From contig CAJBBX010000028.1 in assembly GCA_903951425.1 (NCBI GenBank), forward strand, positions 1-64,000: a stretch of 64,000 nt of DNA. Reading direction: 5' to 3'. Origin of the DNA: an uncultured Chthonomonas sp. (GTDB lineage: Bacteria > Armatimonadota > Chthonomonadetes > Chthonomonadales > CAJBBX01). Within the stretch, counting starts at the first letter, position 1, and every line of letters begins with the position of its first letter. The position numbers and the translations under genes were made by a program. Below, one piece after another: positions 1 through 64,000 of this stretch. The notes beneath the pieces are model-generated. The model worked only from the letters and a program-made list of their open reading frames with translations. It ran no database searches and had not been told where the DNA came from.

Positions 1-117
1 GTGAAGCCCTTCGTCCCCGCCGACCTGGTGGCCGTTGTCAAGAACGTGTTGGGCGATGCAGCCGCCGGCGCTGCCGCGCCCGCCGCCTGGCCGAAGCAGC
101 CGGGCGCCAAGGGCTAG
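1..117 (+). CDS. Response-regulator receiver domain, C-terminal end (partial)
   Basis: The first frame is open from the window edge to a TAG at 115-117 and gives 38 residues. It begins VKPFVPADLVAVVKNVLG and is followed by an Ala/Pro-rich tail. The KPF-x-x-x-x-L-x-x-V-x-x-V pattern is the usual end of a CheY-like receiver domain, with the conserved lysine-proline pair followed by the last helix. No output domain follows, so the protein was probably a stand-alone receiver or carried its output domain N-terminally. It ends 45 bases before ilvC. The identification rests on a short motif, so confidence is moderate. Confidence 0.45.
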   Translation: MKPFVPADLVAVVKNVLGDAAAGAAAPAAWPKQPGAKG

Positions 118-162
118 CCGCCGCCATTCCCGGCGGCCTACGCGATAAGAATAGGAGAATCG

Positions 163-1212
163 ATGCCTGCCACAGTGTATTACGACGCCGATGCCGACCT
201 GAAGTTGCTGGAAGGCAAGAAGATAGCCGTCATCGGCTACGGCAGCCAGGGCCATGCCCATGCGCTGAACCTCCGGGACAGCGGCATCGATGTCCGTGTC
301 GGCCTTCGCCCCGGCAAGTCCTGGGACGCCGCCACCAAGGACGGTCTCACCGTCCTGCCCGTGCCGGATGCCGTCCGCGAGGCCGACATCATCATGGTGC
401 TGGTGAATGACGAGTTCCAGGCGGCCGTCTACCAGGAGTGCATCCTGCCCAACCTGAAGCCCGGCAACGCCATCGCCTTCGGCCACGGCTTCAACATCCA
501 CTTCGGCCAGATCGTGCCGCCGTCCGATATCGACGTCTTCATGTGCGCGCCCAAGGGGCCGGGGCACCTGGTGCGCCGCGTCTATGCGGACGGCAAGGGC
601 GTGCCGTGCCTGATCGCGGTCCATCAGAACGCCACCGGCGCCGCCCGAGACATTGCGCTGGCCTATGCCAAGGGCATCGGCGGCACGCGCGCCGGGGTGC
701 TGGAGACGACCTTCAAGGAAGAGACCGAGACCGATCTTTTCGGCGAGCAGGCCGTGCTCTGCGGCGGCGCCACGTCGCTGGTCAAGGCCGGCTTCGAGAC
801 GCTGGTGAACGCTGGCTATCAGCCCGAGATCGCCTACTTCGAGTGCATGCATGAGCTGAAGCTCATCGTTGACCTCATGTACGAGGCAGGCATCGCAGGC
901 ATGCGCTACTCCATCTCCGATACCGCCCAGTTCGGCGACATGACGCGCGGCCCGCGCCTCATCGACGAGGGCGTCAAGGAGCGAATGCGCACCGTCCTGC
1001 GCGAGATTCAGTCCGGCGAGTTCGCCCGCGAGTGGATCCTCGAGAACAAGGCCAACCGCCCGGTCTTCCGAGCGCTGGAGCAGCAGGACGCGAACCACCC
1101 CATCGAGGAAGTCGGCGCCCGCCTCCGCGGCATGATGAGCTGGGTCCGTCCGTCGGTGCCCCAGGCCGCCCCTGCCGCCGCACGGATGCAGCAGATAGAC
1201 GTCGCCGAGTAG
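163..1212 (+). CDS. ilvC: Ketol-acid reductoisomerase (NADP-dependent)
   Basis: This 349-residue class I KARI converts acetolactate or acetohydroxybutyrate to the dihydroxy acid in valine, leucine and isoleucine synthesis. The Rossmann motif GYGSQGHA is at residues 25-32, followed by a GLRPGKS phosphate-binding loop. The Mg-binding aspartate and glutamate of TDLFGEQ are at about 191 and 195, and ECMHELK and [13 protein letters not shown] follow in the knotted helical domain. The length is normal for the short class. An AGGAG site lies 5 bases before the ATG. It heads a run of branched-chain genes; no ilvB or ilvN is visible upstream, so these may lie left of the window or elsewhere. Confidence 0.97.
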
Positions 1213-1307
1213 GGGACCACGCGTGCCGGCGCCTGTGGGCGCCCGGTGTTGAACCGGCCGGTTCGCCGAACCAGGCGGCCGGCCGGATTGCTTATGGGGT
1301 AACACCA

Positions 1308-2855
1308 ATGTCCAGCAGGATCCATATCTTCGATACCACGCTCCGCGACGGCGAGCAGTCGCCCGGCGCTTCGCTGAACGTGCCGGAGAAGATCGAGATC
1401 GCGCGCCAGCTCGAGCGGCTCGGGGTCGATGTCATCGAGGCCGGCTTCCCGATCTCTTCGCCGGGTGATTTCCACGCGGTCGAGGAGGTCTCGCGCGTCG
1501 TCCAGAACGCCGTCGTCTGCGGCCTCACCCGTGCTCGGGAGAAGGACATCGACGTGGCGGCCGATGCGCTCAAGTCGGCTCGTCGCCCGCGCATCCACAC
1601 CGGCCTCGGCGTCTCCGACAACCACCTCCGCTACAAGCTGAAGATGAGCCGCGAGGAAGCGCTGGCCATGGGCGTGGCCGCCGTGAAGCACGCCCGCAAG
1701 TACGTCGACGATGTGGAGTACTTCCTGGAGGACTCCGGCCGCGCCGATATCGACTACCTCTGCCTCGTGGTAGAGCGGGTCATCGAGGCCGGCGCCACGG
1801 TGATCAACGTGCCCGATACCACGGGCTACGCGCTGCCGCATGAGTTCGCGGGTCGCATCCGGGCGATCATGAACCGGGTGCCCAACGTCGACAAGGCGAT
1901 CATCTCGGTCCACTGCCACGATGATCTGGGCCTCGCGGTTGCGAACTCGCTGGAGTGCGTCCTCGCCGGCGCCCGGCAGGTCGAGTGTACCGTTAACGGC
2001 ATCGGCGAAAGGGCGGGCAACACCAGCCTCGAAGAGATCGTCATGGCCATCAAGGTCCGCGCCGACCTCCTCGACGCCGACACCGGGATCGTGACCCAGG
2101 AGATCTACAAGACCAGCCGCCTGGTCTCCAACCTTACGGGCATCCTCGTGCAGCCCAACAAGGCTATTGTCGGCGCCAACGCCTTCGCGCACTCCTCCGG
2201 CATCCACCAGGACGGCGTGCTGAAGGAGCGGAGCACCTACGAGGTGATCGACCCTCGCGACGTGGGCATCCACGAGAGCAAGATCGTCCTCACGGCCCGC
2301 TCGGGCAGGCACGCGCTGGTGCATCGGATCGGCGAGTTGGGCTACCACCTGGCGGACGACAAGCTCGAGCGCGTCTACGAGCGCTTCCTGGAGGTCGCCG
2401 ACCGCAAGAAGACCGTCTATGACGAGGACCTGGAGGCCATAGTGGCCGACGAGACCTCGGCCATCATGGTCAGCTATGAGATGCAGCAGGTCCAGGTCTC
2501 CTGCGGCGACAACAGCATCCCCACCGCCACCGTGGTGCTCAAGGGGCCGGACGGCGTGGTCGTTACCGATTCGGACCATGGCACCGGGCCCGTCGATGCC
2601 ATCTATCGCGCCGTGAACCGCATCGTGCAGTGCCGCAATGAGCTGATCGAGTTCTCGATCCAGTCCGTCACCGAGGGGATTGACGCCCTGGCCGAGGTGA
2701 CGATCCGCATACGGCGAGATCACGACATCTACACCGGACGTGCCGCGCACTCCGACATCTGCGTGGCCAGCGCGCGCGCCTATCTCCACGCCCTGAACCG
2801 GCTGATCGAGCGCGTGGGCAGCACTTCGCCCGCCGAGACGCTGGACCAGGTCTAG
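1308..2855 (+). CDS. leuA: 2-isopropylmalate synthase
   Basis: The enzyme condenses 2-oxoisovalerate with acetyl-CoA, the first committed step to leucine. The 515-residue product starts [20 protein letters not shown], the classic LeuA beginning. The metal-binding HCHDD is at about 202-206, and GIGERAGN and HSSGIHQDG follow. The C-terminal 110 or so residues form the LeuA allosteric domain (leucine feedback in the family). The frame stays open upstream to 1032 inside ilvC, but that extension is arginine/proline-rich shadow sequence; ATG 1308 matches the family N-terminus and has a weak GGGGT site. The 95-base gap after ilvC has no clear terminator, so co-transcription is likely. Confidence 0.96.
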
Positions 2856-2878
2856 CAACTGAACCCAACAACGAGGTC

Positions 2879-4294
2879 ATGCCCGTGGCTGAACCACTGA
2901 CGCTCTTCGACAAGATCTGGCAGACCCACGTGGTCCGCCAGGCGTCCGGCGAGCCCGCGACGCTCTACATCGACCTGCACCTGGTGCACGAGGTCACGTC
3001 GGCGCAGGCGTTCGACGGCCTTCGCCTGGCCGGGCGCACCGTTCGCAGGCCGGACCTGACGCTGGCCACCATGGACCACAACATTCCGACCACCGACCGG
3101 TCGGTGCCCGTGGCCGACCCCATCAGCGCCCGCCAGATGGATGTGCTGGAGGCCAACTGCCGCGAGTTCGGCATCGAACTGCTGGGGCTGCACCACCCGC
3201 TCCAGGGCGTGGTGCATATCGTCGGTCCCGAACTGGGCCTGACGCAGCCGGGCATGACGGTCGTCTGCGGCGATAGCCATACCGCCACGCACGGAGCCTT
3301 CGGAGCGCTGGCCTTCGGCATCGGCACCTCGGAGGTGGAGCATGTGCTGGCCACCCAGTGCCTGCCTCAGTCGCGCCCGAAGACAATGCTCATCGAGTTG
3401 CAGGGCGACGCCGCGCCGGGCGTCACCGCCAAGGATATCGTCCTGGCGATCATCGGTCGCATCGGCACCGACGGCGCCACGGGCCACGTCGTCGAGTATG
3501 CCGGTCGCGCCATTCACGCTCTCTCCATGGAGGGCCGCATGACCGTCTGTAATATGTCCATCGAGGCAGGAGCGCGCGCCGGCATGATCGCTCCGGATGA
3601 GACCACCTTCGCCTACCTCAAGGGCCGCGCCTGCGCCCCTGCCGGCGCCGACTGGGATCGCGCCGTAGAGGCCTGGCGGCTCCTGGCCACCGACCCCGGC
3701 GCCCGGTTCGATACGGTGATCACGATCAACGCCGCCGAACTGGCGCCATACGTCACCTGGGGCACCAACCCCGGCCAGAGCGTGCCCGTAACCGGCTGCG
3801 TGCCGGACCCGGCCGCCCTCGCCGATCCGTCCGCCGCATCCGCCGCCGAACACGCCCTGCGCTACATGGACCTGGAGCCGGGGACGCCCATCGAAGGGAT
3901 CACCGTCAACCGCGTCTTCATCGGCTCCTGCACCAACGGCCGCATCGAGGACCTTCGCGCCGCCGCCCGCGTGGCGGAGGGGCGCCGGGTGAGCGCCTCC
4001 GTGGAGGCCATCGTTGTTCCCGGATCCGGCATGGTGAAGCGTCAGGCCGAGGAGGAGGGGCTGGACTGCATCTTCAAGGCCGCGGGCTTCCAGTGGCGCG
4101 AGCCGGGATGCTCCATGTGCCTGGGCATGAACGCCGACATCCTGTCGCCCGGCGACCGCTGCGCCTCGACCTCTAACCGGAACTTCGAGGGGCGGCAGGG
4201 CAAGGGCGGACGCACCCATCTGGTGAGCCCGGAGATGGCCGCCGCCGCCGCCATCGAGGGGCGCTTCGTGGACGTCCGTAGCTGGCCGGCATAG
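2879..4294 (+). CDS. leuC: 3-isopropylmalate dehydratase large subunit
   Basis: LeuC carries the [4Fe-4S] cluster of isopropylmalate isomerase. Cluster cysteines are visible at C351 (GSCTNG) and C411/C414 (GCSMCLG), with the family motifs DHNIPT and [22 protein letters not shown] upstream. The length of 471 is typical of the bacterial type I LeuC. It starts 24 bases after leuA behind a GAGG element and is followed by leuD with a 10-base gap. Because cimA lies in the same gene run, this isomerase probably also acts on citramalate in the pyruvate-derived route to 2-oxobutanoate. That dual use is known for other LeuCD enzymes and is inferred here. Confidence 0.97.
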
Positions 4295-4304
4295 AGGAGC
4301 GCAA

Positions 4305-4925
4305 ATGGAACCCTTCATCCGCATGACCGGCATCGTGGCGCCGCTGGACCGCGCCAACGTCGACACCGACCAGATCATCCCGAAGCAGTTCCTCAAGCGC
4401 GTGGAGCGGACGGGCTTCGGCGAGTTCCTCTTCTTCGACTGGCGCTACCTGCCGGACGGCTCGTCCAACCCGGACTTCTCGCTGAACGCGCCGGGCTACA
4501 GCGGGGCCTCGGTCCTGGTGGCCGGCCGGAACTTCGGCAGCGGCTCCTCGCGCGAGCACGCGCCCTGGGCTCTGCTGGAGTATGGCTTCCGGGCCATTAT
4601 CGCGCCATCGTTCGCCGACATCTTCTACAACAACTGCTTCCAGAACGGCGTGCTGCCTGTGGCGCTGCCTGAGCCGACGGTCCAGGCCATCATGGCCATG
4701 GCCGCGACGAATCCCGGCTGGAGCCTCACGGTGGACCTTGAGGCCCAGACGGTCACCAGCGCCGACGGCATCTCGGAACGGTTCGAGGTGGATGCCCATC
4801 GGCGTACCTGCATGCTGCATGGCCTGGACAACGTCGGCCTGACGCTACTCCATGCCGACGCCATCGATAGCTACGAGCGGGAGCGGCCGACGTGGAAGCC
4901 CCTGGTGAAGCTGCCCGCCACGTAG
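4305..4925 (+). CDS. leuD: 3-isopropylmalate dehydratase small subunit
   Basis: LeuD is the swivel-domain partner of LeuC. The 206-residue product has the signature [16 protein letters not shown] near residues 24-39 and the substrate-loop motif [17 protein letters not shown] near 72-88, followed by [13 protein letters not shown]. The ribosome site GAGGAG immediately follows the leuC stop, as expected for coupled subunits. No leuB (isopropylmalate dehydrogenase) follows in this window. The next gene overlaps the end of leuD by 34 bases. Confidence 0.97.
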
Positions 4926-5428
4926 CGGGTCCGATAGAGGTTCGCCCCGCCCGCGGCCCGGATGTGCCCGAGGCGGTCCAGCTCTGGGGCCAGATGATGG
5001 CCGAGCACCGGGCTTTGGACCCGCGCCTCCGGTTCGCGGCCGATGCGCCGCAGGCGGTGGCGCGGCAGATGCGGGGAAGCCTGCGCGACCGGGACACGGC
5101 GCTGCTCGTGGCCGAGGGCGCCGGACGGGTCGTCGGATACGTGATGGCATACCGGCAGCAGCGGCCGCCTGGAGCGCCGGTTGGGGAGTTCGCGTTCGTG
5201 GCGGAGCTCTTCGTCTGCCCGGAGTTCCGGCGTGAGGGTACCGGAACGCGCCTCGTGCGCGCCGCCATGGAGGCGCTCCGGGCGCGAGGCGCCCGCTCGT
5301 TCGAACTGCTGGCGTCGGGCGCCAACGGCGCTACCGTGGGGTTCTGGCGCTCGCTGGGCTTCTCGGACTACATGCTGCTGCTCCGGGCCGACCTGCCGGG
5401 AGCCGACGGGGAAGGGGATCGACCATGA
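4892..5428 (+). CDS. GNAT-family N-acetyltransferase
   Basis: The 178-residue product starts at a GTG inside the end of leuD. It has the GNAT layout: an N-terminal acceptor half, the central strand [21 protein letters not shown] (about 108-128) with the R/Q-x-x-G-x-G/A-like acetyl-CoA loop written RREGTG, and the late motif [15 protein letters not shown]. The acceptor is unknown; the family acetylates amines on small molecules, peptides or proteins. It overlaps the P-II gene by 4 bases (ATGA), so it is translated within the same operon. The start is uncertain because the N-terminus is poorly conserved in this family. Confidence 0.8.
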
Positions 5429-5763
5429 AGCGCGTCGAATGCGTCATTCGGCCGACCAAGATCGACGAGGTCAAGGAGGCGCTCATCGCCGTGGGCGTCA
5501 CGGGCATGACCGTCACCGATGTCCGGGGCTACGGGCGGCAACGCGGCCGTACGGAGAAGTACAGGGGCAACACGTACATCGTCAACCTGCTGCCGAAGGT
5601 GAAGATTGAGTTCGTCGTGGCCGACTCGCTGGTGGACGCCGCCATGGAGGCCGCGCTCGAGGCCGCCCGCACGGGCGAGATCGGCGACGGCAAGGTGTTT
5701 GTGTCGGCGGTGGAGGATGCCGTTCGCATCCGCACTGGCGACCGGGGCGAGAGCGCCCTGTAG
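5425..5763 (+). CDS. glnB: Nitrogen regulatory protein P-II
   Basis: The 112-residue product is a P-II trimeric signalling protein that reads 2-oxoglutarate and ATP/ADP and controls nitrogen-related enzymes or transporters by direct contact. It starts [20 protein letters not shown]. The T-loop has the conserved tyrosine at residue 51 (GNTYIVNLLPKVKIE), the residue uridylylated in many bacteria, and the GEIGDGKVFV ATP-site motif is at about 84-93. The neighbourhood is unusual: P-II genes usually sit with amtB or glnA, but here it overlaps a GNAT gene by 4 bases and precedes cimA by 40. GlnB versus GlnK cannot be settled from sequence alone, since no amtB is visible. Confidence 0.93.
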   Translation: MKRVECVIRPTKIDEVKEALIAVGVTGMTVTDVRGYGRQRGRTEKYRGNTYIVNLLPKVKIEFVVADSLVDAAMEAALEAARTGEIGDGKVFVSAVEDAVRIRTGDRGESAL

Positions 5764-5803
5764 TCTCGGCGGCCGCGGGGCCGCGACGGAAGGTGGTAAG
5801 CGT

Positions 5804-7402
5804 TTGGCCGACCGCGTAACGATCTACGACACGACCCTCCGCGATGGCTCGCAGGGCGAGGGGATCAGCTTCTCCATCGAGGACAAGCTGCGCATCGCCC
5901 ACAAGCTGGACGAGTTCGGCGTCGACTACGTGGAGGCCGGCTGGCCCGGCTCCAACCCGAAGGACGACGAGCTCTTCCAGCGCCTCGCGTCGTCCCCGCT
6001 GACGAAGGCCCGGCTGGCCGCGTTCGGCAGCACCCGCCGCCCCAGGACTCCCGCCAACGAGGACCCCACGCTCCTGAGCCTCGTTCGCGCCGCGGCGCCG
6101 GTCTGCACCATCTTCGGCAAGTCGTGGGACATGCACGTCACCCACGCCCTGAAGGTGAGCCTCGCCGAGAACCTGGAGATGATCGCCGATTCCGTGGCCT
6201 TTCTGCGCGGGCATGTCGAAGAGGTCATCTACGACGCCGAGCACTTCTTCGACGGCTACAAGCGCAACCCGGACTATGCCATGCGGACCCTGGCGGCCGC
6301 CCATCAGGCCGGCGCATCGGCGCTTGTGCTGTGCGACACCAACGGCGGATGCCTCCCGCACGAGGTGGCTGAGATCACCGAGGCCGTGGTGGCCCGGTTC
6401 GGGTGCATGGTGGGCATCCACACGCACGACGACTCCGGTTGCGGCGTGGCGAACGCGGTGGCGGCCGTGCGGAGCGGCGCACGGCATGTGCAGGGGACCA
6501 TCAACGGCTACGGCGAGCGGTGCGGCAATGCGAACCTCTGCGTCGTCGCGCCCAACCTCCGGCTCAAGCTGGGCTTGGAGTGCCTGGAGCCCGACGCCCT
6601 GCATCACCTGACCGGCCTCTCGCAGTACATCGACGAAGTGGCCAATCTGTCGCCGGCCGGTCGGCAGCCCTACGTCGGCAAGAGCGCCTTCGCCCACAAG
6701 GCCGGCGTGCATGTGGACGCCGTGCTGAAGCACCGCGCCACGTATGAGCACATCGACCCCGAGCAGGTGGGCAACTCGCGACGGATGCTCGTCTCGGAGC
6801 TGTCCGGCGGTAGCATGGTCGTCAACAAGGCGGCTGAACGGCATATCGACCTCCAAAAGAAGTCGCCCGAGACGCGCCATCTGCTGCGCCGTGTCGCCGA
6901 GATGGAGAAGGACGGCTACTCCTTCGAGGGCGCCGAGGCCTCCTTCGAGTTGCTGCTGATGAACGCCATCGGCACCTATCGCAGCCTGGTGGAGATCAAT
7001 GGCTTCCGCGTCATCGTCGAGAAGCGCAAGGGCGAGGAGCCCACCACGGAGGCTACCATCAAGCTCTCCGTCGACGGCCTGCAGCGGCTCACGGTGGCCG
7101 AGGGCGACGGTCCCGTCCACGCTCTCGACACCGCGCTTCGCAAGGCGCTGCTGGAGTTCTATCCGCAGCTGGAGGGCATCTGGCTGACGGACTTCAAGGT
7201 CCGCGTCGTCAACGTCCGTGCGGGCACCGCCGCACGCGTGCGGGCCATTGTAGACTCCTCCAACGGCGACGCCTCCTGGAGCACCGTGGGCGTCTCGCAC
7301 AACATGGTGGAGGCGAGTTGGCACGCGTTGCTGGACGGCATCGTCTACGGCCTGCTTCGCGCCGGTGTGCAGCCCTACAGCGCCACCGGCGAGGGCGTTT
7401 AG
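5804..7402 (+). CDS. cimA: Citramalate synthase
   Basis: The 532-residue product belongs to the LeuA-like DRE-TIM metallolyases, on the CimA branch that joins pyruvate and acetyl-CoA to citramalate for threonine-independent isoleucine synthesis. Diagnostic features are VTIYDTTLRDGSQGEGISFS at the start, EAGWPGSNPKDDE (CimA-like rather than LeuA EAGFP), the HTHDDSGC metal site, NGYGERCGN, and a C-terminal LeuA-type regulatory domain. I place the start at TTG 5804 with AGGTGG 8 bases upstream. The frame is open further upstream into the P-II gene, but that extension is shadow sequence. Downstream, the next gene starts on the base after this stop. Confidence 0.92.
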   Translation: MADRVTIYDTTLRDGSQGEGISFSIEDKLRIAHKLDEFGVDYVEAGWPGSNPKDDELFQRLASSPLTKARLAAFGSTRRPRTPANEDPTLLSLVRAAAPVCTIFGKSWDMHVTHALKVSLAENLEMIADSVAFLRGHVEEVIYDAEHFFDGYKRNPDYAMRTLAAAHQAGASALVLCDTNGGCLPHEVAEITEAVVARFGCMVGIHTHDDSGCGVANAVAAVRSGARHVQGTINGYGERCGNANLCVVAPNLRLKLGLECLEPDALHHLTGLSQYIDEVANLSPAGRQPYVGKSAFAHKAGVHVDAVLKHRATYEHIDPEQVGNSRRMLVSELSGGSMVVNKAAERHIDLQKKSPETRHLLRRVAEMEKDGYSFEGAEASFELLLMNAIGTYRSLVEINGFRVIVEKRKGEEPTTEATIKLSVDGLQRLTVAEGDGPVHALDTALRKALLEFYPQLEGIWLTDFKVRVVNVRAGTAARVRAIVDSSNGDASWSTVGVSHNMVEASWHALLDGIVYGLLRAGVQPYSATGEGV

Positions 7403-8740
7403 GTGCGCCGCCCGCCGTTGCTGGGCCTGCCCGTCATGGCGGTTAATCGGGGATCGCCGGCCTTCGACGCAGGCATCGCGCCCGGCGACCTGGTCCGCGC
7501 CGTGGACGGCGTCCCGATCAGCGACCTGCTGGACTTCCAGTTCCGCACGGCCGACGGCGCCCGCACGCTCACGGTAGTGCGCGGCGGCGCCGACCTGGAG
7601 ATTCGGGTGGCCTTCGAATCGGGGGAGGACGCGGGTCTGGAGTTCGGCGAGGAGCTGGCGGACGGCATCCACTCCTGCGTCAACAAGTGCGTCTTCTGCT
7701 TCATCCACCAGATGCCCCGTGGCATGCGGCGCTCCCTCTACGTGATGGACGATGACTTCCGGCTCTCCTTCACCCACGGCAACTACGTCACGCTGACGAA
7801 CCTGACGCCGGAGGAGTTCGCCCGCATCCTGGAGCAGCGGTTGTCGCCGCTCTACGTCTCCGTGCATGCCACCGATCCCGACCTGCGCGGGCGTCTGCTG
7901 GGCAAGAAGGAACCCGCGCCCATCCTGCCCGCCCTCCGGACGCTGGCGGAGCATCGGATCGATGTCAACGCCCAGGTGGTGCTATGCCCCGGCCTGAACG
8001 ACGGCGCGACCCTGCACCAGACGGTACACGAACTGGCTGAGCTACACCCCGGCGCCTCAGGCCTGCGCTGCGGCGTTCAGTCCGTGGCGGTCGTGCCGGT
8101 AGGGCTCACACGCTTCCGGGAGCGGCTACCGAAGCTCGAGACCGCCGATGCCGCCTACGCAGCGGCCATGTTGCGTGAGGTCACCCGCTGGGGCGTCGCC
8201 CTGGCCCGGCGCATCGGCACCCGCTTCGTCTGGCTCTCCGATGAGTGGTACAACCTGGCCGGCAAGCCCGTGCCCTCGGCCCGGCACTATGAGGACTTCC
8301 CGCAGTACGAGGACGGCGTGGGCACGATCCGCTCCTTCCTTGATGCCGCCCGCCGGGTGGCGCGCCGCCTCCCGCCCGAGGCCGCCGCGCCGGTGACGGG
8401 CGCGGTGGTCACCGCAAGGCTGGCCGCTCCGGTGGTCTCGGGCTTCGTGGATCGCCTCAACGCCGTGGAGGGTGTCTCCCTTCAGACGCTCGTCGTCGCC
8501 AACCGCTTCTTCGGCGACACCATCAACGTGGCCGGACTGATGACCGGCCAGGACATCCTCGCCACTCTTCGCGAGCATCCCGGCCCCGGGCCGGTCTACC
8601 TTCCGTCCATCTGCCTGAAGGACGACTACCTCTTCCTGGACGACATGACGGTGGACAGCCTCGCCTCCGCCGCGGGCCGCCAAGTCATCGTCGTCGACAT
8701 CACCCCCGCCGCCCTGGCGCAGGCTGTCGGCCTCCTCTAG
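7403..8740 (+). CDS. PDZ/radical-SAM DUF512-family protein
   Basis: The 445-residue product begins with a PDZ-like segment (residues about 5-60, with GSPAFDAGIAPGDLVRAVDG). A radical-SAM-type cysteine cluster follows at C92, C96 and C99 in HSCVNKCVFCFIHQMP, then the DUF512 C-terminal half (LSDEWYNLAGKPVPS...YEDFPQYEDGVGTIRSF). Members are widespread and mostly uncharacterised; an Fe-S oxidoreductase role is assumed. The GTG start abuts the cimA stop, so the two are coupled. I cannot name its substrate. The PDZ-first arrangement with CxxxCxxC is normal for the family. Confidence 0.85.
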   Translation: MRRPPLLGLPVMAVNRGSPAFDAGIAPGDLVRAVDGVPISDLLDFQFRTADGARTLTVVRGGADLEIRVAFESGEDAGLEFGEELADGIHSCVNKCVFCFIHQMPRGMRRSLYVMDDDFRLSFTHGNYVTLTNLTPEEFARILEQRLSPLYVSVHATDPDLRGRLLGKKEPAPILPALRTLAEHRIDVNAQVVLCPGLNDGATLHQTVHELAELHPGASGLRCGVQSVAVVPVGLTRFRERLPKLETADAAYAAAMLREVTRWGVALARRIGTRFVWLSDEWYNLAGKPVPSARHYEDFPQYEDGVGTIRSFLDAARRVARRLPPEAAAPVTGAVVTARLAAPVVSGFVDRLNAVEGVSLQTLVVANRFFGDTINVAGLMTGQDILATLREHPGPGPVYLPSICLKDDYLFLDDMTVDSLASAAGRQVIVVDITPAALAQAVGLL

Positions 8741-8802
8741 CCGCCGACGGCTGCCTTCGCCGCCGCTATGCCTCGGCGTAAAACGGCAATGGTAGCAATC
8801 AT

Positions 8803-8835
8803 CGTCATCCTGAGGCGTGAGCCGAGGGATCCCCC
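8803..8835. repeat. Candidate dispersed intergenic repeat unit
   Basis: The gap after the DUF512 gene contains a segment starting CGTCATCCTGAGGCGTGAG and running into CCGAGGGATCCCCC. It has imperfect dyad symmetry (TCC...GGC against GCC...GGA). It resembles a short GTCATCCTGAG...GGATC-type element that I have seen repeatedly between genes of unrelated GC-rich bacteria. I see only one copy in this window, so its repeat nature is a recollection rather than something demonstrated here. Confidence 0.3.
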
Positions 8836-8893
8836 GTAAGCGAGCGGCATGCCCTTGCGCGCCAAATGTCTACGCAATTGCCTGCAGGACAGG

Positions 8894-8923
8894 TTGACAT
8901 CTCGCCCCTGTTAGGTGTACAAA
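8894..8923 (+). promoter_or_regulatory. Sigma70-like promoter of imuB-dnaE2
   Basis: A perfect -35 TTGACA is at 8894-8899. It is followed after 18 bases by TACAAA (8918-8923), a 4 of 6 match to the -10 box. Transcription would start near 8930, about 39 bases before the imuB ATG. The -10 region lies inside the left arm of the inverted repeat listed separately. Confidence 0.6.
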
Positions 8924-8956
8924 GATGGGTGTATCCGGCACCGATGTACACGCTAA
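8911..8956. promoter_or_regulatory. Inverted-repeat operator candidate over the imuB promoter
   Basis: TTAGGTGTACA (8911-8921) is mirrored by TGTACACGCTAA (8945-8956), whose reverse complement is TTAGCGTGTACA. The arms agree except for one inserted base. They are separated by 23 bases, and each contains the palindrome TGTACA; the two palindromes are 29 bases apart. A further GGTGTA at 8928-8933 repeats the GGTGTA at 8914-8919 with a 14-base period. The left arm covers the -10 box, so a bound protein would block transcription. A LexA-type SOS repressor is the natural candidate, but I cannot match it to a known LexA consensus. Confidence 0.5.
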
Positions 8957-8968
8957 TGGGGTGGTCGC

Positions 8969-10387
8969 ATGTCTGTCGCTTGCTTCATCGTACCGCATAT
9001 GGGCGTCGTCGCTGCGTGCCGCCGCAGGGCGGATTTGGCCGGCTCGCCCCTGGCGTTGGTCGATGAAAAAGGGCGCGTCGTCGCGGTCTCGCCCGAGGCC
9101 GACCGGGCGGGGGTACACACGGGGCAGCCCGAGACGGCGGCGCGATCCCTCTGCCGCGACCTCGCCGTTGTCCCGTATGACCGCGAGGGCGCGGATGAGG
9201 CGGCCAGGGAGATGTGGGACATCCTGGCCGTGGAGACCTCCTATGTGGAGCCCTCCTCGCCGGAGGTCTGCTATGCCGAGATCGCCGGGCTGCAGGTGTT
9301 GGAGCGCTCCGAGGTGGCCGCGGCGGCCATCCGCAGGCAGTTGGGCGGCCCCGTGCACGTGGGCCTCGGGCGTACCCTGTTCGTGGCCCGCATGGCCGCC
9401 CGGCAGGCTCGCGATGGGGTGGTGGCGGTCCCGTCCGGCATGGAGGGCGCTTTCCTGGCTCCCATCCCCCTTGCCGATGTGGAAGAACTGGAAGGCAACC
9501 TGAAGGACGCCCTGGCGCGGCTGGGCGTGAAGACGCTGGGCGATGTGGCTGGCCTGGACCGGCAGGACCTGAACCGCCGATTCAAGGCCAACGGGGAGAA
9601 GTTGCGCGCCCTGGCGTTCGGCGGTCCCCGTGTGCCGGTTCGCCCCGTCTGGCCGCCCCGGTTCGTGGAGCGACGGGCCCATTTCGACGATCGGGAGGTG
9701 GAGGACATGCTCCTCATCGAGGAGGCCATGCGCCGATGCGCCGCGTCGGTCTCCGAGACGCTGCTGGCGGGGCACGAGTTCTGCCGGATGCTCACGCTCA
9801 GCGTGCGCTTTGCCGATAACACATGGCAGGCCCTGCCGGAGCGCCTGGCCCTGCCGCTGAACAGGCCCGAAGCCCTCTATCGCGGCGCGCTTCGGCTCTA
9901 CAAGCGGATGGAGCCCGGGCGGCCCATCACCGAAGTGCGCCTCCGGGCCGCGGACCTGGGCCCGGCGGGTGGCATCCAGCTGGCCTTGCTGGATGACAAC
10001 CAATCCCAGCGCGGCCTACCGCACGAGAGGGAGCGGCGCCTGCATAAGGCGCTGGAGACCATTGGGAAGCGGTTCGGCGCCGCCTGCGTGCGGCATGCGT
10101 GCGGCTTAGATACGGGCGGCCGGACGGACCTCTGGACCTACCCGCTGGGGCATCGCATGAACGTGCCGGTGGATGTGGTCACCAACGACGCCGGCGAGCC
10201 CGTCCGCTATCGCCTGCGTGAATGCTCCTGGGATATCACCTCCATACAGAACCGATGGTGCGAGGCGGAGTGGGACTGGGAGCGCATGCACGAGCGCACG
10301 ATCTACCGTGTGGAGACCTGGCCCGCCGGCCTGTGCGAGCTCTCCAAGCAGGACGGTTCCTGGCGCATCGCCGCCATTGCCGACTGA
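8969..10387 (+). CDS. imuB: ImuB-like catalytically inactive Y-family polymerase protein
   Basis: The 472-residue product has a Y-family polymerase scaffold. The catalytic carboxylates are missing: the first active-site segment reads FIVPHMGVVAACRRR where Pol IV has an Asp-x-Asp-type motif, and the second reads VEPSSPEVCYAEI where active enzymes have S-x-D-E. A helix-hairpin-helix region (LGVKTLGDVAGLDRQDL) is at about 188-205. The C-terminal segment from about residue 400, with WDWERMHERTIYRVE and GSWRIAAIAD, matches the region typical of ImuB. In known mutasomes ImuB brings the error-prone DnaE2 to the beta clamp. dnaE2 follows after 9 bases. No imuA is present, and I could not identify a clamp-binding QL-x-LF motif with confidence. 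Confidence 0.85.
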   Translation: MSVACFIVPHMGVVAACRRRADLAGSPLALVDEKGRVVAVSPEADRAGVHTGQPETAARSLCRDLAVVPYDREGADEAAREMWDILAVETSYVEPSSPEVCYAEIAGLQVLERSEVAAAAIRRQLGGPVHVGLGRTLFVARMAARQARDGVVAVPSGMEGAFLAPIPLADVEELEGNLKDALARLGVKTLGDVAGLDRQDLNRRFKANGEKLRALAFGGPRVPVRPVWPPRFVERRAHFDDREVEDMLLIEEAMRRCAASVSETLLAGHEFCRMLTLSVRFADNTWQALPERLALPLNRPEALYRGALRLYKRMEPGRPITEVRLRAADLGPAGGIQLALLDDNQSQRGLPHERERRLHKALETIGKRFGAACVRHACGLDTGGRTDLWTYPLGHRMNVPVDVVTNDAGEPVRYRLRECSWDITSIQNRWCEAEWDWERMHERTIYRVETWPAGLCELSKQDGSWRIAAIAD

Positions 10388-10396
10388 GGCGGGGCC

Positions 10397-13300
10397 ATGT
10401 TCGTCCATCTGCACACCCATAGCCCCTACAGCTTCCTAGACGGCGCCACGGAGGTCGAGCGCCTGGTCCGCCGCGCCGCCGAGCTGGGCATGCCCGCCCT
10501 GGCCCTCACCGACCACGACAACCTCTGCGGCATGGTCAAGTTCACCTCCGCCTGCCGCAACTACGGCGTTCGGCCCATTCTGGGCGCCGAGGTCACCATG
10601 GAGGACCAGAGCCACCTCACCCTCCTCGCGATGGACTCCACCGGCTACTCCAACCTCTGCTCCCTGCTGACCCGAACCCACGCCAACGGGGGGCGCCTGA
10701 ACCCGCTGTTGCCCTGGAACGCGCTGCCCGAGCGGGCGTCGGGCCTCGTCTGCCTCACCGGTTGCCGCAAGGGGCAGATACCCTCTCTGGTGCGCCGCCG
10801 CGAGCACGTCCAGGCCGCCGAGCGCGCCATGGAGCTACGCCGCATCTTCGGCCGGTCGGGGTTGGTCGTGGAGCTACAGGACGACATGACACCCGACAGC
10901 CGCCGCGTCTGCGCCGACCTGCAGGCCCTGGCGGGGCAACTCGGCGTGCGCGCCGTGGCCACTAACAACGTACACCACGCCAACCGCGACGGCTACGCCA
11001 CCTACGATGTCCTCAAGTGCATCCAGGCTTGCATCCCGGTCTCGGAGCCGCACCGGAACCGCCCGCTCAACGCCGAGCGCTACCTCAAGTCCGCGGCCGA
11101 GATGGAGGAGCTCTTCGGCTGGGCGCCGCAGGTTCTGGCCGACACCGCCTCCGTGGCCCTGGAGTGCGGCGACGTGCTGCCCTCGGCGTGCGACATCACG
11201 CCACGCTACCCCGTGCCCAACGGAGGCGACGACGGCTCCTACTTGCGCCACCTTACCTGCAAGGGCGCCGCCTACCGCTACGGCCCCCTGCCCGACGCCG
11301 TGCGGAGCCGCCTCGAGCACGAACTGGCGCTCATCATCGAAATGGGCTATGCCGGATACTTCCTCATGGTCTGGGACATCGTGCGCTGGGCGAGGCGGCA
11401 GGGCATCCGATGCACCGGCAGGGGCTCCGCCGCCGACTCCTGCGTGGCCTACTGCCTCTACCTGACGGATGTGGACGTCATCTCGCGCAACCTCCCGTTC
11501 GCCCGTTTCCTGGTGCCCGGGAAGACGCCGGACATCGACATCGACTTTCCCAGCGATAAGCGTGATGATGTCTTCCGGCATATCGCGGAGCTCTACGGCC
11601 AGGAGTGCGTGGGCATGGTCTGCACCTTCCACACCTTCTGGTCGAGGTCGGCCGTGCGCGATGTGGGCAAGGCGCTGGCCCTGCCTGCCGAGGCGCTGAA
11701 CTTCCTGGCCAAGCGCCTGCACCACAGCGTCCGGGCGGATCGCATCTCAGAGGCCTTCGACCGCTTCTCCGAACTGCGAGAGCACAAGGCCCTTCGCGAG
11801 CGTTTCGAGTTGCTCATGCGTCTCTGCAAGGGCATCGCCGGCTTCCCGCGGCATATCGGCACACACTCATCCGGCATCGTCATCAGCCGCATGCCGCTGG
11901 AGCGCATCGCGCCCCTGCAGCCCTCGGCGCGGGGCATCACGCGCATCTGGACGCTGGACAAGGACGACGCCGAGGATATCGGGGCCATTAAGTTCGACGT
12001 GCTATCCCTGGGCGCGCTGGCGGCGGTGGGCGACGCCGAGAGCGAGGCGCGGCTCCACGACCCCGGCTTCAGCTATGACCGCATCCCCTTCGACGACCGC
12101 GAGACCTACCGCATGCTCCAGGCCGGCGCGGCCGTGGGCACGTTCCAGTTCGAGAGCTCGGCCCAGATGTCGCTGGCCGTCACTCTCCATCCCCGCCATT
12201 TCGAGGACCTGGTGGCCGCCGTGGCCCTCATTCGCCCGGGGCCCATCCGCGGCAACGTGGTCCGCCGCTTCGTGGGATGCCGCAACGGATGGATGCGCAC
12301 CGATGTGCTACACCCGGCCCTGCTCAAGACGCTGGCCAAGACCTACGGCTGCATCGTCTTCCAGGAGCAGGTGAACGACGTGGTCGCCGCCATGACCGGT
12401 TGCTCGGACGCCGAGGCGGACAAGTTCCGCAAGAGCCTCACCAAGTATGACCGCACCGGCGCCATGGACGACGCCCGAACCACCTTCGTCACCCGGGCCA
12501 TGGAGCGCCACGCCGATCTGACCGACGATGCGGCGAACTCCATCTTCGACCAGATCGAGGGCTGGAGCGGCTACGGCTTCACGGAGGGGCACGCGGCCAG
12601 CTTCTCCGTCACCGGCTATCGCACGGCCTTCCTCTCCACGCACCACCCGGCCGAGTTCTTCTCCGGCATTATGAACCACCAGCCCATGGGCTACTACGCC
12701 AGCAACACGCTGGCATCCGAGGCGCGGCGCCGGGGCGTGCGCGTGCTACCCGTGGACATCAACATCAGCGACGACAAGTGCCGTGTGCCGGACCCGGCCA
12801 CCATCCGCCTGGGGCTACGCATTGTCGAAGGGCTGGCGGAGGAGGACATCGAGGCCATCCTGGCCGCGCGCGGGCAGGAGCCGTTCGTCTCGCTGCTGGA
12901 CTTCTGCACGCGGGTCGTGCTGCACCGCGACCGGCTGGAGAACCTGCTCCTCTGCGGCGCGTTCGACAGCCTGCACGAGGTGCGCCGAGGGCTCCTCTGG
13001 CGGCTGGACGAGACGCTCTCGCTGGCCTCGGTCCGGCGCATGGCGGTCGCGAACGCGCCCGGCACGCTGCCGCTGGAGCCGCCCGGCGCGTCGGAGACGC
13101 CCGTGGCATGGGACGTGCCGGACTTCAGTGTCTGGGATCGCTTCCTCTGGACCTGGCGCGTCACCGGCGTCTGCGCCGAGTGCCACGTGCTGGCCTACAT
13201 GCGCGACTGGCTGGCCACCCGAGGCGTCATGACGGTGCAGGAGGCCCTGGCGGTGCGGCCGGGTACCCGCGTCAATGTGGCCGGTATCAACGTGCGCCCA

Positions 13301-13600
13301 CACCGCCCGCCCACGCGCTCGGGCCGCACGGTGCTATTCACCCAGGTCGAGGATGAGACCGGCCTGCTCCAGGCGACCTGCGCCGGCGAGGCGCTGGATC
13401 CCTGCACCCCCATCTTCCTCACATCGCCCGTGGTCATCGTCCGGGGAGCCATGCAGAGCAAGGGCTCAGGCATGAGCATGAAGGTGGAGAAGGTGCGGAG
13501 CCTGGCCCTGCGGGACATGACGACCGCGGGAGCCACGCCCCAGCCGCCGCAGGCGATGGCTCCAGAACTGGAGAAGCTGCTGGTGCAGGTGAGCCGGTAG
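10397..13600 (+). CDS. dnaE2: Error-prone DNA polymerase III alpha subunit (DnaE2/ImuC)
   Basis: The 1067-residue product has the size of DnaE2 rather than the longer replicative DnaE. The PHP domain starts MFVHLHTHSPYSFLDG, and the palm motif PDIDIDFP places the catalytic aspartates at about D379, D381 and D383. Helix-hairpin-helix and OB-fold regions follow (RVNVAGINVRPHRPPTRSG, about 955-973, in the OB region). It acts in translesion synthesis with ImuB, and the gene order imuB-dnaE2 behind one promoter fits a damage-induced cassette. A G+C bias like its neighbours gives no sign of recent transfer. The gene converges with maf, ending 7 bases before the maf stop. Confidence 0.93.
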   Translation: MFVHLHTHSPYSFLDGATEVERLVRRAAELGMPALALTDHDNLCGMVKFTSACRNYGVRPILGAEVTMEDQSHLTLLAMDSTGYSNLCSLLTRTHANGGRLNPLLPWNALPERASGLVCLTGCRKGQIPSLVRRREHVQAAERAMELRRIFGRSGLVVELQDDMTPDSRRVCADLQALAGQLGVRAVATNNVHHANRDGYATYDVLKCIQACIPVSEPHRNRPLNAERYLKSAAEMEELFGWAPQVLADTASVALECGDVLPSACDITPRYPVPNGGDDGSYLRHLTCKGAAYRYGPLPDAVRSRLEHELALIIEMGYAGYFLMVWDIVRWARRQGIRCTGRGSAADSCVAYCLYLTDVDVISRNLPFARFLVPGKTPDIDIDFPSDKRDDVFRHIAELYGQECVGMVCTFHTFWSRSAVRDVGKALALPAEALNFLAKRLHHSVRADRISEAFDRFSELREHKALRERFELLMRLCKGIAGFPRHIGTHSSGIVISRMPLERIAPLQPSARGITRIWTLDKDDAEDIGAIKFDVLSLGALAAVGDAESEARLHDPGFSYDRIPFDDRETYRMLQAGAAVGTFQFESSAQMSLAVTLHPRHFEDLVAAVALIRPGPIRGNVVRRFVGCRNGWMRTDVLHPALLKTLAKTYGCIVFQEQVNDVVAAMTGCSDAEADKFRKSLTKYDRTGAMDDARTTFVTRAMERHADLTDDAANSIFDQIEGWSGYGFTEGHAASFSVTGYRTAFLSTHHPAEFFSGIMNHQPMGYYASNTLASEARRRGVRVLPVDINISDDKCRVPDPATIRLGLRIVEGLAEEDIEAILAARGQEPFVSLLDFCTRVVLHRDRLENLLLCGAFDSLHEVRRGLLWRLDETLSLASVRRMAVANAPGTLPLEPPGASETPVAWDVPDFSVWDRFLWTWRVTGVCAECHVLAYMRDWLATRGVMTVQEALAVRPGTRVNVAGINVRPHRPPTRSGRTVLFTQVEDETGLLQATCAGEALDPCTPIFLTSPVVIVRGAMQSKGSGMSMKVEKVRSLALRDMTTAGATPQPPQAMAPELEKLLVQVSR

Positions 13601-13607
13601 GTGGGCA

Positions 13608-14231
13608 TCAGGCCGGAGCGGACGCCAGCATCTCCAGCAGATCGTCGATCGGGAGGCCTACCACGTTGTGGTAGCTGCCCACCACCCGCTGGACGAAGAC
13701 GGATGCCCCGCCCTGGATGCCGTAGGCGCCGGCCTTATCGAAAGGCTCGCCGGAGGCGATGTAGCCATCGATCTCCTCGGGCGACACGTCGCGGAACGTG
13801 ACGTGCGTGCTCACCACCCGCACCGTGCCTTCGGGTTCGTCCGGGCCGTCGGACCACGCCAGTGCGATGCCCGTATGCACCTCGTGGGTTGCGCCGGAGA
13901 GGAGCCGCAGCATCCGTCGGGCGTCATCGGCATCGCTCGGTTTGCCCAGAACCTCGCCGCCCCGGTCCAGCGGCGCGGCCACCACCGTGTCTGCGCCGAT
14001 CACCAGCCTGGGGCCGGAGGTATTGTGCCACACCTCGACGGCCTTCCTGCGGGCCACTTCGGCGGCCACGGCGCGGCCATCGGTCAGCAGGCACGTCTCG
14101 TCGGCGCAACCGGGCACGACCTCGAAGTCGAGACCCGCCGCCAGCATGATCTCGCGCCGCCTTGGCGATGCCGAAGCCAGGATGAGGCGTCGCGCACCGG
14201 CGGTCGAGGGCGATTGCTGGGCGTCAGCCAT
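13608..14231 (-). CDS. maf: Maf-family nucleotide pyrophosphatase
   Basis: The 207-residue product hydrolyses non-canonical or excess nucleoside triphosphates (family activity on dTTP/UTP or methylated nucleotides). It has the hallmark LILASASPRRREIM at about 16-29, GADTVV with the catalytic aspartate near residue 80, and the later FDKAGAYGIQGGASVFV. The last motif is characteristic of the YhdE-type dTTP/UTP pyrophosphatases. It is the last gene of the seven-gene minus-strand operon and starts 3 bases after the cdsA stop. It should be cytoplasmic, since no signal peptide is seen. Confidence 0.93.
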   Translation of the reverse strand: MADAQQSPSTAGARRLILASASPRRREIMLAAGLDFEVVPGCADETCLLTDGRAVAAEVARRKAVEVWHNTSGPRLVIGADTVVAAPLDRGGEVLGKPSDADDARRMLRLLSGATHEVHTGIALAWSDGPDEPEGTVRVVSTHVTFRDVSPEEIDGYIASGEPFDKAGAYGIQGGASVFVQRVVGSYHNVVGLPIDDLLEMLASAPA

Positions 14232-14234
14232 GGG

Positions 14235-15083
14235 CTACGAGGGCCAGAGGACGATCAGCGCCCATATGGCTGGTCCGGTGGCCAGCAGGCTGTCGAACCG
14301 GTCCAGCACCCCGCCATGCCCGGGCATCGCCACGCCAAAGTCCTTCAGGCCTACCTCGCGCTTCAGGCAGGACTTGAAGAGGTCGCCGAACTGGCCCAGC
14401 GTCCCGCTGATCGAGCCCATCACCAGGCCGCGCGTCCAACTGCCAAGAAAGATATGGCCGGCGATGCTACCAACCAGGATGGCCGCCAGGAGCCCGCCGA
14501 TGCTCCCCTCCACTGTCTTGCCCGGGGAAAGCTTCGGCGCAAGCTTCCGGCGTCCCATAGACTTTCCCACGAAGAGCGCCGCGCTGTCGACGGCCCAGAT
14601 GCTCAGGGCCACCACCATCACCACCGCCTGACCCGTATCCATGCCGGGCACCATTCCGCCCGAGGGACCGGGCAATGTGCGCAGCATGGAGATGCCGCCG
14701 AAGAGGCTCACGTACCAACCGTGGAGCAGGCCATGGCCCACGCGGTGCGTTACGTTCAGCACGCCGGTGCGGTAGGCGACGACGACCTCCATCACCATGG
14801 CGGCGATCACCATCACCACCAGGCTGGCCATGACGGTCTCGCTGCCGCGGCGGCCCAACTCCTCGGAGGATCGCAGGATGAGCGGCAGGGCTGGGCCTGC
14901 CAGACCCATGGCGCAGAGGATGGGGTTGGGGGTGACGTTCTCGCGGCGTGAGGCAGCAGACATTTCCCACAGGCCCACAATAGCGACCACGCAAAGAGCC
15001 CATGCGAAGGCAAGCGGGCCGGCGGCACACAGCACAATGAAGAGCGGCATGCCCACCACGGCAGTCAGCAACCTTAGCGACAT
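14235..15083 (-). CDS. cdsA: Phosphatidate cytidylyltransferase
   Basis: CdsA makes CDP-diacylglycerol from phosphatidate and CTP, the branch point of phospholipid synthesis, in the inner membrane. The 282-residue product has several hydrophobic helices in its N-terminal two thirds. The CDP-DAG synthase signature at the C-terminal end reads GTLGQFGDLFKSCLKREVGLKD and continues to MPGHGGVLDRFDSL, with its conserved aspartates. It lies between an MFS transporter (15-base gap) and maf (3-base gap) in the same direction. A lipid kinase three genes upstream makes phosphatidate-type substrates in many bacteria, so a lipid theme in this operon is plausible. Confidence 0.95.
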   Translation of the reverse strand: MSLRLLTAVVGMPLFIVLCAAGPLAFAWALCVVAIVGLWEMSAASRRENVTPNPILCAMGLAGPALPLILRSSEELGRRGSETVMASLVVMVIAAMVMEVVVAYRTGVLNVTHRVGHGLLHGWYVSLFGGISMLRTLPGPSGGMVPGMDTGQAVVMVVALSIWAVDSAALFVGKSMGRRKLAPKLSPGKTVEGSIGGLLAAILVGSIAGHIFLGSWTRGLVMGSISGTLGQFGDLFKSCLKREVGLKDFGVAMPGHGGVLDRFDSLLATGPAIWALIVLWPS

Positions 15084-15098
15084 CGGGTCGTGTCTCCG

Positions 15099-16394
15099 TT
15101 ACGGCGTCGCGCGGCGCTCTCGGATGGGCGCCACAAGTGCTGTGCCGGCCAGCATGAAGAAGAGCGACATGCCCAGCACCAGACGGTACCCGGCGCCCAT
15201 CCCCATCCCGGCGTTACCATAGTGTGCCACGATACCGCCCATTACGGGTGCGAGTACCTGCGGCGCAGTGTAGGCGATGTGCCATATTCCCATGGAGCGG
15301 GCCTCGTCGCCGTCCGGAAGCAGGTTCGTCGCGAGCGCCCAGTCCACGGCCTGGAAGGCGCCCCACCCGATGCCGAACACGACCGCGCCGCCAATGGCTA
15401 CCTGCACGCTGGTGGTCAGGATGAAGACGAGTGCAGCGGCGCTGGTGATGGCCATGGCGCCGCGCACCACCTGCTTCTTCGATGTTCGATCGCTGAGGAC
15501 GCCTGCGGGCCAGTTGCCGATGAGCCCGCTACCCGTGGCGGCGAGCATCACGATCGTCAGGACGCGCTGGTGGTCGGCGGGCGGCACACGCAGTGTGTCG
15601 GACAGGTAGTACGAGAGGAACTCGGTGACGGAGTAGAAACCCAGGTTGATAGCGAATCGGCTGGCGATGAGCCAGTAGAAGCTGGGGTTCTCCGAGGGTC
15701 TCAGCCGGAAACCCGATGCGATGGCGTCCGACAACGGACCCGTCTGCGGCTCGCCTCGGGGCGGCGTGTCCGGTAGCCGACGGTACGCGTGCAGCATCGT
15801 GCCCACGAGTACCGCCGCCAGCAGGGCGCAGACGGTATGCAGTCCGCGTCCGCCGGGCCGGTCGTAGAGCATCCCGCAGAGCATCAGGCCGGCCAGCGTG
15901 CCGGCTATCGAGCCCACGCCGAGGTAGGCCGACGCCAGCCCCTGCTTGTCGCGCGGCACCAGGTCAGGCACCATGGCCTGGTACGGGCTGGTGGCTACGT
16001 TGGCCGTGAGCTGCAGCATGCAGAACGCCAGCACAAGCATGGGGATCGAGTGGGCGGTGGCCAGCAGGGCCAGCGCAGGGACCGAGGCCAGGGTGCCCCA
16101 GAGCAGATAGGCCTTACGCCGGTGGCGTGGGTGTGCGGTTCGGTCGCTCAGCGAGCCTACCACGAGGCAGATCACTGTCGAGACCGCCGCGCCGCCGCCT
16201 AGCGTCCATCCCAGGCAAAGATCCTTGGCTTTGTCGCCCACGATCGCCTGCACCATGTTCTGCATAACGATGGTGATGATGCCCGCCCAGAGCAGCGAGA
16301 GCGCGAACCAGTAGGCGCTCAGGTTGACGTAGAGACGCCACGTCTGGGGCGGGTAGGACAGCGCATCGCCGGTCTGCTTGCCGCCGGCGCTCAT
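15099..16394 (-). CDS. MFS transporter (SLC45/sugar-type)
   Basis: The 431-residue membrane protein has about 12 hydrophobic helices. It starts MSAGGKQTGDALSYPPQTWRLYVNLSAYW, and MFS loop signatures are visible (DLVPRDKQGLASAYLGVGS and LSDRTSKKQVV). The frame is open for 29 more codons upstream, but those lie in the preceding gene. ATG 16394 overlaps the preceding stop by 4 bases, the usual coupled junction. The nearest character is that of the sucrose/sugar:cation type with the paired D-R-T loops, so the substrate is a guess. Its operon neighbours do not define a substrate. Confidence 0.85.
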   Translation of the reverse strand: MSAGGKQTGDALSYPPQTWRLYVNLSAYWFALSLLWAGIITIVMQNMVQAIVGDKAKDLCLGWTLGGGAAVSTVICLVVGSLSDRTAHPRHRRKAYLLWGTLASVPALALLATAHSIPMLVLAFCMLQLTANVATSPYQAMVPDLVPRDKQGLASAYLGVGSIAGTLAGLMLCGMLYDRPGGRGLHTVCALLAAVLVGTMLHAYRRLPDTPPRGEPQTGPLSDAIASGFRLRPSENPSFYWLIASRFAINLGFYSVTEFLSYYLSDTLRVPPADHQRVLTIVMLAATGSGLIGNWPAGVLSDRTSKKQVVRGAMAITSAAALVFILTTSVQVAIGGAVVFGIGWGAFQAVDWALATNLLPDGDEARSMGIWHIAYTAPQVLAPVMGGIVAHYGNAGMGMGAGYRLVLGMSLFFMLAGTALVAPIRERRATP

Positions 16395-17143
16395 GGCTCG
16401 GCCCTCCGGGCGCACTCGAGGTCCTCCTCGGTGTCCACGTCGGCGGCAAGCTCCGGTGGCGCGTGCGCGTCCATGGCGCACCGGAGCTCAGTGATCTGCT
16501 CGACGCGGCCCAGGATGTCCGTGGTGGTGAGCCGGCCTGTGAGCATCCTCAGAAGGACGCCGAAGCCAAGGACCGAGACAATCTTCAGAGGGTTCTTGCG
16601 CCCCTCGAAGATGCGTTCGATGATGGGTAGCGCGGCCAGCAGCGCAGCCACGTCCGCCACGTAGGCGCACGCTGGAGCCCACTGGCCGTCAGCCAGGCGG
16701 GTGTAGGTGTTGTTCGTGCCCGGGAAGCGGGCTTCGTAGGCCTCCTTGGTCAGCGCGCCGCCGTAGGCCTGGGCATCGGCCGGCATGCGGTCAAGGAAGG
16801 CTGTCAGGTGCTCGGGAGCCACGAAGGGCAGGTCCGTGGTGAGGACGACGACCCGTCGGCTCCCCTTGCGCTGCGCCCACTGCAGGCCGATGGCCAGGTT
16901 CTCCGTGCCCGTAGAGGCGGCGGAGAGCCACTCATTGTCTGCCCGCTCGACCTCCGTCCGGACGTCCGGAGGCCCGACAACGCCGATGGCGCCCACGGCC
17001 GGGCAGTCCCGGGCGGTGGCCATGGCGCGCGCCAGCAGCGTAATGCCGCCGAACGTCAGGTTGGCCTTGATACCGCCGTACTTGCCGCCGGAGCCCATGA
17101 TTCGGCCTCCGGCAAGCAGAATGGCGCAGAGAGGAGTGGTCAT
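16391..17143 (-). CDS. MobA-like nucleotidyltransferase-fold protein
   Basis: The 250-residue product starts MTTPLCAILLAGGRIMGSGGKY, a variant of the LAGG-x-x-x-R-x-G-x-x-K loop of NTP transferases. TTDLPFVAPEHL at about 102-113 has the metal-binding aspartate position. The C-terminal part ends VDTEEDLECARR, which resembles the DIDTPEDL end of MobA and IspD-like proteins. The activation loop lacks the usual arginine, so activity is not certain. It may charge molybdopterin or a sugar phosphate, and no moco genes are nearby. It overlaps both neighbours by 4 bases. Confidence 0.7.
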   Translation of the reverse strand: MTTPLCAILLAGGRIMGSGGKYGGIKANLTFGGITLLARAMATARDCPAVGAIGVVGPPDVRTEVERADNEWLSAASTGTENLAIGLQWAQRKGSRRVVVLTTDLPFVAPEHLTAFLDRMPADAQAYGGALTKEAYEARFPGTNNTYTRLADGQWAPACAYVADVAALLAALPIIERIFEGRKNPLKIVSVLGFGVLLRMLTGRLTTTDILGRVEQITELRCAMDAHAPPELAADVDTEEDLECARRAEP

Positions 17144-18093
17144 GTGATCCTCCCAACACGTTGAAGCGGGGCGCGGAGCCGCAGGGCGTTTGGCCGTACG
17201 CTGAAGCGCACGGGCGTACGCCCGGCCACTTCGCCGTCGATGAGGATGGGCATGGGCGGGTCACTCTCGACTTCAATCACGCTTCCGCGGAACATGGTGA
17301 CCCTTGGGTGGTGAATGTGCTCGCCGCTGAAGACCAGCGGGAAGGCGCGGGCGAACTCGAGCTTGGTGACCTGCCATAGCACGCAGGCGTCCAGCATGCC
17401 GTCGGATGCGTCGGCTTCGGGCGCGATGAGCATGCCGCCGCCGTAGCTCGATGTGTTGGCCACAGTGCAGAGCATGGCGCGGCCGCGATGCTCCACGCCG
17501 TCGACCCGGAGGACGAACGCGGCCGGCCGGAAGCGCATCAGTTCGAGGAATGTGGCCGCCGTGTAGGCGGCGTGGCCCTTGAGGAACCGGAACCCGCGGT
17601 TCGTCCGCGAGGCGACCACTGCGTCGAACCCGCAACCTGAGATGTTGACGAAGGGGCGGTCGTTCGCCATGCCCGTGTCCATCTCGACGACACGGCTCGC
17701 TGCCAGGGCGGCCACGGCTCCGGCCATATCCAGCGGGATGCCGTAATGGCGCGCAAGGTCGTTGCCCGTGCCTGCGGGGATCACTCCGAGCTCCACGCCC
17801 GCCGCGGCGGCCTCTGCCGCGATGTCGCCCACCGTGCCGTCGCCGCCGGCCGCAACCAGGAGACCTGCGCCTTGCAGGGCAGCCTCGGCGGCGAGCATTC
17901 GGGCGTGGCCGGGGTACTCCGTCGCGAAAACGCTCCAAGCCGTACCGGGCATCGCCGTCGTCAGCGCCTCGGGCAGGCGCTGCACCATGGAGGCCCCCGA
18001 GCCGCGGCCCGAAGCGGGGTTCATGATGAGAGCCGCGCGTGCGGGCACCGGTTGCGCACCTGTCGCTGATGGTCGGTCCCGCTCGGGAGGCAT
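17140..18093 (-). CDS. Diacylglycerol/lipid kinase (YegS/DgkB family)
   Basis: The 317-residue product has the DAGK catalytic domain: NPASGRGSG near 25-33, GGDGTVGD at about 83-90 and GTGNDLARHYGIPLD at about 107-121. VNISGCGFDA follows in the C-terminal beta-sandwich. These kinases phosphorylate lipid alcohols at the inner membrane face with ATP. Phosphatidate is the CdsA substrate, and cdsA lies in the same operon. The start is uncertain: the first 20 residues are Pro/Ala-rich and the conserved core begins near residue 19. Confidence 0.9.
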   Translation of the reverse strand: MPPERDRPSATGAQPVPARAALIMNPASGRGSGASMVQRLPEALTTAMPGTAWSVFATEYPGHARMLAAEAALQGAGLLVAAGGDGTVGDIAAEAAAAGVELGVIPAGTGNDLARHYGIPLDMAGAVAALAASRVVEMDTGMANDRPFVNISGCGFDAVVASRTNRGFRFLKGHAAYTAATFLELMRFRPAAFVLRVDGVEHRGRAMLCTVANTSSYGGGMLIAPEADASDGMLDACVLWQVTKLEFARAFPLVFSGEHIHHPRVTMFRGSVIEVESDPPMPILIDGEVAGRTPVRFSVRPNALRLRAPLQRVGRIT

Positions 18094-18107
18094 GGCGCCG
18101 GGTCCTC

Positions 18108-18689
18108 CTACACCGCCTCAGGTTCAGTGGAAGTCAGGGCCGGAGGCGCGGGGCGGGGCCGCTTTGCCTTTTTCGGAGCAGGCTCCGAGGCGAGCATGTA
18201 GGCGCCGGACTGAAGCGTCTCGACTGCGCCGCCCTTGCGGAACGTGCGCCACTGCGAAACGAAGTTGCGGTAGAGCGTCTTGCGTAGCCTCTGCTGCGCC
18301 GCGGCCGCCATGGCCAGGCCGACTACGCTCTCCAGGTCTCGTCCTGCCGCGCCGACGGTCTCGCCGCCCGTGACCAGCGGAGCCAACTCCCTTCGGGCCT
18401 GTCCGGCCAGCTCAGGGGCGAGGACGTCTGCGTCGTGGATCTCGCCCAGGGTCTCCTGGAGCTGCTTAACGGCCTCGACCAGGCTGTCCAGGCCACCGCC
18501 CGAGTATGGCGCGAAGATCTCCATGGTATACCGGAGTCGCTTGGCCGCGATGCGCATGGCGTGCAGCTCGGTGACGTAGGCGGGATCGCGGATGAAGGGC
18601 TCCCACTCGAGCATCTCCGACAGCCGCTGGGCGATCCAGCCCTGGGCGCAATCGCGGAGGTCGTCTGCCGGCATGAAGGGCTTAGGCAT
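18108..18689 (-). CDS. Half-CHAD protein (second helical half)
   Basis: The 193-residue product contains one CHAD helical bundle repeat: ELHAMRIAAKRLRYTMEIFAP at about 41-61 carries the H-x-x-R...K-R-x-R-Y motif of the second half of a canonical CHAD domain, followed by LQETLGEIHDADVL. CHAD domains bind polyphosphate through such basic residues. A strong GAGGAGG site lies 6 bases before the ATG inside the preceding gene, and the two genes overlap by 8 bases (ATGCCTAA). The tail is Pro/Lys-rich. With the upstream gene it would rebuild a whole CHAD domain. Confidence 0.8.
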   Translation of the reverse strand: MPKPFMPADDLRDCAQGWIAQRLSEMLEWEPFIRDPAYVTELHAMRIAAKRLRYTMEIFAPYSGGGLDSLVEAVKQLQETLGEIHDADVLAPELAGQARRELAPLVTGGETVGAAGRDLESVVGLAMAAAAQQRLRKTLYRNFVSQWRTFRKGGAVETLQSGAYMLASEPAPKKAKRPRPAPPALTSTEPEAV

Positions 18690-19206
18690 GTGCAGCCTCC
18701 TCGGCGGGCGCCGGCTCGGACGGCTCGGCTTCGGCCGGCGGCCTGGGCGCGAGGCCGGCGCTGATCACCGCCAGCAGGGCCGGTAGGTCGCGCTTCTCCA
18801 GCCGGACCAGCGCAGCGCCCACGGCCTTCTGCTGCCGCCGGCGCTCGGTTCGCTTGGCGGCGACGAGCGCCATGATGCCGGCCTGCCTCTTTGTCGGCTG
18901 GGCATTGGCCAGGGCCTCCAGCGAACCGATCATCACGTCCAGGTCGCGCGCGGTGCCCAGGGCGCGCGTCACCAAGCGCACTTCGGTGGCGAACTTAACG
19001 AAAGCCGATGACGGGAACTGCTCGCCGAAGACCGAAACGGCGGCCCGCAACCGGCGCGAGGCTACCCGCATATCGTGGACGGCCTCGATGTCGGCGCCGA
19101 GGCGGACCCGGGCAGCGTGGGACAGCATCACTTCGAGCCGCTGTTTCAGCACGGTCTCGGCGCATTGCGCCAGCGAGATCGCTTCGGCGCCGTCAGGATC
19201 GGCCAT
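18682..19206 (-). CDS. Half-CHAD protein (first helical half)
   Basis: The 174-residue product has the first CHAD repeat: EAVHDMRVASRRLRAAVSVF at about 41-60, then TRALGTARDLDVMIG, the usual order of a CHAD N-terminal half. It ends in a Pro/Glu/Ala-rich tail of about 22 residues that looks like a linker. The start has AGGAG 7 bases upstream. It is the first gene of the minus-strand operon running to maf. Polyphosphate binding is the family activity; no ppk gene is in this window. Confidence 0.8.
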   Translation of the reverse strand: MADPDGAEAISLAQCAETVLKQRLEVMLSHAARVRLGADIEAVHDMRVASRRLRAAVSVFGEQFPSSAFVKFATEVRLVTRALGTARDLDVMIGSLEALANAQPTKRQAGIMALVAAKRTERRRQQKAVGAALVRLEKRDLPALLAVISAGLAPRPPAEAEPSEPAPAEEAAHA

Positions 19207-19311
19207 TAAGCGCTCCTATCTCCGGGTACGGCGACCCGGGCAACACCCTCACGGTACCCCAAAGCCGGTGGCTCGGCACGTCCTCAGCGGTTCGCTCCTT
19301 ACGCTCCGGCG

Positions 19312-19340
19312 TTGACACCCGGCGACGCCGTAGGTATCCT
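19312..19340 (+). promoter_or_regulatory. Near-consensus promoter of proline dehydrogenase
   Basis: TTGACA at 19312-19317 is followed after exactly 17 bases by TATCCT at 19335-19340. Transcription would begin near 19347, giving a 24-base leader with GGAG before the GTG start. The same TATCCT -10 is seen in front of pyrR. Confidence 0.75.
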
Positions 19341-19370
19341 CTTGTTGCACCTTGTGTATGGAGTAGTCCA

Positions 19371-20285
19371 GTGATCTTACGCTCGCTCTTGCTGCGATTG
19401 GCGGACAGCGCTTGGGCTGAGCGCGTCATACGGCAGAACGCCATGTCGGCCGGCCTCGTCAGGCGATTCGTGGCCGGCGATGACATGCAGTCCACGGTGG
19501 AACCTGTCCGTGCGTTGAACGCCCAGGGCGTTGCCGTCTCGCTGGACTGCCTGGGCGAGAACGTCACCGTTCCGGCAGACTCCGATCGTTTCGCCGAATA
19601 CTATCACGAGTTGTTGGCCTTCATCGCCCGACACGACCTCCACGCGGGCATCTCCCTGAAGCTGACGCAGTTGGGCCTTGATATCGACCCGTCCATGGCC
19701 CAGCGTAACCTTATCAGTATCGTCGAAGCCGCCGCAGGCGTCAAGCGGTTCGTGCGGATCGACATGGAGGCGTCGGGCTACGTCGACCGCACCCTGGCGG
19801 TGTTCTATGCCGCGCTGGCGGAGCGCCCCAATGTGGGCATCGTGGTTCAGGCATGCTTGCACCGGACGCACGCTGATGTGGAGAAGCTGGTGCAGGCAGG
19901 CGCGCAGGTCAGACTGGTGAAGGGCGCCTATCGGGAGCTACCGTCCGTGGCCGTGCAGGCGACCCGCGAGATCAGGGCCAACTTCTCCGCAATGGCCACG
20001 CAACTGATGGCGGGACGCGCCTACACTGCCATCGCGACGCATGACGACACGCTGGTCGAATCAGCGCTGGCAGCGGCGGAAGGGCTTGGGCTCGCCAGGG
20101 ACCGGTACGAGTTCCAGGTGCTGTATGGCATGCGCCGCGACCTGCAGGAGAGCCTCGTGGCCCGCGGCAACCGGATGCGCGTCTACATGCCGTTTGGCAC
20201 CCACTGGTACGGGTACCTTACTCGCAGGCTTGCGGAGCGGCCGGCCAATCTCTGGTTCTTCCTGCGCAATGCTGCGCGGCGCTGA
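19371..20285 (+). CDS. putA/fadM-like PRODH: Proline dehydrogenase (monofunctional)
   Basis: The 304-residue flavoenzyme oxidises proline to pyrroline-5-carboxylate. Its size is that of the stand-alone bacterial PRODH of Thermus/Deinococcus/Bacillus type. Visible motifs are SLKLTQLGLD, FVRIDMEASGYVDRTL, VVQACLHRT, RLVKGAYRE and the terminal YGMRRDLQESL with R-x-Y-x-P-F-G-T-H-W-Y-G-Y. The start is GTG 19371, supported by a GGAG site and a promoter; the frame is open upstream into the divergent CHAD gene but that is shadow. No P5C dehydrogenase gene is adjacent, so the second step must be encoded elsewhere. Confidence 0.92.
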   Translation: MILRSLLLRLADSAWAERVIRQNAMSAGLVRRFVAGDDMQSTVEPVRALNAQGVAVSLDCLGENVTVPADSDRFAEYYHELLAFIARHDLHAGISLKLTQLGLDIDPSMAQRNLISIVEAAAGVKRFVRIDMEASGYVDRTLAVFYAALAERPNVGIVVQACLHRTHADVEKLVQAGAQVRLVKGAYRELPSVAVQATREIRANFSAMATQLMAGRAYTAIATHDDTLVESALAAAEGLGLARDRYEFQVLYGMRRDLQESLVARGNRMRVYMPFGTHWYGYLTRRLAERPANLWFFLRNAARR

Positions 20286-20298
20286 GGTCGCTGCCGAC

Positions 20299-20742
20299 AT
20301 GGACGGGATTGACAACGTATTACTGGGTGGCGGCGGGTCCGGTCGCTACGCCCGCTTCTGCGCCTTGGCGGCGCCGATAGTGGGCGCGGTGCTGTGTGTG
20401 GTGGGCGCGTGCCTGGAGTGGGATCGAGCCGTGCCGGCCTGGGCTGTCGGAGCGTTCGCGGTAGCGCCGGCGCCGGTCACGGCATTCGGCCTCGCTGTGG
20501 GCCGCGCCTCCGTGGGCTGGCTCATCTGCGCCGCTGCGATCGGCTCGCTGGCGTCCATGTGGGCCTTGCCGGGGAGCGCGAGCTCCTATACAGGTGTGCG
20601 CCGCCTGCGCCTTGCTGCTGCCGCGCTCATCGTCGCGCTGGCGCTGCTCCATGCTGCGCCGCATGTAGGTGTCATTGTCACTGCTCTCGGCGCCGCACTG
20701 GTGGCGGTGGGGGCTGCCCCTGTCTGCGGAGGTCGTGCATGA
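20299..20742 (+). CDS. Small membrane protein, unknown function
   Basis: A 147-residue product starts MDGIDNVLLGGGGSGRYARF and has about four hydrophobic stretches (near 20-42, 50-68, 72-90 and 105-140) separated by short polar loops. I recognise no family. It lies 13 bases after proline dehydrogenase and its stop overlaps the next start by 4 bases (ATGA), so it is probably translated. An alternative ATG about 30 bases upstream, overlapping the proline dehydrogenase stop, is possible. Codon bias resembles its neighbours. Confidence 0.6.
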   Translation: MDGIDNVLLGGGGSGRYARFCALAAPIVGAVLCVVGACLEWDRAVPAWAVGAFAVAPAPVTAFGLAVGRASVGWLICAAAIGSLASMWALPGSASSYTGVRRLRLAAAALIVALALLHAAPHVGVIVTALGAALVAVGAAPVCGGRA

Positions 20743-23261
20743 AAGCTGTGATCATGGCCGGCGGCGAAGGTACGAGGCTTCGGCCCCTGACCGCGCGCCG
20801 CCCGAAGCCGCTGGCGCCCGTGATGAACCTGCCGATCATGGAGCACTCGGTGAACCTCCTTCGGCAGCACGGCATCACAGACATCCTCTTCACGCTGTAT
20901 TACATGGCGGACGAGATCGAGGGCTACTTCGGCGACGGCTCGCGCTGGGGCGTGAAGTTCCAGAGCGCGATCCAGGACACACCGTTGGGCACAGCAGGCG
21001 GCCTCATGTTGAAGAAGGAGTTCCTCAGCGATGAGACCTTCATCATCATCAGCGGCGACGCCCTGACCGACCTGGACATCACCCGGGCCCTGCAGTTCCA
21101 TCGCGATCGGCAGTCCGAGGCCACCCTGGTCCTCTCGCAGGTACCCAACCCCCTGGAGTTCGGCGTCGTCATCACCGATGAGGTGGGGCGCATCCGACGG
21201 TTCCTGGAGAAGCCCAGCTGGGGCGAGGTCTTCTCGGACACGGTTAACACCGGCATGTATATCCTGGAGCCGAGCGTCCTCGAGCGCATGGAACTGGGCC
21301 AAAACTACGACTGGAGCCAGGACATCTTCCCGGCCATGCTGGCTGAGGGGCGGTCCATCCACGGTTACATCATGGATGGCTACTGGTGCGACGTGGGCAA
21401 TCTGAACCAGTACCGCGAGGCCCAGTACGCCGCGCTGGACGGCCGCGTGAAAATGCAGGTGCCGGGCGTGAAGGTCGGTGATGTCTGGACGGGTTCCGGA
21501 TGCCGCATATCGCCCTCCGCAGTGATCGATGGCCCGGTCCTCATCGGCAACAACGTGACCATCAAGGACGGCGCCCGCGTTGGGCCCTCCAGCGTCATCG
21601 GTGACAACACAATCATCGAGGAGGGCGCCAGAGTCGTCCGCAGCGTGCTGTGGGAGAACAACTACATCGGCGCCAATACGCTGGTCTCGGGCGCCACGGT
21701 CTGCTCCAGTTGCGTGATCAAGCGCGACTCCGAGGTCCAGGAAGGCGCGGCCATCGGTGAGAAGTGCCGGATCGACCGCGAGTCCACCGTGCGCTCCAAC
21801 ATCAAGCTGTGGCCCGACAAGGTGGTTGAGGCGGGTTCCACGGTGACCATGAGCCTCGTCTGGGGCAACAAGTGGTCAGGGGCCCTCTTCCGCGACCTGG
21901 GAGTGGCGGGGATCGCGAATATCGAGATCAACCCGGAGTTCGCCTCGAAGCTGGGCGCGGCGTTCGGCGCTACCCTCAAGCCCGGCAGTAACGTCATGGT
22001 CGCCCGCGACTCCGGCCTCGCATCACGCATGGTGAAGCGCGCCATGGTCGCAGGGCTTATGTCCGTCGGCTGCAATGTGGTGAACCTGCGCTCGACGCCG
22101 CTACCGGTCATGCGCTTCTCGCTGAACCGGAGCCGTTCGGCGGCCGGCGGCGTCTACGTCCGCCTGGCGCCGGACAACCCGCGCGCGTTGATGATCGAGA
22201 TATTCGACGCGAACGGGGTCTACCTCTCCCGCGCCTCCGAGCGCAAGGTCGAGTCGGTCTTCTATCGGGAGGACTACGCCCGAGCCGACGCCGAGCAGAT
22301 CGGCTCGCTGGAGTACGGCGTCCGCAACCTGGAGGTCTACAACGATACCCTCGTGGGCCAACTTCGGTCAGAGGAGGACGATGAGCCACTGACCCAGAAG
22401 GTCGTGGCGGACTTCTCGTTCTCCAGGGTGGCCAACGTGAACGCGGAGGCCTACGGTCGCATGGGCCTCGACGTCACCTCGCTGAACGCCTTCACCGACC
22501 CGCGCAAGACGCCTCGGAAGGTGGAGGACCGTGCGGGCATCCTCAGCAATCTGGCCAGTATCGTCACCGCGCTACGCGCTGATGTGGGCGTCATGTTCGA
22601 GAACGACGGCGAGCGCTTCTGCGCGGTCGACCATACCGGCGCCGTGATCGAGGGCGAGAAGCTCCTCTTGCTGATGGTTGCGCTGGTCGGCCGGACCGTG
22701 AAGCCGGCCGCGATCGCCGTGCCCGTCTCGGCTCCCTCCTGCGTTGAGAACATCGCGGCTCTCCATGGCGCCGCGGTGGTGCGCACGAAGACGGATGTCC
22801 GGTCGCTGATGGCGGCAGCGTCCAAGCAGGCCGGCGGCGATGTCCACCTGGCGGCCGACGCATCGGGCGGGTTCATCTTCCCCGGCTTCACCACATCGTT
22901 CGACGCCATTTACTCGTTCGGCAAGCTGCTGAAGATGCTCAAGGAGCAGGGGCTGAACCTCCATGAGTTCGTGGCCGAGTTGCCGGAGACGACCACCGAG
23001 ATGGCGGAAATTCGCTGCCCATGGGATGCCAAGGGCGTCATCATGCGCTCGCTGATCGAAGAGGCCGAGCAGGCCGGGCAAGTGGAGTTGATCGACGGCG
23101 TGAAGGTGATCGACGCCGGAGGATGGACCCTGGTAGTTCCGCACAGCTCGGACCCGTGCATCCACGTCTACGCGGAAGCCGGCACGCGTGAGGCATCCAA
23201 GGCCAGGGTGGCGGCGACTTCGGAGCGCATCTGCGCTCTGCGCGATCAGGCGCGCCGGTAG
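20739..23261 (+). CDS. Sugar-1-phosphate nucleotidyltransferase fused to degenerate phosphohexomutase
   Basis: The 840-residue protein has three parts. Residues 1-235 are a nucleotidyltransferase (MKAVIMAGGEGTRLRPLT, SGDALTDLD, FLEKPSWGE) like mannose-1-phosphate guanylyltransferase. Residues about 250-370 are a left-handed beta-helix of hexapeptide repeats (IGNNVTIKDGARVGPSSVIGDN). The remainder has the alpha-D-phosphohexomutase fold. In that last part the catalytic TASHNP serine loop is replaced by VRLAPDNP, the DGDGDR metal loop by ENDGER, and the sugar loop lacks its Glu/His, so mutase activity is unlikely. Such fusions exist in actinobacteria and cyanobacteria. A GDP-mannose role is likely, but other NDP-sugars are possible. 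The frame is open upstream, but ATG 20739 starts the conserved domain. Confidence 0.85.
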   Translation: MKAVIMAGGEGTRLRPLTARRPKPLAPVMNLPIMEHSVNLLRQHGITDILFTLYYMADEIEGYFGDGSRWGVKFQSAIQDTPLGTAGGLMLKKEFLSDETFIIISGDALTDLDITRALQFHRDRQSEATLVLSQVPNPLEFGVVITDEVGRIRRFLEKPSWGEVFSDTVNTGMYILEPSVLERMELGQNYDWSQDIFPAMLAEGRSIHGYIMDGYWCDVGNLNQYREAQYAALDGRVKMQVPGVKVGDVWTGSGCRISPSAVIDGPVLIGNNVTIKDGARVGPSSVIGDNTIIEEGARVVRSVLWENNYIGANTLVSGATVCSSCVIKRDSEVQEGAAIGEKCRIDRESTVRSNIKLWPDKVVEAGSTVTMSLVWGNKWSGALFRDLGVAGIANIEINPEFASKLGAAFGATLKPGSNVMVARDSGLASRMVKRAMVAGLMSVGCNVVNLRSTPLPVMRFSLNRSRSAAGGVYVRLAPDNPRALMIEIFDANGVYLSRASERKVESVFYREDYARADAEQIGSLEYGVRNLEVYNDTLVGQLRSEEDDEPLTQKVVADFSFSRVANVNAEAYGRMGLDVTSLNAFTDPRKTPRKVEDRAGILSNLASIVTALRADVGVMFENDGERFCAVDHTGAVIEGEKLLLLMVALVGRTVKPAAIAVPVSAPSCVENIAALHGAAVVRTKTDVRSLMAAASKQAGGDVHLAADASGGFIFPGFTTSFDAIYSFGKLLKMLKEQGLNLHEFVAELPETTTEMAEIRCPWDAKGVIMRSLIEEAEQAGQVELIDGVKVIDAGGWTLVVPHSSDPCIHVYAEAGTREASKARVAATSERICALRDQARR

Positions 23262-23287
23262 GCTCCGGGCGCCGTGGAGGTGGGCAT

Positions 23288-24271
23288 ATGGAGCGTTTCG
23301 CGTTGTCCCTCGTCGCACTGCGGCTGCCGCTGGCCGCGCTTACGTTGTTCGCGGTGACGTCAGCCGGCTGCGATGCCGTCGTGCAACAGCGGCCGCTGGC
23401 GGAGAGGCTGGGCTACAAGGCCACCGATCGTCTGCTGATCATCAACGGCGATGACTTCGGCATGTGCCATTCGGCCAACACGGCGACGATCGACTCGTTG
23501 ACGAATGGGCTCATGACCTCCGCCACGGTGATGACGCCGTGCCCCTGGTTCCTGGAAGTGGTTCGGTTCGCCAAGGCCAATCCCAAGGCCGATATCGGTG
23601 TACACCTGACGCATACCGCCGAGTGGCAGGTCTATCGCTGGGGGCCTGTGGCGCCGGTCGCCTCGGTGCCCGGCCTGGTGGACCCGCAGGGCTACCTCTG
23701 GCGTGGCGTGGAGGAGGTCTATTCCCACGCCAAGGCCGACGAGGCGCTGACCGAGGCGCGCGCCCAGCTCAAGAAGGCGTTGGACGCCGGGATCGACGTG
23801 ACCCACCTGGACTCCCACATGGGCGCCATGCAGTACAACGGCGAGTTCCACCGCCGCTACCTGCAACTGGCCATCGAGAGCAACCTGCCCGTTCGCATGG
23901 GCTCGCCCGAGACCTACGAGAAGGCCGGCTTCCCGTCGATCCGCAAGGAGACGCAGGCCCTGGGCCTCGTCTTCCCGGACAGGCTGGTCCATGAAGAGGA
24001 TCCGAAGCCCGGCGAGGCCCGGAAGGCGTTCTGGAAGCGCATCCTGGCCGACCTGAAGCCCGGCGTCACGGAGCTCTACATCCACGCCTCCGTCTTGTCG
24101 GAGGAGTCGAAGGCCACCACCAACACGTCCAAGGAGCGGGCTGAGGATTACGAGATCTTCACGCACGACCCCGAGATGAAGGACCTCGTGAAGAAGCTGG
24201 GCATCATCCGGATCGGCTACCGCGAGCTACGCGACCTCCAGCGCCGTGAGCGCGCCGCCGCCGGCAAGTAG
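23288..24271 (+). CDS. YdjC/ChbG-like polysaccharide deacetylase family protein, exported
   Basis: The 327-residue product has an N-terminal hydrophobic segment (about 8-27) ending in SAGC, a signal peptide or imperfect lipobox. The YdjC-type domain follows: LLIINGDDFGMCHSAN with the metal aspartates, ADIGVHLTHTAEW and THLDSHMGAM with metal histidines. Members remove acetyl groups from chito-oligosaccharides or other amino sugars; this longer exported subgroup is uncharacterised. It lies 26 bases after the sugar nucleotidyltransferase and the two are likely co-transcribed. A hairpin follows the stop. Confidence 0.82.
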   Translation: MERFALSLVALRLPLAALTLFAVTSAGCDAVVQQRPLAERLGYKATDRLLIINGDDFGMCHSANTATIDSLTNGLMTSATVMTPCPWFLEVVRFAKANPKADIGVHLTHTAEWQVYRWGPVAPVASVPGLVDPQGYLWRGVEEVYSHAKADEALTEARAQLKKALDAGIDVTHLDSHMGAMQYNGEFHRRYLQLAIESNLPVRMGSPETYEKAGFPSIRKETQALGLVFPDRLVHEEDPKPGEARKAFWKRILADLKPGVTELYIHASVLSEESKATTNTSKERAEDYEIFTHDPEMKDLVKKLGIIRIGYRELRDLQRRERAAAGK

Positions 24272-24285
24272 CCGCAGGAAGGCAG

Positions 24286-24310
24286 GAGCCCCGGCTCAGC
24301 GCTGGGGCTC
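24286..24310. terminator. Hairpin between convergent genes
   Basis: GAGCCCCGGC and GCTGGGGCTC form a 10-base stem with one G-U pair and a 5-base loop. It lies just after the deacetylase stop and overlaps the end of the opposing zinc-ribbon gene. No long T run follows on either strand, so this is a candidate only. Confidence 0.4.
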
Positions 24311-24457
24311 ATCCTCCTTGGGCGGCATGCCCAAGGCGTTGAGCAACGAGTTCGGGTCATCGTCGCTCAGGAGCGGGATCAGCATGGCGCTGCCGCACTC
24401 CGGGCACTTCCGGGCGTCGTCCCGGCACTCCTTTTCACACAGGGCGCAGATCAGCAT
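24296..24457 (-). CDS. Small zinc-ribbon protein
   Basis: The 53-residue product starts MLICALCEKECRDDARKCPECGSAM. Two C-x-x-C pairs (C4/C7 and C18/C21) make a rubredoxin-like zinc ribbon, and the tail is acidic. I chose ATG 24457 because a GGAGG site lies about 8 bases upstream; a start 9 codons earlier lacks one. It follows the tetraheme cytochrome gene on the same strand. The function is unknown; such ribbons are often accessory subunits or nucleic-acid binders. Confidence 0.65.
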   Translation of the reverse strand: MLICALCEKECRDDARKCPECGSAMLIPLLSDDDPNSLLNALGMPPKEDEPQR

Positions 24458-24493
24458 CGGGTCTCCCTCCTCGCTACGGCGCATGGCCGCGGA

Positions 24494-25789
24494 TCAGTGG
24501 CGTATGCGGGACCAGTAGGCCTCGCGGTTGAACCTGGGGCTGTGCTCCGGCACATGGCAAGCGGCGCAGGAAGCCATGGCGCCAGGTCGCATGGGCATTT
24601 TGGCATCTGCCGCATGCGCCTTGCCCGGCCCGTGGCAGTTCTCGCAACCCACGCGGGCCAGCTCGCTTTTTTCGCCCGGCGCGTAGCCGCCCACGCTATA
24701 GAGTCCGACCACGTGGCATGGCAGGCATTCCGGGTCTGTCTCCTGCCCTGTCTTCCGCAAGGCCGACAGCGCGTCGGCATGGCGGCTGCTGCTCCAGGCG
24801 CGGTGGGCCGCGGCGTGGCACGTCGAGCATGCGGCAGAGCCCACATACCCGGATCCCGGCGGCAACGGCATCCGGGGTAGCTGATCTGCCAGCCCCTCAT
24901 CGCGCACCCGGCGCACATAGGCAGCGTGGATCCGGCGCTGAACCGCGTCTTCGGGAATCGTGGGCCCCAGACGTACCACGCCACCCGGTGCGCCGGCCTT
25001 GAGCCCTGCCCAGGCGATGGCCTTACCGTCGCTTCCGGCGCAGAGGGTGCGGATGCCGTCGTTGTGGCCCACGGCCTCGGTGCTGTGAGCGGTGACCACC
25101 AGGTCGAATCCGCCCGCCGACCGGGCCACTGTCGCGCCGCGCTCGGCCGGGCCATGGTAGAGCAGCACGCGGTACGCGTAGCCTGTCAGCGCGGCGCGAC
25201 CTCGGCTCGCGGCGTCCGCCGCCGGGGTCAGCTTGAACCCTGCCGAGGCGGCGCTGCTTGCACCCAGCGCCTCGTCCAGCACGCCGACGAACCCCACGCG
25301 CACCGCCGACTTGCCGCCGGCCAGGACGACCGTGGCTGTGAGCCCGCCGACGGCGCCGCCGTCGGCTGTCTGGAGGTTGCCTGCCAGAACCTTGCCGGGG
25401 AAGCGCGCCTTGAGCGAACTGAGGTAAGCCGGACCTAGCAGCAGGTCGCGCTCGCCGAGGTTCCAGATGCGAGCGCCCATGGCGCCGATCATCTCGACGG
25501 CCGCCTCGGCCTTGATCTCATCCTGCCGCCCCGCGGCAGGCGTCAGGTCACCCTGGTCCACTAGGACCGCCTGCCGGCCGGATCGCAGCCGTCCGATCGC
25601 CGTGGCCCGCCGGGGCATTCCGCCCATCATGGGCTCCGAGCAGCCGCAGGGCGTCAGCTTGCCGTTGGTTTCGCCTGCGACGATGATCACCGCCTCCGGC
25701 CGCGGCTCAGTGACGGTCACTGCGCCCGCAAGCGCCACCGAAGCCGCTAGAGCCGAGCAAGCGGCCAGGCGTCCTGTCCGACCGGTCAC
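24494..25789 (-). CDS. Exported tetraheme cytochrome c with phosphoesterase-like N-terminal domain
   Basis: The 431-residue product has a signal peptide (about 1-24). A 5'-nucleotidase/UshA-like segment follows, with AGETNGKLTPCGCSEPMMGGMPRRATAIG, LVDQGDLTP and NLGERDLLLG. The canonical metal motifs (D-x-H, GNHE) are replaced, so the domain is probably not a phosphatase. The C-terminal 130 residues hold four c-type heme sites: CSTCH, CLPCH, CENCH and CAACH, with extra histidines as possible distal ligands. This resembles cytochrome c554-like and PCGC-motif fusions of planctomycetes. It should act as a periplasmic electron carrier. It overlaps the MBL gene start region by 4 bases. Confidence 0.83.
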   Translation of the reverse strand: MTGRTGRLAACSALAASVALAGAVTVTEPRPEAVIIVAGETNGKLTPCGCSEPMMGGMPRRATAIGRLRSGRQAVLVDQGDLTPAAGRQDEIKAEAAVEMIGAMGARIWNLGERDLLLGPAYLSSLKARFPGKVLAGNLQTADGGAVGGLTATVVLAGGKSAVRVGFVGVLDEALGASSAASAGFKLTPAADAASRGRAALTGYAYRVLLYHGPAERGATVARSAGGFDLVVTAHSTEAVGHNDGIRTLCAGSDGKAIAWAGLKAGAPGGVVRLGPTIPEDAVQRRIHAAYVRRVRDEGLADQLPRMPLPPGSGYVGSAACSTCHAAAHRAWSSSRHADALSALRKTGQETDPECLPCHVVGLYSVGGYAPGEKSELARVGCENCHGPGKAHAADAKMPMRPGAMASCAACHVPEHSPRFNREAYWSRIRH

Positions 25790-26700
25790 GGTGTTGCTCC
25801 TGCGGCGGCACGGCCCCGCTGCGGTGTGATCGTGAGGCGCGTCCCGTCCGTCCGGACCGAGACGGCGCCGTTGCGGTCCGTGCGGTAGACCCGCGCCCCG
25901 TACTTCCGCAACGCCGTCAGCACGGTCGGATGCGGGTGCCCGTAGCGGTTGCGCCTGCCCACGGAGATCACGGCATGGGTGGGCCGCACCGCGTTGAGCC
26001 AGGCCTCGGCGGATGCCGACCGGCTGCCGTGGTGCGAGACCTTCAGCACGTCGGAACGAACGGGCAGACGCGCTTGCAGCATATCGCGCTCTGCCTCTGC
26101 CTCGGCGTCGGCCTCCATCAGGATGCTCCGTACTCCATAGGTGAGCCGCAGGACCAGGCTTCGGTTGTTGTCGGTCGCCTCGTCCCCGTCGGCGCGCTCG
26201 GCCGACGGGTTCAGCACCTGGAGCCGCACCTTCGGGCCCAGCTGCACGGTCTGTCCCCGGCTCAGCCAGCGCAGGCGCACGGATGGATCGGGCTTCCGAC
26301 GGCTGGCAACCGCGGCGGCGGCGTCCTCGGGCTGTCCGGTCATGGGCGCCGGGAGGAGCAGCGATTTGGGCGAGAAGAGGCTCAGGAGCGTCTCGGCGCC
26401 GCCGGCGTGGTCGTCGTCCGAGTGCGTGACGATGAGGCCGTCCAGCCGGTTGACGCCCAGGGATCGCAGATGGGGCGCCAGAACGCTGCGACTGAGGTCC
26501 GAGTTGGCGGTCGACCGACCGGTATCGACGGCCAACGTCAGGCCGTTCGGAGCCCGCACCACGGCGGCGTCTCCCTGCCCCACATCCAGGAACGTCACCG
26601 ATAGCATCCCATCCGCGGCGGGCGGGCGGTTGGCCACCATCACGGCGGCTCCGGCAGCGGCCATGGCGGCGGCGGCCGGCAGCAGACGTCGCGGGTTCAT
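25786..26700 (-). CDS. Stand-alone ComEC-type metallo-beta-lactamase-fold protein
   Basis: The 304-residue product starts MNPRRLLPAAAAMAAAGAAVM with a hydrophobic export or anchor segment. The MBL fold has FLDVGQGDAAVVRAP, THSDDDHAGGAE (the H-x-D-D-H zinc motif as HSDDDH) and KVSHHGSRSASAE. This is the module normally fused to the C-terminus of ComEC, which degrades or handles the non-transported DNA strand. ATG 26700 overlaps the comEC stop by 4 bases and has AGGAGG 8 bases upstream; earlier in-frame starts lie inside comEC. Confidence 0.87.
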   Translation of the reverse strand: MNPRRLLPAAAAMAAAGAAVMVANRPPAADGMLSVTFLDVGQGDAAVVRAPNGLTLAVDTGRSTANSDLSRSVLAPHLRSLGVNRLDGLIVTHSDDDHAGGAETLLSLFSPKSLLLPAPMTGQPEDAAAAVASRRKPDPSVRLRWLSRGQTVQLGPKVRLQVLNPSAERADGDEATDNNRSLVLRLTYGVRSILMEADAEAEAERDMLQARLPVRSDVLKVSHHGSRSASAEAWLNAVRPTHAVISVGRRNRYGHPHPTVLTALRKYGARVYRTDRNGAVSVRTDGTRLTITPQRGRAAAGATP

Positions 26701-28256
26701 GTGCATCCCCTCCTGAGCTTCAGCAGGACGGCTGCGAGGCCCGCGTAGTAGAGCGCCACCTGCCACCATGCGGGGCTGGCCAGGGCTGCCGAGCCCATGG
26801 GCAGGCGCGAGGCCCAATCAGCGACTCCGACGGCGCAGGCCGACATGGGACCGAGGGCCGCCCACGCAACCCACGCCGCTGCGCCCGGCGCTGCCAGCGA
26901 GACGACCCACAGGGCCATGCCACCCACCAGCATAGCCGATGCGATCGGGATCAGTAGCAGGTTGGCGACCGTCCCGGTCAGCGAGACGCCGTTAAAGTGC
27001 ATGGCTGCCAGCGGCGCAGCGGCGAGGTTCGCCACGAGGCAGACCTTGAGTGCGGCGATGGGCTTGTCGAACGCAGGCGCCAGGGGGTTGGGCTGCTCGC
27101 TGTCTCGGCGCAGGGCAAGCCATGGCGCCGAAATCACCAGCGCCGTCACGATAGCGAACGATAGCTGGAAGCCCGGAGCCTGGACGGCCATTGGCTCCAC
27201 GATCAGGATGCCCAGCGCCGCGGCGGCTACCGCGCTGGCCAGGTCCGGCTCCCGGTCCAGCGCACGGGCCGAGAGGAACACGATAGCCGTAATGGCCGCG
27301 CGGACCACGGAGGGCTGGCACCCGGCCGCCACGGTGTAGGCGATCACGACGGCCACGATCGGAGCCCACTGCCGCCGTTCCCGCAACGTCAGCACGCCGC
27401 AGAGCCAGGCCATGGCGGTCACCAGGATGCCCACGTTCATGCCCGACGCGGCCAGCAGGTGCGAGGTGCCTGTCGTCCGGAATGCGTCGACGATGGGGCC
27501 GGGAAGCCCCGCGCCGCCGCCGAAGACCACGCCGGCAACGAGCGCGGCATCGACAGGCGCCAGACGACCCGCCACCCGCTCCTCGAAGTGCCGACGCCAG
27601 GCGATGCCCACGCGGGCGATCCATGAGGCCGGGCCGGCGTCGTCGGCCTGCACCACAGGCGGGCGACGGCAGACAACCAGTGCGGCCAGGCCTCGCGACC
27701 GTAGCCGTGCGGTGGATCGGTCGTCGTCGCCATGCTCACCGCGCAAGGACCGCGCAACCCGGCCCCGCAACTCGGCTCGCATACCATGGAGCATGCGCGA
27801 CTGATGCTCGGATGCGGGGTAGCGGACCAGCACGGGGGTGTTGAACTGCCGCCAGCGTCCCCGGTCGTCAGCCAGCTGATCCGCCTGTACTGCGAACTGC
27901 ACGTCGTCACCTGCGGGCTCGGGGCCGCCGGCGATGCGCCCGCGCATGGCGACGTAGCAATTCGGCGGTAGGCGTCCTGCTTCCGCGAGCAGGCGAGTGT
28001 ACCGGCCCGCGGCGAGGAGCCAGCCCGCAGCCGCACCGGCGGCACAGGCAAGGCAAGCCACCGCGACGATCCTGCGCGACGGCCTCAGCAGGGTTGTGCC
28101 CGCTGCCAGGGCTGCGACCAGGGCGCCCGCAACGAGCGGCGTCGCGTAGAGTGCCGACCCCATGCAGACCCCGGCGGCCACCGGCACGAGCGGGCGCGAG
28201 CAGACGCGTGTGAGGGTATCCTGCCGGCGATGCCTGAACCTGGTTCGCTTCGACAT
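26697..28256 (-). CDS. comEC: ComEC/Rec2 DNA-uptake channel, membrane part
   Basis: The 519-residue product has the DUF4131 N-terminal helices and OB-like region (about 30-200) followed by the competence domain. The latter has TTGTSHLLAASGMNVGILV at about 261-279 and GCQPSVVRAAITAIVFLSAR at about 309-328, with many hydrophobic helices after them. ComEC carries single-stranded DNA through the inner membrane in natural transformation. The usual C-terminal MBL domain is absent and is encoded by the next, overlapping gene. The start has no strong SD; the 23-base gap to the divergent DUF192 gene must hold both promoters or the transcripts overlap. Confidence 0.9.
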   Translation of the reverse strand: MSKRTRFRHRRQDTLTRVCSRPLVPVAAGVCMGSALYATPLVAGALVAALAAGTTLLRPSRRIVAVACLACAAGAAAGWLLAAGRYTRLLAEAGRLPPNCYVAMRGRIAGGPEPAGDDVQFAVQADQLADDRGRWRQFNTPVLVRYPASEHQSRMLHGMRAELRGRVARSLRGEHGDDDRSTARLRSRGLAALVVCRRPPVVQADDAGPASWIARVGIAWRRHFEERVAGRLAPVDAALVAGVVFGGGAGLPGPIVDAFRTTGTSHLLAASGMNVGILVTAMAWLCGVLTLRERRQWAPIVAVVIAYTVAAGCQPSVVRAAITAIVFLSARALDREPDLASAVAAAALGILIVEPMAVQAPGFQLSFAIVTALVISAPWLALRRDSEQPNPLAPAFDKPIAALKVCLVANLAAAPLAAMHFNGVSLTGTVANLLLIPIASAMLVGGMALWVVSLAAPGAAAWVAWAALGPMSACAVGVADWASRLPMGSAALASPAWWQVALYYAGLAAVLLKLRRGCT

Positions 28257-28279
28257 CTCGTCAGCCTTCCCCCGACCCC

Positions 28280-28657
28280 ATGGTAGCCGCCATGCGGGTG
28301 CAGGTGGCCACGCCTGCGGGGTGGCGGCCGGCGGGGCTCACACAGGCGGCTACGGCAACTTCCTGGCTGCGGCGAGGGATCGGTCTGCTGGGCAAGCGCG
28401 GCCTCAGCCCCGGCGAGGCGCTCTGGCTGGAGCCCTGTGGCTCCGTGCACACGTTCGGTATGCGGTTCGACCTGGACGTGGCGTTCATGGATGCGTCCGG
28501 CCGCGTGCTGGCCGTGGTTGAGGCGGCGCCGCCATGGCGCGTCATCGCCGCGCCCCGCGGCACGCGCGCCGTGCTGGAGGCCGCAGCCGGGGCCCTGCGT
28601 GGCTGCGGCATCGATGCGGGCTGCACGCTACGCCTGGCCCCGCCCGGCGCCGGCTAG
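28280..28657 (+). CDS. DUF192-family protein
   Basis: The 125-residue product matches the DUF192 fold. It has ATSWLRRGIGLLGKRGLSPGEALWL, then CGSVHTFGMRFDLDVAFMDASGRVLAV, and ends in RAVLEAAAGALRGCGIDAGC. The VHT-F-x-M-R-F-x-L-D core is diagnostic. Many members are secreted, but no signal peptide is clear here and the function is unknown. ATG 28280 and ATG 28292 are both possible starts. Its stop overlaps the stop of the convergent TIM-barrel gene by 4 bases. Confidence 0.8.
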   Translation: MVAAMRVQVATPAGWRPAGLTQAATATSWLRRGIGLLGKRGLSPGEALWLEPCGSVHTFGMRFDLDVAFMDASGRVLAVVEAAPPWRVIAAPRGTRAVLEAAAGALRGCGIDAGCTLRLAPPGAG

Positions 28658-29550
28658 CGCTTGGCGCAGAGCTCGTTGAAGAGCGCCCTGTAGCACTGCA
28701 TGAAGAGGATCCCTTCGTCCGGCCGCAGGCTCGTCCCCACCTCGCAGAGCAGGTAGCCGTCGTACTTCGACTTGGCAAGCAGGCCGAAGAGCTCCCGCCA
28801 GGGGTAGTCGCTCCACAGATTGGTTACGTGGCAGCATCGGATTTGCTTGCCGAGAAGGCGGTAGGCCTGCGCAACGCTACCGTCGGCCACGTCCGTCCCA
28901 TTCGAGTTCCAGGTGACGCCGACGTTGCGGTGGCCGCAGGCGTCCATGATGGCGCGGGCGTTGGCGGGCTTCGAGGTCTCGGGGCCATGCACCTCCATCC
29001 AGATCTCGACGCCCTGATCCTCACCGATGCGGCCGCACTCGGCCATGGCCTTCCCGATCTGCTCCAGCGTTTTCCCCGGCGCCACGCCTGTGGGTAACCC
29101 GTTGGGTCGCACCTTCACGCCGCGGGCGCCAAGGTCCTCGGCCAGCTCCACGAACCGGCGGCACTCATCGATGTTGCTGCGGACCACGGCCTGGTCGGTT
29201 GAGTGGAACTCGCAGATGGAGCCGAGGCTGATCTGTCGGATGCCCGCGTCGGCGCACTTGGCCCGGACCGTAGCGCGTCGGGCGGCGCTGAGCGAGGGCT
29301 CGACGCCGTGCGCGTGGGTCGTGCGAAACTCCACGCCGGTCAGGCCTGCCGCCTTGCAGCAGCGGAGCAGTGTATCCAGGTCCCAGTCCTTCGCAATGCT
29401 GTAGGTGACGAGCCCCAGGTGCATAGTGGACGACCTCCTCTGCGCGATCGCGGCTTCGGGCATCCTGGCCAGGCACGCGGCTCCCAGTCCGGCAGCCAGC
29501 AGGCCGCGGCGGCTCAGTTCTGCCTCGGTGTTCTCGCGATGTGAACTCAC
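28654..29550 (-). CDS. Tat-exported sugar-phosphate isomerase/epimerase-like TIM-barrel protein
   Basis: The 298-residue product starts at GTG 29550, 7 bases after a GGAGGGG site. It carries a twin-arginine signal (ELSRRGLLAAGLGAACLA) ending near residue 36. The barrel has LGLVTYSIAKDWDLDTLL, GVEFRTTHAHG, IWMEVHGPE and YLLCEVG, the spacing of acidic metal ligands in the AP endonuclease 2/xylose isomerase-like family. Members isomerise or epimerise sugars or inositols. Export through Tat suggests that a metal is loaded in the cytoplasm. The frame is open 40 codons further upstream, but this includes the terminator hairpin. Confidence 0.8.
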   Translation of the reverse strand: MSSHRENTEAELSRRGLLAAGLGAACLARMPEAAIAQRRSSTMHLGLVTYSIAKDWDLDTLLRCCKAAGLTGVEFRTTHAHGVEPSLSAARRATVRAKCADAGIRQISLGSICEFHSTDQAVVRSNIDECRRFVELAEDLGARGVKVRPNGLPTGVAPGKTLEQIGKAMAECGRIGEDQGVEIWMEVHGPETSKPANARAIMDACGHRNVGVTWNSNGTDVADGSVAQAYRLLGKQIRCCHVTNLWSDYPWRELFGLLAKSKYDGYLLCEVGTSLRPDEGILFMQCYRALFNELCAKR

Positions 29551-29653
29551 GGTAACCCCTCCGGTCTTGGACCCTACAACTGGCCGGTCCGGCGCGCCCT
29601 CCATAGGTTCGCGCCGGCGTCCTCCGGTTCCTCCGAAGACCTGCACACAGCAA

Positions 29654-29688
29654 GGCGGGCCGGCCCCCACGAAGGAGGCTGGCCCGCC
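29654..29688. terminator. Hairpin downstream of the ECF sigma gene
   Basis: GGCGGGCCGGCC pairs with GGCTGGCCCGCC over 12 positions with one G-U pair around an 11-base loop. It lies 30 bases past the stop of the minus-strand sigma gene and before the next minus-strand gene. On that strand it is followed by TTGCTGTGT, only a weak T-rich run. Confidence 0.6.
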
Positions 29689-29718
29689 AATGGGGTCGGT
29701 TGTGCGCCGATGTCGGCG

Positions 29719-30333
29719 TTAGGCGGCTGCCTGGGCGATCACCAGTTCACGGTTGCGGCGGCGAACCGGCCCCTGCATCAGCTTGCGGAGGAGTACGCGG
29801 CCGCGGTGGATGCGGCTTCGCACCGTGCCGATGCTGGTGCCCATGCGGGCCGCGATCTCCTCGTAGCTCAAGTCCTCTACATCGCACAGGAGCACGGCGC
29901 GGCGGAACTCGACCGGCAGGGCTGCCAGCGCGTTCTGTAGGCGCTCGTCCATGATGCCGCGCATGAGGATGTCCTCGGGGTTGCCGTCGGGCGAGGCAAT
30001 CTCGGGAACGAACTCGTCGTCACCGTCAGTGTTCCATGCGCCCCGATCCAGCGAGACGGACTGGAGCTTGGGCTTGCGCCGCAGCGTATCGACGAACAGG
30101 TTGCTCAGGATGCGGAAGAACCAGTTCTCGAACGGGAGGTTGCGGTCGTATTTGTCAAACGAGCGGTACGCTCGCAGGTAGGCTTCCTGGGTGAGGTCGT
30201 GAGCGTCGTCGCGGCTGCTGGTCATCCGGTAGGCCATGTTGTACGCCTGGCGCTTGGTCCGCTGCATCAGCGCCTCGAACTCGGCCTGGTCGTTTCGCGG
30301 GGTCACCGTCATCGTTGCAGTTGCGCTGGCCAT
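29719..30333 (-). CDS. ECF-type RNA polymerase sigma factor
   Basis: The 204-residue product has region 2 (about 17-85: FEALMQRTKRQAYNMAYRM, DDAHDLTQEAYLRAYRSFDKY, FENWFFRILSNLFVDTLRR) and region 4 (about 130-185: LQNALAALPVEFRRAVLL, YEEIAARMGTSIGTVRSRIHRGR). This is the standard two-region ECF layout. A GGAGG site lies 7 bases before ATG. No anti-sigma gene is adjacent, which is unusual for most ECF groups; the tail after region 4 is short. The 66 bases upstream contain an A+T-rich patch with the palindrome CTAATTAG and repeated TTAG motifs that may hold its promoter. Confidence 0.93.
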   Translation of the reverse strand: MASATATMTVTPRNDQAEFEALMQRTKRQAYNMAYRMTSSRDDAHDLTQEAYLRAYRSFDKYDRNLPFENWFFRILSNLFVDTLRRKPKLQSVSLDRGAWNTDGDDEFVPEIASPDGNPEDILMRGIMDERLQNALAALPVEFRRAVLLCDVEDLSYEEIAARMGTSIGTVRSRIHRGRVLLRKLMQGPVRRRNRELVIAQAAA

Positions 30334-30399
30334 CGTGTGTCCTCCGTACGCGGGTCGGAGAGGCAGTACCGACCGGTCCTAACTAATTAGACGTGCTAA

Positions 30400-31020
30400 C
30401 TATTGCACGGGTTGCACCGAGGAGGTGCGTTCCATGGCGCTCTCCGGCACCCGAAGCAGGCGCATAAGAGCCTGAAGGGTCAAGGTCGCCGACTGGCACG
30501 ACCTGTTGCATTTTGAGATGAGCTGGACGCCCTGAGCCGTCTGCACCATCAGTGCGGCCGCGGTCCTGGGCGTGACATCGCTTCGTAACGCGCCGGAGGC
30601 CTGCGCCTCGGCAACCACCGCGGCCAGGCGCTCCGTCATGGACTCGAACATACCGCTCAGGTAGCACCTGAGCCGCTCGCTATGCTCGGACATCTCCGCT
30701 GCCAGATTGCCGAACGGGCATCCCAGTTGCGCTGCGGTGCGCTGGCCCGCCAACAGGCTCAACATGGACTGCAGGCGCTCTGTGGCCGGCACGTCCTGGC
30801 AGAGCAGCGTGGACTGGACTAGTGACTCGAAGTCGCCCCGGTGGCTCTCCAGCACGGCGATGCCTACGTCTTCCTTGGTGGGGAAGTGGTAGTAGACGTT
30901 GCTCTTGCTGACACCCGCGGTGGCGGCGATCTGTTCCATACTGGAGCCTCGGTAGCCCAGCTTGTGGAGTAGCTCCCTCGCCGCCGCTACGACCCTGTCC
31001 CGGTTGCCCGTGGTGACCAT
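30400..31020 (-). CDS. TetR/AcrR-family transcriptional repressor
   Basis: The 206-residue product starts MVTTGNRDRVVAAARELLHKLGYRG. Its helix-turn-helix is the usual TetR one, SSMEQIAATAGVSKSNVYYHFPTKEDV at about 28-54. The C-terminal ligand domain contains CPFGNLAAEMSEHSERLR, typical of an uncharacterised TetR subgroup. The start at ATG 31020 fits the domain and a GAGGCGG site; the open frame upstream is shadow. A near-consensus promoter and a palindrome next to it point to autoregulation. No efflux or catabolic target gene is adjacent on the same strand; the divergent secreted-protein gene at 31246 is a possible target. Confidence 0.9.
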   Translation of the reverse strand: MVTTGNRDRVVAAARELLHKLGYRGSSMEQIAATAGVSKSNVYYHFPTKEDVGIAVLESHRGDFESLVQSTLLCQDVPATERLQSMLSLLAGQRTAAQLGCPFGNLAAEMSEHSERLRCYLSGMFESMTERLAAVVAEAQASGALRSDVTPRTAAALMVQTAQGVQLISKCNRSCQSATLTLQALMRLLRVPESAMERTSSVQPVQ

Positions 31021-31034
31021 GCTTGCCGCCTCTG

Positions 31035-31058
31035 GTGTAGGACTGTCCGTCCCTACAC
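31035..31058. promoter_or_regulatory. Candidate TetR operator
   Basis: GTGTAGG (31035-31041) and CCTACAC (31052-31058) form a perfect 7-base inverted repeat with a 10-base spacer that itself contains GGAC/GTCC-type symmetry. It begins 15 bases upstream of the tetR ATG and covers the expected transcription start, the usual place for TetR self-repression. Confidence 0.6.
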
Positions 31059-31062
31059 TGCC

Positions 31063-31091
31063 ATTATGTAGCATGGCTAAGCAACTGTCAA
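31063..31091 (-). promoter_or_regulatory. Near-consensus promoter of tetR
   Basis: Read on the minus strand, TTGACA (31091-31086) is followed after 17 bases by CATAAT (31068-31063), a 5 of 6 match to the -10 box. Transcription would start near 31057, inside the candidate operator. Confidence 0.75.
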
Positions 31092-31192
31092 GCCCGTGGC
31101 GGCCGATTTTGGCCCGAGAGTCGGCAGTTCCGGGGCCGCGCGATTCGCAGGGCAGCAGGCCGGGCGCCCTGCGCCTCGTAGGCGGGGTCAGA

Positions 31193-31198
31193 TATAAT
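31193..31198 (+). promoter_or_regulatory. Candidate -10 box of the secreted-protein gene
   Basis: A perfect TATAAT lies 48 bases before the ATG at 31246. No good -35 is seen at 17 or 18 bases upstream (TGCGCC at 31170), so it would need an activator or an alternative -35. Confidence 0.4.
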
Positions 31199-31245
31199 GC
31201 TGTCGGCGGCACGCGTGGAAGCTACCGCCGCCTGGGAGGTTCCGG

Positions 31246-31869
31246 ATGAAGGTGCGGTGGGGCGTTGCGGCCCTGGTGGCTGTGCTGCTGGGTTGCCTTG
31301 GGTGCCGTGTTGCGTCGGCGCAGGATGCGCAGCGCGAGGCCGGCGCCATCCTGGATGCCGTCAACGATATCGACAAGCTCAGGGTGATCATGCCCCTGAA
31401 GCTCAGCGGCTCGCAGATCGACAAGATCGTGGACGCCATCGTCAAGGGGCGCGCGGCCTTCAACAAGGAGATCGAGCAGGGCGCCACGCAGCCGCCGACC
31501 AAGATGGCGGATGAGATCAAGCGCGTCAAGGCGGCAGCCCTCACAGGTGCGCCCATCCCCAAGGACTTCGACGAGCGCATCAAGAAGATGGAGGACGCGT
31601 TCCTTGAGAAGCGCAAAGCTGCCGAGAACACGGCGCTCAAGGCCCTGTCCGACGCGGTGCGCGCCGTACTCACGCCTGCCCAGATCAAGTCGGCCTCCGA
31701 CAGCGCCAAGGCCGCTGCGGAGGAACTGGCCGGCGGATCGCCGCTCAAGGGCACGGAGGCGCAGTGGTTCAACTACTACGTCCTGAACGTGCTGATCCGC
31801 TATGACCGCATCGATCTTTTGCTGGGCGAAGTGAAGTCGGCAGGCGCCAAAGAGGCGGTCTCCAAGTAG
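31246..31869 (+). CDS. Secreted alpha-helical protein, unknown function
   Basis: The 207-residue product starts MKVRWGVAALVAVLLGCLGC, a signal peptide that could be cleaved at VASA-Q (near 25-26) or be lipidated at one of the two cysteines. The mature part is rich in Lys, Asp, Glu and Ala and looks fully helical (IKRVKAAALTGAPIPKDFDERIKKMEDAFLEKRKAAENTAL). The segment AVLTPAQIKSASD resembles the LT-x-x-Q turn seen in Spy/CpxP-like periplasmic proteins, but I would not assign it there. GGAGG lies 6 bases before ATG. The next gene starts 46 bases downstream. Confidence 0.7.
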   Translation: MKVRWGVAALVAVLLGCLGCRVASAQDAQREAGAILDAVNDIDKLRVIMPLKLSGSQIDKIVDAIVKGRAAFNKEIEQGATQPPTKMADEIKRVKAAALTGAPIPKDFDERIKKMEDAFLEKRKAAENTALKALSDAVRAVLTPAQIKSASDSAKAAAEELAGGSPLKGTEAQWFNYYVLNVLIRYDRIDLLLGEVKSAGAKEAVSK

Positions 31870-31915
31870 GCCGGTTGCGCCAACCCAGGCCGAAGGCCAC
31901 ACTCGGGCGCCGGGC

Positions 31916-33232
31916 GTGAGTTGCGCGCCGGGCGCTGAGGGCCGCGCCTACGCTCAGCGGCACGCGCGGTGGAACTTCGCCGTGCTGCTTGCCGATGCCT
32001 GCGCCTTCATGGGAGGCGTGGCCTTCTTCGACGGCAGCACGGTCTACCCTGTCCTGCTCGCGCGCCTGGGGGCCGGCGACGCCCTCATCGGCTTCACGCG
32101 CCTCATCCAGACGCTGGGCTACACGTTGCCGGCGCTGGTTGGGTCACACTATATCCACGGCATGCGCTACCACAAGCGCTACCTGCTCTGGACCTGCGCC
32201 ATCGGCCGGGTGCTCCTCCTCACATTGCCGCCGGCCCTCCTTCTGGGCGGAGTACACCCGTCACCCCTGATCCTCGTCTGGGTGGTGGCCTCCACAGGCC
32301 TGTTCTGGCTGCTGGACGGCGCGTGTGCGGTTTCGTGGTTCGACATCGTGGCCAAGTGCATCTATGAGCGCGTACGCGGGCGCTTCTTCGGCGTGATGCA
32401 GAGCATCGGCGGGCTCTTCGCCATCGGCGCGGGCCTCCTGGTTCAGGCCATCCTGGCTCCCAAGGGGCTACCTTACCCGGCCAACTTCGCCCTCCTTGCC
32501 GCCCTCTGGTGCGTCGGCGCGCTCCTGTCGCAGCTCTTCTTGGCCATGATCCGCGAGCCGGCCGGCGACGTGGACGAGGAGGCCGCGAAGCCGGGCATCG
32601 CGCAGTATCTGCGGCAGATCGGGCCGCTCTTTCGCACCTATCCCCGGTTGCGCCGCCTTATCGCCGCTCGCGTCCTTCTGGACGGCGCCTACATGGCCGC
32701 TCCGTTCTACGTCCTGTTCGCCCAGCGGAACCTCCATGCCGACCTCCGCACCGTGGGCCTCTACACCATGCTGCTCAGCGCCGGCAGGCTGGCCGCAGGC
32801 CCGTTCTGGGGCTGGCTGGCCGACAGGATAGGCCCTGGCCACGCGGTGCGCTGGGTCGCCACGGCGGTCCTCGCTGCGCCGCTGGCGGCCATCGGCGCGG
32901 CCCACGGGGTGCCCTGGCTCATGCCTGCGGTCTTCGTCCTCATGGGCGCCACCGGCGACGGGCTCTGGATGATACTATCCACGGCGCTGCTTGAGAGCGT
33001 GGAGGCCCGCGACCGACCTCTGGCCATCGGCGTGGCTACCATGTGCCAAACCCCCAGCGCCATCTACGGGCCTCTTGGGGGCGTGCTGACCCAGGCCACG
33101 AGCTATCCCACCGTCTTCGCGCTGTCGGCTGTGGCCGGCCTGGTGGGCTGGGTCGCCGCCTGGCGGATCGGCGCCAACCAACTCGCGGCGCCGCCGACCG
33201 TACAGGAAACAGGCGCACCCGCGGCGAACTAG
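31916..33232 (+). CDS. MFS transporter
   Basis: The 438-residue product has about 12 hydrophobic helices. It has the MFS loop pattern GWLADRIGPGHAVRW in the C-terminal half (about 300-314) and RGRFFGVMQSIGGLFAIGAG in the N-terminal half. The FDGSTVYPVLLARLGAGDALIGF start resembles MFS proteins of unknown substrate in planctomycete/armatimonad-like genomes. The start GTG 31916 lacks a strong SD and could lie later. The next gene is a large secreted glycosidase-like protein 48 bases downstream, so sugar uptake is a reasonable guess. Confidence 0.8.
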   Translation: MSCAPGAEGRAYAQRHARWNFAVLLADACAFMGGVAFFDGSTVYPVLLARLGAGDALIGFTRLIQTLGYTLPALVGSHYIHGMRYHKRYLLWTCAIGRVLLLTLPPALLLGGVHPSPLILVWVVASTGLFWLLDGACAVSWFDIVAKCIYERVRGRFFGVMQSIGGLFAIGAGLLVQAILAPKGLPYPANFALLAALWCVGALLSQLFLAMIREPAGDVDEEAAKPGIAQYLRQIGPLFRTYPRLRRLIAARVLLDGAYMAAPFYVLFAQRNLHADLRTVGLYTMLLSAGRLAAGPFWGWLADRIGPGHAVRWVATAVLAAPLAAIGAAHGVPWLMPAVFVLMGATGDGLWMILSTALLESVEARDRPLAIGVATMCQTPSAIYGPLGGVLTQATSYPTVFALSAVAGLVGWVAAWRIGANQLAAPPTVQETGAPAAN

Positions 33233-33280
33233 CAGAGGCCGCACCGGCATGGAGCCGGCTGGCCGAAGGGGGCGCGTCGC

Positions 33281-36200
33281 ATGGTTCGAGGGTGGCTCAG
33301 GACGGTGGCGCTTCCGGGTCTCACCGCCGGCCTTGCCGTATGCGCCGCGGCGGTAGCCGTTGCCGTGCCGACCATCGAGAACAAGGCGCTCCGTGTGACC
33401 TTGGACGCTGACGCCGGCAACCTCACCGTGCTGGACAAGCGTTGCGGCGCCCTGTGGCGCCAGGCCTCGCTGGAGGGCCTCGCGCCGAAGTTTACGTCAG
33501 TCACGAGTTCCCGCAACGCCATCGGGTTCCGGCTCGAGTGTGGGTGGAGCGCGGACGCCACGGTCGGCTACGACTGCAGGCTCCGGCTCGTCGGCGATGA
33601 GCCGGACCTCCGCCTCACGGCCGCCGCGGCGCCGGACCTCGCCATGCCCGGCAACTCGCGCTTCCTGGCCGGCTTCGCCCTGGAGAAGGGCGACATGGCG
33701 CTGGCGGTGGCGGACTACTCCAACGGCCACCTCTATCCCATGGACGCCGAGGGCATTCCCTGCGGCTGGTTGGACGGCGACCGCCTCGACCTGCCCGTGC
33801 TCGGCATCTGCGACCTGGCCACGGGCGCGGCCTGCGCCATGATCTTGGAAACGCCCGAGGACGCCATCGTCGAGACGCGCATCCGGGCCGTGGGCTCCCG
33901 ACGGCTACAGGTTCCGTCGCTGCAGTTCAGGCCGGTCATGGGCGCCTTCGGTTACCCCCGGTCCCTCCTGTTCCGCTTCGCTCCCAAGGGTGGCTACGTG
34001 GCCGTGGCCAAGGCATATCGGAGCTATGCCGGGCAACGCGGCCTGCTGGCGACCCTGGCGTCCAAGGCCAAGCGCAATCCCAACGTGGCCAAGCTGTTCG
34101 GTGCGCCGGATGTCTGGGGCGATGCCTCGGAGGCGTTCGCGAGCGCCGCCCATGCGCTTGGCGTACGGAAGATGCTGATCCACGGACGCTCGGATGCGGC
34201 CGGGATGCGGCGCATCAACGCGCTCGGCTACGTTACCAGCGAGTATGACAACTACACTGACGTGTTGCCCTCGGGGCCCGGTGTGCCCGTCGACTCCTCG
34301 CACGACCGTGTGCCCGAAAGCGTGACGCTGCGGTCCGACGGCACACGCATGCCCGCCTGGCTCACCTTCGACAAGAAGACGCAGTACATGAAGCGGTGCC
34401 CGGCGCTCTGGACGGCTGCGGCGTCGTCGGTCATCCCCGACGTTCTGAAGCGCCACCCGTACCTGGGTCGCTTCATCGATGTGACCACGGCCGAGGCGCT
34501 CTACGAGTGCTACGATCCGGCGCACAGGATCGACCGCCGCGGCAAGCAGAAGGCCGGCGCCGACCTGCTGGACTACGTCCGGTCGCGGGGCCTCGTGGTG
34601 GGCGGCGAACACGGCATCTGGTGGGGCGTGCCGCACCAGGACTACATCGAAGGAATGATGAGCTCCTACCAGTTCAGCTGGCCTGCCGGGCACCTCATCC
34701 ACCCGAAGACAAAGCATGACGGCTTCACCGACCCGTGGGGCGGCAAGACACCGTCATGGTCCGAGTACGCTACACGCGGCATCGGCCATGAGACCCGCAT
34801 CCCGCTCTGGGAGCTGGTGTTCCACGACTGCGTGGTCTCCACGTGGTACTGGGGCGACGCCACCGACTGGCTGCTGGAGGCTGCACCCGAGACGCTACCC
34901 CGCAAGGATCTCTTCAACATCGTCTACGGGACCATGCCCATGCTCTGGGCGGATGCCGCGGGGTCATGGCTACGGGATCGTCCCGCCTTCCTGCGTACCT
35001 GCCGCACGACCTGCAAGGTGCACGAGGCGGTGGCGACCTCGGAGTTGGTCTCGCACACGTGGCTCACGCCCGATCGATCCGTGCAGCGGAGCGGCTTTGC
35101 CAACGGCGTCGTCGCCACGGGCAACTTCGGTCCGGAGCCGTGCACCGTGGCGCAGTCCGGGCGGCGGTGGCTGTTGCCGGAGAACGGCTATGTGGTCAGC
35201 GGTCCGGGCATCCAGGCATCCAACGTGCTCGAAGGCGGCCAGGCGGTCCTGCGCGTGCGGCAGGGCGAGTTCCGCTGGGTCTCGCGCGGGTCCGACGGTT
35301 GGGTCTCCTTCGCCGATGGCCCCGGTCGCCGGCGCATCCTGCTGGAGGGCCGTCCACTGGGCCCCGGAGCGTTCGACCTGGCCGCCGCCGGCGTGCCGAC
35401 CGGCTCGCGCTGCCTGATCTACTCCGTCGATGCCCAGGGCGCGCGGGTTCGCCTGGCCGCCGCTACGGGGCCTGGACAGCGCGCTCCGAAGTTGGCGTGG
35501 CCGGGATCCTACGAGGTACTCACGGGTGAGCGTGCTCGGGGATCTGATCTGGCGGTCGCTGCGGCGTCGGGCTCCGCCGCCACGGCCACGCAGGGGGCGC
35601 CACTGATGGATCGCGTCGTCGTGACGAACCGTGGCGCGGGTTCTGCCGGACGGATCACTGTCCGCTGGTACGCCGATGCGCCGGTGCCGGAGCGCCTGCT
35701 CTGTTCGCGCGTCGTGCCGATGGGGTCCAGTAGCCGCGTCGAGGTCCGTTGCCCGGTGCCCACCGACCGCGTCGCCGGCGCCGTGGGCCTCGTGGTGAGC
35801 GTCACCTCGGGCGCGCCCGACCTGGGCCCGGCCGATAACAGCCTCACACGTTCGGTACTCGTGGCTCCTCGGCTTGATCCTGCCCGGTTGCGAATGGAGG
35901 TGGAGGCCGCCTCGGGCAACCTGGCGCGCACCGATGCCGTGCTGCTCCTGCCGATGCCCGGCTTCGCCGGGGAGCCCGCAACCCTGGACGTTCGCGAGAT
36001 ACTGCCCGGCGGCGCCTCGCCCCGCCCCGTGCCCGCCCAGTTCGACCCCGCCGGACAGGACGCCGAGGCGCGTGCCGCGTTTCCGGCCGCTACCCTCTGC
36101 TTCGTGGCTCCGGGTGAGTGGCCGGCGGGTGCGCGTCGGCGTTTCGCTGTAACCTGGTCCGACCGGTCCGCGGTCCGGCAGAAGGTCCTGGCGCCCTGGT

Positions 36201-36904
36201 CCGGATGGGTGAGCCATGATGCCCGCCAGGTAAAGACGCCCGCCTACTCGTTCAACCTGAGCAACGGTTCGCCGTCGGCGCTGCAGGTGGCAGGCGTGGT
36301 CGACGGTCCGGTGAAGGCCTCGGTCGTATACTCCTCGGCCAAAACTGGCTGGGTGACCGAGTCAGGCGCGACCCGGGAGCGGCGCATCCTCTCGGCGGGC
36401 CCTGTGAGGGCGTTGGTCCTGGTGAGGCGCTCTATGGACGGCGGCGCCCGGTACCGCAAGCTGTACACGATCTACCGTTCCGGCTACGATGTCTCCGTGG
36501 CCACGAACCACGATGCGTGTATCCCGGATCGGTCCTACTACTTGCAGTCCGGCAAGTTCACCGACTCAGGCGGCGTCCAAGCACAAATCGATGGCTCGGG
36601 AGACGATGAGGGGGTCAGTGGGCGCACGCGGCGCCCGGCCTGGTACCACGTCGCCGGGAGCGGCTGGAGCGAGGCCGCCCTAGCGCTTGGGCCTGTGTCG
36701 GACATTAGCTATTGGGACTCGTTGGCCCGTGGAGGCCTGGGGTTCGGCCCCGCCGGTGTGCCGGAGCACCACGTTCGGTATGTGTTCGCCTCGCGGACGA
36801 CGGACGCCGAGTGGGCCGCCGGCCTTGCGGCCGAGGCCGCGAAGCCGCCGACTGTGACGATCACGCAAGCACCGCGCCGCGCCGACGGCGGCAGGATTAG
36901 ATGA
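33281..36904 (+). CDS. Large secreted glycoside-hydrolase-like protein (GH101/GH129-related)
   Basis: The 1207-residue protein has a signal peptide (about 1-28, ending AVAVAVP). A beta-rich N-terminal domain follows (about 30-240), then a barrel-like region from about 250 to 560 with FIDVTTAEALYECYDP near 404-419 and VVGGEHGIWWG near 444-454. The aspartate and glutamate there are candidate nucleophile and acid/base by analogy with GH101/GH129-type enzymes. Residues about 775-870 resemble a CARDB-like cell-surface module (VVTNRGAGSAGRITVRWYA and NSLTRSVLVAP). No carbohydrate-binding specificity can be read. It precedes a GH38-like gene and may share an operon with it. Confidence 0.65.
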   Translation: MVRGWLRTVALPGLTAGLAVCAAAVAVAVPTIENKALRVTLDADAGNLTVLDKRCGALWRQASLEGLAPKFTSVTSSRNAIGFRLECGWSADATVGYDCRLRLVGDEPDLRLTAAAAPDLAMPGNSRFLAGFALEKGDMALAVADYSNGHLYPMDAEGIPCGWLDGDRLDLPVLGICDLATGAACAMILETPEDAIVETRIRAVGSRRLQVPSLQFRPVMGAFGYPRSLLFRFAPKGGYVAVAKAYRSYAGQRGLLATLASKAKRNPNVAKLFGAPDVWGDASEAFASAAHALGVRKMLIHGRSDAAGMRRINALGYVTSEYDNYTDVLPSGPGVPVDSSHDRVPESVTLRSDGTRMPAWLTFDKKTQYMKRCPALWTAAASSVIPDVLKRHPYLGRFIDVTTAEALYECYDPAHRIDRRGKQKAGADLLDYVRSRGLVVGGEHGIWWGVPHQDYIEGMMSSYQFSWPAGHLIHPKTKHDGFTDPWGGKTPSWSEYATRGIGHETRIPLWELVFHDCVVSTWYWGDATDWLLEAAPETLPRKDLFNIVYGTMPMLWADAAGSWLRDRPAFLRTCRTTCKVHEAVATSELVSHTWLTPDRSVQRSGFANGVVATGNFGPEPCTVAQSGRRWLLPENGYVVSGPGIQASNVLEGGQAVLRVRQGEFRWVSRGSDGWVSFADGPGRRRILLEGRPLGPGAFDLAAAGVPTGSRCLIYSVDAQGARVRLAAATGPGQRAPKLAWPGSYEVLTGERARGSDLAVAAASGSAATATQGAPLMDRVVVTNRGAGSAGRITVRWYADAPVPERLLCSRVVPMGSSSRVEVRCPVPTDRVAGAVGLVVSVTSGAPDLGPADNSLTRSVLVAPRLDPARLRMEVEAASGNLARTDAVLLLPMPGFAGEPATLDVREILPGGASPRPVPAQFDPAGQDAEARAAFPAATLCFVAPGEWPAGARRRFAVTWSDRSAVRQKVLAPWSGWVSHDARQVKTPAYSFNLSNGSPSALQVAGVVDGPVKASVVYSSAKTGWVTESGATRERRILSAGPVRALVLVRRSMDGGARYRKLYTIYRSGYDVSVATNHDACIPDRSYYLQSGKFTDSGGVQAQIDGSGDDEGVSGRTRRPAWYHVAGSGWSEAALALGPVSDISYWDSLARGGLGFGPAGVPEHHVRYVFASRTTDAEWAAGLAAEAAKPPTVTITQAPRRADGGRIR

Positions 36905-36927
36905 TGGACGCAACAGGGAGAAGCATT

Positions 36928-39900
36928 GTGAAGAGAGCGCTGATTGCCGCGTTGTGCGTGTTCGCCGCCCTGCCGGCGGCCCACGCCGACGTGCTGTTCG
37001 CCATCGGCAAGCCCGACGGCGATTTCCGGGACCTCGCGGCCGCGGGCGACTACAAGCAGGTGGCGGCCGCGGTCGGCCAGGGGGTGACCTACACCGTGGG
37101 GCAGTCGGTGGCCGAGCGTGACTGGCCCTACATCCATCCCGGCCCCGTCGATAACTGGGCGGGCGGCCGCGAGTACCCGTACCGCATCCGCTTCAACCTG
37201 GCTACCGTGCCGAAGGGCGTCTGCCGCCTGAGCATCAAGGCCCTCTGCGCCCACTACGGCTCACCGCCGCTGGTGGTCGTGGACGTGAACGGGAAGGCCT
37301 CCTATCGCTACCGGACGCCGGCGGGCACCACCGATGCCGCGCTGACCGACCCGAAGGCGGGGCGCCCGTTCGATCTGCCGATCCTGATCCCGTCCGATCG
37401 CTTCGCAGCCGGCGCCAACACGATCACGCTCAGCATTCCGCAGGGAAGCTGGATGGTGTACGACTCCGTGACGCTGGAGGACGGTGTCGCCGCACCCACG
37501 ACGCCCCAGGTTTCCGCCCTCTCGGCCGTGGGCACCATGCTCTACAAGAAGGACGGCGCCAAGGCCAAGCAGGTCCTGCGCGTTCAGTTCAACAACAGTG
37601 GCGTCGAGGGTCTCATCGATCTGGCCATTCCGGAGCTGGGCGTGCGGCGCTCGCTCCGCGCCAGCCAGCCGGGCGAGTGCCTGGTGGATTTACTGGTTGA
37701 GCCGGTACTCAAGCCCACCAAGGTCACCGTGACGGCCACCGCCGCGGGTTCGACCGCAAGGGCCGAGACCGATCTGAAGCCTGCCCGCAAGTGGCGCATC
37801 TTCGTGGCGCCTTCGGTCCACACCGACATCGGCTACACCGATCTGCAGCCCAAGGTCTTCGACCGCCACCGCGACAACCTGGGCAAGGCGCTGGACGCTG
37901 CCCGCTCAGACCCAAACTTCGGCTGGAACCTCGAGGTGGGTTACCAGCTTGACCTCTGGCGACGCACACGCCCCGGCAGATCCGAGGAGCTACTGGACCT
38001 GATGCGCAAGGGCCGCTTCGGTATCCAGGGGCTCTACCTGAACATGCTCACGGGCATCTGCTCCGGAGAGGAGCTCGTTCGAGCTCTGACCTTGTCGGCC
38101 CGTGCCGGACTCGAGGCGGGCTTCCCAACGACGATGGCCAACGTGACGGACGTGCCCACCGTGGTCGGCACCATGCCCACGTTGCTGGCCAACGCGGGCT
38201 ACCGCTACTGGGCCGAGGGGATCAATGAGGACCGCGGTCCTGTCTTCCGCTATGCCGATGCCCGGCAGCGGCAGGCCCCGTTCTGGTGGGAAGGACCCGA
38301 CGGCAGCCGTGTGCTGGCTCTCTTCGCCGGCGGCTACGCCCAGGCGGCCGGGCTCGGCCTGCAGTCCAGCGTCGATGACCTGGCCGCTCGGCTGGCCGGT
38401 TGGCTCCCCGGTTTCGATCGGCCGGACTACGTGGGCGACTGCATCCTGGTCTACGGCGGCGTCAGCGACAACGCGCCCATCGAGGTGCAGATATCCAGGA
38501 CTGCGGCGGAATGGAACGCGCAGTACGCCTACCCGCAGATCATCATTGGCCGCACCGACCAGTTCTTCGCCACCGTGGAGAAGGAGTTCGGGAAGCGCCT
38601 GCCTGTGTTCCGGGGAGACATGGGCGTCTACTGGGAGGACGGCGCGGGCTCGTCGGCCTTCGAGACGGCCCTGACGCGGTATGCGCGAACGCGCCTCCAG
38701 GCGGCGGAGATGCGGTCTGCGTTGAACCGCGCGGCCGGTCGCGGTGAGTTCGCCGACGAGGCCGTAGCCCAGGCCTGGGAGAATGTGCTCTTCTTCGATG
38801 AGCATACGTGGGGCGCCCACTGCAGCATATCACAACCCGAAATCCCGTTCACGCTCGACCAGTGGCGCATCAAGCGGCAGTTCGCGGTGGATGCCGCCGC
38901 GCAGTCCGACAAGCTGTATGACGCCAATCTCGGCACGCCGGCTTCCGGTGCGCGGCAGGTGGCCGTGCGCAATACGGTGGGATGGAAGCGAAGCATGGTC
39001 GCATCGGTGGCGTTGCCTTCCGGGTGGCAGTCGGCAGTGGTCCGCGCCTTGCCCTCCGGCCGCGTGTCCGCGTCGCAGGTCTCCGGCGGCAGGGTCCACT
39101 TTGTGGCGACCGGCGTTCCGTCGCTGGGCTCCTCGCGATTCGAGATCGCACCCGGATCGGCAACCCGACCTGCGGCGGAACTGCTGCGTCAGGTCGAGGG
39201 GGGCGCATGGGCTGCGGGCGGTGTACGCTTTGCCATAGACGCCGCCACCGGCGCTATCGCGAGCCTTCGTACGGGCGCATCGAAGCGCGAGTGGGTCCGC
39301 TCCGGATCCGCGTACAAGCTGAACCAGTACGTCTACGTGCTCGGCGGCGGCAACGACAGCGGCATGGTGCATCCGTTCCTGCCCAAGCCCAGGCTGGACG
39401 TCAGCACCCACGCCGCGAGCACTGCGCGCGTCGTGGAGAACGGCCCCATACGCGGTGTGCTCTGCGTTGAGCGGACGGGCGGCGGCGTCGACGGGGTGAC
39501 GACCTACATCACGGTGGATGCACTGGGCGGCTTCCGGCTGACCAACGTGCTGCACAAGACGGCCACCTACACCAAGGAGGCCGGGTATTTCGCGTTCCCC
39601 TTCAACGTGGGCGCCGGCGGGCCAGTGCGCTCGTTCATCGACCTGCCGTACGGCATCGTCGAGGCCGAGAACGGACAGATGGCAGGCGCCTGCCGCGAGT
39701 GGTACTCGGCGGTGAGCTTCGCCGCCTCAACGGACGGCAAGGCGACGGCTTGCGTCTCCACGTCCGGCGCCCCGCTGATGACCCTGAACGACGTCTGGCG
39801 CGGCGATTGGCGCGGCAGCATCGCCCCGCTGACGGGAGATATCCTCAGCTACGCCTTCAACAACTACTGGCACACCAACTACAAGGCGAGCCAGGAGGGC

Positions 39901-40329
39901 GACCTGGTGCTGGAGTACGGCCTATCGCTGACCGACGGCGGGTTCGACCCGACCGCAGCCACGCGCTTCGGCTGGGAGCGTCTCGCCTCGGCGCCCGATC
40001 CGAGGGTGACCGTCGATACCTTGCCCGGTGGCGATGCAGGTGGTGTCGCGGCCGGGTCTCCGGTACCAGAGCCGCGCGTGGAGGTCTCAGGCGCGGCGCT
40101 GCTGGGCGGCGTGACGTGGCAGGACGGCGGCCTCTCCGTGCGGTTGTTCAACCCATCGGGCCGGCCTGTGGTGGCCCGGGTGAGCGTACCGGGCCTCGCC
40201 GTCGCATCGGCGAGGAAGACGGATCTGGCGGGACGCCCGAATGGCGCGCTGACGCTCGAGGGCGGGGTCGTCCGTTGTTCAGTCCCTGCCCGAGGACTGG
40301 CCACTGTGGCGCTGACGCCGCAGCGCTGA
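36928..40329 (+). CDS. Secreted GH38-like alpha-mannosidase family protein
   Basis: The 1133-residue protein starts at GTG 36928, 7 bases after GGGAG, giving the signal peptide MKRALIAALCVFAALPAAHA. An upstream in-frame ATG at 36901 overlaps the previous stop by 4 bases but has no SD and adds nine polar residues. A carbohydrate-binding-like lyase domain (about 25-185) precedes the GH38-type barrel. The barrel has APSVHTDIGYTD near 296 (zinc His/Asp), MANVTDVPTVVGTMP (candidate nucleophile Asp) and LFFDEHTWGAHC. A large beta-sandwich C-terminus follows. It probably removes alpha-linked sugars outside the cytoplasm; the linkage is unknown. Confidence 0.78.
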   Translation: MKRALIAALCVFAALPAAHADVLFAIGKPDGDFRDLAAAGDYKQVAAAVGQGVTYTVGQSVAERDWPYIHPGPVDNWAGGREYPYRIRFNLATVPKGVCRLSIKALCAHYGSPPLVVVDVNGKASYRYRTPAGTTDAALTDPKAGRPFDLPILIPSDRFAAGANTITLSIPQGSWMVYDSVTLEDGVAAPTTPQVSALSAVGTMLYKKDGAKAKQVLRVQFNNSGVEGLIDLAIPELGVRRSLRASQPGECLVDLLVEPVLKPTKVTVTATAAGSTARAETDLKPARKWRIFVAPSVHTDIGYTDLQPKVFDRHRDNLGKALDAARSDPNFGWNLEVGYQLDLWRRTRPGRSEELLDLMRKGRFGIQGLYLNMLTGICSGEELVRALTLSARAGLEAGFPTTMANVTDVPTVVGTMPTLLANAGYRYWAEGINEDRGPVFRYADARQRQAPFWWEGPDGSRVLALFAGGYAQAAGLGLQSSVDDLAARLAGWLPGFDRPDYVGDCILVYGGVSDNAPIEVQISRTAAEWNAQYAYPQIIIGRTDQFFATVEKEFGKRLPVFRGDMGVYWEDGAGSSAFETALTRYARTRLQAAEMRSALNRAAGRGEFADEAVAQAWENVLFFDEHTWGAHCSISQPEIPFTLDQWRIKRQFAVDAAAQSDKLYDANLGTPASGARQVAVRNTVGWKRSMVASVALPSGWQSAVVRALPSGRVSASQVSGGRVHFVATGVPSLGSSRFEIAPGSATRPAAELLRQVEGGAWAAGGVRFAIDAATGAIASLRTGASKREWVRSGSAYKLNQYVYVLGGGNDSGMVHPFLPKPRLDVSTHAASTARVVENGPIRGVLCVERTGGGVDGVTTYITVDALGGFRLTNVLHKTATYTKEAGYFAFPFNVGAGGPVRSFIDLPYGIVEAENGQMAGACREWYSAVSFAASTDGKATACVSTSGAPLMTLNDVWRGDWRGSIAPLTGDILSYAFNNYWHTNYKASQEGDLVLEYGLSLTDGGFDPTAATRFGWERLASAPDPRVTVDTLPGGDAGGVAAGSPVPEPRVEVSGAALLGGVTWQDGGLSVRLFNPSGRPVVARVSVPGLAVASARKTDLAGRPNGALTLEGGVVRCSVPARGLATVALTPQR

Positions 40330-40334
40330 CATGC

Positions 40335-40369
40335 GCCGAGGGCCGCCCCGCGATGGGGTGGCCCTCGGC
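40335..40369. terminator. Bidirectional terminator between GH38-like and DUF4097 genes
   Basis: GCCGAGGGCC (40335-40344) pairs perfectly with GGCCCTCGGC (40360-40369), and the inner bases GCCCC/GGGGT extend the stem. It lies 5 bases after the plus-strand stop and 23 bases after the opposing gene's stop. There is no T run, so termination may be of the GC-stem type. Confidence 0.65.
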
Positions 40370-40392
40370 CGCACGGCTTGTCTGATCTGACC

Positions 40393-41886
40393 CTAGAGCG
40401 GGTCGGAGAGGTCGTGCGGCGTGATGTGTATGTCGCCGCTCAGCGTCTGGATCGCCACGGTGCCGGCTCCGGTTCCGACGTATCCCGTCAGCAGGGAGTC
40501 AGACCGCTTCTCGTCGGCGACGGCCAAGTCGCAGGCCATATCGCCTGACTGCGTGGTCAGGGTCAACCGGAAGTTGCTCTCGGTTGGCACGGCCAGCGAC
40601 ACGTCGCCGGAGACCGTGGTGAACGAGACGGTGCCGTTGATCGCGGCTCCGGCCTCAACGCGGATATCGCCCGAGACTGTCTGCGCCTGCAGCGTCGCGC
40701 CGCCGATGTGCCTGCCCTCGATATCGCCGGAGACCACCTTCAGCGAGACCGCTCCGTTGGCCTGGACCACGCGCACATCACCCGACACGGACTCCACCGC
40801 CACATCCACCGGCGCCTGCAGCCCGGCTCGCGTCAGTGAGACGTCGCCGGAGACGGACTTGGCCGCCACGCGGCCGCCCTCGGCCTCGGTGATCTTCACA
40901 TCGCCGCTCACCGCATCGATCGCGACCCCGTGTGCCAGGTTGGTGGCGATGATGTCGCCGCTCTTGGAGGCGGCCTTCATGGCTCCCCGGACGGCCTGTG
41001 CGGTGACGGCGCCGCTAACCGTCTCCACGGCTACCTCACCGCCGATTTCCGCCACATGGACCGCTCCGCTGCTGGTATGGACGTCCACCTGGCCCTCCAG
41101 CCCAGTAACGTTGACGGCCCCGAATGCTGTGGCGACGCGGGCGCGGCTGTCGGCAGGCGTCTTCAGGGTCAGATGCACCACACCGTCGCGCCATGCGGGT
41201 TGGGTGGCGACGCGGACCTCCAGGCGGCCCGGCGTAGCGGCTCCCGCGGCGTCGGTACCGGCCTCAAGCGAGTAGGTCTCGGCCTTGGCCTCCGCCAGCC
41301 GGGCTTCAGCCTCGGCCTGGGTTGGCGCCCAGCACTCGGTGGTGATGGTGAGCTCGTGGCCGCCGTCCGATGGGACGATCGTCACATCGCCGAACGGGTT
41401 GTCGACCTGGACCACGGCGCCGTCGGCCAGTGCGAAGGTTTCGGTGGTTGTCTGCGTGGCCGTGGGCCAGCCCAGCGGGTTCTGGGGCGCCTCGTCGTCC
41501 TCGGCCTCCCACATGCGCTGCCATGAGCGCATTCGCTCCTGGAACTTGCGCCCGCCGACGCCGACCTCCTTGAGGATCTTGTCGGGGTCGATCTTTCGGA
41601 CGGCGTCAGTGATCTGCTTGCCCAGGTTCCCCAGGTCCAGCGGGAACCCGGACTTGTTGGCCCAGCGGAAATCGAACTGCTTACTGCCTGTGGGTTCGGC
41701 GTTCGGTTCCGGCGGCTCCGGCGGCTCTGGTGGCTTGGGCGGCGCGGTGGGGCGCGGCGGTGTGCCGGGCGAGGCTGCTCCCGGGGTTCTCTGGCCGACC
41801 GAGGCAATCAGCGCCTCAGCGTCCTTGGCCGTAATCTTGCCTTCCTCCAGCATTCGGAGGATCAGGCCGATATGCTCATCTGCCAT
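40393..41886 (-). CDS. DUF4097-family beta-helix protein with SHOCT-like N-terminus
   Basis: The 497-residue product starts MADEHIGLILRMLEEGKITAKDAEALIAS, a short helical module like that of SHOCT or DUF2089-linked proteins. A Pro-rich linker (about 35-65) follows, then from about residue 145 a right-handed beta-helix of DUF4097 type. The helix is built of repeats around VSGDV, SGAV or SGDI spaced by 18-25 residues, about ten turns. No signal peptide is seen, so it is probably cytoplasmic or membrane-associated. In other bacteria DUF4097 genes pair with regulators similar to the next upstream gene. The function is unknown. Confidence 0.82.
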   Translation of the reverse strand: MADEHIGLILRMLEEGKITAKDAEALIASVGQRTPGAASPGTPPRPTAPPKPPEPPEPPEPNAEPTGSKQFDFRWANKSGFPLDLGNLGKQITDAVRKIDPDKILKEVGVGGRKFQERMRSWQRMWEAEDDEAPQNPLGWPTATQTTTETFALADGAVVQVDNPFGDVTIVPSDGGHELTITTECWAPTQAEAEARLAEAKAETYSLEAGTDAAGAATPGRLEVRVATQPAWRDGVVHLTLKTPADSRARVATAFGAVNVTGLEGQVDVHTSSGAVHVAEIGGEVAVETVSGAVTAQAVRGAMKAASKSGDIIATNLAHGVAIDAVSGDVKITEAEGGRVAAKSVSGDVSLTRAGLQAPVDVAVESVSGDVRVVQANGAVSLKVVSGDIEGRHIGGATLQAQTVSGDIRVEAGAAINGTVSFTTVSGDVSLAVPTESNFRLTLTTQSGDMACDLAVADEKRSDSLLTGYVGTGAGTVAIQTLSGDIHITPHDLSDPL

Positions 41887-41931
41887 GGCTCATCTCCTTG
41901 CGGGCATCCCTATTGCCCGTTGAGGCGGCTC

Positions 41932-43241
<1,310 letters not shown>

Positions 43242-43274
43242 TGGGCCCGCGCAGCGCTCTGGAGGAGGGGTGAG

Positions 43275-44249
43275 ATGGCTCTTCGCCACCTGTTGAGCAT
43301 CGAGGAGGCCGAGACCGCCGACCTGCGGCTCATCATGGAGACCGCTCGGTCGTTCCAGGATGTCATCGGACGCCCCGTAAAGAAGGTGCCCGCCCTGCGC
43401 GGCAGGACCGTGGTGACGCTTTTCTATGAGGCCTCCACGCGCACGCGGACATCCTTCGAACTGGCGGCCAAGTACCTGAGCGCCGACGCGGTGAACATCG
43501 CCGTGGCGCAGTCGTCGGTCACCAAGGGTGAATCGCTCAAGGACACCGTGCGCACGCTGGAGGCCGTCACAGCTGACTGCGTAGTGATGCGGCACTCCAG
43601 TTCCGGCGCACCCCACCTGGCCGCAGGCATGCTCGGCATCCCGGTTATCAACGCCGGCGACGGTCGCCATGAGCATCCGACGCAGGCCCTGCTGGACGCG
43701 GTCACCATTTGGGATGCCTGGGCGCCCGGGCTGGGCAAGAGGGTCGGCGTCGATGCGCCCGACTTCACGGGCCTGCGCGTCGCCGTCGTCGGCGATGTGG
43801 CTCACAGCCGCGTGGCGCGCTCCAACGCCTGGCTGCTGACCCGCCTGGGCGCCGAGGTCCGGTTCGTCGGCCCCGCCACGCTGATGCCTGCTGACGCCTC
43901 GCTGCTGCCCGCCACAGTCCACTCCGACCTGAGGTCCGGCATCGACGGCGCGCATGTCGTCATGGTGCTGCGGCTCCAGACTGAGCGGCAGGAGGCGGGA
44001 CTGCTGCCCACCGCGCGCGAGTACTCTCGCATCTGGGGCGTGAACCGATCCTCGCTGGCCGCGGCGCACCCCGACGCGCTGGTGATGCACCCCGGTCCCA
44101 TGAACCGCGGCGTGGAGATTGCGCCGGAGGTTGCCGATGGCCTGGCGGGTCACTCGTCGGCCATCGAGACGCAGGTGCGCAACGGGGTTGCGGTCCGCAT
44201 GGCCTGCCTCTACCTGCTCATGGGTAGCGCGGCGGGGGAGGTGCTCTGA
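43275..44249 (+). CDS. pyrB: Aspartate carbamoyltransferase catalytic subunit
   Basis: The 324-residue product joins carbamoyl phosphate and aspartate. The carbamoyl phosphate loop is FYEASTRTRTSFE at about 51-63, with HPTQALLD at about 135-142, VVGDVAHSRVARSN and the late MHPGPMNRGVE. No pyrI regulatory subunit is seen, and the size suits the class without one or with an active or inactive PyrC partner. It follows pyrR, and its TGA overlaps the ATG of the next gene by one base. Confidence 0.97.
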   Translation: MALRHLLSIEEAETADLRLIMETARSFQDVIGRPVKKVPALRGRTVVTLFYEASTRTRTSFELAAKYLSADAVNIAVAQSSVTKGESLKDTVRTLEAVTADCVVMRHSSSGAPHLAAGMLGIPVINAGDGRHEHPTQALLDAVTIWDAWAPGLGKRVGVDAPDFTGLRVAVVGDVAHSRVARSNAWLLTRLGAEVRFVGPATLMPADASLLPATVHSDLRSGIDGAHVVMVLRLQTERQEAGLLPTAREYSRIWGVNRSSLAAAHPDALVMHPGPMNRGVEIAPEVADGLAGHSSAIETQVRNGVAVRMACLYLLMGSAAGEVL

Positions 44250-45325
44250 TGCTTGTCACCGGTTCGTCCCATGGAGCGCGGGAGGATGTGGGCGTCAACG
44301 CCGTCCGAGATGTCGTCCAATCCGCCGTGACATCGGGCCTGGCGCGCTGCGCGGTCGTGGGCCTCACGGACAGCGACCACGATGTCTGGTCGGCGGTAGC
44401 GCCTGGCGCCGAGGCGGTCCGGCGTGACTCGATCTTCCTGGTCGCCTCCATCAGCAAGCCGATCACCGCGGTTGCTGTCATGCAGATGGTGGAGCGCGGG
44501 CAACTGCTCTTGGACCGGCCCGTAGCGTCGGTCCTGCCGGAGTTCGCGGCGGCAGGCAAGGGCGAAGTGACGCCCTGGCACCTGTTGACGCACACGTCGG
44601 GCTTGGACGAGACGCGGTGGGCTAACGGGCGCTTCGGTGCGGACCAGACGGTAGGCGACTGCTTCGCGGAGGCCTGCCGCGCGCCGCTCTTCTTCCGGCC
44701 GGGCTCCCAGTGCCGTTACTGCACGCTCAGTTTCACGGTGTTGGCCGAGATGGTTAGCCGCATCAGCGGCCGGCCCTTCGAGGAGACCCTTCACGACCAT
44801 GTGCTGGTCCCCGCCGGCATGCGCGACACCTCGTTCCGACCGGCTGAGCCGGCGCGGCGCGCTCCTGTCCATGGACTGGGAGACCAGGGCGCAGGCGACC
44901 GCCTCATGGCTCGCAAGATTCCCGGCGGCGGGCTCTGGTCCACGTTGGCCGACCTGCTTGCGTTCGGTCGTGTCTTCTTGCGCGATGGGCATGGAGATCG
45001 GGGGCATGTGCTTTCGCCGCCCTCTGTCCGCAACATGACCCGGCTGCACACCGAGGGGCTTTGCGCGGTCGCCGACGGGCGGCGCGACCGGTTCGACTAC
45101 GGCCTGGGTTGGGGCAAGCCCGGAGCCATGTCGGGACCGCCGGCGCATGCGTCGGCCTTCGGCCACGGCGGGGCCACGGGCACGCTGCTCTGGGTCGAAC
45201 CGAAGTGGGACTTCGCGTACGTATTCCTGACGAATGTCTGGGGCGCTTCGGATGAGGCGGCCCGGCGCGGCCTTGACGCGGCCTACGGGGCCGTGCGGGC
45301 CGACAGCGCGGCGGGGGAGGCCTGA
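44249..45325 (+). CDS. Serine hydrolase of the beta-lactamase class C / penicillin-binding family
   Basis: The 358-residue product has the S-x-x-K motif in LVASISKPITAVAVMQM (serine near residue 68) and HLLTHTSGLDETRW. The second motif position is CRYCTLSF, with a tyrosine but T instead of the usual N, and GHGGATGTLLW stands in the third-motif position. Members include esterases, D-aminopeptidases and true beta-lactamases. No signal peptide is visible, so a cytoplasmic esterase or peptidase is more likely than a cell-wall enzyme. It sits between pyrB and pyrC with one-base and 3-base junctions. Its role in pyrimidine synthesis, if any, is not evident. Confidence 0.85.
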   Translation: MLVTGSSHGAREDVGVNAVRDVVQSAVTSGLARCAVVGLTDSDHDVWSAVAPGAEAVRRDSIFLVASISKPITAVAVMQMVERGQLLLDRPVASVLPEFAAAGKGEVTPWHLLTHTSGLDETRWANGRFGADQTVGDCFAEACRAPLFFRPGSQCRYCTLSFTVLAEMVSRISGRPFEETLHDHVLVPAGMRDTSFRPAEPARRAPVHGLGDQGAGDRLMARKIPGGGLWSTLADLLAFGRVFLRDGHGDRGHVLSPPSVRNMTRLHTEGLCAVADGRRDRFDYGLGWGKPGAMSGPPAHASAFGHGGATGTLLWVEPKWDFAYVFLTNVWGASDEAARRGLDAAYGAVRADSAAGEA

Positions 45326-45328
45326 GCA

Positions 45329-46600
45329 ATGAGACTGGTACTGCGAGGCGGGCGCGTGGTGGACCCGGCCAACGGCATCGACCGGTTGGCTGACGTCGTC
45401 ATCGACGGCGACCGCATCGAGACCGTGGCTGAGCCGGGCATTGCCGCCGACGGCTGTGAGATTGACGTCGCCGGCAAGGTGGTTGCGCCGGGCTTCATCG
45501 ATCTGCACGTACACCTCCGCGAGCCTGGCTTTGAGTACAAGGAAGACGTCGAGTCGGGGACCAAGGCCGCCGCGGCCGGGGGCTTCACCGCCGTCTGCTG
45601 TATGCCCAACACGAACCCGGCCATCGATACACCCTCCGTTGTGACCGCGATCCTTGAGCGCGCCCGGCAGGTTGGCTCGTGCCGCGTCTATCCCGTAGCC
45701 GCCCTCACCCGAGGCATGGCCGGTGACCAGCTCAGCGAGATCGCCGACCTGCTTGCCGCCGGCGCCTGCGCGATCTCGGACGACGCGTACCCGATCCAGA
45801 ACTCCGAGACCATGCGGCGCGGCATGGAGTACATCGCCCAGTTCGGCGCGCTACTGATGACACACAACGAGGACAAGGCCCTCACGGTGGGCGGTGTCAT
45901 GTCCGAGGGCGCCCACTCCTCCGCCATGGGCGTGCCGGGCATTCCCGCAGCCTCGGAGGACGTGGCAACCTACCGCAATATCCGGCTTTCGGAACTGACC
46001 GGCTGCCGGCTCCATCTCTTGCACATCTCCACGGCGGGCACTGCCGGCCTGCTGGGTTGGGCCAAGGGCCGCGGCCTTGCCGTCACCGGCGAGACGGGAC
46101 CCCATTACTGGCGCCTCACGGATGCCGCCTGTCGGGGCTACTACTCCAACGCCAAGATGAACCCGCCGCTCCGCTCCGAGGCCGACCGCGTGGCCGTGAA
46201 GGAGGCCCTGGTCTCGGGGGTGATCGACGCCATCGCCACGGACCATGCGCCGCACGCGCCCTACGAGAAGGAGCGCGAGTTCGACAAGACGCCCTTCGGC
46301 ATCCTGGGCCTCGAGACGGCTTTCGGGATCGCCTACACCGATCTGGTGGCTTCGGGGTTGCTGACACTCAGTGAGCTGGTCTACAAGATGAGCGCGGCTC
46401 CCGCGGCCATCCTCGGTGTGCCCGGCGGCAGCTTGGCGCCTGGCGGACCCGCGGACGTCGTCGTGCTGGATACCGAGGCGCGGTGGACGGTGGAGCCCGA
46501 TCGGTTCCGCTCCAAGTCGCGCAACACGCCCTTCTCCGGCGCCGAGCTGCAGGGCAGGGCCTGCTTTACGGTGGTCGGCGGCCGCGTGGTGGAGGCCTGA
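45329..46600 (+). CDS. pyrC: Dihydroorotase
   Basis: The 423-residue product is a class I dihydroorotase. The zinc motif FIDLHVHLREPGFEYKED is at about 57-74, CCMPNTNPAID follows at about 91-101, and the later motifs are THNEDKAL, LHLLHIST, and ATDHAPHA with the catalytic aspartate. It converts carbamoyl aspartate to dihydroorotate. It starts 3 bases after the serine hydrolase, with GGGGGAGG before the ATG. In some bacteria class I PyrC forms a complex with PyrB, which would fit an operon arrangement. Confidence 0.96.
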   Translation: MRLVLRGGRVVDPANGIDRLADVVIDGDRIETVAEPGIAADGCEIDVAGKVVAPGFIDLHVHLREPGFEYKEDVESGTKAAAAGGFTAVCCMPNTNPAIDTPSVVTAILERARQVGSCRVYPVAALTRGMAGDQLSEIADLLAAGACAISDDAYPIQNSETMRRGMEYIAQFGALLMTHNEDKALTVGGVMSEGAHSSAMGVPGIPAASEDVATYRNIRLSELTGCRLHLLHISTAGTAGLLGWAKGRGLAVTGETGPHYWRLTDAACRGYYSNAKMNPPLRSEADRVAVKEALVSGVIDAIATDHAPHAPYEKEREFDKTPFGILGLETAFGIAYTDLVASGLLTLSELVYKMSAAPAAILGVPGGSLAPGGPADVVVLDTEARWTVEPDRFRSKSRNTPFSGAELQGRACFTVVGGRVVEA

Positions 46601-46601
46601 C

Positions 46602-48251
46602 GTGGCCCTCGTCCTGACCAACGCCCGCGTCCTCGCAGGGCCGGATGCCGGGCACGAGGCCGAAGCCATCGCCATGGCCGACGGCCGCGTGCTGGCGGTC
46701 GGCTCGACCTCCGAGGCGCGTGCTGCGGCCGGAGCTGGTTCGCGGGTGGTGGACTTGAATGGGGCGTTGGTGGCGCCGGGCTTCAACGACAGCCACATGC
46801 ACATCCTATGGTACGGCCTCACGCTGCTCATGGCCGACCTATCGCCCGCCGCCGGCGTCCGCACCGTGCCTGCGCTGGTCGAGGCCCTCCTTAAATGGCG
46901 TGCCGCCCATCCCGGCGCAGAGTGGGTGCAGGGCGGCAGGTACGACCAGAACACCTTCCCAGGCGCTTCCCATCCCTTGCGAGTCGACCTGGATGCGGCG
47001 TTCCCGGACACGCCCGTCTACATATCGCAGACCAGCGGCCATGCGGGCGTAGCGAACTCGGTGGCGCTGCGCTTGGCGGGCATCGACGCCACGACGCCCG
47101 ACCCGCCGGGCGGGGCCATCGTCCGCGATGCCCGCGGCGAGCCCACGGGCCTGCTGCTCGAGGATGCCATGGAGCGGGTGACCGCCTGCATCCCCGAGCC
47201 CACGCAATCAGATCAGGTGGAGGCGATCGCCCGGGCCTGCGGGCGGCTGGTCACGAACGGCATCACGGCTGCCTCGGAGATGAGCCTGGGCTCCTATGGC
47301 CTGGCCGCCGAGATCGACGCCTATCGTCGTGCGTCGGAGCAGGGCGCTCCGGTTCGCATGACCGTCCATCCGCTCACCTCCGTCTTGGGGATGCCGGACC
47401 ACGGCATACCGTTCCTACAGGCCGTTCGTGACTTGGGGTTGCCGTCGCACTCCGGACCCGGCATCGGCGGCGTGCGTCTCGGCGGCGCCAAGCTCTTCGT
47501 TGACGGCGCTCTCACCGTGCGGACCGCCGCGCTTCGTAGCCCATTCGTGGACGGCTCGGGTCGCGGGATGCTCCTGCACGACCCGGACCAATTGCGGGCC
47601 ATCGTCAGGGCCGCCCACCTGCTGGGCTGGCAGGTCTGCGCCCACGCCATCGGCGATGGGGCCGTTGATGAGGCCCTCTGCGCCATCGAGGCGGCCCAGT
47701 CAGTCTTGCCCCGCGGCGACGCCCGCCACCGCGTGGAGCACGCCATGGTGCTGGGCGCCGACCTCATCGACCGGATGGCCGCTGGGGCTGTCGTGGCAGC
47801 CCTGCAGCCGGAGTTCCTGGCGCGGCTCGGCGACGCCTATGTCATGGGCCTCGGCGCGGAGCGTGCGGCCTCGGTGAACCCCACGGCCTCGCTGGCCGCT
47901 GCGGGCGTGGCCATGGCCTTCGGCTCGGACTGCCCGGTGGTGCCCGGCGCGCCGCTTGCCGGCATCGCGGCGGCCGCAGCCCGGCGGACGCCGTCCGGCG
48001 TCACGCTGGGGCCAGACGAAGCGATCTCGCCGCTTGAGGCGCTGCGCCGCTACACCAGCGGCTCGGCCTTTGCGGAGTTCGACGAGCAGCAGAGCGGCGC
48101 ACTGGAGTTCGGACGGCGCGCCGACGCCGTGGTGCTGCGCTTGGCGGAGTCCGATGCGCCGCTGGACCGGCATGACGCGTGGGCCTCCGCTGTGGTGGAG
48201 GCGACGCTGGTTGGAGGTGTGCCCGTCTACGGCGCGGATGTCCTGTCCTGA
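46602..48251 (+). CDS. Amidohydrolase family 3 (YtcJ-like) metal-dependent hydrolase
   Basis: The 549-residue product starts at GTG 46602, 6 bases after GGAGG and one base after the pyrC stop; the longer open frame lies in pyrC. It has [24 protein letters not shown] at about 49-72 with the H-x-H metal pair, [30 protein letters not shown] and [10 protein letters not shown], the layout of YtcJ-like amidohydrolases. The substrate is unknown. It is tempting to connect it with pyrimidine ring hydrolysis because of the operon, but the subgroup is broad and no residue proves it. Confidence 0.85.
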
Positions 48252-49120
48252 TGGCTCGACCCCGGCCCATAGCGCGGCGTCAGCTGCTGGGTCTGGCCCT
48301 GACCACGGGTGTGGTGGGCGGCACGGTGGCGCTGCGGGATACCCGGTGGGTGGAGGTGACGCGGCATCGGCAGGTGCTGCCGGGCCTGGAGCCGGGCCAT
48401 CCGCCGATCCGCGTCGTGCAGTTGACTGACCTCCACCGGGGGCCGTTCGTGGACGAGGGCTACCTCCGGCGCGTGGCCGACCTTGCCATGGAGCAGAAGG
48501 GTGATCTGGTCCTGGTGACCGGGGATTTCGTATCGCGCAAGTGGGACTATGCTGTGTCGTGCGCTCGGGCGTTGTCCGTCCTGTCGGCGCCCATGGGGGT
48601 CTGGGGGGTCTGGGGCAATCATGACCACTACGCCGGGCGGATGCCGAAGATCAGGGCCACCATGGATGGCATCGGCCTGCGAGTGCTGGTGAACGAGTCG
48701 GCTGCGTTGGAGCCCGGCCTCTACCTGGCCGGCTTCGACGATCATGACACGATGGGCATGGACCCGGAGCGGGCGTTTCGGACGGTGCCCAAGAGGGCCG
48801 CGGCGATCGTGATGGGGCACAACCCGCTGGAGTTCGGCGGGATGCGGTTGCACAGCGGGGTGATGTTCAGCGGGCACACGCACGGTGGGCAGGTTGCGAT
48901 CTGGCCGGTGCCTGCGCTGGTGGCTGGTGCTACGCAGGGGCGGGTGGCGGGCTGGTACAGTGCGCCCGGCGCGCGGTTGCTGGTGAACAGGGGGATCGGC
49001 ACGGTGAACCTGCCGTTCCGCATGTTCTCGCGGCCCGAAGTCGCTGTGGTGGATCTGGTGGCCGACGATGAGCCGCCCGTGCGGCAGGGGTTGAAGGCGA
49101 GGGACAGGGGGACGACATGA
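48251..49120 (+). CDS. Exported metallophosphoesterase (YkuE/YaeI-like)
   Basis: The 289-residue product begins [24 protein letters not shown], a twin-arginine-like or membrane anchor segment. The calcineurin-like motifs are QLTDLHRG, VTGDFVS, GNHDHYAG, MGHNP and SGHTHGGQ, complete in order and spacing. YkuE-type enzymes act on phospholipid or nucleotide phosphodiesters outside the membrane. The ATG overlaps the preceding TGA by one base, and the end overlaps carA by 4 bases, so it is embedded in the pyr operon. Confidence 0.9.
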   Translation: MARPRPIARRQLLGLALTTGVVGGTVALRDTRWVEVTRHRQVLPGLEPGHPPIRVVQLTDLHRGPFVDEGYLRRVADLAMEQKGDLVLVTGDFVSRKWDYAVSCARALSVLSAPMGVWGVWGNHDHYAGRMPKIRATMDGIGLRVLVNESAALEPGLYLAGFDDHDTMGMDPERAFRTVPKRAAAIVMGHNPLEFGGMRLHSGVMFSGHTHGGQVAIWPVPALVAGATQGRVAGWYSAPGARLLVNRGIGTVNLPFRMFSRPEVAVVDLVADDEPPVRQGLKARDRGTT

Positions 49121-50193
49121 GAGCAATACTGGCGCTGGAGGACGGGACCTGGTTCGAGGGGCGTAGCCTGGGCCGCCAGGGGCGCAGCTACGGCGAGGTG
49201 GTCTTCAACACCGGCATGACCGGCTATCAGGAGATCCTCACGGATCCCTCCTACTCGGGCCAGATCGTCTGCCTGACCTACCCCATGGTGGGCAACTACG
49301 GTGTCAACACCGACGACTTCGAGTCGCGCCGTGTGCAGGTGGAGGGCTTCATCGTCCGCGAGGCCGACGGAAACCCGAGTAACTGGCGCTCGACCACAAC
49401 GCTGGACGCCTTCCTGAAGCAGCGCGACATCGTGGGGATCGAGGGCATCGATACCCGGCGCCTCACCCGGACGATCCGGAGCCGCGGCGTCATGATGGGC
49501 TCCATCTCCACCGACGAGGAGCCAGACGAGATCGTGGCCCGGATCCGCCAGTCGCCCTCCTATGCCGGCGTCGATTTCGTGCGGAAGGTCACAACGGAGC
49601 AGCCCTACGAGTGGCCCTACGACGGCACGCCCAAGCATCGAGTGGCCCTGCTGGACTGCGGCGTGAAGTTCAACATCATGCGTAGCCTGGCCGGCCTTGG
49701 GTGCCAGACCACGGTCTATCCCTGCACCGCCTCGCCGGAGGAGGTGATGGAGAGCGCACCGGACGGCATCATGCTTTCGCCGGGACCGGGCGATCCGGAC
49801 ACGCTGCGGTACATCGTGGAGACGGTCCGTGCGCTGGCCGGCAAGGTCCCCACGATGGGCGTCTGCCTCGGGAACCAGTTGCTGGGCTACGCCTTCGGCA
49901 GCCGCTGCTATAAGCTGAAGTTCGGCCACCGGGGCAGCAACCACCCGGTCCGGGACCTCAACACCGGCCGCGTCTACATCACGTCGCAGAATCACGGCTA
50001 TGCGCTGGACCCCGATCGCCTGAGCGGCGGCATGGAGGTGGCGCATGTCAATCTGAACGACGGCACCGTGGAGGGCCTGCGCCACCGCGACCTGCCGATC
50101 TTCTCGATCCAGTACCACCCGGAGGCGAGCCCTGGTCCCACCGACAGCATGTACTTCTTCAAGCAGTTCGTCGCAATGATGGATGCCGCCTGA
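49117..50193 (+). CDS. carA: Carbamoyl phosphate synthase small (glutaminase) subunit
   Basis: The 358-residue product supplies ammonia from glutamine to CarB. The N-terminal CarA domain has LEDGTWFEGRSLG, GEVVFNTGMTGYQEILTDPSY and GIEGIDTRRLTR. The class I glutaminase has the nucleophile near C250 in GVCLGNQLLG, where many CarA proteins have GICLGHQ, and the His/Glu pair near H334 and E336 in QYHPEASPGP. It overlaps the metallophosphoesterase end by 4 bases. carB is not next: signal peptidase and a glycosyltransferase-like gene intervene. Confidence 0.97.
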   Translation: MRAILALEDGTWFEGRSLGRQGRSYGEVVFNTGMTGYQEILTDPSYSGQIVCLTYPMVGNYGVNTDDFESRRVQVEGFIVREADGNPSNWRSTTTLDAFLKQRDIVGIEGIDTRRLTRTIRSRGVMMGSISTDEEPDEIVARIRQSPSYAGVDFVRKVTTEQPYEWPYDGTPKHRVALLDCGVKFNIMRSLAGLGCQTTVYPCTASPEEVMESAPDGIMLSPGPGDPDTLRYIVETVRALAGKVPTMGVCLGNQLLGYAFGSRCYKLKFGHRGSNHPVRDLNTGRVYITSQNHGYALDPDRLSGGMEVAHVNLNDGTVEGLRHRDLPIFSIQYHPEASPGPTDSMYFFKQFVAMMDAA

Positions 50194-50201
50194 CCGCCGC
50201 C

Positions 50202-51065
50202 ATGACCCAGCCAAAAGACGACCTACGGGAAGCCGACACCACGGAGACTGCGGTAGCCGAACCTGCGATTCAGCACGTGGAGCTCTCGTATGCTGAGGCC
50301 GTGCAGGCGGCCGCCCCGCCGGATCTGCCGGCCGAGGAGCCCGTAGGCACGCCTGCCGTGCCTGATCCCGAGGTCCGAAGAAATGCCGCTCGCCGCCTGG
50401 CCGAGAGCCGCCGCATGCGCCGTCTGCGCATCATCGCGCCCGTCATGGTGCTGCTTGCGTTTCTCTGTTGGGTCTACACGACGCACTTTATCCCGTCGCC
50501 CTCCATGACGCCGACACTGATGCCCGGCGACCACATCCTGGCCATGCGATCCTGGATCGCCTACTCCGGAGGCGCCGTCCCTGCGCGTGGCGACATTGTC
50601 GTCTTCCTGCCTCCCGAGCAGCCCGGCGCGCCCGAGGGCTACTACTCAACGGTGCCGGAAGAGCCGGTCAGCACCAACGCGGTGGATCGCCTCAAAGCGA
50701 TTGTGGCGCGGCGCCGGAACGTGGAGGTCTGGATCAAGCGGGTCGTCGGCCTGCCCGGCGAGGTTGTCCAGATCGCCCAGGGCTCAGTCTACATCAACGG
50801 CAAGGAGCTGGATCACCGGTACTACAATCGCCAGCCAGACGCCGGGCCCGACTACCCCTACATGTTCGGCTTCCTCCCCGTGAGGTTGGGCGCCGATGAG
50901 GTCTTTGTACTCGGTGACAACCCGCTGGACAGCGACGATAGCCGCTTCTGGGGTCCGCTGAAGGTGGGCAGCATCACCAGCAAGTTCGTGCGCGTCATCT
51001 TCCGCGAGGGCGCCAACGGGCCGAACGCCCGCAAGGCCCGAGCAGAGCAGGAAGAGGGCGGTTGA
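50202..51065 (+). CDS. lepB: Signal peptidase I
   Basis: The 287-residue product has a long hydrophilic N-terminus of about 75 residues and one transmembrane segment (about 78-95). The S26 boxes follow: the catalytic serine near residue 101 in IPSPSMTPTLMPGD, the lysine in VEVWIKRVVGLPGE, and VLGDNPLDSDDSRFWG. It cleaves Sec and Tat signal peptides at the outer face of the inner membrane. The window encodes several exported proteins that would be substrates. It lies 8 bases after carA and 1 base before the next gene. Confidence 0.95.
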   Translation: MTQPKDDLREADTTETAVAEPAIQHVELSYAEAVQAAAPPDLPAEEPVGTPAVPDPEVRRNAARRLAESRRMRRLRIIAPVMVLLAFLCWVYTTHFIPSPSMTPTLMPGDHILAMRSWIAYSGGAVPARGDIVVFLPPEQPGAPEGYYSTVPEEPVSTNAVDRLKAIVARRRNVEVWIKRVVGLPGEVVQIAQGSVYINGKELDHRYYNRQPDAGPDYPYMFGFLPVRLGADEVFVLGDNPLDSDDSRFWGPLKVGSITSKFVRVIFREGANGPNARKARAEQEEGG

Positions 51066-51066
51066 C

Positions 51067-52854
51067 ATGGCTCCCTTGAAGTCCTTCCTGCCGGCACTGG
51101 TCATCCTGGCCGCCTCATTCGCCCTGCGCGCCGTGGCGCTGGATACGGACGCCTACGGCCGCCTGGACTGGAGCGCCGGATTGCTCACGGACGAGGGCTT
51201 CTACACGCACAACGCCCGGAACATGGCCCTCTATGGTACGGCCCGGACCGATGAGTTCAACAATATGCTGCTGTCGCCGTCGCTCCATGCACTGCAGGCG
51301 TGGCTTATGGCGAGCTTCGGCGTCGGCGTCGTGCAAGTGCGGTGGATCTCAGTGCTGTCGGGCACCGTCGGCGTGGGCCTCCTGGGCGCCATCCTGTGGC
51401 GCACGGTGAGCCCGCTCGCGGCGCTGGGTGCTATGGCCGTGCTCGGCCTGGACCACACCAGCGCGCTCTTCAGCCGGATGGCGCTCATGGACACGCCGGC
51501 GGGTCTGGGCTGCACCATGGGCCTGGCCTGCTTCGCAGCCGCGCTCCTCACACGGCGCAACCGGGCTGCGTGGGCCTGGCTGGCGCTCTGCGGGGCGGTA
51601 CTGGGCGCTACGGTGATGAACCGATCGCTCACGCTCTACATCCTGCCGGCGCCGGCCCTGGCCTTGCTCCATGTGGCCTACGGCATGGGCGTTCGGCGCG
51701 GCCGAAGTTGGGTCATCACGCGGTTGGCGGCCTATGGCGCTGCCCTGGTCCTGGTGGTCGGCGGCTTCTGGCTTGAGTACATACGCCCGAATGCCGCCGA
51801 GATCGGCCCGATGACGCGCTACTATCGGACGCGGCAGCTCCAGCCGAAGTCGGTGCAGCATCTGGCGGGGAACCTCCAGCGCGCGGCGTTCGGCGACCAC
51901 CGGGGCATCGCGCCCTACCTGTTCCGCCATGCGCCGGTCCCCTTCGTGCTGACGCTGGTCGGACTGGCGGCGGCGGGTGTGGGCAGGCTTCGGCGGAACG
52001 CCGCGCCGTCCGCCGACGCAGATGCCGCGCTGGCCCGGCAGGGCGTCCTGGCGTTCCTGGCGGCGTGGTTGGCCTGCGGCTGGCTGCTGCTGGCGGCCGT
52101 GGCCTACTCGCCCACGAGGTACTACATCTCGACCTACCCGGCGTTGGCGGGCCTTGCAGGATGGGCCCTCGGCGCGCTGGTCCCCAACGTCCGGCGGCTG
52201 GCTACCCGACTTCCGGCGGCCCGGTTCACCGTGGCGGCGCTGACGGCGTTCATCGTCTACCATGCCGTGCAGACCCTTGTGCATCGGGGCGCCCCGGGCG
52301 CCCGGGGAGTGGCCATGGCGGCCCTCTGCGCCCTGCCCGCCGTGGCCGCGCTCGGCTGGCTGCGCTGGGGGCGGCCCATTGACCTGTCGCGGCGCGCAGT
52401 CCCGGCCATGGTCGCCCTATGCGCCGTCTGGGTGATGACCAACGGGTGGTGGCTTGCCGATTGGGGACGGAACCTGAGCCGCAGCCAGATCGAAATGTCG
52501 CAGTGGCTGGGCGCGGAGCTGCCCCGCGGCTCAGTGCTCATCGGCGACGTGGCGCCTGGCGTCTGCATGGACAACCGGCTCGTTGCCGTGAATGTCATTG
52601 ATGGGCTCTGCAACGGCGACTCACCGGTGGAGCGCTGGGCGGGCCGGCCTCGGTACGTCGTCATCCTCGACGGCCGGTGGCTTGAAAAGTACTGGACCGA
52701 GCGCTACTCCGAGCTCATCATCCCGGCCAACCGGGTGAAGCTGGCCCGCGTCCTCCGGTGGGATGTGGGCGTCTACCGGGTGCCGGCCGACTATGCCGCT
52801 CGGGCGCATCGGGTCACGATCGGGCGGAACAGCCCGGAAGGGAAGACAGGATAA
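51067..52854 (+). CDS. GT39/ArnT-like integral membrane glycosyltransferase
   Basis: The 595-residue product has about 10-12 hydrophobic helices. An acidic first extracytoplasmic loop reads LLTDEGFYTHNARNMALYGT at about 39-58, the D-E position used by GT39/GT83 enzymes to hold the lipid-linked donor. ALMDTPAGLGCTMG and PTRYYISTYPALAGLAGW are later family-like segments. These enzymes move a sugar from polyprenyl phosphate to lipid or protein. The acceptor is unknown. The gene sits between lepB and carB with gaps of 1 and 3 bases. Confidence 0.75.
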   Translation: MAPLKSFLPALVILAASFALRAVALDTDAYGRLDWSAGLLTDEGFYTHNARNMALYGTARTDEFNNMLLSPSLHALQAWLMASFGVGVVQVRWISVLSGTVGVGLLGAILWRTVSPLAALGAMAVLGLDHTSALFSRMALMDTPAGLGCTMGLACFAAALLTRRNRAAWAWLALCGAVLGATVMNRSLTLYILPAPALALLHVAYGMGVRRGRSWVITRLAAYGAALVLVVGGFWLEYIRPNAAEIGPMTRYYRTRQLQPKSVQHLAGNLQRAAFGDHRGIAPYLFRHAPVPFVLTLVGLAAAGVGRLRRNAAPSADADAALARQGVLAFLAAWLACGWLLLAAVAYSPTRYYISTYPALAGLAGWALGALVPNVRRLATRLPAARFTVAALTAFIVYHAVQTLVHRGAPGARGVAMAALCALPAVAALGWLRWGRPIDLSRRAVPAMVALCAVWVMTNGWWLADWGRNLSRSQIEMSQWLGAELPRGSVLIGDVAPGVCMDNRLVAVNVIDGLCNGDSPVERWAGRPRYVVILDGRWLEKYWTERYSELIIPANRVKLARVLRWDVGVYRVPADYAARAHRVTIGRNSPEGKTG

Positions 52855-52857
52855 GAG

Positions 52858-54546
52858 ATGCCGCGAGATCCTTCCATCAAGAGAGTCCTCGTGATCGGGT
52901 CGGGCCCCATCATTATCGGGCAGGCGGCGGAGTTTGACTACGCCGGCACCCAGGCATGCCGATCCCTGCGCGAGGAAGGCGTCGAGGTCATCCTGATCAA
53001 CTCCAATCCGGCCACGATCATGACCGATCTGGAGATGGCCGACCGCGTCTACATTGAGCCGCTGAACGTGGAGTTCGCCGCGCGGATCATTGAGCGCGAG
53101 CGCCCCGACGGCCTGCTCGCCACGCTGGGGGGCCAGACCGGCCTGAACCTCGCCACGCAGTTGGCCGACGCCGGCGTGCTGGAGCGGTTCAACGTGCGCC
53201 TGCTGGGCACGCCGCTGGCATCGATCCAGATGGCCGAGGACCGTGAGGAGTTCCGCTCCCTCATGCGGCGCATCGGCGAGCCCGTGCCGGAGAGTTGGAT
53301 CGTTGAGGATACCGACGCCCTGTCCGCGTCCGGTACCCACGGCGTCTGGCCCCTTATCGTACGGCCTGCCTACACGCTGGGCGGCACGGGCGGCGGCATC
53401 GCCCACAACATGGACCAGCTCATGGAGATCGGTAGCCGCGGCCTGAAGCTCTCAATGCGCGGCCAGGTGATGATCGAGCGGTGTCTCCTCGGTTGGAAAG
53501 AGATCGAGTACGAGGTGATGCGCGACGCCAACGACACCTGCATCACCGTCTGCAACATGGAGAACTTTGACCCCATGGGCGTCCATACCGGGGACTCCAT
53601 CGTGGTCGCGCCGTCGCAGACGCTCTCCGACAAGGAGTACCAGATGCTGCGGACGGCATCGCTGAACATCATCCGCAGCCTCGGCATTGAGGGCGGCTGC
53701 AACGTGCAGCTGGCGCTCTCACCCGACTCGTTCGACTACTTCGTCATCGAGGTGAACCCCAGGGTCTCGCGCTCCTCGGCGCTGGCCTCCAAGGCCACCG
53801 GCTATCCCATCGCACGGGTGGCCGCCAAGATCGCCGTGGGTCTCTATCTGGACGAGATTCAGAATGCCGTCACGCAGAAGACGCTGGCCTGCTTCGAGCC
53901 GACCCTGGACTACTGCGTCGTGAAGATCCCGCGCTGGCCGTTCGACAAGTTCACGCTGGCCGACCGCCGGATCACCACACAGATGAAGGCCACCGGCGAG
54001 GTGATGGCCATCGACCGCTCCTTTGAGCCTGCCCTGATGAAGGCCATCCGGAGCCTGGAGATCGGCGCCTACGGGCTCTCCGGCAAGCACGTGAACGCGC
54101 TCTCCGATGTGCAGCTGGAGGAGCGCATCTCCGTCGCCACTGATGAGCGGCTCTTCGCCATTGCCGAGGCCTTCCGCCGCGGCATGATGGTCGAGGAGGT
54201 CCAGGCGCTCTCGGCCATCGATCCCTGGTTTCTCCATCGCGTCCGCAACCTGGTGGCCATGGAGACGCGCCTTCGGGTCCATGGGCGAGCCATCGCGGCG
54301 CTGGCGGACACGCTGGACCCGACCGCCGCCGAGGTGGCTATCCTCCGTGAGGCCAAGCGGATGGGCTTTGCCGACAAGCAGATCGGCGAGTGTATCGGGC
54401 TGGCCGAGTCGCTGGTGCGCGACCTGCGCCGGGCCTTCGGGATCGTGGCGACCTTCAAGATGGTGGACACCTGCGCCGCCGAGTTCGAGGCCGCGACGCC
54501 CTACTACTACTCGTGCTACGACGAGGAGACCGAGACGATCCCGTAG
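52858..54546 (+). CDS. carB: Carbamoyl phosphate synthase large subunit, N-terminal half
   Basis: The 562-residue product is the carboxyphosphate-synthesising half of Car[25 protein letters not shown] opens the first ATP-grasp unit, [18 protein letters not shown] is the ATP loop, and [24 protein letters not shown] the metal site. The allosteric oligomerisation region continues to about 553 ([13 protein letters not shown]), and the protein ends in [13 protein letters not shown]. In E. coli CarB this point is the linker before the second synthetase, so the break is at a domain edge. The second half is the next gene, 69 bases downstream. Confidence 0.95.
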
Positions 54547-54615
54547 TCGTCGGGCCTGTGTCTGGTCCGTCTGTTCCGGCCGCGGCCGATGACGCTGTGA
54601 AGGAGGCTTCGTAAA

Positions 54616-56238
54616 GTGGCAGCAAGCTCAGGCAAGAAGAAGATCGTGGTGATCGGCTCGGGGCCCATCCGAATCGGGCAGGGCATCGAGTTCGACTACT
54701 GCTCGGTGCACTGCGTCTGGGCGCTCCGGGAGGCGGGCTACGAGGCTCTCATCATCAACAACAATCCGGAGACGGTGAGCACCGACTTCGACACCTCCGA
54801 CCGCCTGTACTTCGAGCCGCTCACCACCGAGGACGTCCTCAACGTCCTCGAGGCCGAGCAGCCCGAGGGCGTCATCGTGCAGTTCGGCGGCCAGACGGCC
54901 ATCAACCTGGCGCGGCCGCTGCACGATGCGGGGATCCGCATCTTCGGCTCGAGTTGCGAGTCCATCGACTTGGCCGAGGACCGCGACCGCTTTGAGCGCG
55001 TCCTCCGCGACCTGGGCATCCCCAAGCCCGCCGGCCGCGCCGTGACGAGCCTCCGCGCCGCCGAAGAGGTGGCCGAGGAGATCGGGTATCCCGTCCTGGT
55101 GCGGCCCTCGTACGTCCTTGGCGGCCGCGCCATGGAGATCATCTTCGCGCCGGACGAGCTTCGGTCCTATATGCAGTACGTGGTGGAGGTCTCTCCCAAG
55201 GCGCCGATCCTCGTGGACAAGTATGTGCTCGGCCGCGAGGTCGAGGTTGACGTCATCAGCGACGGCGTAGACTGCCTCCTGCCCGGCATCATGGAGCACA
55301 TTGAGCGCGCGGGCGTCCACTCCGGCGATTCCATGGCCGTCTACCCGCCGCAGACGCTGAACCGCGACATCATCGATCAGATCGTGGACACGGCCACCGC
55401 CCTGGCCCGGCGCCTCGAGGTGCGCGGCCTCATGAACATCCAGTACGTCGTCGAGGCGAACGAGGGTGAGAAGCACGGCTCGCAGGCCCTCCACGGCGGA
55501 TCCGCGCAGGTGATCGAGGTGAACCCGCGGGCCAGCCGCACGGTGCCCTACCTCTCCAAGATCACCGGTATCCCCATGGTGAAGGTCGCCACGCACGTCA
55601 TGGTCGGCCGGACGCTGAAGGAACAGGGCTACAAGGGCGGGCTCCACCCATCGGCGCCGCTGATCGCCGTCAAGGCGCCCGTCTTCAGCTTCCCCAAGCT
55701 GGTGGGAGTGGACATCGCGCTGGGGCCGGAGATGAAGTCCACCGGCGAGATCATGGGGCTGGAGACCGACTACAACCGGGCCCTATACAAGGCCATGATC
55801 GCCAGCGGCGTCGATGTGCCCACCACAGGCACGCTGCTTGCCACCATCGCGGACCACGACAAGGCCGAGGCGGTCGACATCATCCGCCAGTTCTCGGAGA
55901 TCGGCTACAGCATCTACGGGACGCAGGGCACTGCCACGTATCTGGCCGCCCGGGGCATCGCGGCCAAGGTGGTCCACAAGATCCACGACCAGACGCCCAA
56001 CCTGCTCGATCTGGTGCGCTCGGGCAAGGTCGACTTGCTGATCAACACGCTTTCGCCGGACAAGCGCACCGAGCGTGAGGCGCTGCAGATCCGACGGGCT
56101 TCGGTCGAGGTCGGTGTGCCATGCCTCACGTCGCTGGATACGGCGCGCGCCCTGTTGCTGGCCCTGAGCGCCCGCAAGCAGGGGCGCGACTTCGCCTGCG
56201 ATACGGTGGACGGCTACCTGGCCCCTGACGCCGGCTGA
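54616..56238 (+). CDS. carB: Carbamoyl phosphate synthase large subunit, C-terminal half with MGS domain
   Basis: The 540-residue product is the carbamate-phosphorylating half. [24 protein letters not shown] opens the second ATP-grasp domain, [17 protein letters not shown] is its ATP loop and [20 protein letters not shown] its metal site. The last 140 residues are the MGS-like allosteric domain ([34 protein letters not shown]) that binds UMP or other effectors. It starts at GTG 54616 with its own AGGAGG site 9 bases upstream, which argues for a true second gene rather than a frameshift. Confidence 0.95.
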
Positions 56239-56245
56239 CGAGGCC

Positions 56246-56677
56246 ATGGCGGGTGTGAAGCGGGTCGATCTGGAGATCGACTACCACGGATACACGGTCC
56301 GCGAGATGCTGGCCGACCTTGAGGCGCAGTCCACGCGCACCCAGTGGGCGTCCGCTCGTCGGGTGCGGCTGATCCACGGCACGGGCGAGGCGCTGTGGCA
56401 CGAGTTGCGCTCCTGGTGTACGCGCCGGCGCCTTGACTGGGCGCCCGAGCCGCACAACACGGGTTGCACGCTCGTCTATCCTGCCTCGCGGCCTGAGCCG
56501 CATGTCGTTGCACCCCGTCCGCGCCGCGTTCATGTTCGACGTTCGCCCACGGCGCCTGTTCATGAGGCCCCGCCGCCTCCGCCTTCACCGGCCAACGCCG
56601 AGTTGATGGAACTGGAGATGGCCAAGCTCGGGGCGCTGGACCGCCGTCAGGTCCGCAGACTTAAGGGGGCAGAGTAG
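56246..56677 (+). CDS. Smr-domain protein
   Basis: The 143-residue product starts MAGVKRVDLEIDYHGYTVREMLADLE. It contains VRLIHGTGEALWHELRSWCTRRRLDW with the LDLHG-like (IDYHG) and IHGTG motifs of the Smr domain found at the end of MutS2. Stand-alone Smr proteins can have nicking endonuclease activity, but here the first motif has tyrosine in place of the usual leucine. A Pro-rich linker and a short basic tail (MAKLGALDRRQVRRLKG) follow. It lies 7 bases after carB and is probably the last gene of the pyr transcript. Confidence 0.8.
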   Translation: MAGVKRVDLEIDYHGYTVREMLADLEAQSTRTQWASARRVRLIHGTGEALWHELRSWCTRRRLDWAPEPHNTGCTLVYPASRPEPHVVAPRPRRVHVRRSPTAPVHEAPPPPPSPANAELMELEMAKLGALDRRQVRRLKGAE

Positions 56678-56696
56678 GCTCCATGCCGCAATATGC

Positions 56697-56725
56697 TTGA
56701 CACTCGTCGCTCACCCGAGTACAAT
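56697..56725 (+). promoter_or_regulatory. Near-consensus promoter of the pseudopilin gene
   Basis: TTGACA (56697-56702) and TACAAT (56720-56725) are separated by exactly 17 bases. This is one of the best sigma70-like matches in the window and predicts high expression. Transcription would start near 56732. Confidence 0.8.
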
Positions 56726-56731
56726 GCACGC

Positions 56732-56871
56732 GAAGGGCTGTAGCACAGCCTAGAGGCATCGCCGTCTGTACCCGTCAATGGGCGTCGGAGGCTGGTCGTT
56801 CAGGGAGGCCACACCGTCGTGCGGGGCAGGCGCCTAGCACACTCCGGCCATGGGCCGGAAGGGGGTTACGC
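56732..56871 (+). promoter_or_regulatory. Structured 140-base leader of the pseudopilin gene
   Basis: The leader contains GGCTGT-agc-ACAGCC (56736-56750) at its extreme 5' end and TCCGGCC-atg-GGCCGGA (56843-56859) directly before the GGGGG ribosome site (56861-56865). A 5'-end hairpin can protect mRNA, and the second hairpin may tune ribosome access. I do not recognise a known riboswitch class. Confidence 0.45.
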
Positions 56872-57711
56872 ATGCAGAACCGACCAAAGAATGGCTTCAC
56901 CCTGATCGAACTGCTGGTTGTCATTGCGATCATTGCCATTCTCGCAGCCATCCTGTTCCCTGTCTTCGCACAGGCTCGGGAGAAGGCCCGCACATCGTCC
57001 TGTCTGTCCAACATCAAGCAGCTCGGTACCGGCATCGCCATGTACATCCAGGATGTCGATGAGATGGTGCCCCGCGGTCAGTACTACGTCGACGGTATGG
57101 CGTCCCTCAACGGCCGCACCTGGGTCAAGGACATCGAGCCGTATACGAAGAACTGGCCCATCGCCCGCTGCCCCTCCGAGACCACCGACCCGTTCGGCAT
57201 CTGGAATGGCTCTACCGCCAACATCAAGTGGTGGTACAACTGGATGCGCTGGCCGTCCTACGGCTACAACTGGAACTACCTGAACCAGTCCGACTGTAGC
57301 TACTGGGGCAACTGGGGCGGCGGTCTTCCCGTCTCCCTGGCAGCCATCGGCTCCCCCGCCGCCACCGTCGCCCTGACCGACGTTAAGCTCGTCGGCACCA
57401 GCGCCGGTTTCTACACCTCCGCCACCGTGGACAGCCCGGCCGCCATCTGGGCGCCCGACTGCTGCACCTGGAGTAATGGTGGATGGGGCGTCGGCGCGTT
57501 CGGCGATACGCTGAACTTCGTCGGCAAGGAGACCTACACCGGTCTGTACGCCGTTCGCCACACCAACGGCGGCAACGTTGCCTTCACCGATGGCCACAGC
57601 AAGTTCTACATGCCGGGCGCCGCAGCGGCCGGCACGAACTGGCGGACCGGCATCGCCAGCGGCGCGATCGTGATCAACGACCGCTCGCAGTACATCTGGG
57701 ACCTCCAGTAA
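56872..57711 (+). CDS. Type IV pseudopilin-like protein with H-X9-DG motif (DUF1559-like)
   Basis: The 279-residue product starts [20 protein letters not shown], a prepilin leader with cleavage between G8 and F9 and E at position 5 of the mature protein. [27 protein letters not shown] and a globular part rich in Trp, Tyr and Gly follow. Near the end [13 protein letters not shown] gives the H-X9-DG motif. Such proteins are highly multiplied in Planctomycetes and Armatimonadota genomes; export and assembly by a type II/IV pilus-like system is inferred. A small lipoprotein gene follows 13 bases later. Confidence 0.9.
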
Positions 57712-57724
57712 TCTAGGAGCTATG

Positions 57725-57976
57725 ATGCGAGCTTCCGCTAGAGCGTTGGGCTTGGTAGGCGTTGCGGCCCTTCTTTCTGCACTCGTTGTGGGTTGCGGCA
57801 AGAAGGATCCTCTCGAGGAAGCCGCCCCGCCGCCGTCGTCCACCGCAGTACAGGAGCCGACGGTCAAGAAGAACATGCCCGGTCCAGTCGGACCGACCAG
57901 CGTGGGTGGCCAGCAGGGCCCCGGGGCTAATGCCGGTGGTATGCAGGGCGCCGCGGTAAGACCGCCGGGTATGTAA
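57725..57976 (+). CDS. Small lipoprotein, Pro/Gly-rich
   Basis: The 83-residue product has a lipoprotein signal ending in LVVGC (cysteine near residue 24), followed by GKKDPLEEAAPPPSS and a low-complexity Pro/Gly/Gln tail. I choose the second ATG of ATGATG because AGGAG is then 5 bases upstream. It shares a transcript with the pseudopilin and is followed by a strong terminator. The function is unknown; a role beside the pseudopilin is a guess from position. Confidence 0.7.
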   Translation: MRASARALGLVGVAALLSALVVGCGKKDPLEEAAPPPSSTAVQEPTVKKNMPGPVGPTSVGGQQGPGANAGGMQGAAVRPPGM

Positions 57977-58016
57977 GCTTCGGCTTCATCCTGACGACGA
58001 TGCCGCTTCGGACTCG

Positions 58017-58061
58017 CCGCGGGCGTCTGCCTTTCGAGGTAGGCGCCCGCGGTGTTTGCTT
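58017..58061 (+). terminator. Strong intrinsic terminator
   Basis: A 16-base arm at 58017-58032 pairs completely (two G-U pairs) with 58037-58052 around a TTCG tetraloop, and TGTTTGCTT follows. It ends the pseudopilin-lipoprotein unit and also separates it from the convergent HpnI-like gene. Confidence 0.9.
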
Positions 58062-58088
58062 AGGGCTACGCCAAATGCGGCTACTGGA

Positions 58089-59222
58089 TCAGTCGTCCTC
58101 CGTGATCCTCCCCCCGGACCCGAGCCGGTAGCGTCTACCGCGCCACGTGACGCGCTTCACCACAGGGACCCAGGCCCAGAGCACGAAGGCCACCATGTCC
58201 TCAATCGGCAACAGCCAGAGCCGACGCCTCGACGTCTCATCCCCCAGTAGCCTGAGCAGGAAATCGGCGCTGAGGGCCCTTACTGCGAGCGTTGCGCCCA
58301 CGAAGGCCAATCCGGCCACAGACGGCGCCGCCACCGCGCCCAAGAGGGCCAGAGGCAGGCCGTGGGTGAGGAGCGCGCCTGCCGCACCGGCAGGCTGCAC
58401 GGAACTGACAGTGGCGGCCCAGCGAAGCCTACGCTGCAGCGACGCGCGCAGGGGCTCGTCGCTGAGGATCGTCTCCACACGACCTCGGCTGAACACCACG
58501 CGCCAACCAGCCGATGCCGCCCTGTGGCCCAGCATGTAGTCGTCTGCGATGTTTCCGAGCAGACCCTCGAACCCGCCCATGGCTGCGAGGAGCTCACGCC
58601 GGACGGCCACCGTAGAGCCGAACGCGAAGTCCATCCTGCCCAGCGCTGCCGCCAGCATGGCGCTCGGGATGAACGACGCCCCGATCGCCAAGGCCTCCAT
58701 GCATGCGGCAAGCCCATTGCCATGGCGCCCAATGTAGGGGCACGTGACGACGCCCACGTGCGGGTCCGCCAGAGGGGAGCAGGCTTGCGCCAGGGCATCG
58801 GCGGGCCAGCGGATGTCGCTGTCTGCCACCACGACAATCTGACGCCCTGTCAGAGAGGCCATCTGGCAGAGGTTTGCCGCCTTGCGGTTGGCGCCTGGGG
58901 GAGCCGTGGAGTGGACGAAGCTCGACCGGCGCTCGGGGTGGCGTTCGGCCACAGCGCGGGCGACCGCCAGCGCGGGATCATCCACGCATTCGGCTCCGAA
59001 GACGACCTCGAAGTCGGGGTAGTTCTGTGCGTAGAGCGCTTCCAGGTTTCCAGCCAGACCCTCCTCTGCACCGCAGAGGGGCTTCAGCACTGAGACCGCC
59101 GGGGTGAAGGGCTCTTCCGCGGTCTGGTTGCTCCAGCGTCGGACCGACCAGGCGGCGGCAGCCCAGTAGACCCAGCAGAGCGCGGCCATCCCCTGCAGCG
59201 TTGCGCCGAGCACCGGAAGCAA
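58089..59222 (-). CDS. hpnI: HpnI/ceramide-glucosyltransferase-like GT2 family enzyme
   Basis: The 377-residue product has an N-terminal membrane helix. A GT2/GT21 core follows with VSVLKPLCGAEEGLAGNLEA, NRKAANLCQMAS, VVVADSDIRWPADAL (the D-x-D position), FAFGSTVAVRRELLAAMGG, NIADDYMLGHRAASAGW and RRLRWA (the Q/R-x-x-R-W-like end). Several C-terminal membrane helices follow. The D1-D2-D3-(Q/R)xxRW pattern fits HpnI, which adds GlcNAc to bacteriohopanetetrol, or glucosylceramide synthase relatives. The HpnK-like gene two upstream supports the hopanoid reading; no squalene-hopene cyclase is in view. Confidence 0.75.
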   Translation of the reverse strand: MLPVLGATLQGMAALCWVYWAAAAWSVRRWSNQTAEEPFTPAVSVLKPLCGAEEGLAGNLEALYAQNYPDFEVVFGAECVDDPALAVARAVAERHPERRSSFVHSTAPPGANRKAANLCQMASLTGRQIVVVADSDIRWPADALAQACSPLADPHVGVVTCPYIGRHGNGLAACMEALAIGASFIPSAMLAAALGRMDFAFGSTVAVRRELLAAMGGFEGLLGNIADDYMLGHRAASAGWRVVFSRGRVETILSDEPLRASLQRRLRWAATVSSVQPAGAAGALLTHGLPLALLGAVAAPSVAGLAFVGATLAVRALSADFLLRLLGDETSRRRLWLLPIEDMVAFVLWAWVPVVKRVTWRGRRYRLGSGGRITEDD

Positions 59223-59228
59223 CCCGCT

Positions 59229-59609
59229 TCAGCCGCCCTTGCCGACTACGACCACGCCGGCTACGATGAGGGCAGTCCCGACCCAGCGAGTGACCGTGAC
59301 GGCCTCGCCCAGGTAAGTGGCAGCCAGGATGGCGCCGAGGAGGTAGCTGAGGGCCGTGATCGGCAGAACGAAGGAGAGGTCGGCCCATGATAGCGCCAGC
59401 GCATACATGCAGTAGAAGGCTGTCATGAGCGCCGTACCGGTCCACACCCGCCAGTCGCCGGCCGCCACCGCCGCCAACCGCCAACCCGTCGGTTCGGTCC
59501 GCCCGGCCGCGCGCATGCCTGCCGCCAGCAGGGCCTCGCCTAGCGAAACGCATAGCACGGATACCAACAGCAGGGCGATCACCTGCGACCTGGGCACGGC
59601 GTGGGTCAC
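59229..59609 (-). CDS. EamA/SMR-like small membrane transporter
   Basis: The 126-residue product has four hydrophobic helices. Its last helix pair, LPITALSYLLGAILAATYLGEAVTVTRWVGTALIVAGVVVVG, is typical of the EamA half-repeat and of ArnE/EmrE-like proteins. A single repeat must dimerise. Translation starts at GTG 59609, with GGAGGAAG upstream and a 4-base overlap with the HpnK-like gene. It lies between HpnK-like and HpnI-like genes, so a flippase for a glycolipid intermediate is plausible. Confidence 0.75.
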   Translation of the reverse strand: MTHAVPRSQVIALLLVSVLCVSLGEALLAAGMRAAGRTEPTGWRLAAVAAGDWRVWTGTALMTAFYCMYALALSWADLSFVLPITALSYLLGAILAATYLGEAVTVTRWVGTALIVAGVVVVGKGG

Positions 59610-60484
59610 GGTCTTCCTCCTGCGGCCTGCCGGCCTTCCGGGGCGCGGAAGGACACGAGCCTGGCGCCTGAAGTACCGACGGCGTCACGAACACTGGTCG
59701 AGATCAAGGCCTCGAGCTCGGACCCGCCGCCGCATGTGAACCGGCGTTGCCGGGCCTCGTAGGCGCTACCCGGGTGGCAGTAGACCTCCGTCAAGCCCTC
59801 GGGCAGGGCGCGCAGAATGCCGAGCCAGGTCGCCTCAGTCATTCTACCGCTCTCCACCTGACCGAAGACATGGTCGGCCGCATGGAGGCCCTGCCGGGCG
59901 GCCTCGGTTCGCGTCCGCCGCGCCATGGCCCGAAGCAGGATCCACTCCGTTCGTCGCACGGCCCGCCCATGGCTGGTCACTGGCTGCCAGGGCTCGTGCG
60001 GCAACCTCACCCATCGGCAACCTGCGGCCAGCGCGTGCCGGGTCGCCGTGCGCCAGACGAAGGGGTGCAGGTGGATGTGCTGGTGACCATTCCAGTGCGT
60101 GAGGCGAAGCTTGGTAGCCTTGAATGCGGCGAACTGCGCCTCGATCTCTGCAGCGCACTGGGCCCGAACCCGCCCGTCGATGCTGAGACGTAGCCCCGCG
60201 GCCGCTGCGCTGGACGGAAAGTGGCCGTGCGGGCTAGTCAGTCGGTACGCAGCGCCCTGCGGCAGGCATGGCCGGCCGTCGCTCAGCGTCAGGTGCAGGC
60301 CCACGTCGAGGCCCGGCGTGGCCTGTGCCATCTCGACCGCTTCGTGGGCGTGGGGCGCGGCGACCATGAGGCCGCAAGCGGTCAGGATGCCGTCGCGGTG
60401 CGCCCGGCCGACTGCCCGGTTGATCTCAGGACCCGCGCCGAAGTCGTCGGCGCTGACGATGAGCCGCCGCGCCGCCGCGGTCAC
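59606..60484 (-). CDS. hpnK: HpnK-like YdjC-family deacetylase
   Basis: The 292-residue product starts [27 protein letters not shown] and has [29 protein letters not shown] and VYCHPGS, the complete YdjC/ChbG metal-binding set (D-D, H-L, H-x-x-x-H). HpnK removes the acetyl group from N-acetylglucosaminyl hopanoid. The pairing with the HpnI-like gene is the reason for this name; a chito-oligosaccharide deacetylase remains possible. It begins with GTG overlapping the ruvB stop by 4 bases. Confidence 0.75.
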
Positions 60485-61521
60485 GGCTCGAATAGACGGC
60501 CCTGGGGCGACTCGTCGGCTGCGGGGGCGCGGAACGGCAGTCCCAGGTGCTCGTGGGCCAGGCGCGTCGATTGGCGGCCGCGAGGGGTGCGCTGGATGAA
60601 ACCAAGCTGAAGCAAGAAGGGCTCGCAGATGTCCTCGATCGTATCGCGCTCTTCGCCCAGCGCCGCTGCGATGGTCTCGATCCCCACGGGGCCGCCGTCG
60701 TACTTCTCTATGATGGTTCGGAGGTACTTGCGGTCGAAGTCATCAAGGCCCAGTGCGTCGATGTTCAGCATTGCCAGGGCGGCCGCGGCCGACTCCGGCG
60801 TGATGATGCCGTTGCCGCGGACCTGCGCGTAGTCGCGGCAACGCCGGAGTAGCCTGTTAGCGATGCGCGGGGTTCCGCGTGAGCGTGCCGCGATCATGCC
60901 GGCGCCCTCGTCGGTGGCTTCCACCCTCAGGATCTCCGCCGACCTGCGGACGATGGTATGGAGGTCGGTGGGGTTGTAGAACTCCATGTAGTACTGAAGG
61001 CCGAAGCGGTCGCGTAGCGGCGAGGAGAGCAGGCCCGCACGGGTCGTCGCGCCCACGAGGGTGAACCTCGGCAGTGGCAGCCGCATCGTCCGTGCGCTGG
61101 GACCCTTGCCGATGACGAGGTCCAGCGTGTAGTCCTCCATGGCGGGGTATAGGATCTCCTCCACCGCGCGGTTCAGGCGGTGGATCTCGTCGATGAAGAG
61201 GACGGCTCCGGGCTCGAGGTTGGTCAGCACCGCCGCAAGGTCGCCGGGCCGCTCGATGGCGGGGCCGGCAGTGGTGCGGATGGATGTCTCCATCTCGTTG
61301 GCGCAGACCAGCGAGAGCGTGGTCTTGCCGAGGCCCGGAGGGCCGAAGAAGAGGATATGGTCCAGGGCCTCGCCGCGCCCCTGTGCGGCCTCAATGGCGA
61401 TGCCGAGGTTCTCTTTGAGGCGCGCCTGGCCGATGAACTCGGCCAGGCGCCTCGGGCGCAGTGAGAGCTCGTTCTCGTCGTCTTCGCGACGGTTACGATC
61501 CAAGACGCCCGTATCGGCCAT
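60481..61521 (-). CDS. ruvB: Holliday junction branch migration ATPase RuvB
   Basis: The 346-residue AAA+ motor starts near [12 protein letters not shown]. It has Walker [12 protein letters not shown] at about 60-70, Walker [10 protein letters not shown] at about 108-116, sensor [18 protein letters not shown] and the winged-helix end with [10 protein letters not shown]. It drives branch migration with RuvA, which is not in this window. It starts 3 bases after the oxidoreductase beta gene, so it belongs to the same minus-strand transcript. Confidence 0.98.
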
Positions 61522-61524
61522 GGG

Positions 61525-62421
61525 CTATTTGGCCGCGAACCGCGCCAGTAGCTCCTGGAGCGAGCCCTGACCATCGAACCGAGCCCGCAGGTGTGCCTGC
61601 TCGTCAATGATGTTGGGCTTGTCGTCGTGCTTGTAGATGATGCCCAGCGGGTAGTTGTCGTGGTTCACGGAGAGCGCGAATGCCGCGGATCGGTCCGTCG
61701 GGTCGTGCGTCTCCGGTACGTCGAAGGTGCGGCTCTTGTAGAACTCCTCGGTCTGCTCCTGGTTGAAGGTGGGGCATGGCGAGAAGGTATCCACAAGGGA
61801 GAAGCCCTTGTGCCGGATGGCCTGGGCGAAGATGTCGGCCAGCTGGTTGGGCTTGTAGGAGAAGCCTCGGGCCACGAAGGAGATGTCCCACGCGATCGCC
61901 TGGGCGATCGGGTCGATGGAGTCTTCGGTGGTGCCGTAGGGCGTGGTCTTCCACCGCTTCGGATCCATCTTCTGCCCGCTGGAGACCAGAGGCAGCATGG
62001 AGGTGGGCGATACCTGTCCCTTGGTGAGGCCGTAGGTATTGTTGTTCATCACCAGATAGGTGATGTCCGGGTTGCGGCGCGCTGCGTGCGGCAGGTGGCC
62101 GCCGCCGATGGAGTAGCCGTCGCCGTCGCCGCCGACGCCGATGACCGTGAGGTCCGGCCGCGCGGCCTTAAGCCCGGTGGCGATGGGCAGGACGCGGCCG
62201 TGCACGCTGTGGAAGCCGTACGTGGCCACGAAGCCCGGAAGCCTGGACGAACAACCGATGCCTGAGACGATGACCATCTTGGTCGGGTCGACGCCGCAAG
62301 CGCTCAGGGCCTTGAAGAGGGCGCTGAGAACTCCGAAGTCGCCGCATCCAGGACACCAGATCGGCGCCAGGTCGCTCTTATAGTCCTTGGGCGTGAACTG
62401 CACGGGTGCGGTTGTGGACAT
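61525..62421 (-). CDS. korB: 2-oxoacid:ferredoxin oxidoreductase beta subunit
   Basis: The 298-residue product has the thiamine diphosphate half of the enzyme. PIWCPGCGDFGVLSALFKAL supplies Fe-S cysteines, and SGIGCSSRLPGFV, HSVHGRVLPIATGLKAA, GVGGDGDGYSIGGGH (the ThDP/Mg motif with GDGD) and NNNTYGLTKGQ follow. It oxidises 2-oxoglutarate or another 2-oxoacid with ferredoxin as acceptor. A fourth cysteine (SPCPTFN) is present near the C-terminus, as usual. It follows the alpha subunit by 21 bases and precedes ruvB by 3. Confidence 0.94.
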   Translation of the reverse strand: MSTTAPVQFTPKDYKSDLAPIWCPGCGDFGVLSALFKALSACGVDPTKMVIVSGIGCSSRLPGFVATYGFHSVHGRVLPIATGLKAARPDLTVIGVGGDGDGYSIGGGHLPHAARRNPDITYLVMNNNTYGLTKGQVSPTSMLPLVSSGQKMDPKRWKTTPYGTTEDSIDPIAQAIAWDISFVARGFSYKPNQLADIFAQAIRHKGFSLVDTFSPCPTFNQEQTEEFYKSRTFDVPETHDPTDRSAAFALSVNHDNYPLGIIYKHDDKPNIIDEQAHLRARFDGQGSLQELLARFAAK

Positions 62422-62442
62422 GCGTTTTCCTCCTGGTTCCGC

Positions 62443-64000
62443 CTAGTCGCTCAGGATCCGGAGCATCTCATCCTCGATGTCGTGGGAGCTGAATGGGCGC
62501 CCGTCGTCTCGGTGGAATGTCTCGAACGTCATGTCGGTGTTAACGCGGAGCCAGCCTGCGAGCTGGCCCGAGTAGTTCAACTCAACGACCAGGAGCCGCT
62601 TGCAGCGCACGGCGAACTCGTTGATGGGCGCGACCGGCAACGGCCTGATCAGGCGCAGGTGCAGGTGCGCCACCAGGTGCCCCGCATAGCGGAGCCGCTC
62701 GGTGGCTTCGCGGACGACGCCCTCGGTGGCCCCGAACGCGATGACGCCCAACTCCACCTTGCCAGCGTCACCCCAGGTCCGGACGAACTCGTGGCCGCGC
62801 TCGACGAGGAGCGTGTCCATCTTGCGGAAGCGCTTGTTCCTCGCCTTGGTGGCGGTGTCCGGCGTGTAGGTCGGGTCGCCGAACTCGTTATGCTCGATGC
62901 CCGTCGTCGTGTACATTCCGCCCGGCGTGCCCGGGATCGCCATGGGCGAGACGCCTGAGGAAGTGTCCAGGTAGCGCTTGAACTCGGGGCCGAGGTCCGC
63001 CTCGGCGGGCTTCAGGCGCTCTTTGACGGTGACGCGCTCGATCATGGGTGGCGGCACGGTGGACCGACGGGTGGCCAGCGCCTGCTCCGAAAGCAGGATC
63101 ACCGGGCACTGGTAGGTCTCGGCCAGGTTGATCGCCTCAACGGTGGTCCAGAAGACGTCCCCGACGCTGGAAGCAGCCAGCACGATGCGGGGCGACTCGT
63201 TGTGGACGCCGTAGACCGCCAGGTTCAGGTCTCCCTGGCTCGTTTTGGTGGGCAAGCCCGTGCTTGCGCCGCCGCGCTGGACATCCACGATGACTACCGG
63301 GATCTCTGCCTGGCCGGCCAGGTTGATCTGCTCGACCATCAGCGAGAGGCCGGGTCCGGATGTCGCCGTCATGGACGGCACGCCGCCGAAGCTGGCTCCC
63401 AGGCACATGCCCAGCGCTGCGATCTCGTCCTCAGCCTGGATCACGTTGCCGCCGAAGGCGGGAAGCTCCTTGGCCAGGAACTCCATGATCTCCGACGCAG
63501 GCGTGATGGGGTAGCCGCCGAAGAACTTCAGCCCCGCCGCGATGGCGCCCATGCAGAGCATCTGGTTGCCCGTGACCATGATCCGGTCCCGGTGGTCGGG
63601 CCGTGAGCCGACGTGCGGCGTCTCGCGATCGCCGATCTGCTCCGCCACACATGTGGCGCCGGTGTGCAGCGCGCTGATGTTCATGCGTACGATGGCCTCA
63701 CCCTTGCGGGCGAAGACGCGGCCGAGGTACTCTTCCGCAGGCTCCAGCGGGGCATTCACGAGCCGAAGCAGGGCGCCCAGTCCAACGGTGTTCACGGGCG
63801 CCGGCAACCGCTTAAGCTGCTCGCCGGAGACCTCGTGCCGCACCTTGTCCTTCTCGGCGCGAGCCAGGGTGGTGATCGGTAGCGCGTAGTCGGTGCGCGT
63901 CGGGTCGACCGGGGGCGAGAACGCATCCGAGTTGTAGAGCAGGATCCCGCCGGACCGCAGATTGTCGCCGAACAGCCCGAATCCCTGGTTGTTTAGCGCA
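62443..64000 (-). CDS. korA: 2-oxoacid:ferredoxin oxidoreductase alpha subunit with N-terminal gamma domain (5' end outside window)
   Basis: The frame is open from the window edge (encoding ALNNQGFGLFGDNLRSGG...) to the stop at 62443, at least 518 codons. The apparent GTG start at 63843 is internal. The part at the window edge (to about 63660) is the gamma-like domain, with DYALPITTLA and NTVGLGALLRL. The alpha domain follows with MITVGNQMLCMGAIAAG-like GNQ, GYPITPASEIMEFLA, TATSGPGLSLM and GGASTGLPTKTSQGDLN. The fused gamma-alpha form is common for KorA-type enzymes. Oxoglutarate is the likeliest substrate. Confidence 0.93.
   Translation of the reverse strand, partial: ALNNQGFGLFGDNLRSGGILLYNSDAFSPPVDPTRTDYALPITTLARAEKDKVRHEVSGEQLKRLPAPVNTVGLGALLRLVNAPLEPAEEYLGRVFARKGEAIVRMNISALHTGATCVAEQIGDRETPHVGSRPDHRDRIMVTGNQMLCMGAIAAGLKFFGGYPITPASEIMEFLAKELPAFGGNVIQAEDEIAALGMCLGASFGGVPSMTATSGPGLSLMVEQINLAGQAEIPVVIVDVQRGGASTGLPTKTSQGDLNLAVYGVHNESPRIVLAASSVGDVFWTTVEAINLAETYQCPVILLSEQALATRRSTVPPPMIERVTVKERLKPAEADLGPEFKRYLDTSSGVSPMAIPGTPGGMYTTTGIEHNEFGDPTYTPDTATKARNKRFRKMDTLLVERGHEFVRTWGDAGKVELGVIAFGATEGVVREATERLRYAGHLVAHLHLRLIRPLPVAPINEFAVRCKRLLVVELNYSGQLAGWLRVNTDMTFETFHRDDGRPFSSHDIEDEMLRILSD

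Follow-up and report, generated by a model that had tools for sequence, protein, structure and literature searches.

A putative SOS-controlled imuB-dnaE2 promoter and a candidate LexA box in Armatimonadota

Introduction

LexA boxes differ markedly between bacterial groups, and 17 types had been reported according to a 2021 paper (PMC8565304). Among the cyanobacteria, AGT-N4-11-ACT and AGWA-N6-TWCT have been described for Anabaena and AGTATATCTGCACT for Chroococcidiopsis (PMC13416735). Among open-licence papers, our search turned up none on LexA in Armatimonadota.

The locus described here is the upstream region of imuB and dnaE2 in an Armatimonadota genome. The box that we propose for it, AGTRKAC-N4-GTMYACT, shares with the cyanobacterial boxes the AGT...ACT ends, half-sites rich in A/T and GTAC, and a location upstream of SOS genes, but the distance between the ends is 18 bp here and 14 bp in the cyanobacterial box. 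The GAAC-N4-GTTC box of Firmicutes and Actinobacteria has the same AC-N4-GT inner geometry, whereas the half-site here is GTAGAC or GTGTAC and not GAAC. A 14-bp GGTGTA repeat at the locus superficially resembles the alphaproteobacterial GTTC-N7-GTTC direct repeat, but the box in relatives is palindromic. In its gene content the locus recalls the lexA-imuA-imuB-dnaE2 cassettes, with adjacent imuB and dnaE2 genes behind a putative LexA-controlled promoter; in contrast to those cassettes, imuB has no imuA beside it here and the lexA gene is on a different contig. Once the box and the genes that it controls are defined, the SOS regulon of Armatimonadota could be put to a direct test and the relationship between the AC-N4-GT and cyanobacterial types would be easier to trace; the box also points to a new candidate SOS gene.

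Results

The window, the whole 64-kb stretch of DNA that was analysed, belongs to a 6.08-Mb genome (G000), for which two congeners (G001 and G002) were available. The features of the imuB-dnaE2 region are as follows.

8857..8874, minus strand: O3, possible third half-site upstream of the -35, CGTAGAC-ATTT-GGCG (half-site 8868-8874)
8894..8899, plus strand: -35 element TTGACA, exact match, invariant in G000, G001 and G002
8914..8931, plus strand: O1, putative degenerate LexA box over the -10, GGTGTAC-AAAG-ATGGGTG, from conservation and promoter position
8918..8923, plus strand: probable -10 element TACAAA, 18-bp spacer, inside the left arm of the inverted repeat, from position and orthologous imuB promoters
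8928..8933, plus strand: second GGTGTA, 14 bp after the first, from sequence; CGTGTAC in G002
8935..8952, minus strand: O2, putative box on the opposite strand, CGTGTAC-ATCG-GTGCCGG, from its AC-N4-GT geometry
8969..10387, plus strand: imuB, Y-family polymerase-like mutasome protein (PF00817 and PF11799 over cut-offs)
10397..13600, plus strand: dnaE2, error-prone DNA polymerase III alpha (Pfam DNA_pol3_alpha and PHP)

dnaE2 begins 9 bp after imuB, and its best NCBIfam model is the error-prone DNA polymerase, with a score below the model cut-off. The original prediction placed the left arm of a long inverted repeat over the -10 box of a promoter with a perfect TTGACA. The TTGACA is exact; the -10, TACAAA, is poor, and a strict sigma-70 scan detected no promoter in the imuB-dnaE2 upstream region. 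The orthologous imuB promoters of G006, G009 and G011 read TTGACA-N17-TACATA. From the position of the -10 we infer a transcription start near 8930. Directly before the -35, the imuB upstream region of G002 (L007) carries a perfect palindrome with 10-bp arms, GGTTCTACGC-CAGTT-GCGTAGAACC, where G000 and G001 have ATGTCTACGCAATTGC.

The predicted near-perfect inverted repeat is real and its coordinates were verified: the left arm TTAGGTGTACA (8911-8921) and the right arm TGTACACGCTAA (8945-8956) are separated by 23 bases, and TTAGG-TGTACA pairs with TTAGCGTGTACA across a one-base bulge. Both arms contain TGTACA as described, and the GGTGTA direct repeat with its 14-base period was found at 8914 and 8928. 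TGTACA occurs merely 6 times across the 64 kb, and a TGTACA-N15-30-TGTACA pair occurs a single time in the whole 6.08-Mb genome, before imuB. The repeat is only mildly unusual: when the 108-bp region was shuffled 150 times with its dinucleotides preserved, its score was reached in 5 cases. The segment 8868-8951 is the sole place in the window where three GTAGAC, GTGTAC or GTATAC words fall within at most 100 bp; any such cluster appeared in 2 of 60 simulated 64-kb windows.

Within the genus the left arm is the well-conserved one, and 14 consecutive bases of O1 (GGTGTACAAAGATG) are invariant. The right arm is not conserved letter for letter, reading TGTGCACGCTAA in G001, where TGTACA is gone, and TGTCTACTCCAA in G002. 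The idea that the long TTAGnGTGTACA inverted repeat is itself the motif was therefore abandoned, because the TGTACA pair occurs only here and the right arm changes. The long palindrome looks like two adjacent sites rather than the box itself, and the mirrored words are most likely weak, doubled LexA sites, a type undescribed in this little-studied phylum. We also rejected the GTGTA direct repeat with its 14-bp period as a pair of LexA half-sites, since the same spacing in lexA follows from the distance between -35 and -10. A chance inverted repeat or a hairpin in the leader RNA would fit the modest shuffle statistics, but we consider both highly improbable. With the left arm ahead of the presumed transcription start, pairing between the arms in RNA is not expected, and a hairpin is unlikely by its geometry; the conservation and the link to lexA (see below) argue against chance.

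The distance between the centers of O1 and O2 is 21 bp, or two helical turns, in all three congeners despite the letter changes in the right arm. O3 is kept in G001 and altered to TTCTACGC in G002. A position weight matrix (PWM) trained with imuB promoters from outside the genus ranked O3 7th and both arms 13th to 15th of about 128,000 positions. With a stricter all-gene PWM (N4 columns flat), for which sites were picked with the box model in mind, O1 ranked 42nd of about 128,000 positions in the window and O2 fell outside the top 400; the same matrix gave 19.65 at lexA of this genome versus 6.59 at the site in the window. Because the individual sites in the window are weak, we make no claim that sequence alone would reveal them.

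These results bear on whether O1 could be the only LexA operator, the right arm being a chance match and the inverted repeat having no joint function. Such a reading, which we regard as possible but rather doubtful, fits the shuffle result, the loss of the right-arm TGTACA in G001 and the change of the right arm in G002, the poor score of O2 with the all-gene PWM and the apparent presence of one main box in most imuB promoters elsewhere. It fits less well with G002, whose right arm has changed to GTCTACT, in itself a good half-site, with the 21-bp spacing intact, or with the ranking of both arms by the imuB-trained PWM. In addition, O2 read on the minus strand retains AC-N4-GT and is identical at 12 of 16 bases to CGTAGAC-ATCC-GTTCC, the box of an HTH/zinc-ribbon gene in the same genome. 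We favor a role for both sites: the segment 8894-8968 is quite probably an SOS-controlled imuB-dnaE2 promoter, at which LexA dimers would occupy two degenerate sites of an Armatimonadota box, AGTRKAC-N4-GTMYACT.

As the original prediction implied, the motif also precedes lexA. Among all 31 genomes of the order that were searched for TTGACA-N13-17-GTGTAC, that of the window has exactly two matches in 6.08 Mb, at the imuB-dnaE2 and lexA promoters, while the reversed control gave zero matches in this genome. G001 has the same two matches and G002 has these two and one other; family-wide, 11 of 22 matches are at lexA or imuB. The lexA promoter is TTGACAGTAGACGCCTGTAAGTGTACACTTACACC, and 10 of the 11 exact matches to TTGACAGTAGAC in the family are located at lexA. 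GTGTAC of the O1 type is found at the equivalent promoter position in lexA and in imuB of G006, G009 and G011 (as AGTGTAC). O1 overlaps the core promoter, lying over the -10, and the lexA box abuts the -35.

Motif discovery was carried out gene by gene in promoters from outside the genus. It returned TAGTRKAC-N4-RTMYAC for imuB, AGTAGAC-N4-GT for lexA and GTAGAC-N4-GTATACT for the HTH/zinc-ribbon gene, which converge on AGTAGAC-N4-GTMTACT. The relaxed form GTRKAC-N4-RT is present in 20/30 lexA, 13/17 imuB and 12/15 HTH/zinc-ribbon promoters versus 3.0% of background chunks, in sets that are not fully independent because close relatives are included and that comprise stretches of 220 bp for the HTH/zinc-ribbon gene and 130 bp for the others. 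In named relatives, 27 of 34 lexA upstream regions contain GTAGAC or GTCTAC, versus 3.4% of the background. The position of AGTAGAC varies: it lies over the -35 in family f1 and after the -10 in family f3, and N4-GT is kept in both.

The same element thus stands before lexA and other SOS genes, namely lexA and imuB and, in two relatives, recA. The recA genes of G022 and G025 have TATAATGTAGAC-AGAA-GTTGCGT (GTAGAC-AGAA-GTTGCGT) right after TATAAT. The expectation of a motif before recA holds for these two relatives and not for the genus of the window, in which recA begins where an upstream reading frame ends and is not directly preceded by a box. Together, the shared lexA module and the boxes before lexA and imuB orthologues support the suggestion of a lineage-specific damage-response operator.

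Known LexA boxes are nearly absent from the 62 promoters (lexA, imuB and HTH/zinc-ribbon gene), in which nine published patterns gave 0 or 1 match each and two matches in all. GAAC-N4-GTTC was found in 0/30 lexA, 1/17 imuB and 0/15 HTH/zinc-ribbon promoters, CTGT-N8-ACAG and the GTTC-N7-GTTC direct repeat in 0/62 each, and the cyanobacterial AGWA-N6-TWCT and RGTAC-N3-D-GTWC in 1/62 and 0/62, respectively. This upholds the earlier remark that the motif does not fit the first three of these boxes. In genome-wide scans, neither the strict palindrome AGTRKAC-N4-GTMYAC nor, in the genus, AGTAGAC-N4-GT was enriched over controls; since the counts of bare boxes were equal to or below those of controls, boxes alone are unusable for listing a regulon. 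TTGACA-N0-28-GTAGAC was near background in most genomes and exposed the sites at recA and the HTH/zinc-ribbon gene.

TTGACA-GTGTAC might instead define a class of promoters with an unusual -10 (TACxxx) and no repressor site, with SOS control elsewhere or absent. In lexA and imuB alike, GTGTAC overlaps with the -10, and the conservation of the left arm is highest exactly there, so part of the GTGTAC conservation may be promoter constraint. We nevertheless consider a mere promoter class unlikely. Both matches in 6 Mb are at SOS genes, and at recA and the HTH/zinc-ribbon gene a comparable box is located after a good -10 element. Moreover, because AGTAGAC shifts between families while AC-N4-GT stays, a protein site fits better than a promoter element.

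The protein expected to bind such a site is present in this genome as one canonical LexA, which scores 197 bits with TIGR00498 (cut-off 111) and exceeds the curated Pfam cut-offs with 80 bits for PF01726 (DNA-binding domain) and 112 bits for PF00717 (S24 peptidase); the other two S24-family matches in the genome are weak. Its Ser-Lys dyad (S128/K165) and cleavage site (A92-G93) are invariant in 16 aligned sequences. By these features, it is a typical self-cleaving repressor. The recognition helix, SLRGVTVHLDAL, is likewise invariant in 16 aligned relatives, alongside the strongly conserved half-site. Those relatives of this LexA that carry names belong to Armatimonadota, and in G011, a genome of the same family, the lexA region matches a MAG labelled Chthonomonas calidirosea.

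The HTH/zinc-ribbon gene mentioned above (G000:C118:77926-78339, L362) has homologues (L348-L367) and is found in 20 of the 31 genomes of the order. It encodes a member of an uncharacterised family whose proteins combine a sigma-region-4-like HTH with a zinc ribbon (CxxC...CxxxC) at the C terminus. It is usually located behind a GTRKAC-N4-GT box and bears the best palindromes, which makes it a candidate new SOS gene. Its distribution and palindromes would also fit binding of the boxes by a regulator other than LexA, such as the HTH/zinc-ribbon protein itself. That is very unlikely in our view: the box stands before lexA also where the HTH/zinc-ribbon gene was not found (e.g., G007, G027 and G029), and the LexA of this clade combines an invariant recognition helix with the conserved half-site. 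Moreover, autoregulation of lexA is the rule in SOS systems.

Discussion

For imuB-dnaE2 and its proposed regulator LexA, the data show the promoter module shared with lexA, the conservation, the convergence of the motifs and the spacing of the sites. From the way LexA acts in other systems, we infer LexA binding and induction by DNA damage, and we also infer occupancy by two dimers. One LexA dimer would bind O1, over the -10, and another O2, just after the transcription start, on opposite strands. With centers 21 bp apart, both dimers would share one face of the DNA, and together they would block RNA polymerase. Upon DNA damage, RecA would stimulate LexA to cleave itself, and the imuB-dnaE2 promoter would be released.

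A broader proposal is that Armatimonadota have an operator of their own, AGTRKAC-N4-GTMYACT, matched by a clade-specific recognition helix (SLRGVTVHLDAL), that the imuB-dnaE2 site of this genus has evolved into a weak, opposed pair of boxes exactly two turns apart and that the regulon includes the HTH/zinc-ribbon protein. We give this combination about an even chance of being correct as a whole.

Several minor observations concern related sequences. Upstream of the HTH/zinc-ribbon gene in G000, G001 and G002 (L360-L362), a long-range repeat, GGATGTCTGTAC ... GTAGACATCC, flanks the promoter and is again a half-site pair around a -10. In lexA promoters of Fimbriimonadales and other named loci (L114, L115, L117, L121 and L128), GTAGAC and GTCTAC are spaced about 18-20 bp around the -10, more widely than in the order of the window. 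Promoters located 300-360 bp before metK in G023 and G026 (L327 and L329) have GTAGACAATTG directly after the -10 and a conserved leader. In G005, a repeated element (GGGCATGGG..GGGCTCCT...AGTAGACnnnAGTCnACC...GGTTCCA) occurs at several places in the one genome (L271, L272 and L273). Finally, one congener carries a perfect box, AGTAGACTTCAGTCTACT, upstream of a dnaA-like gene (L275, G002:C116).
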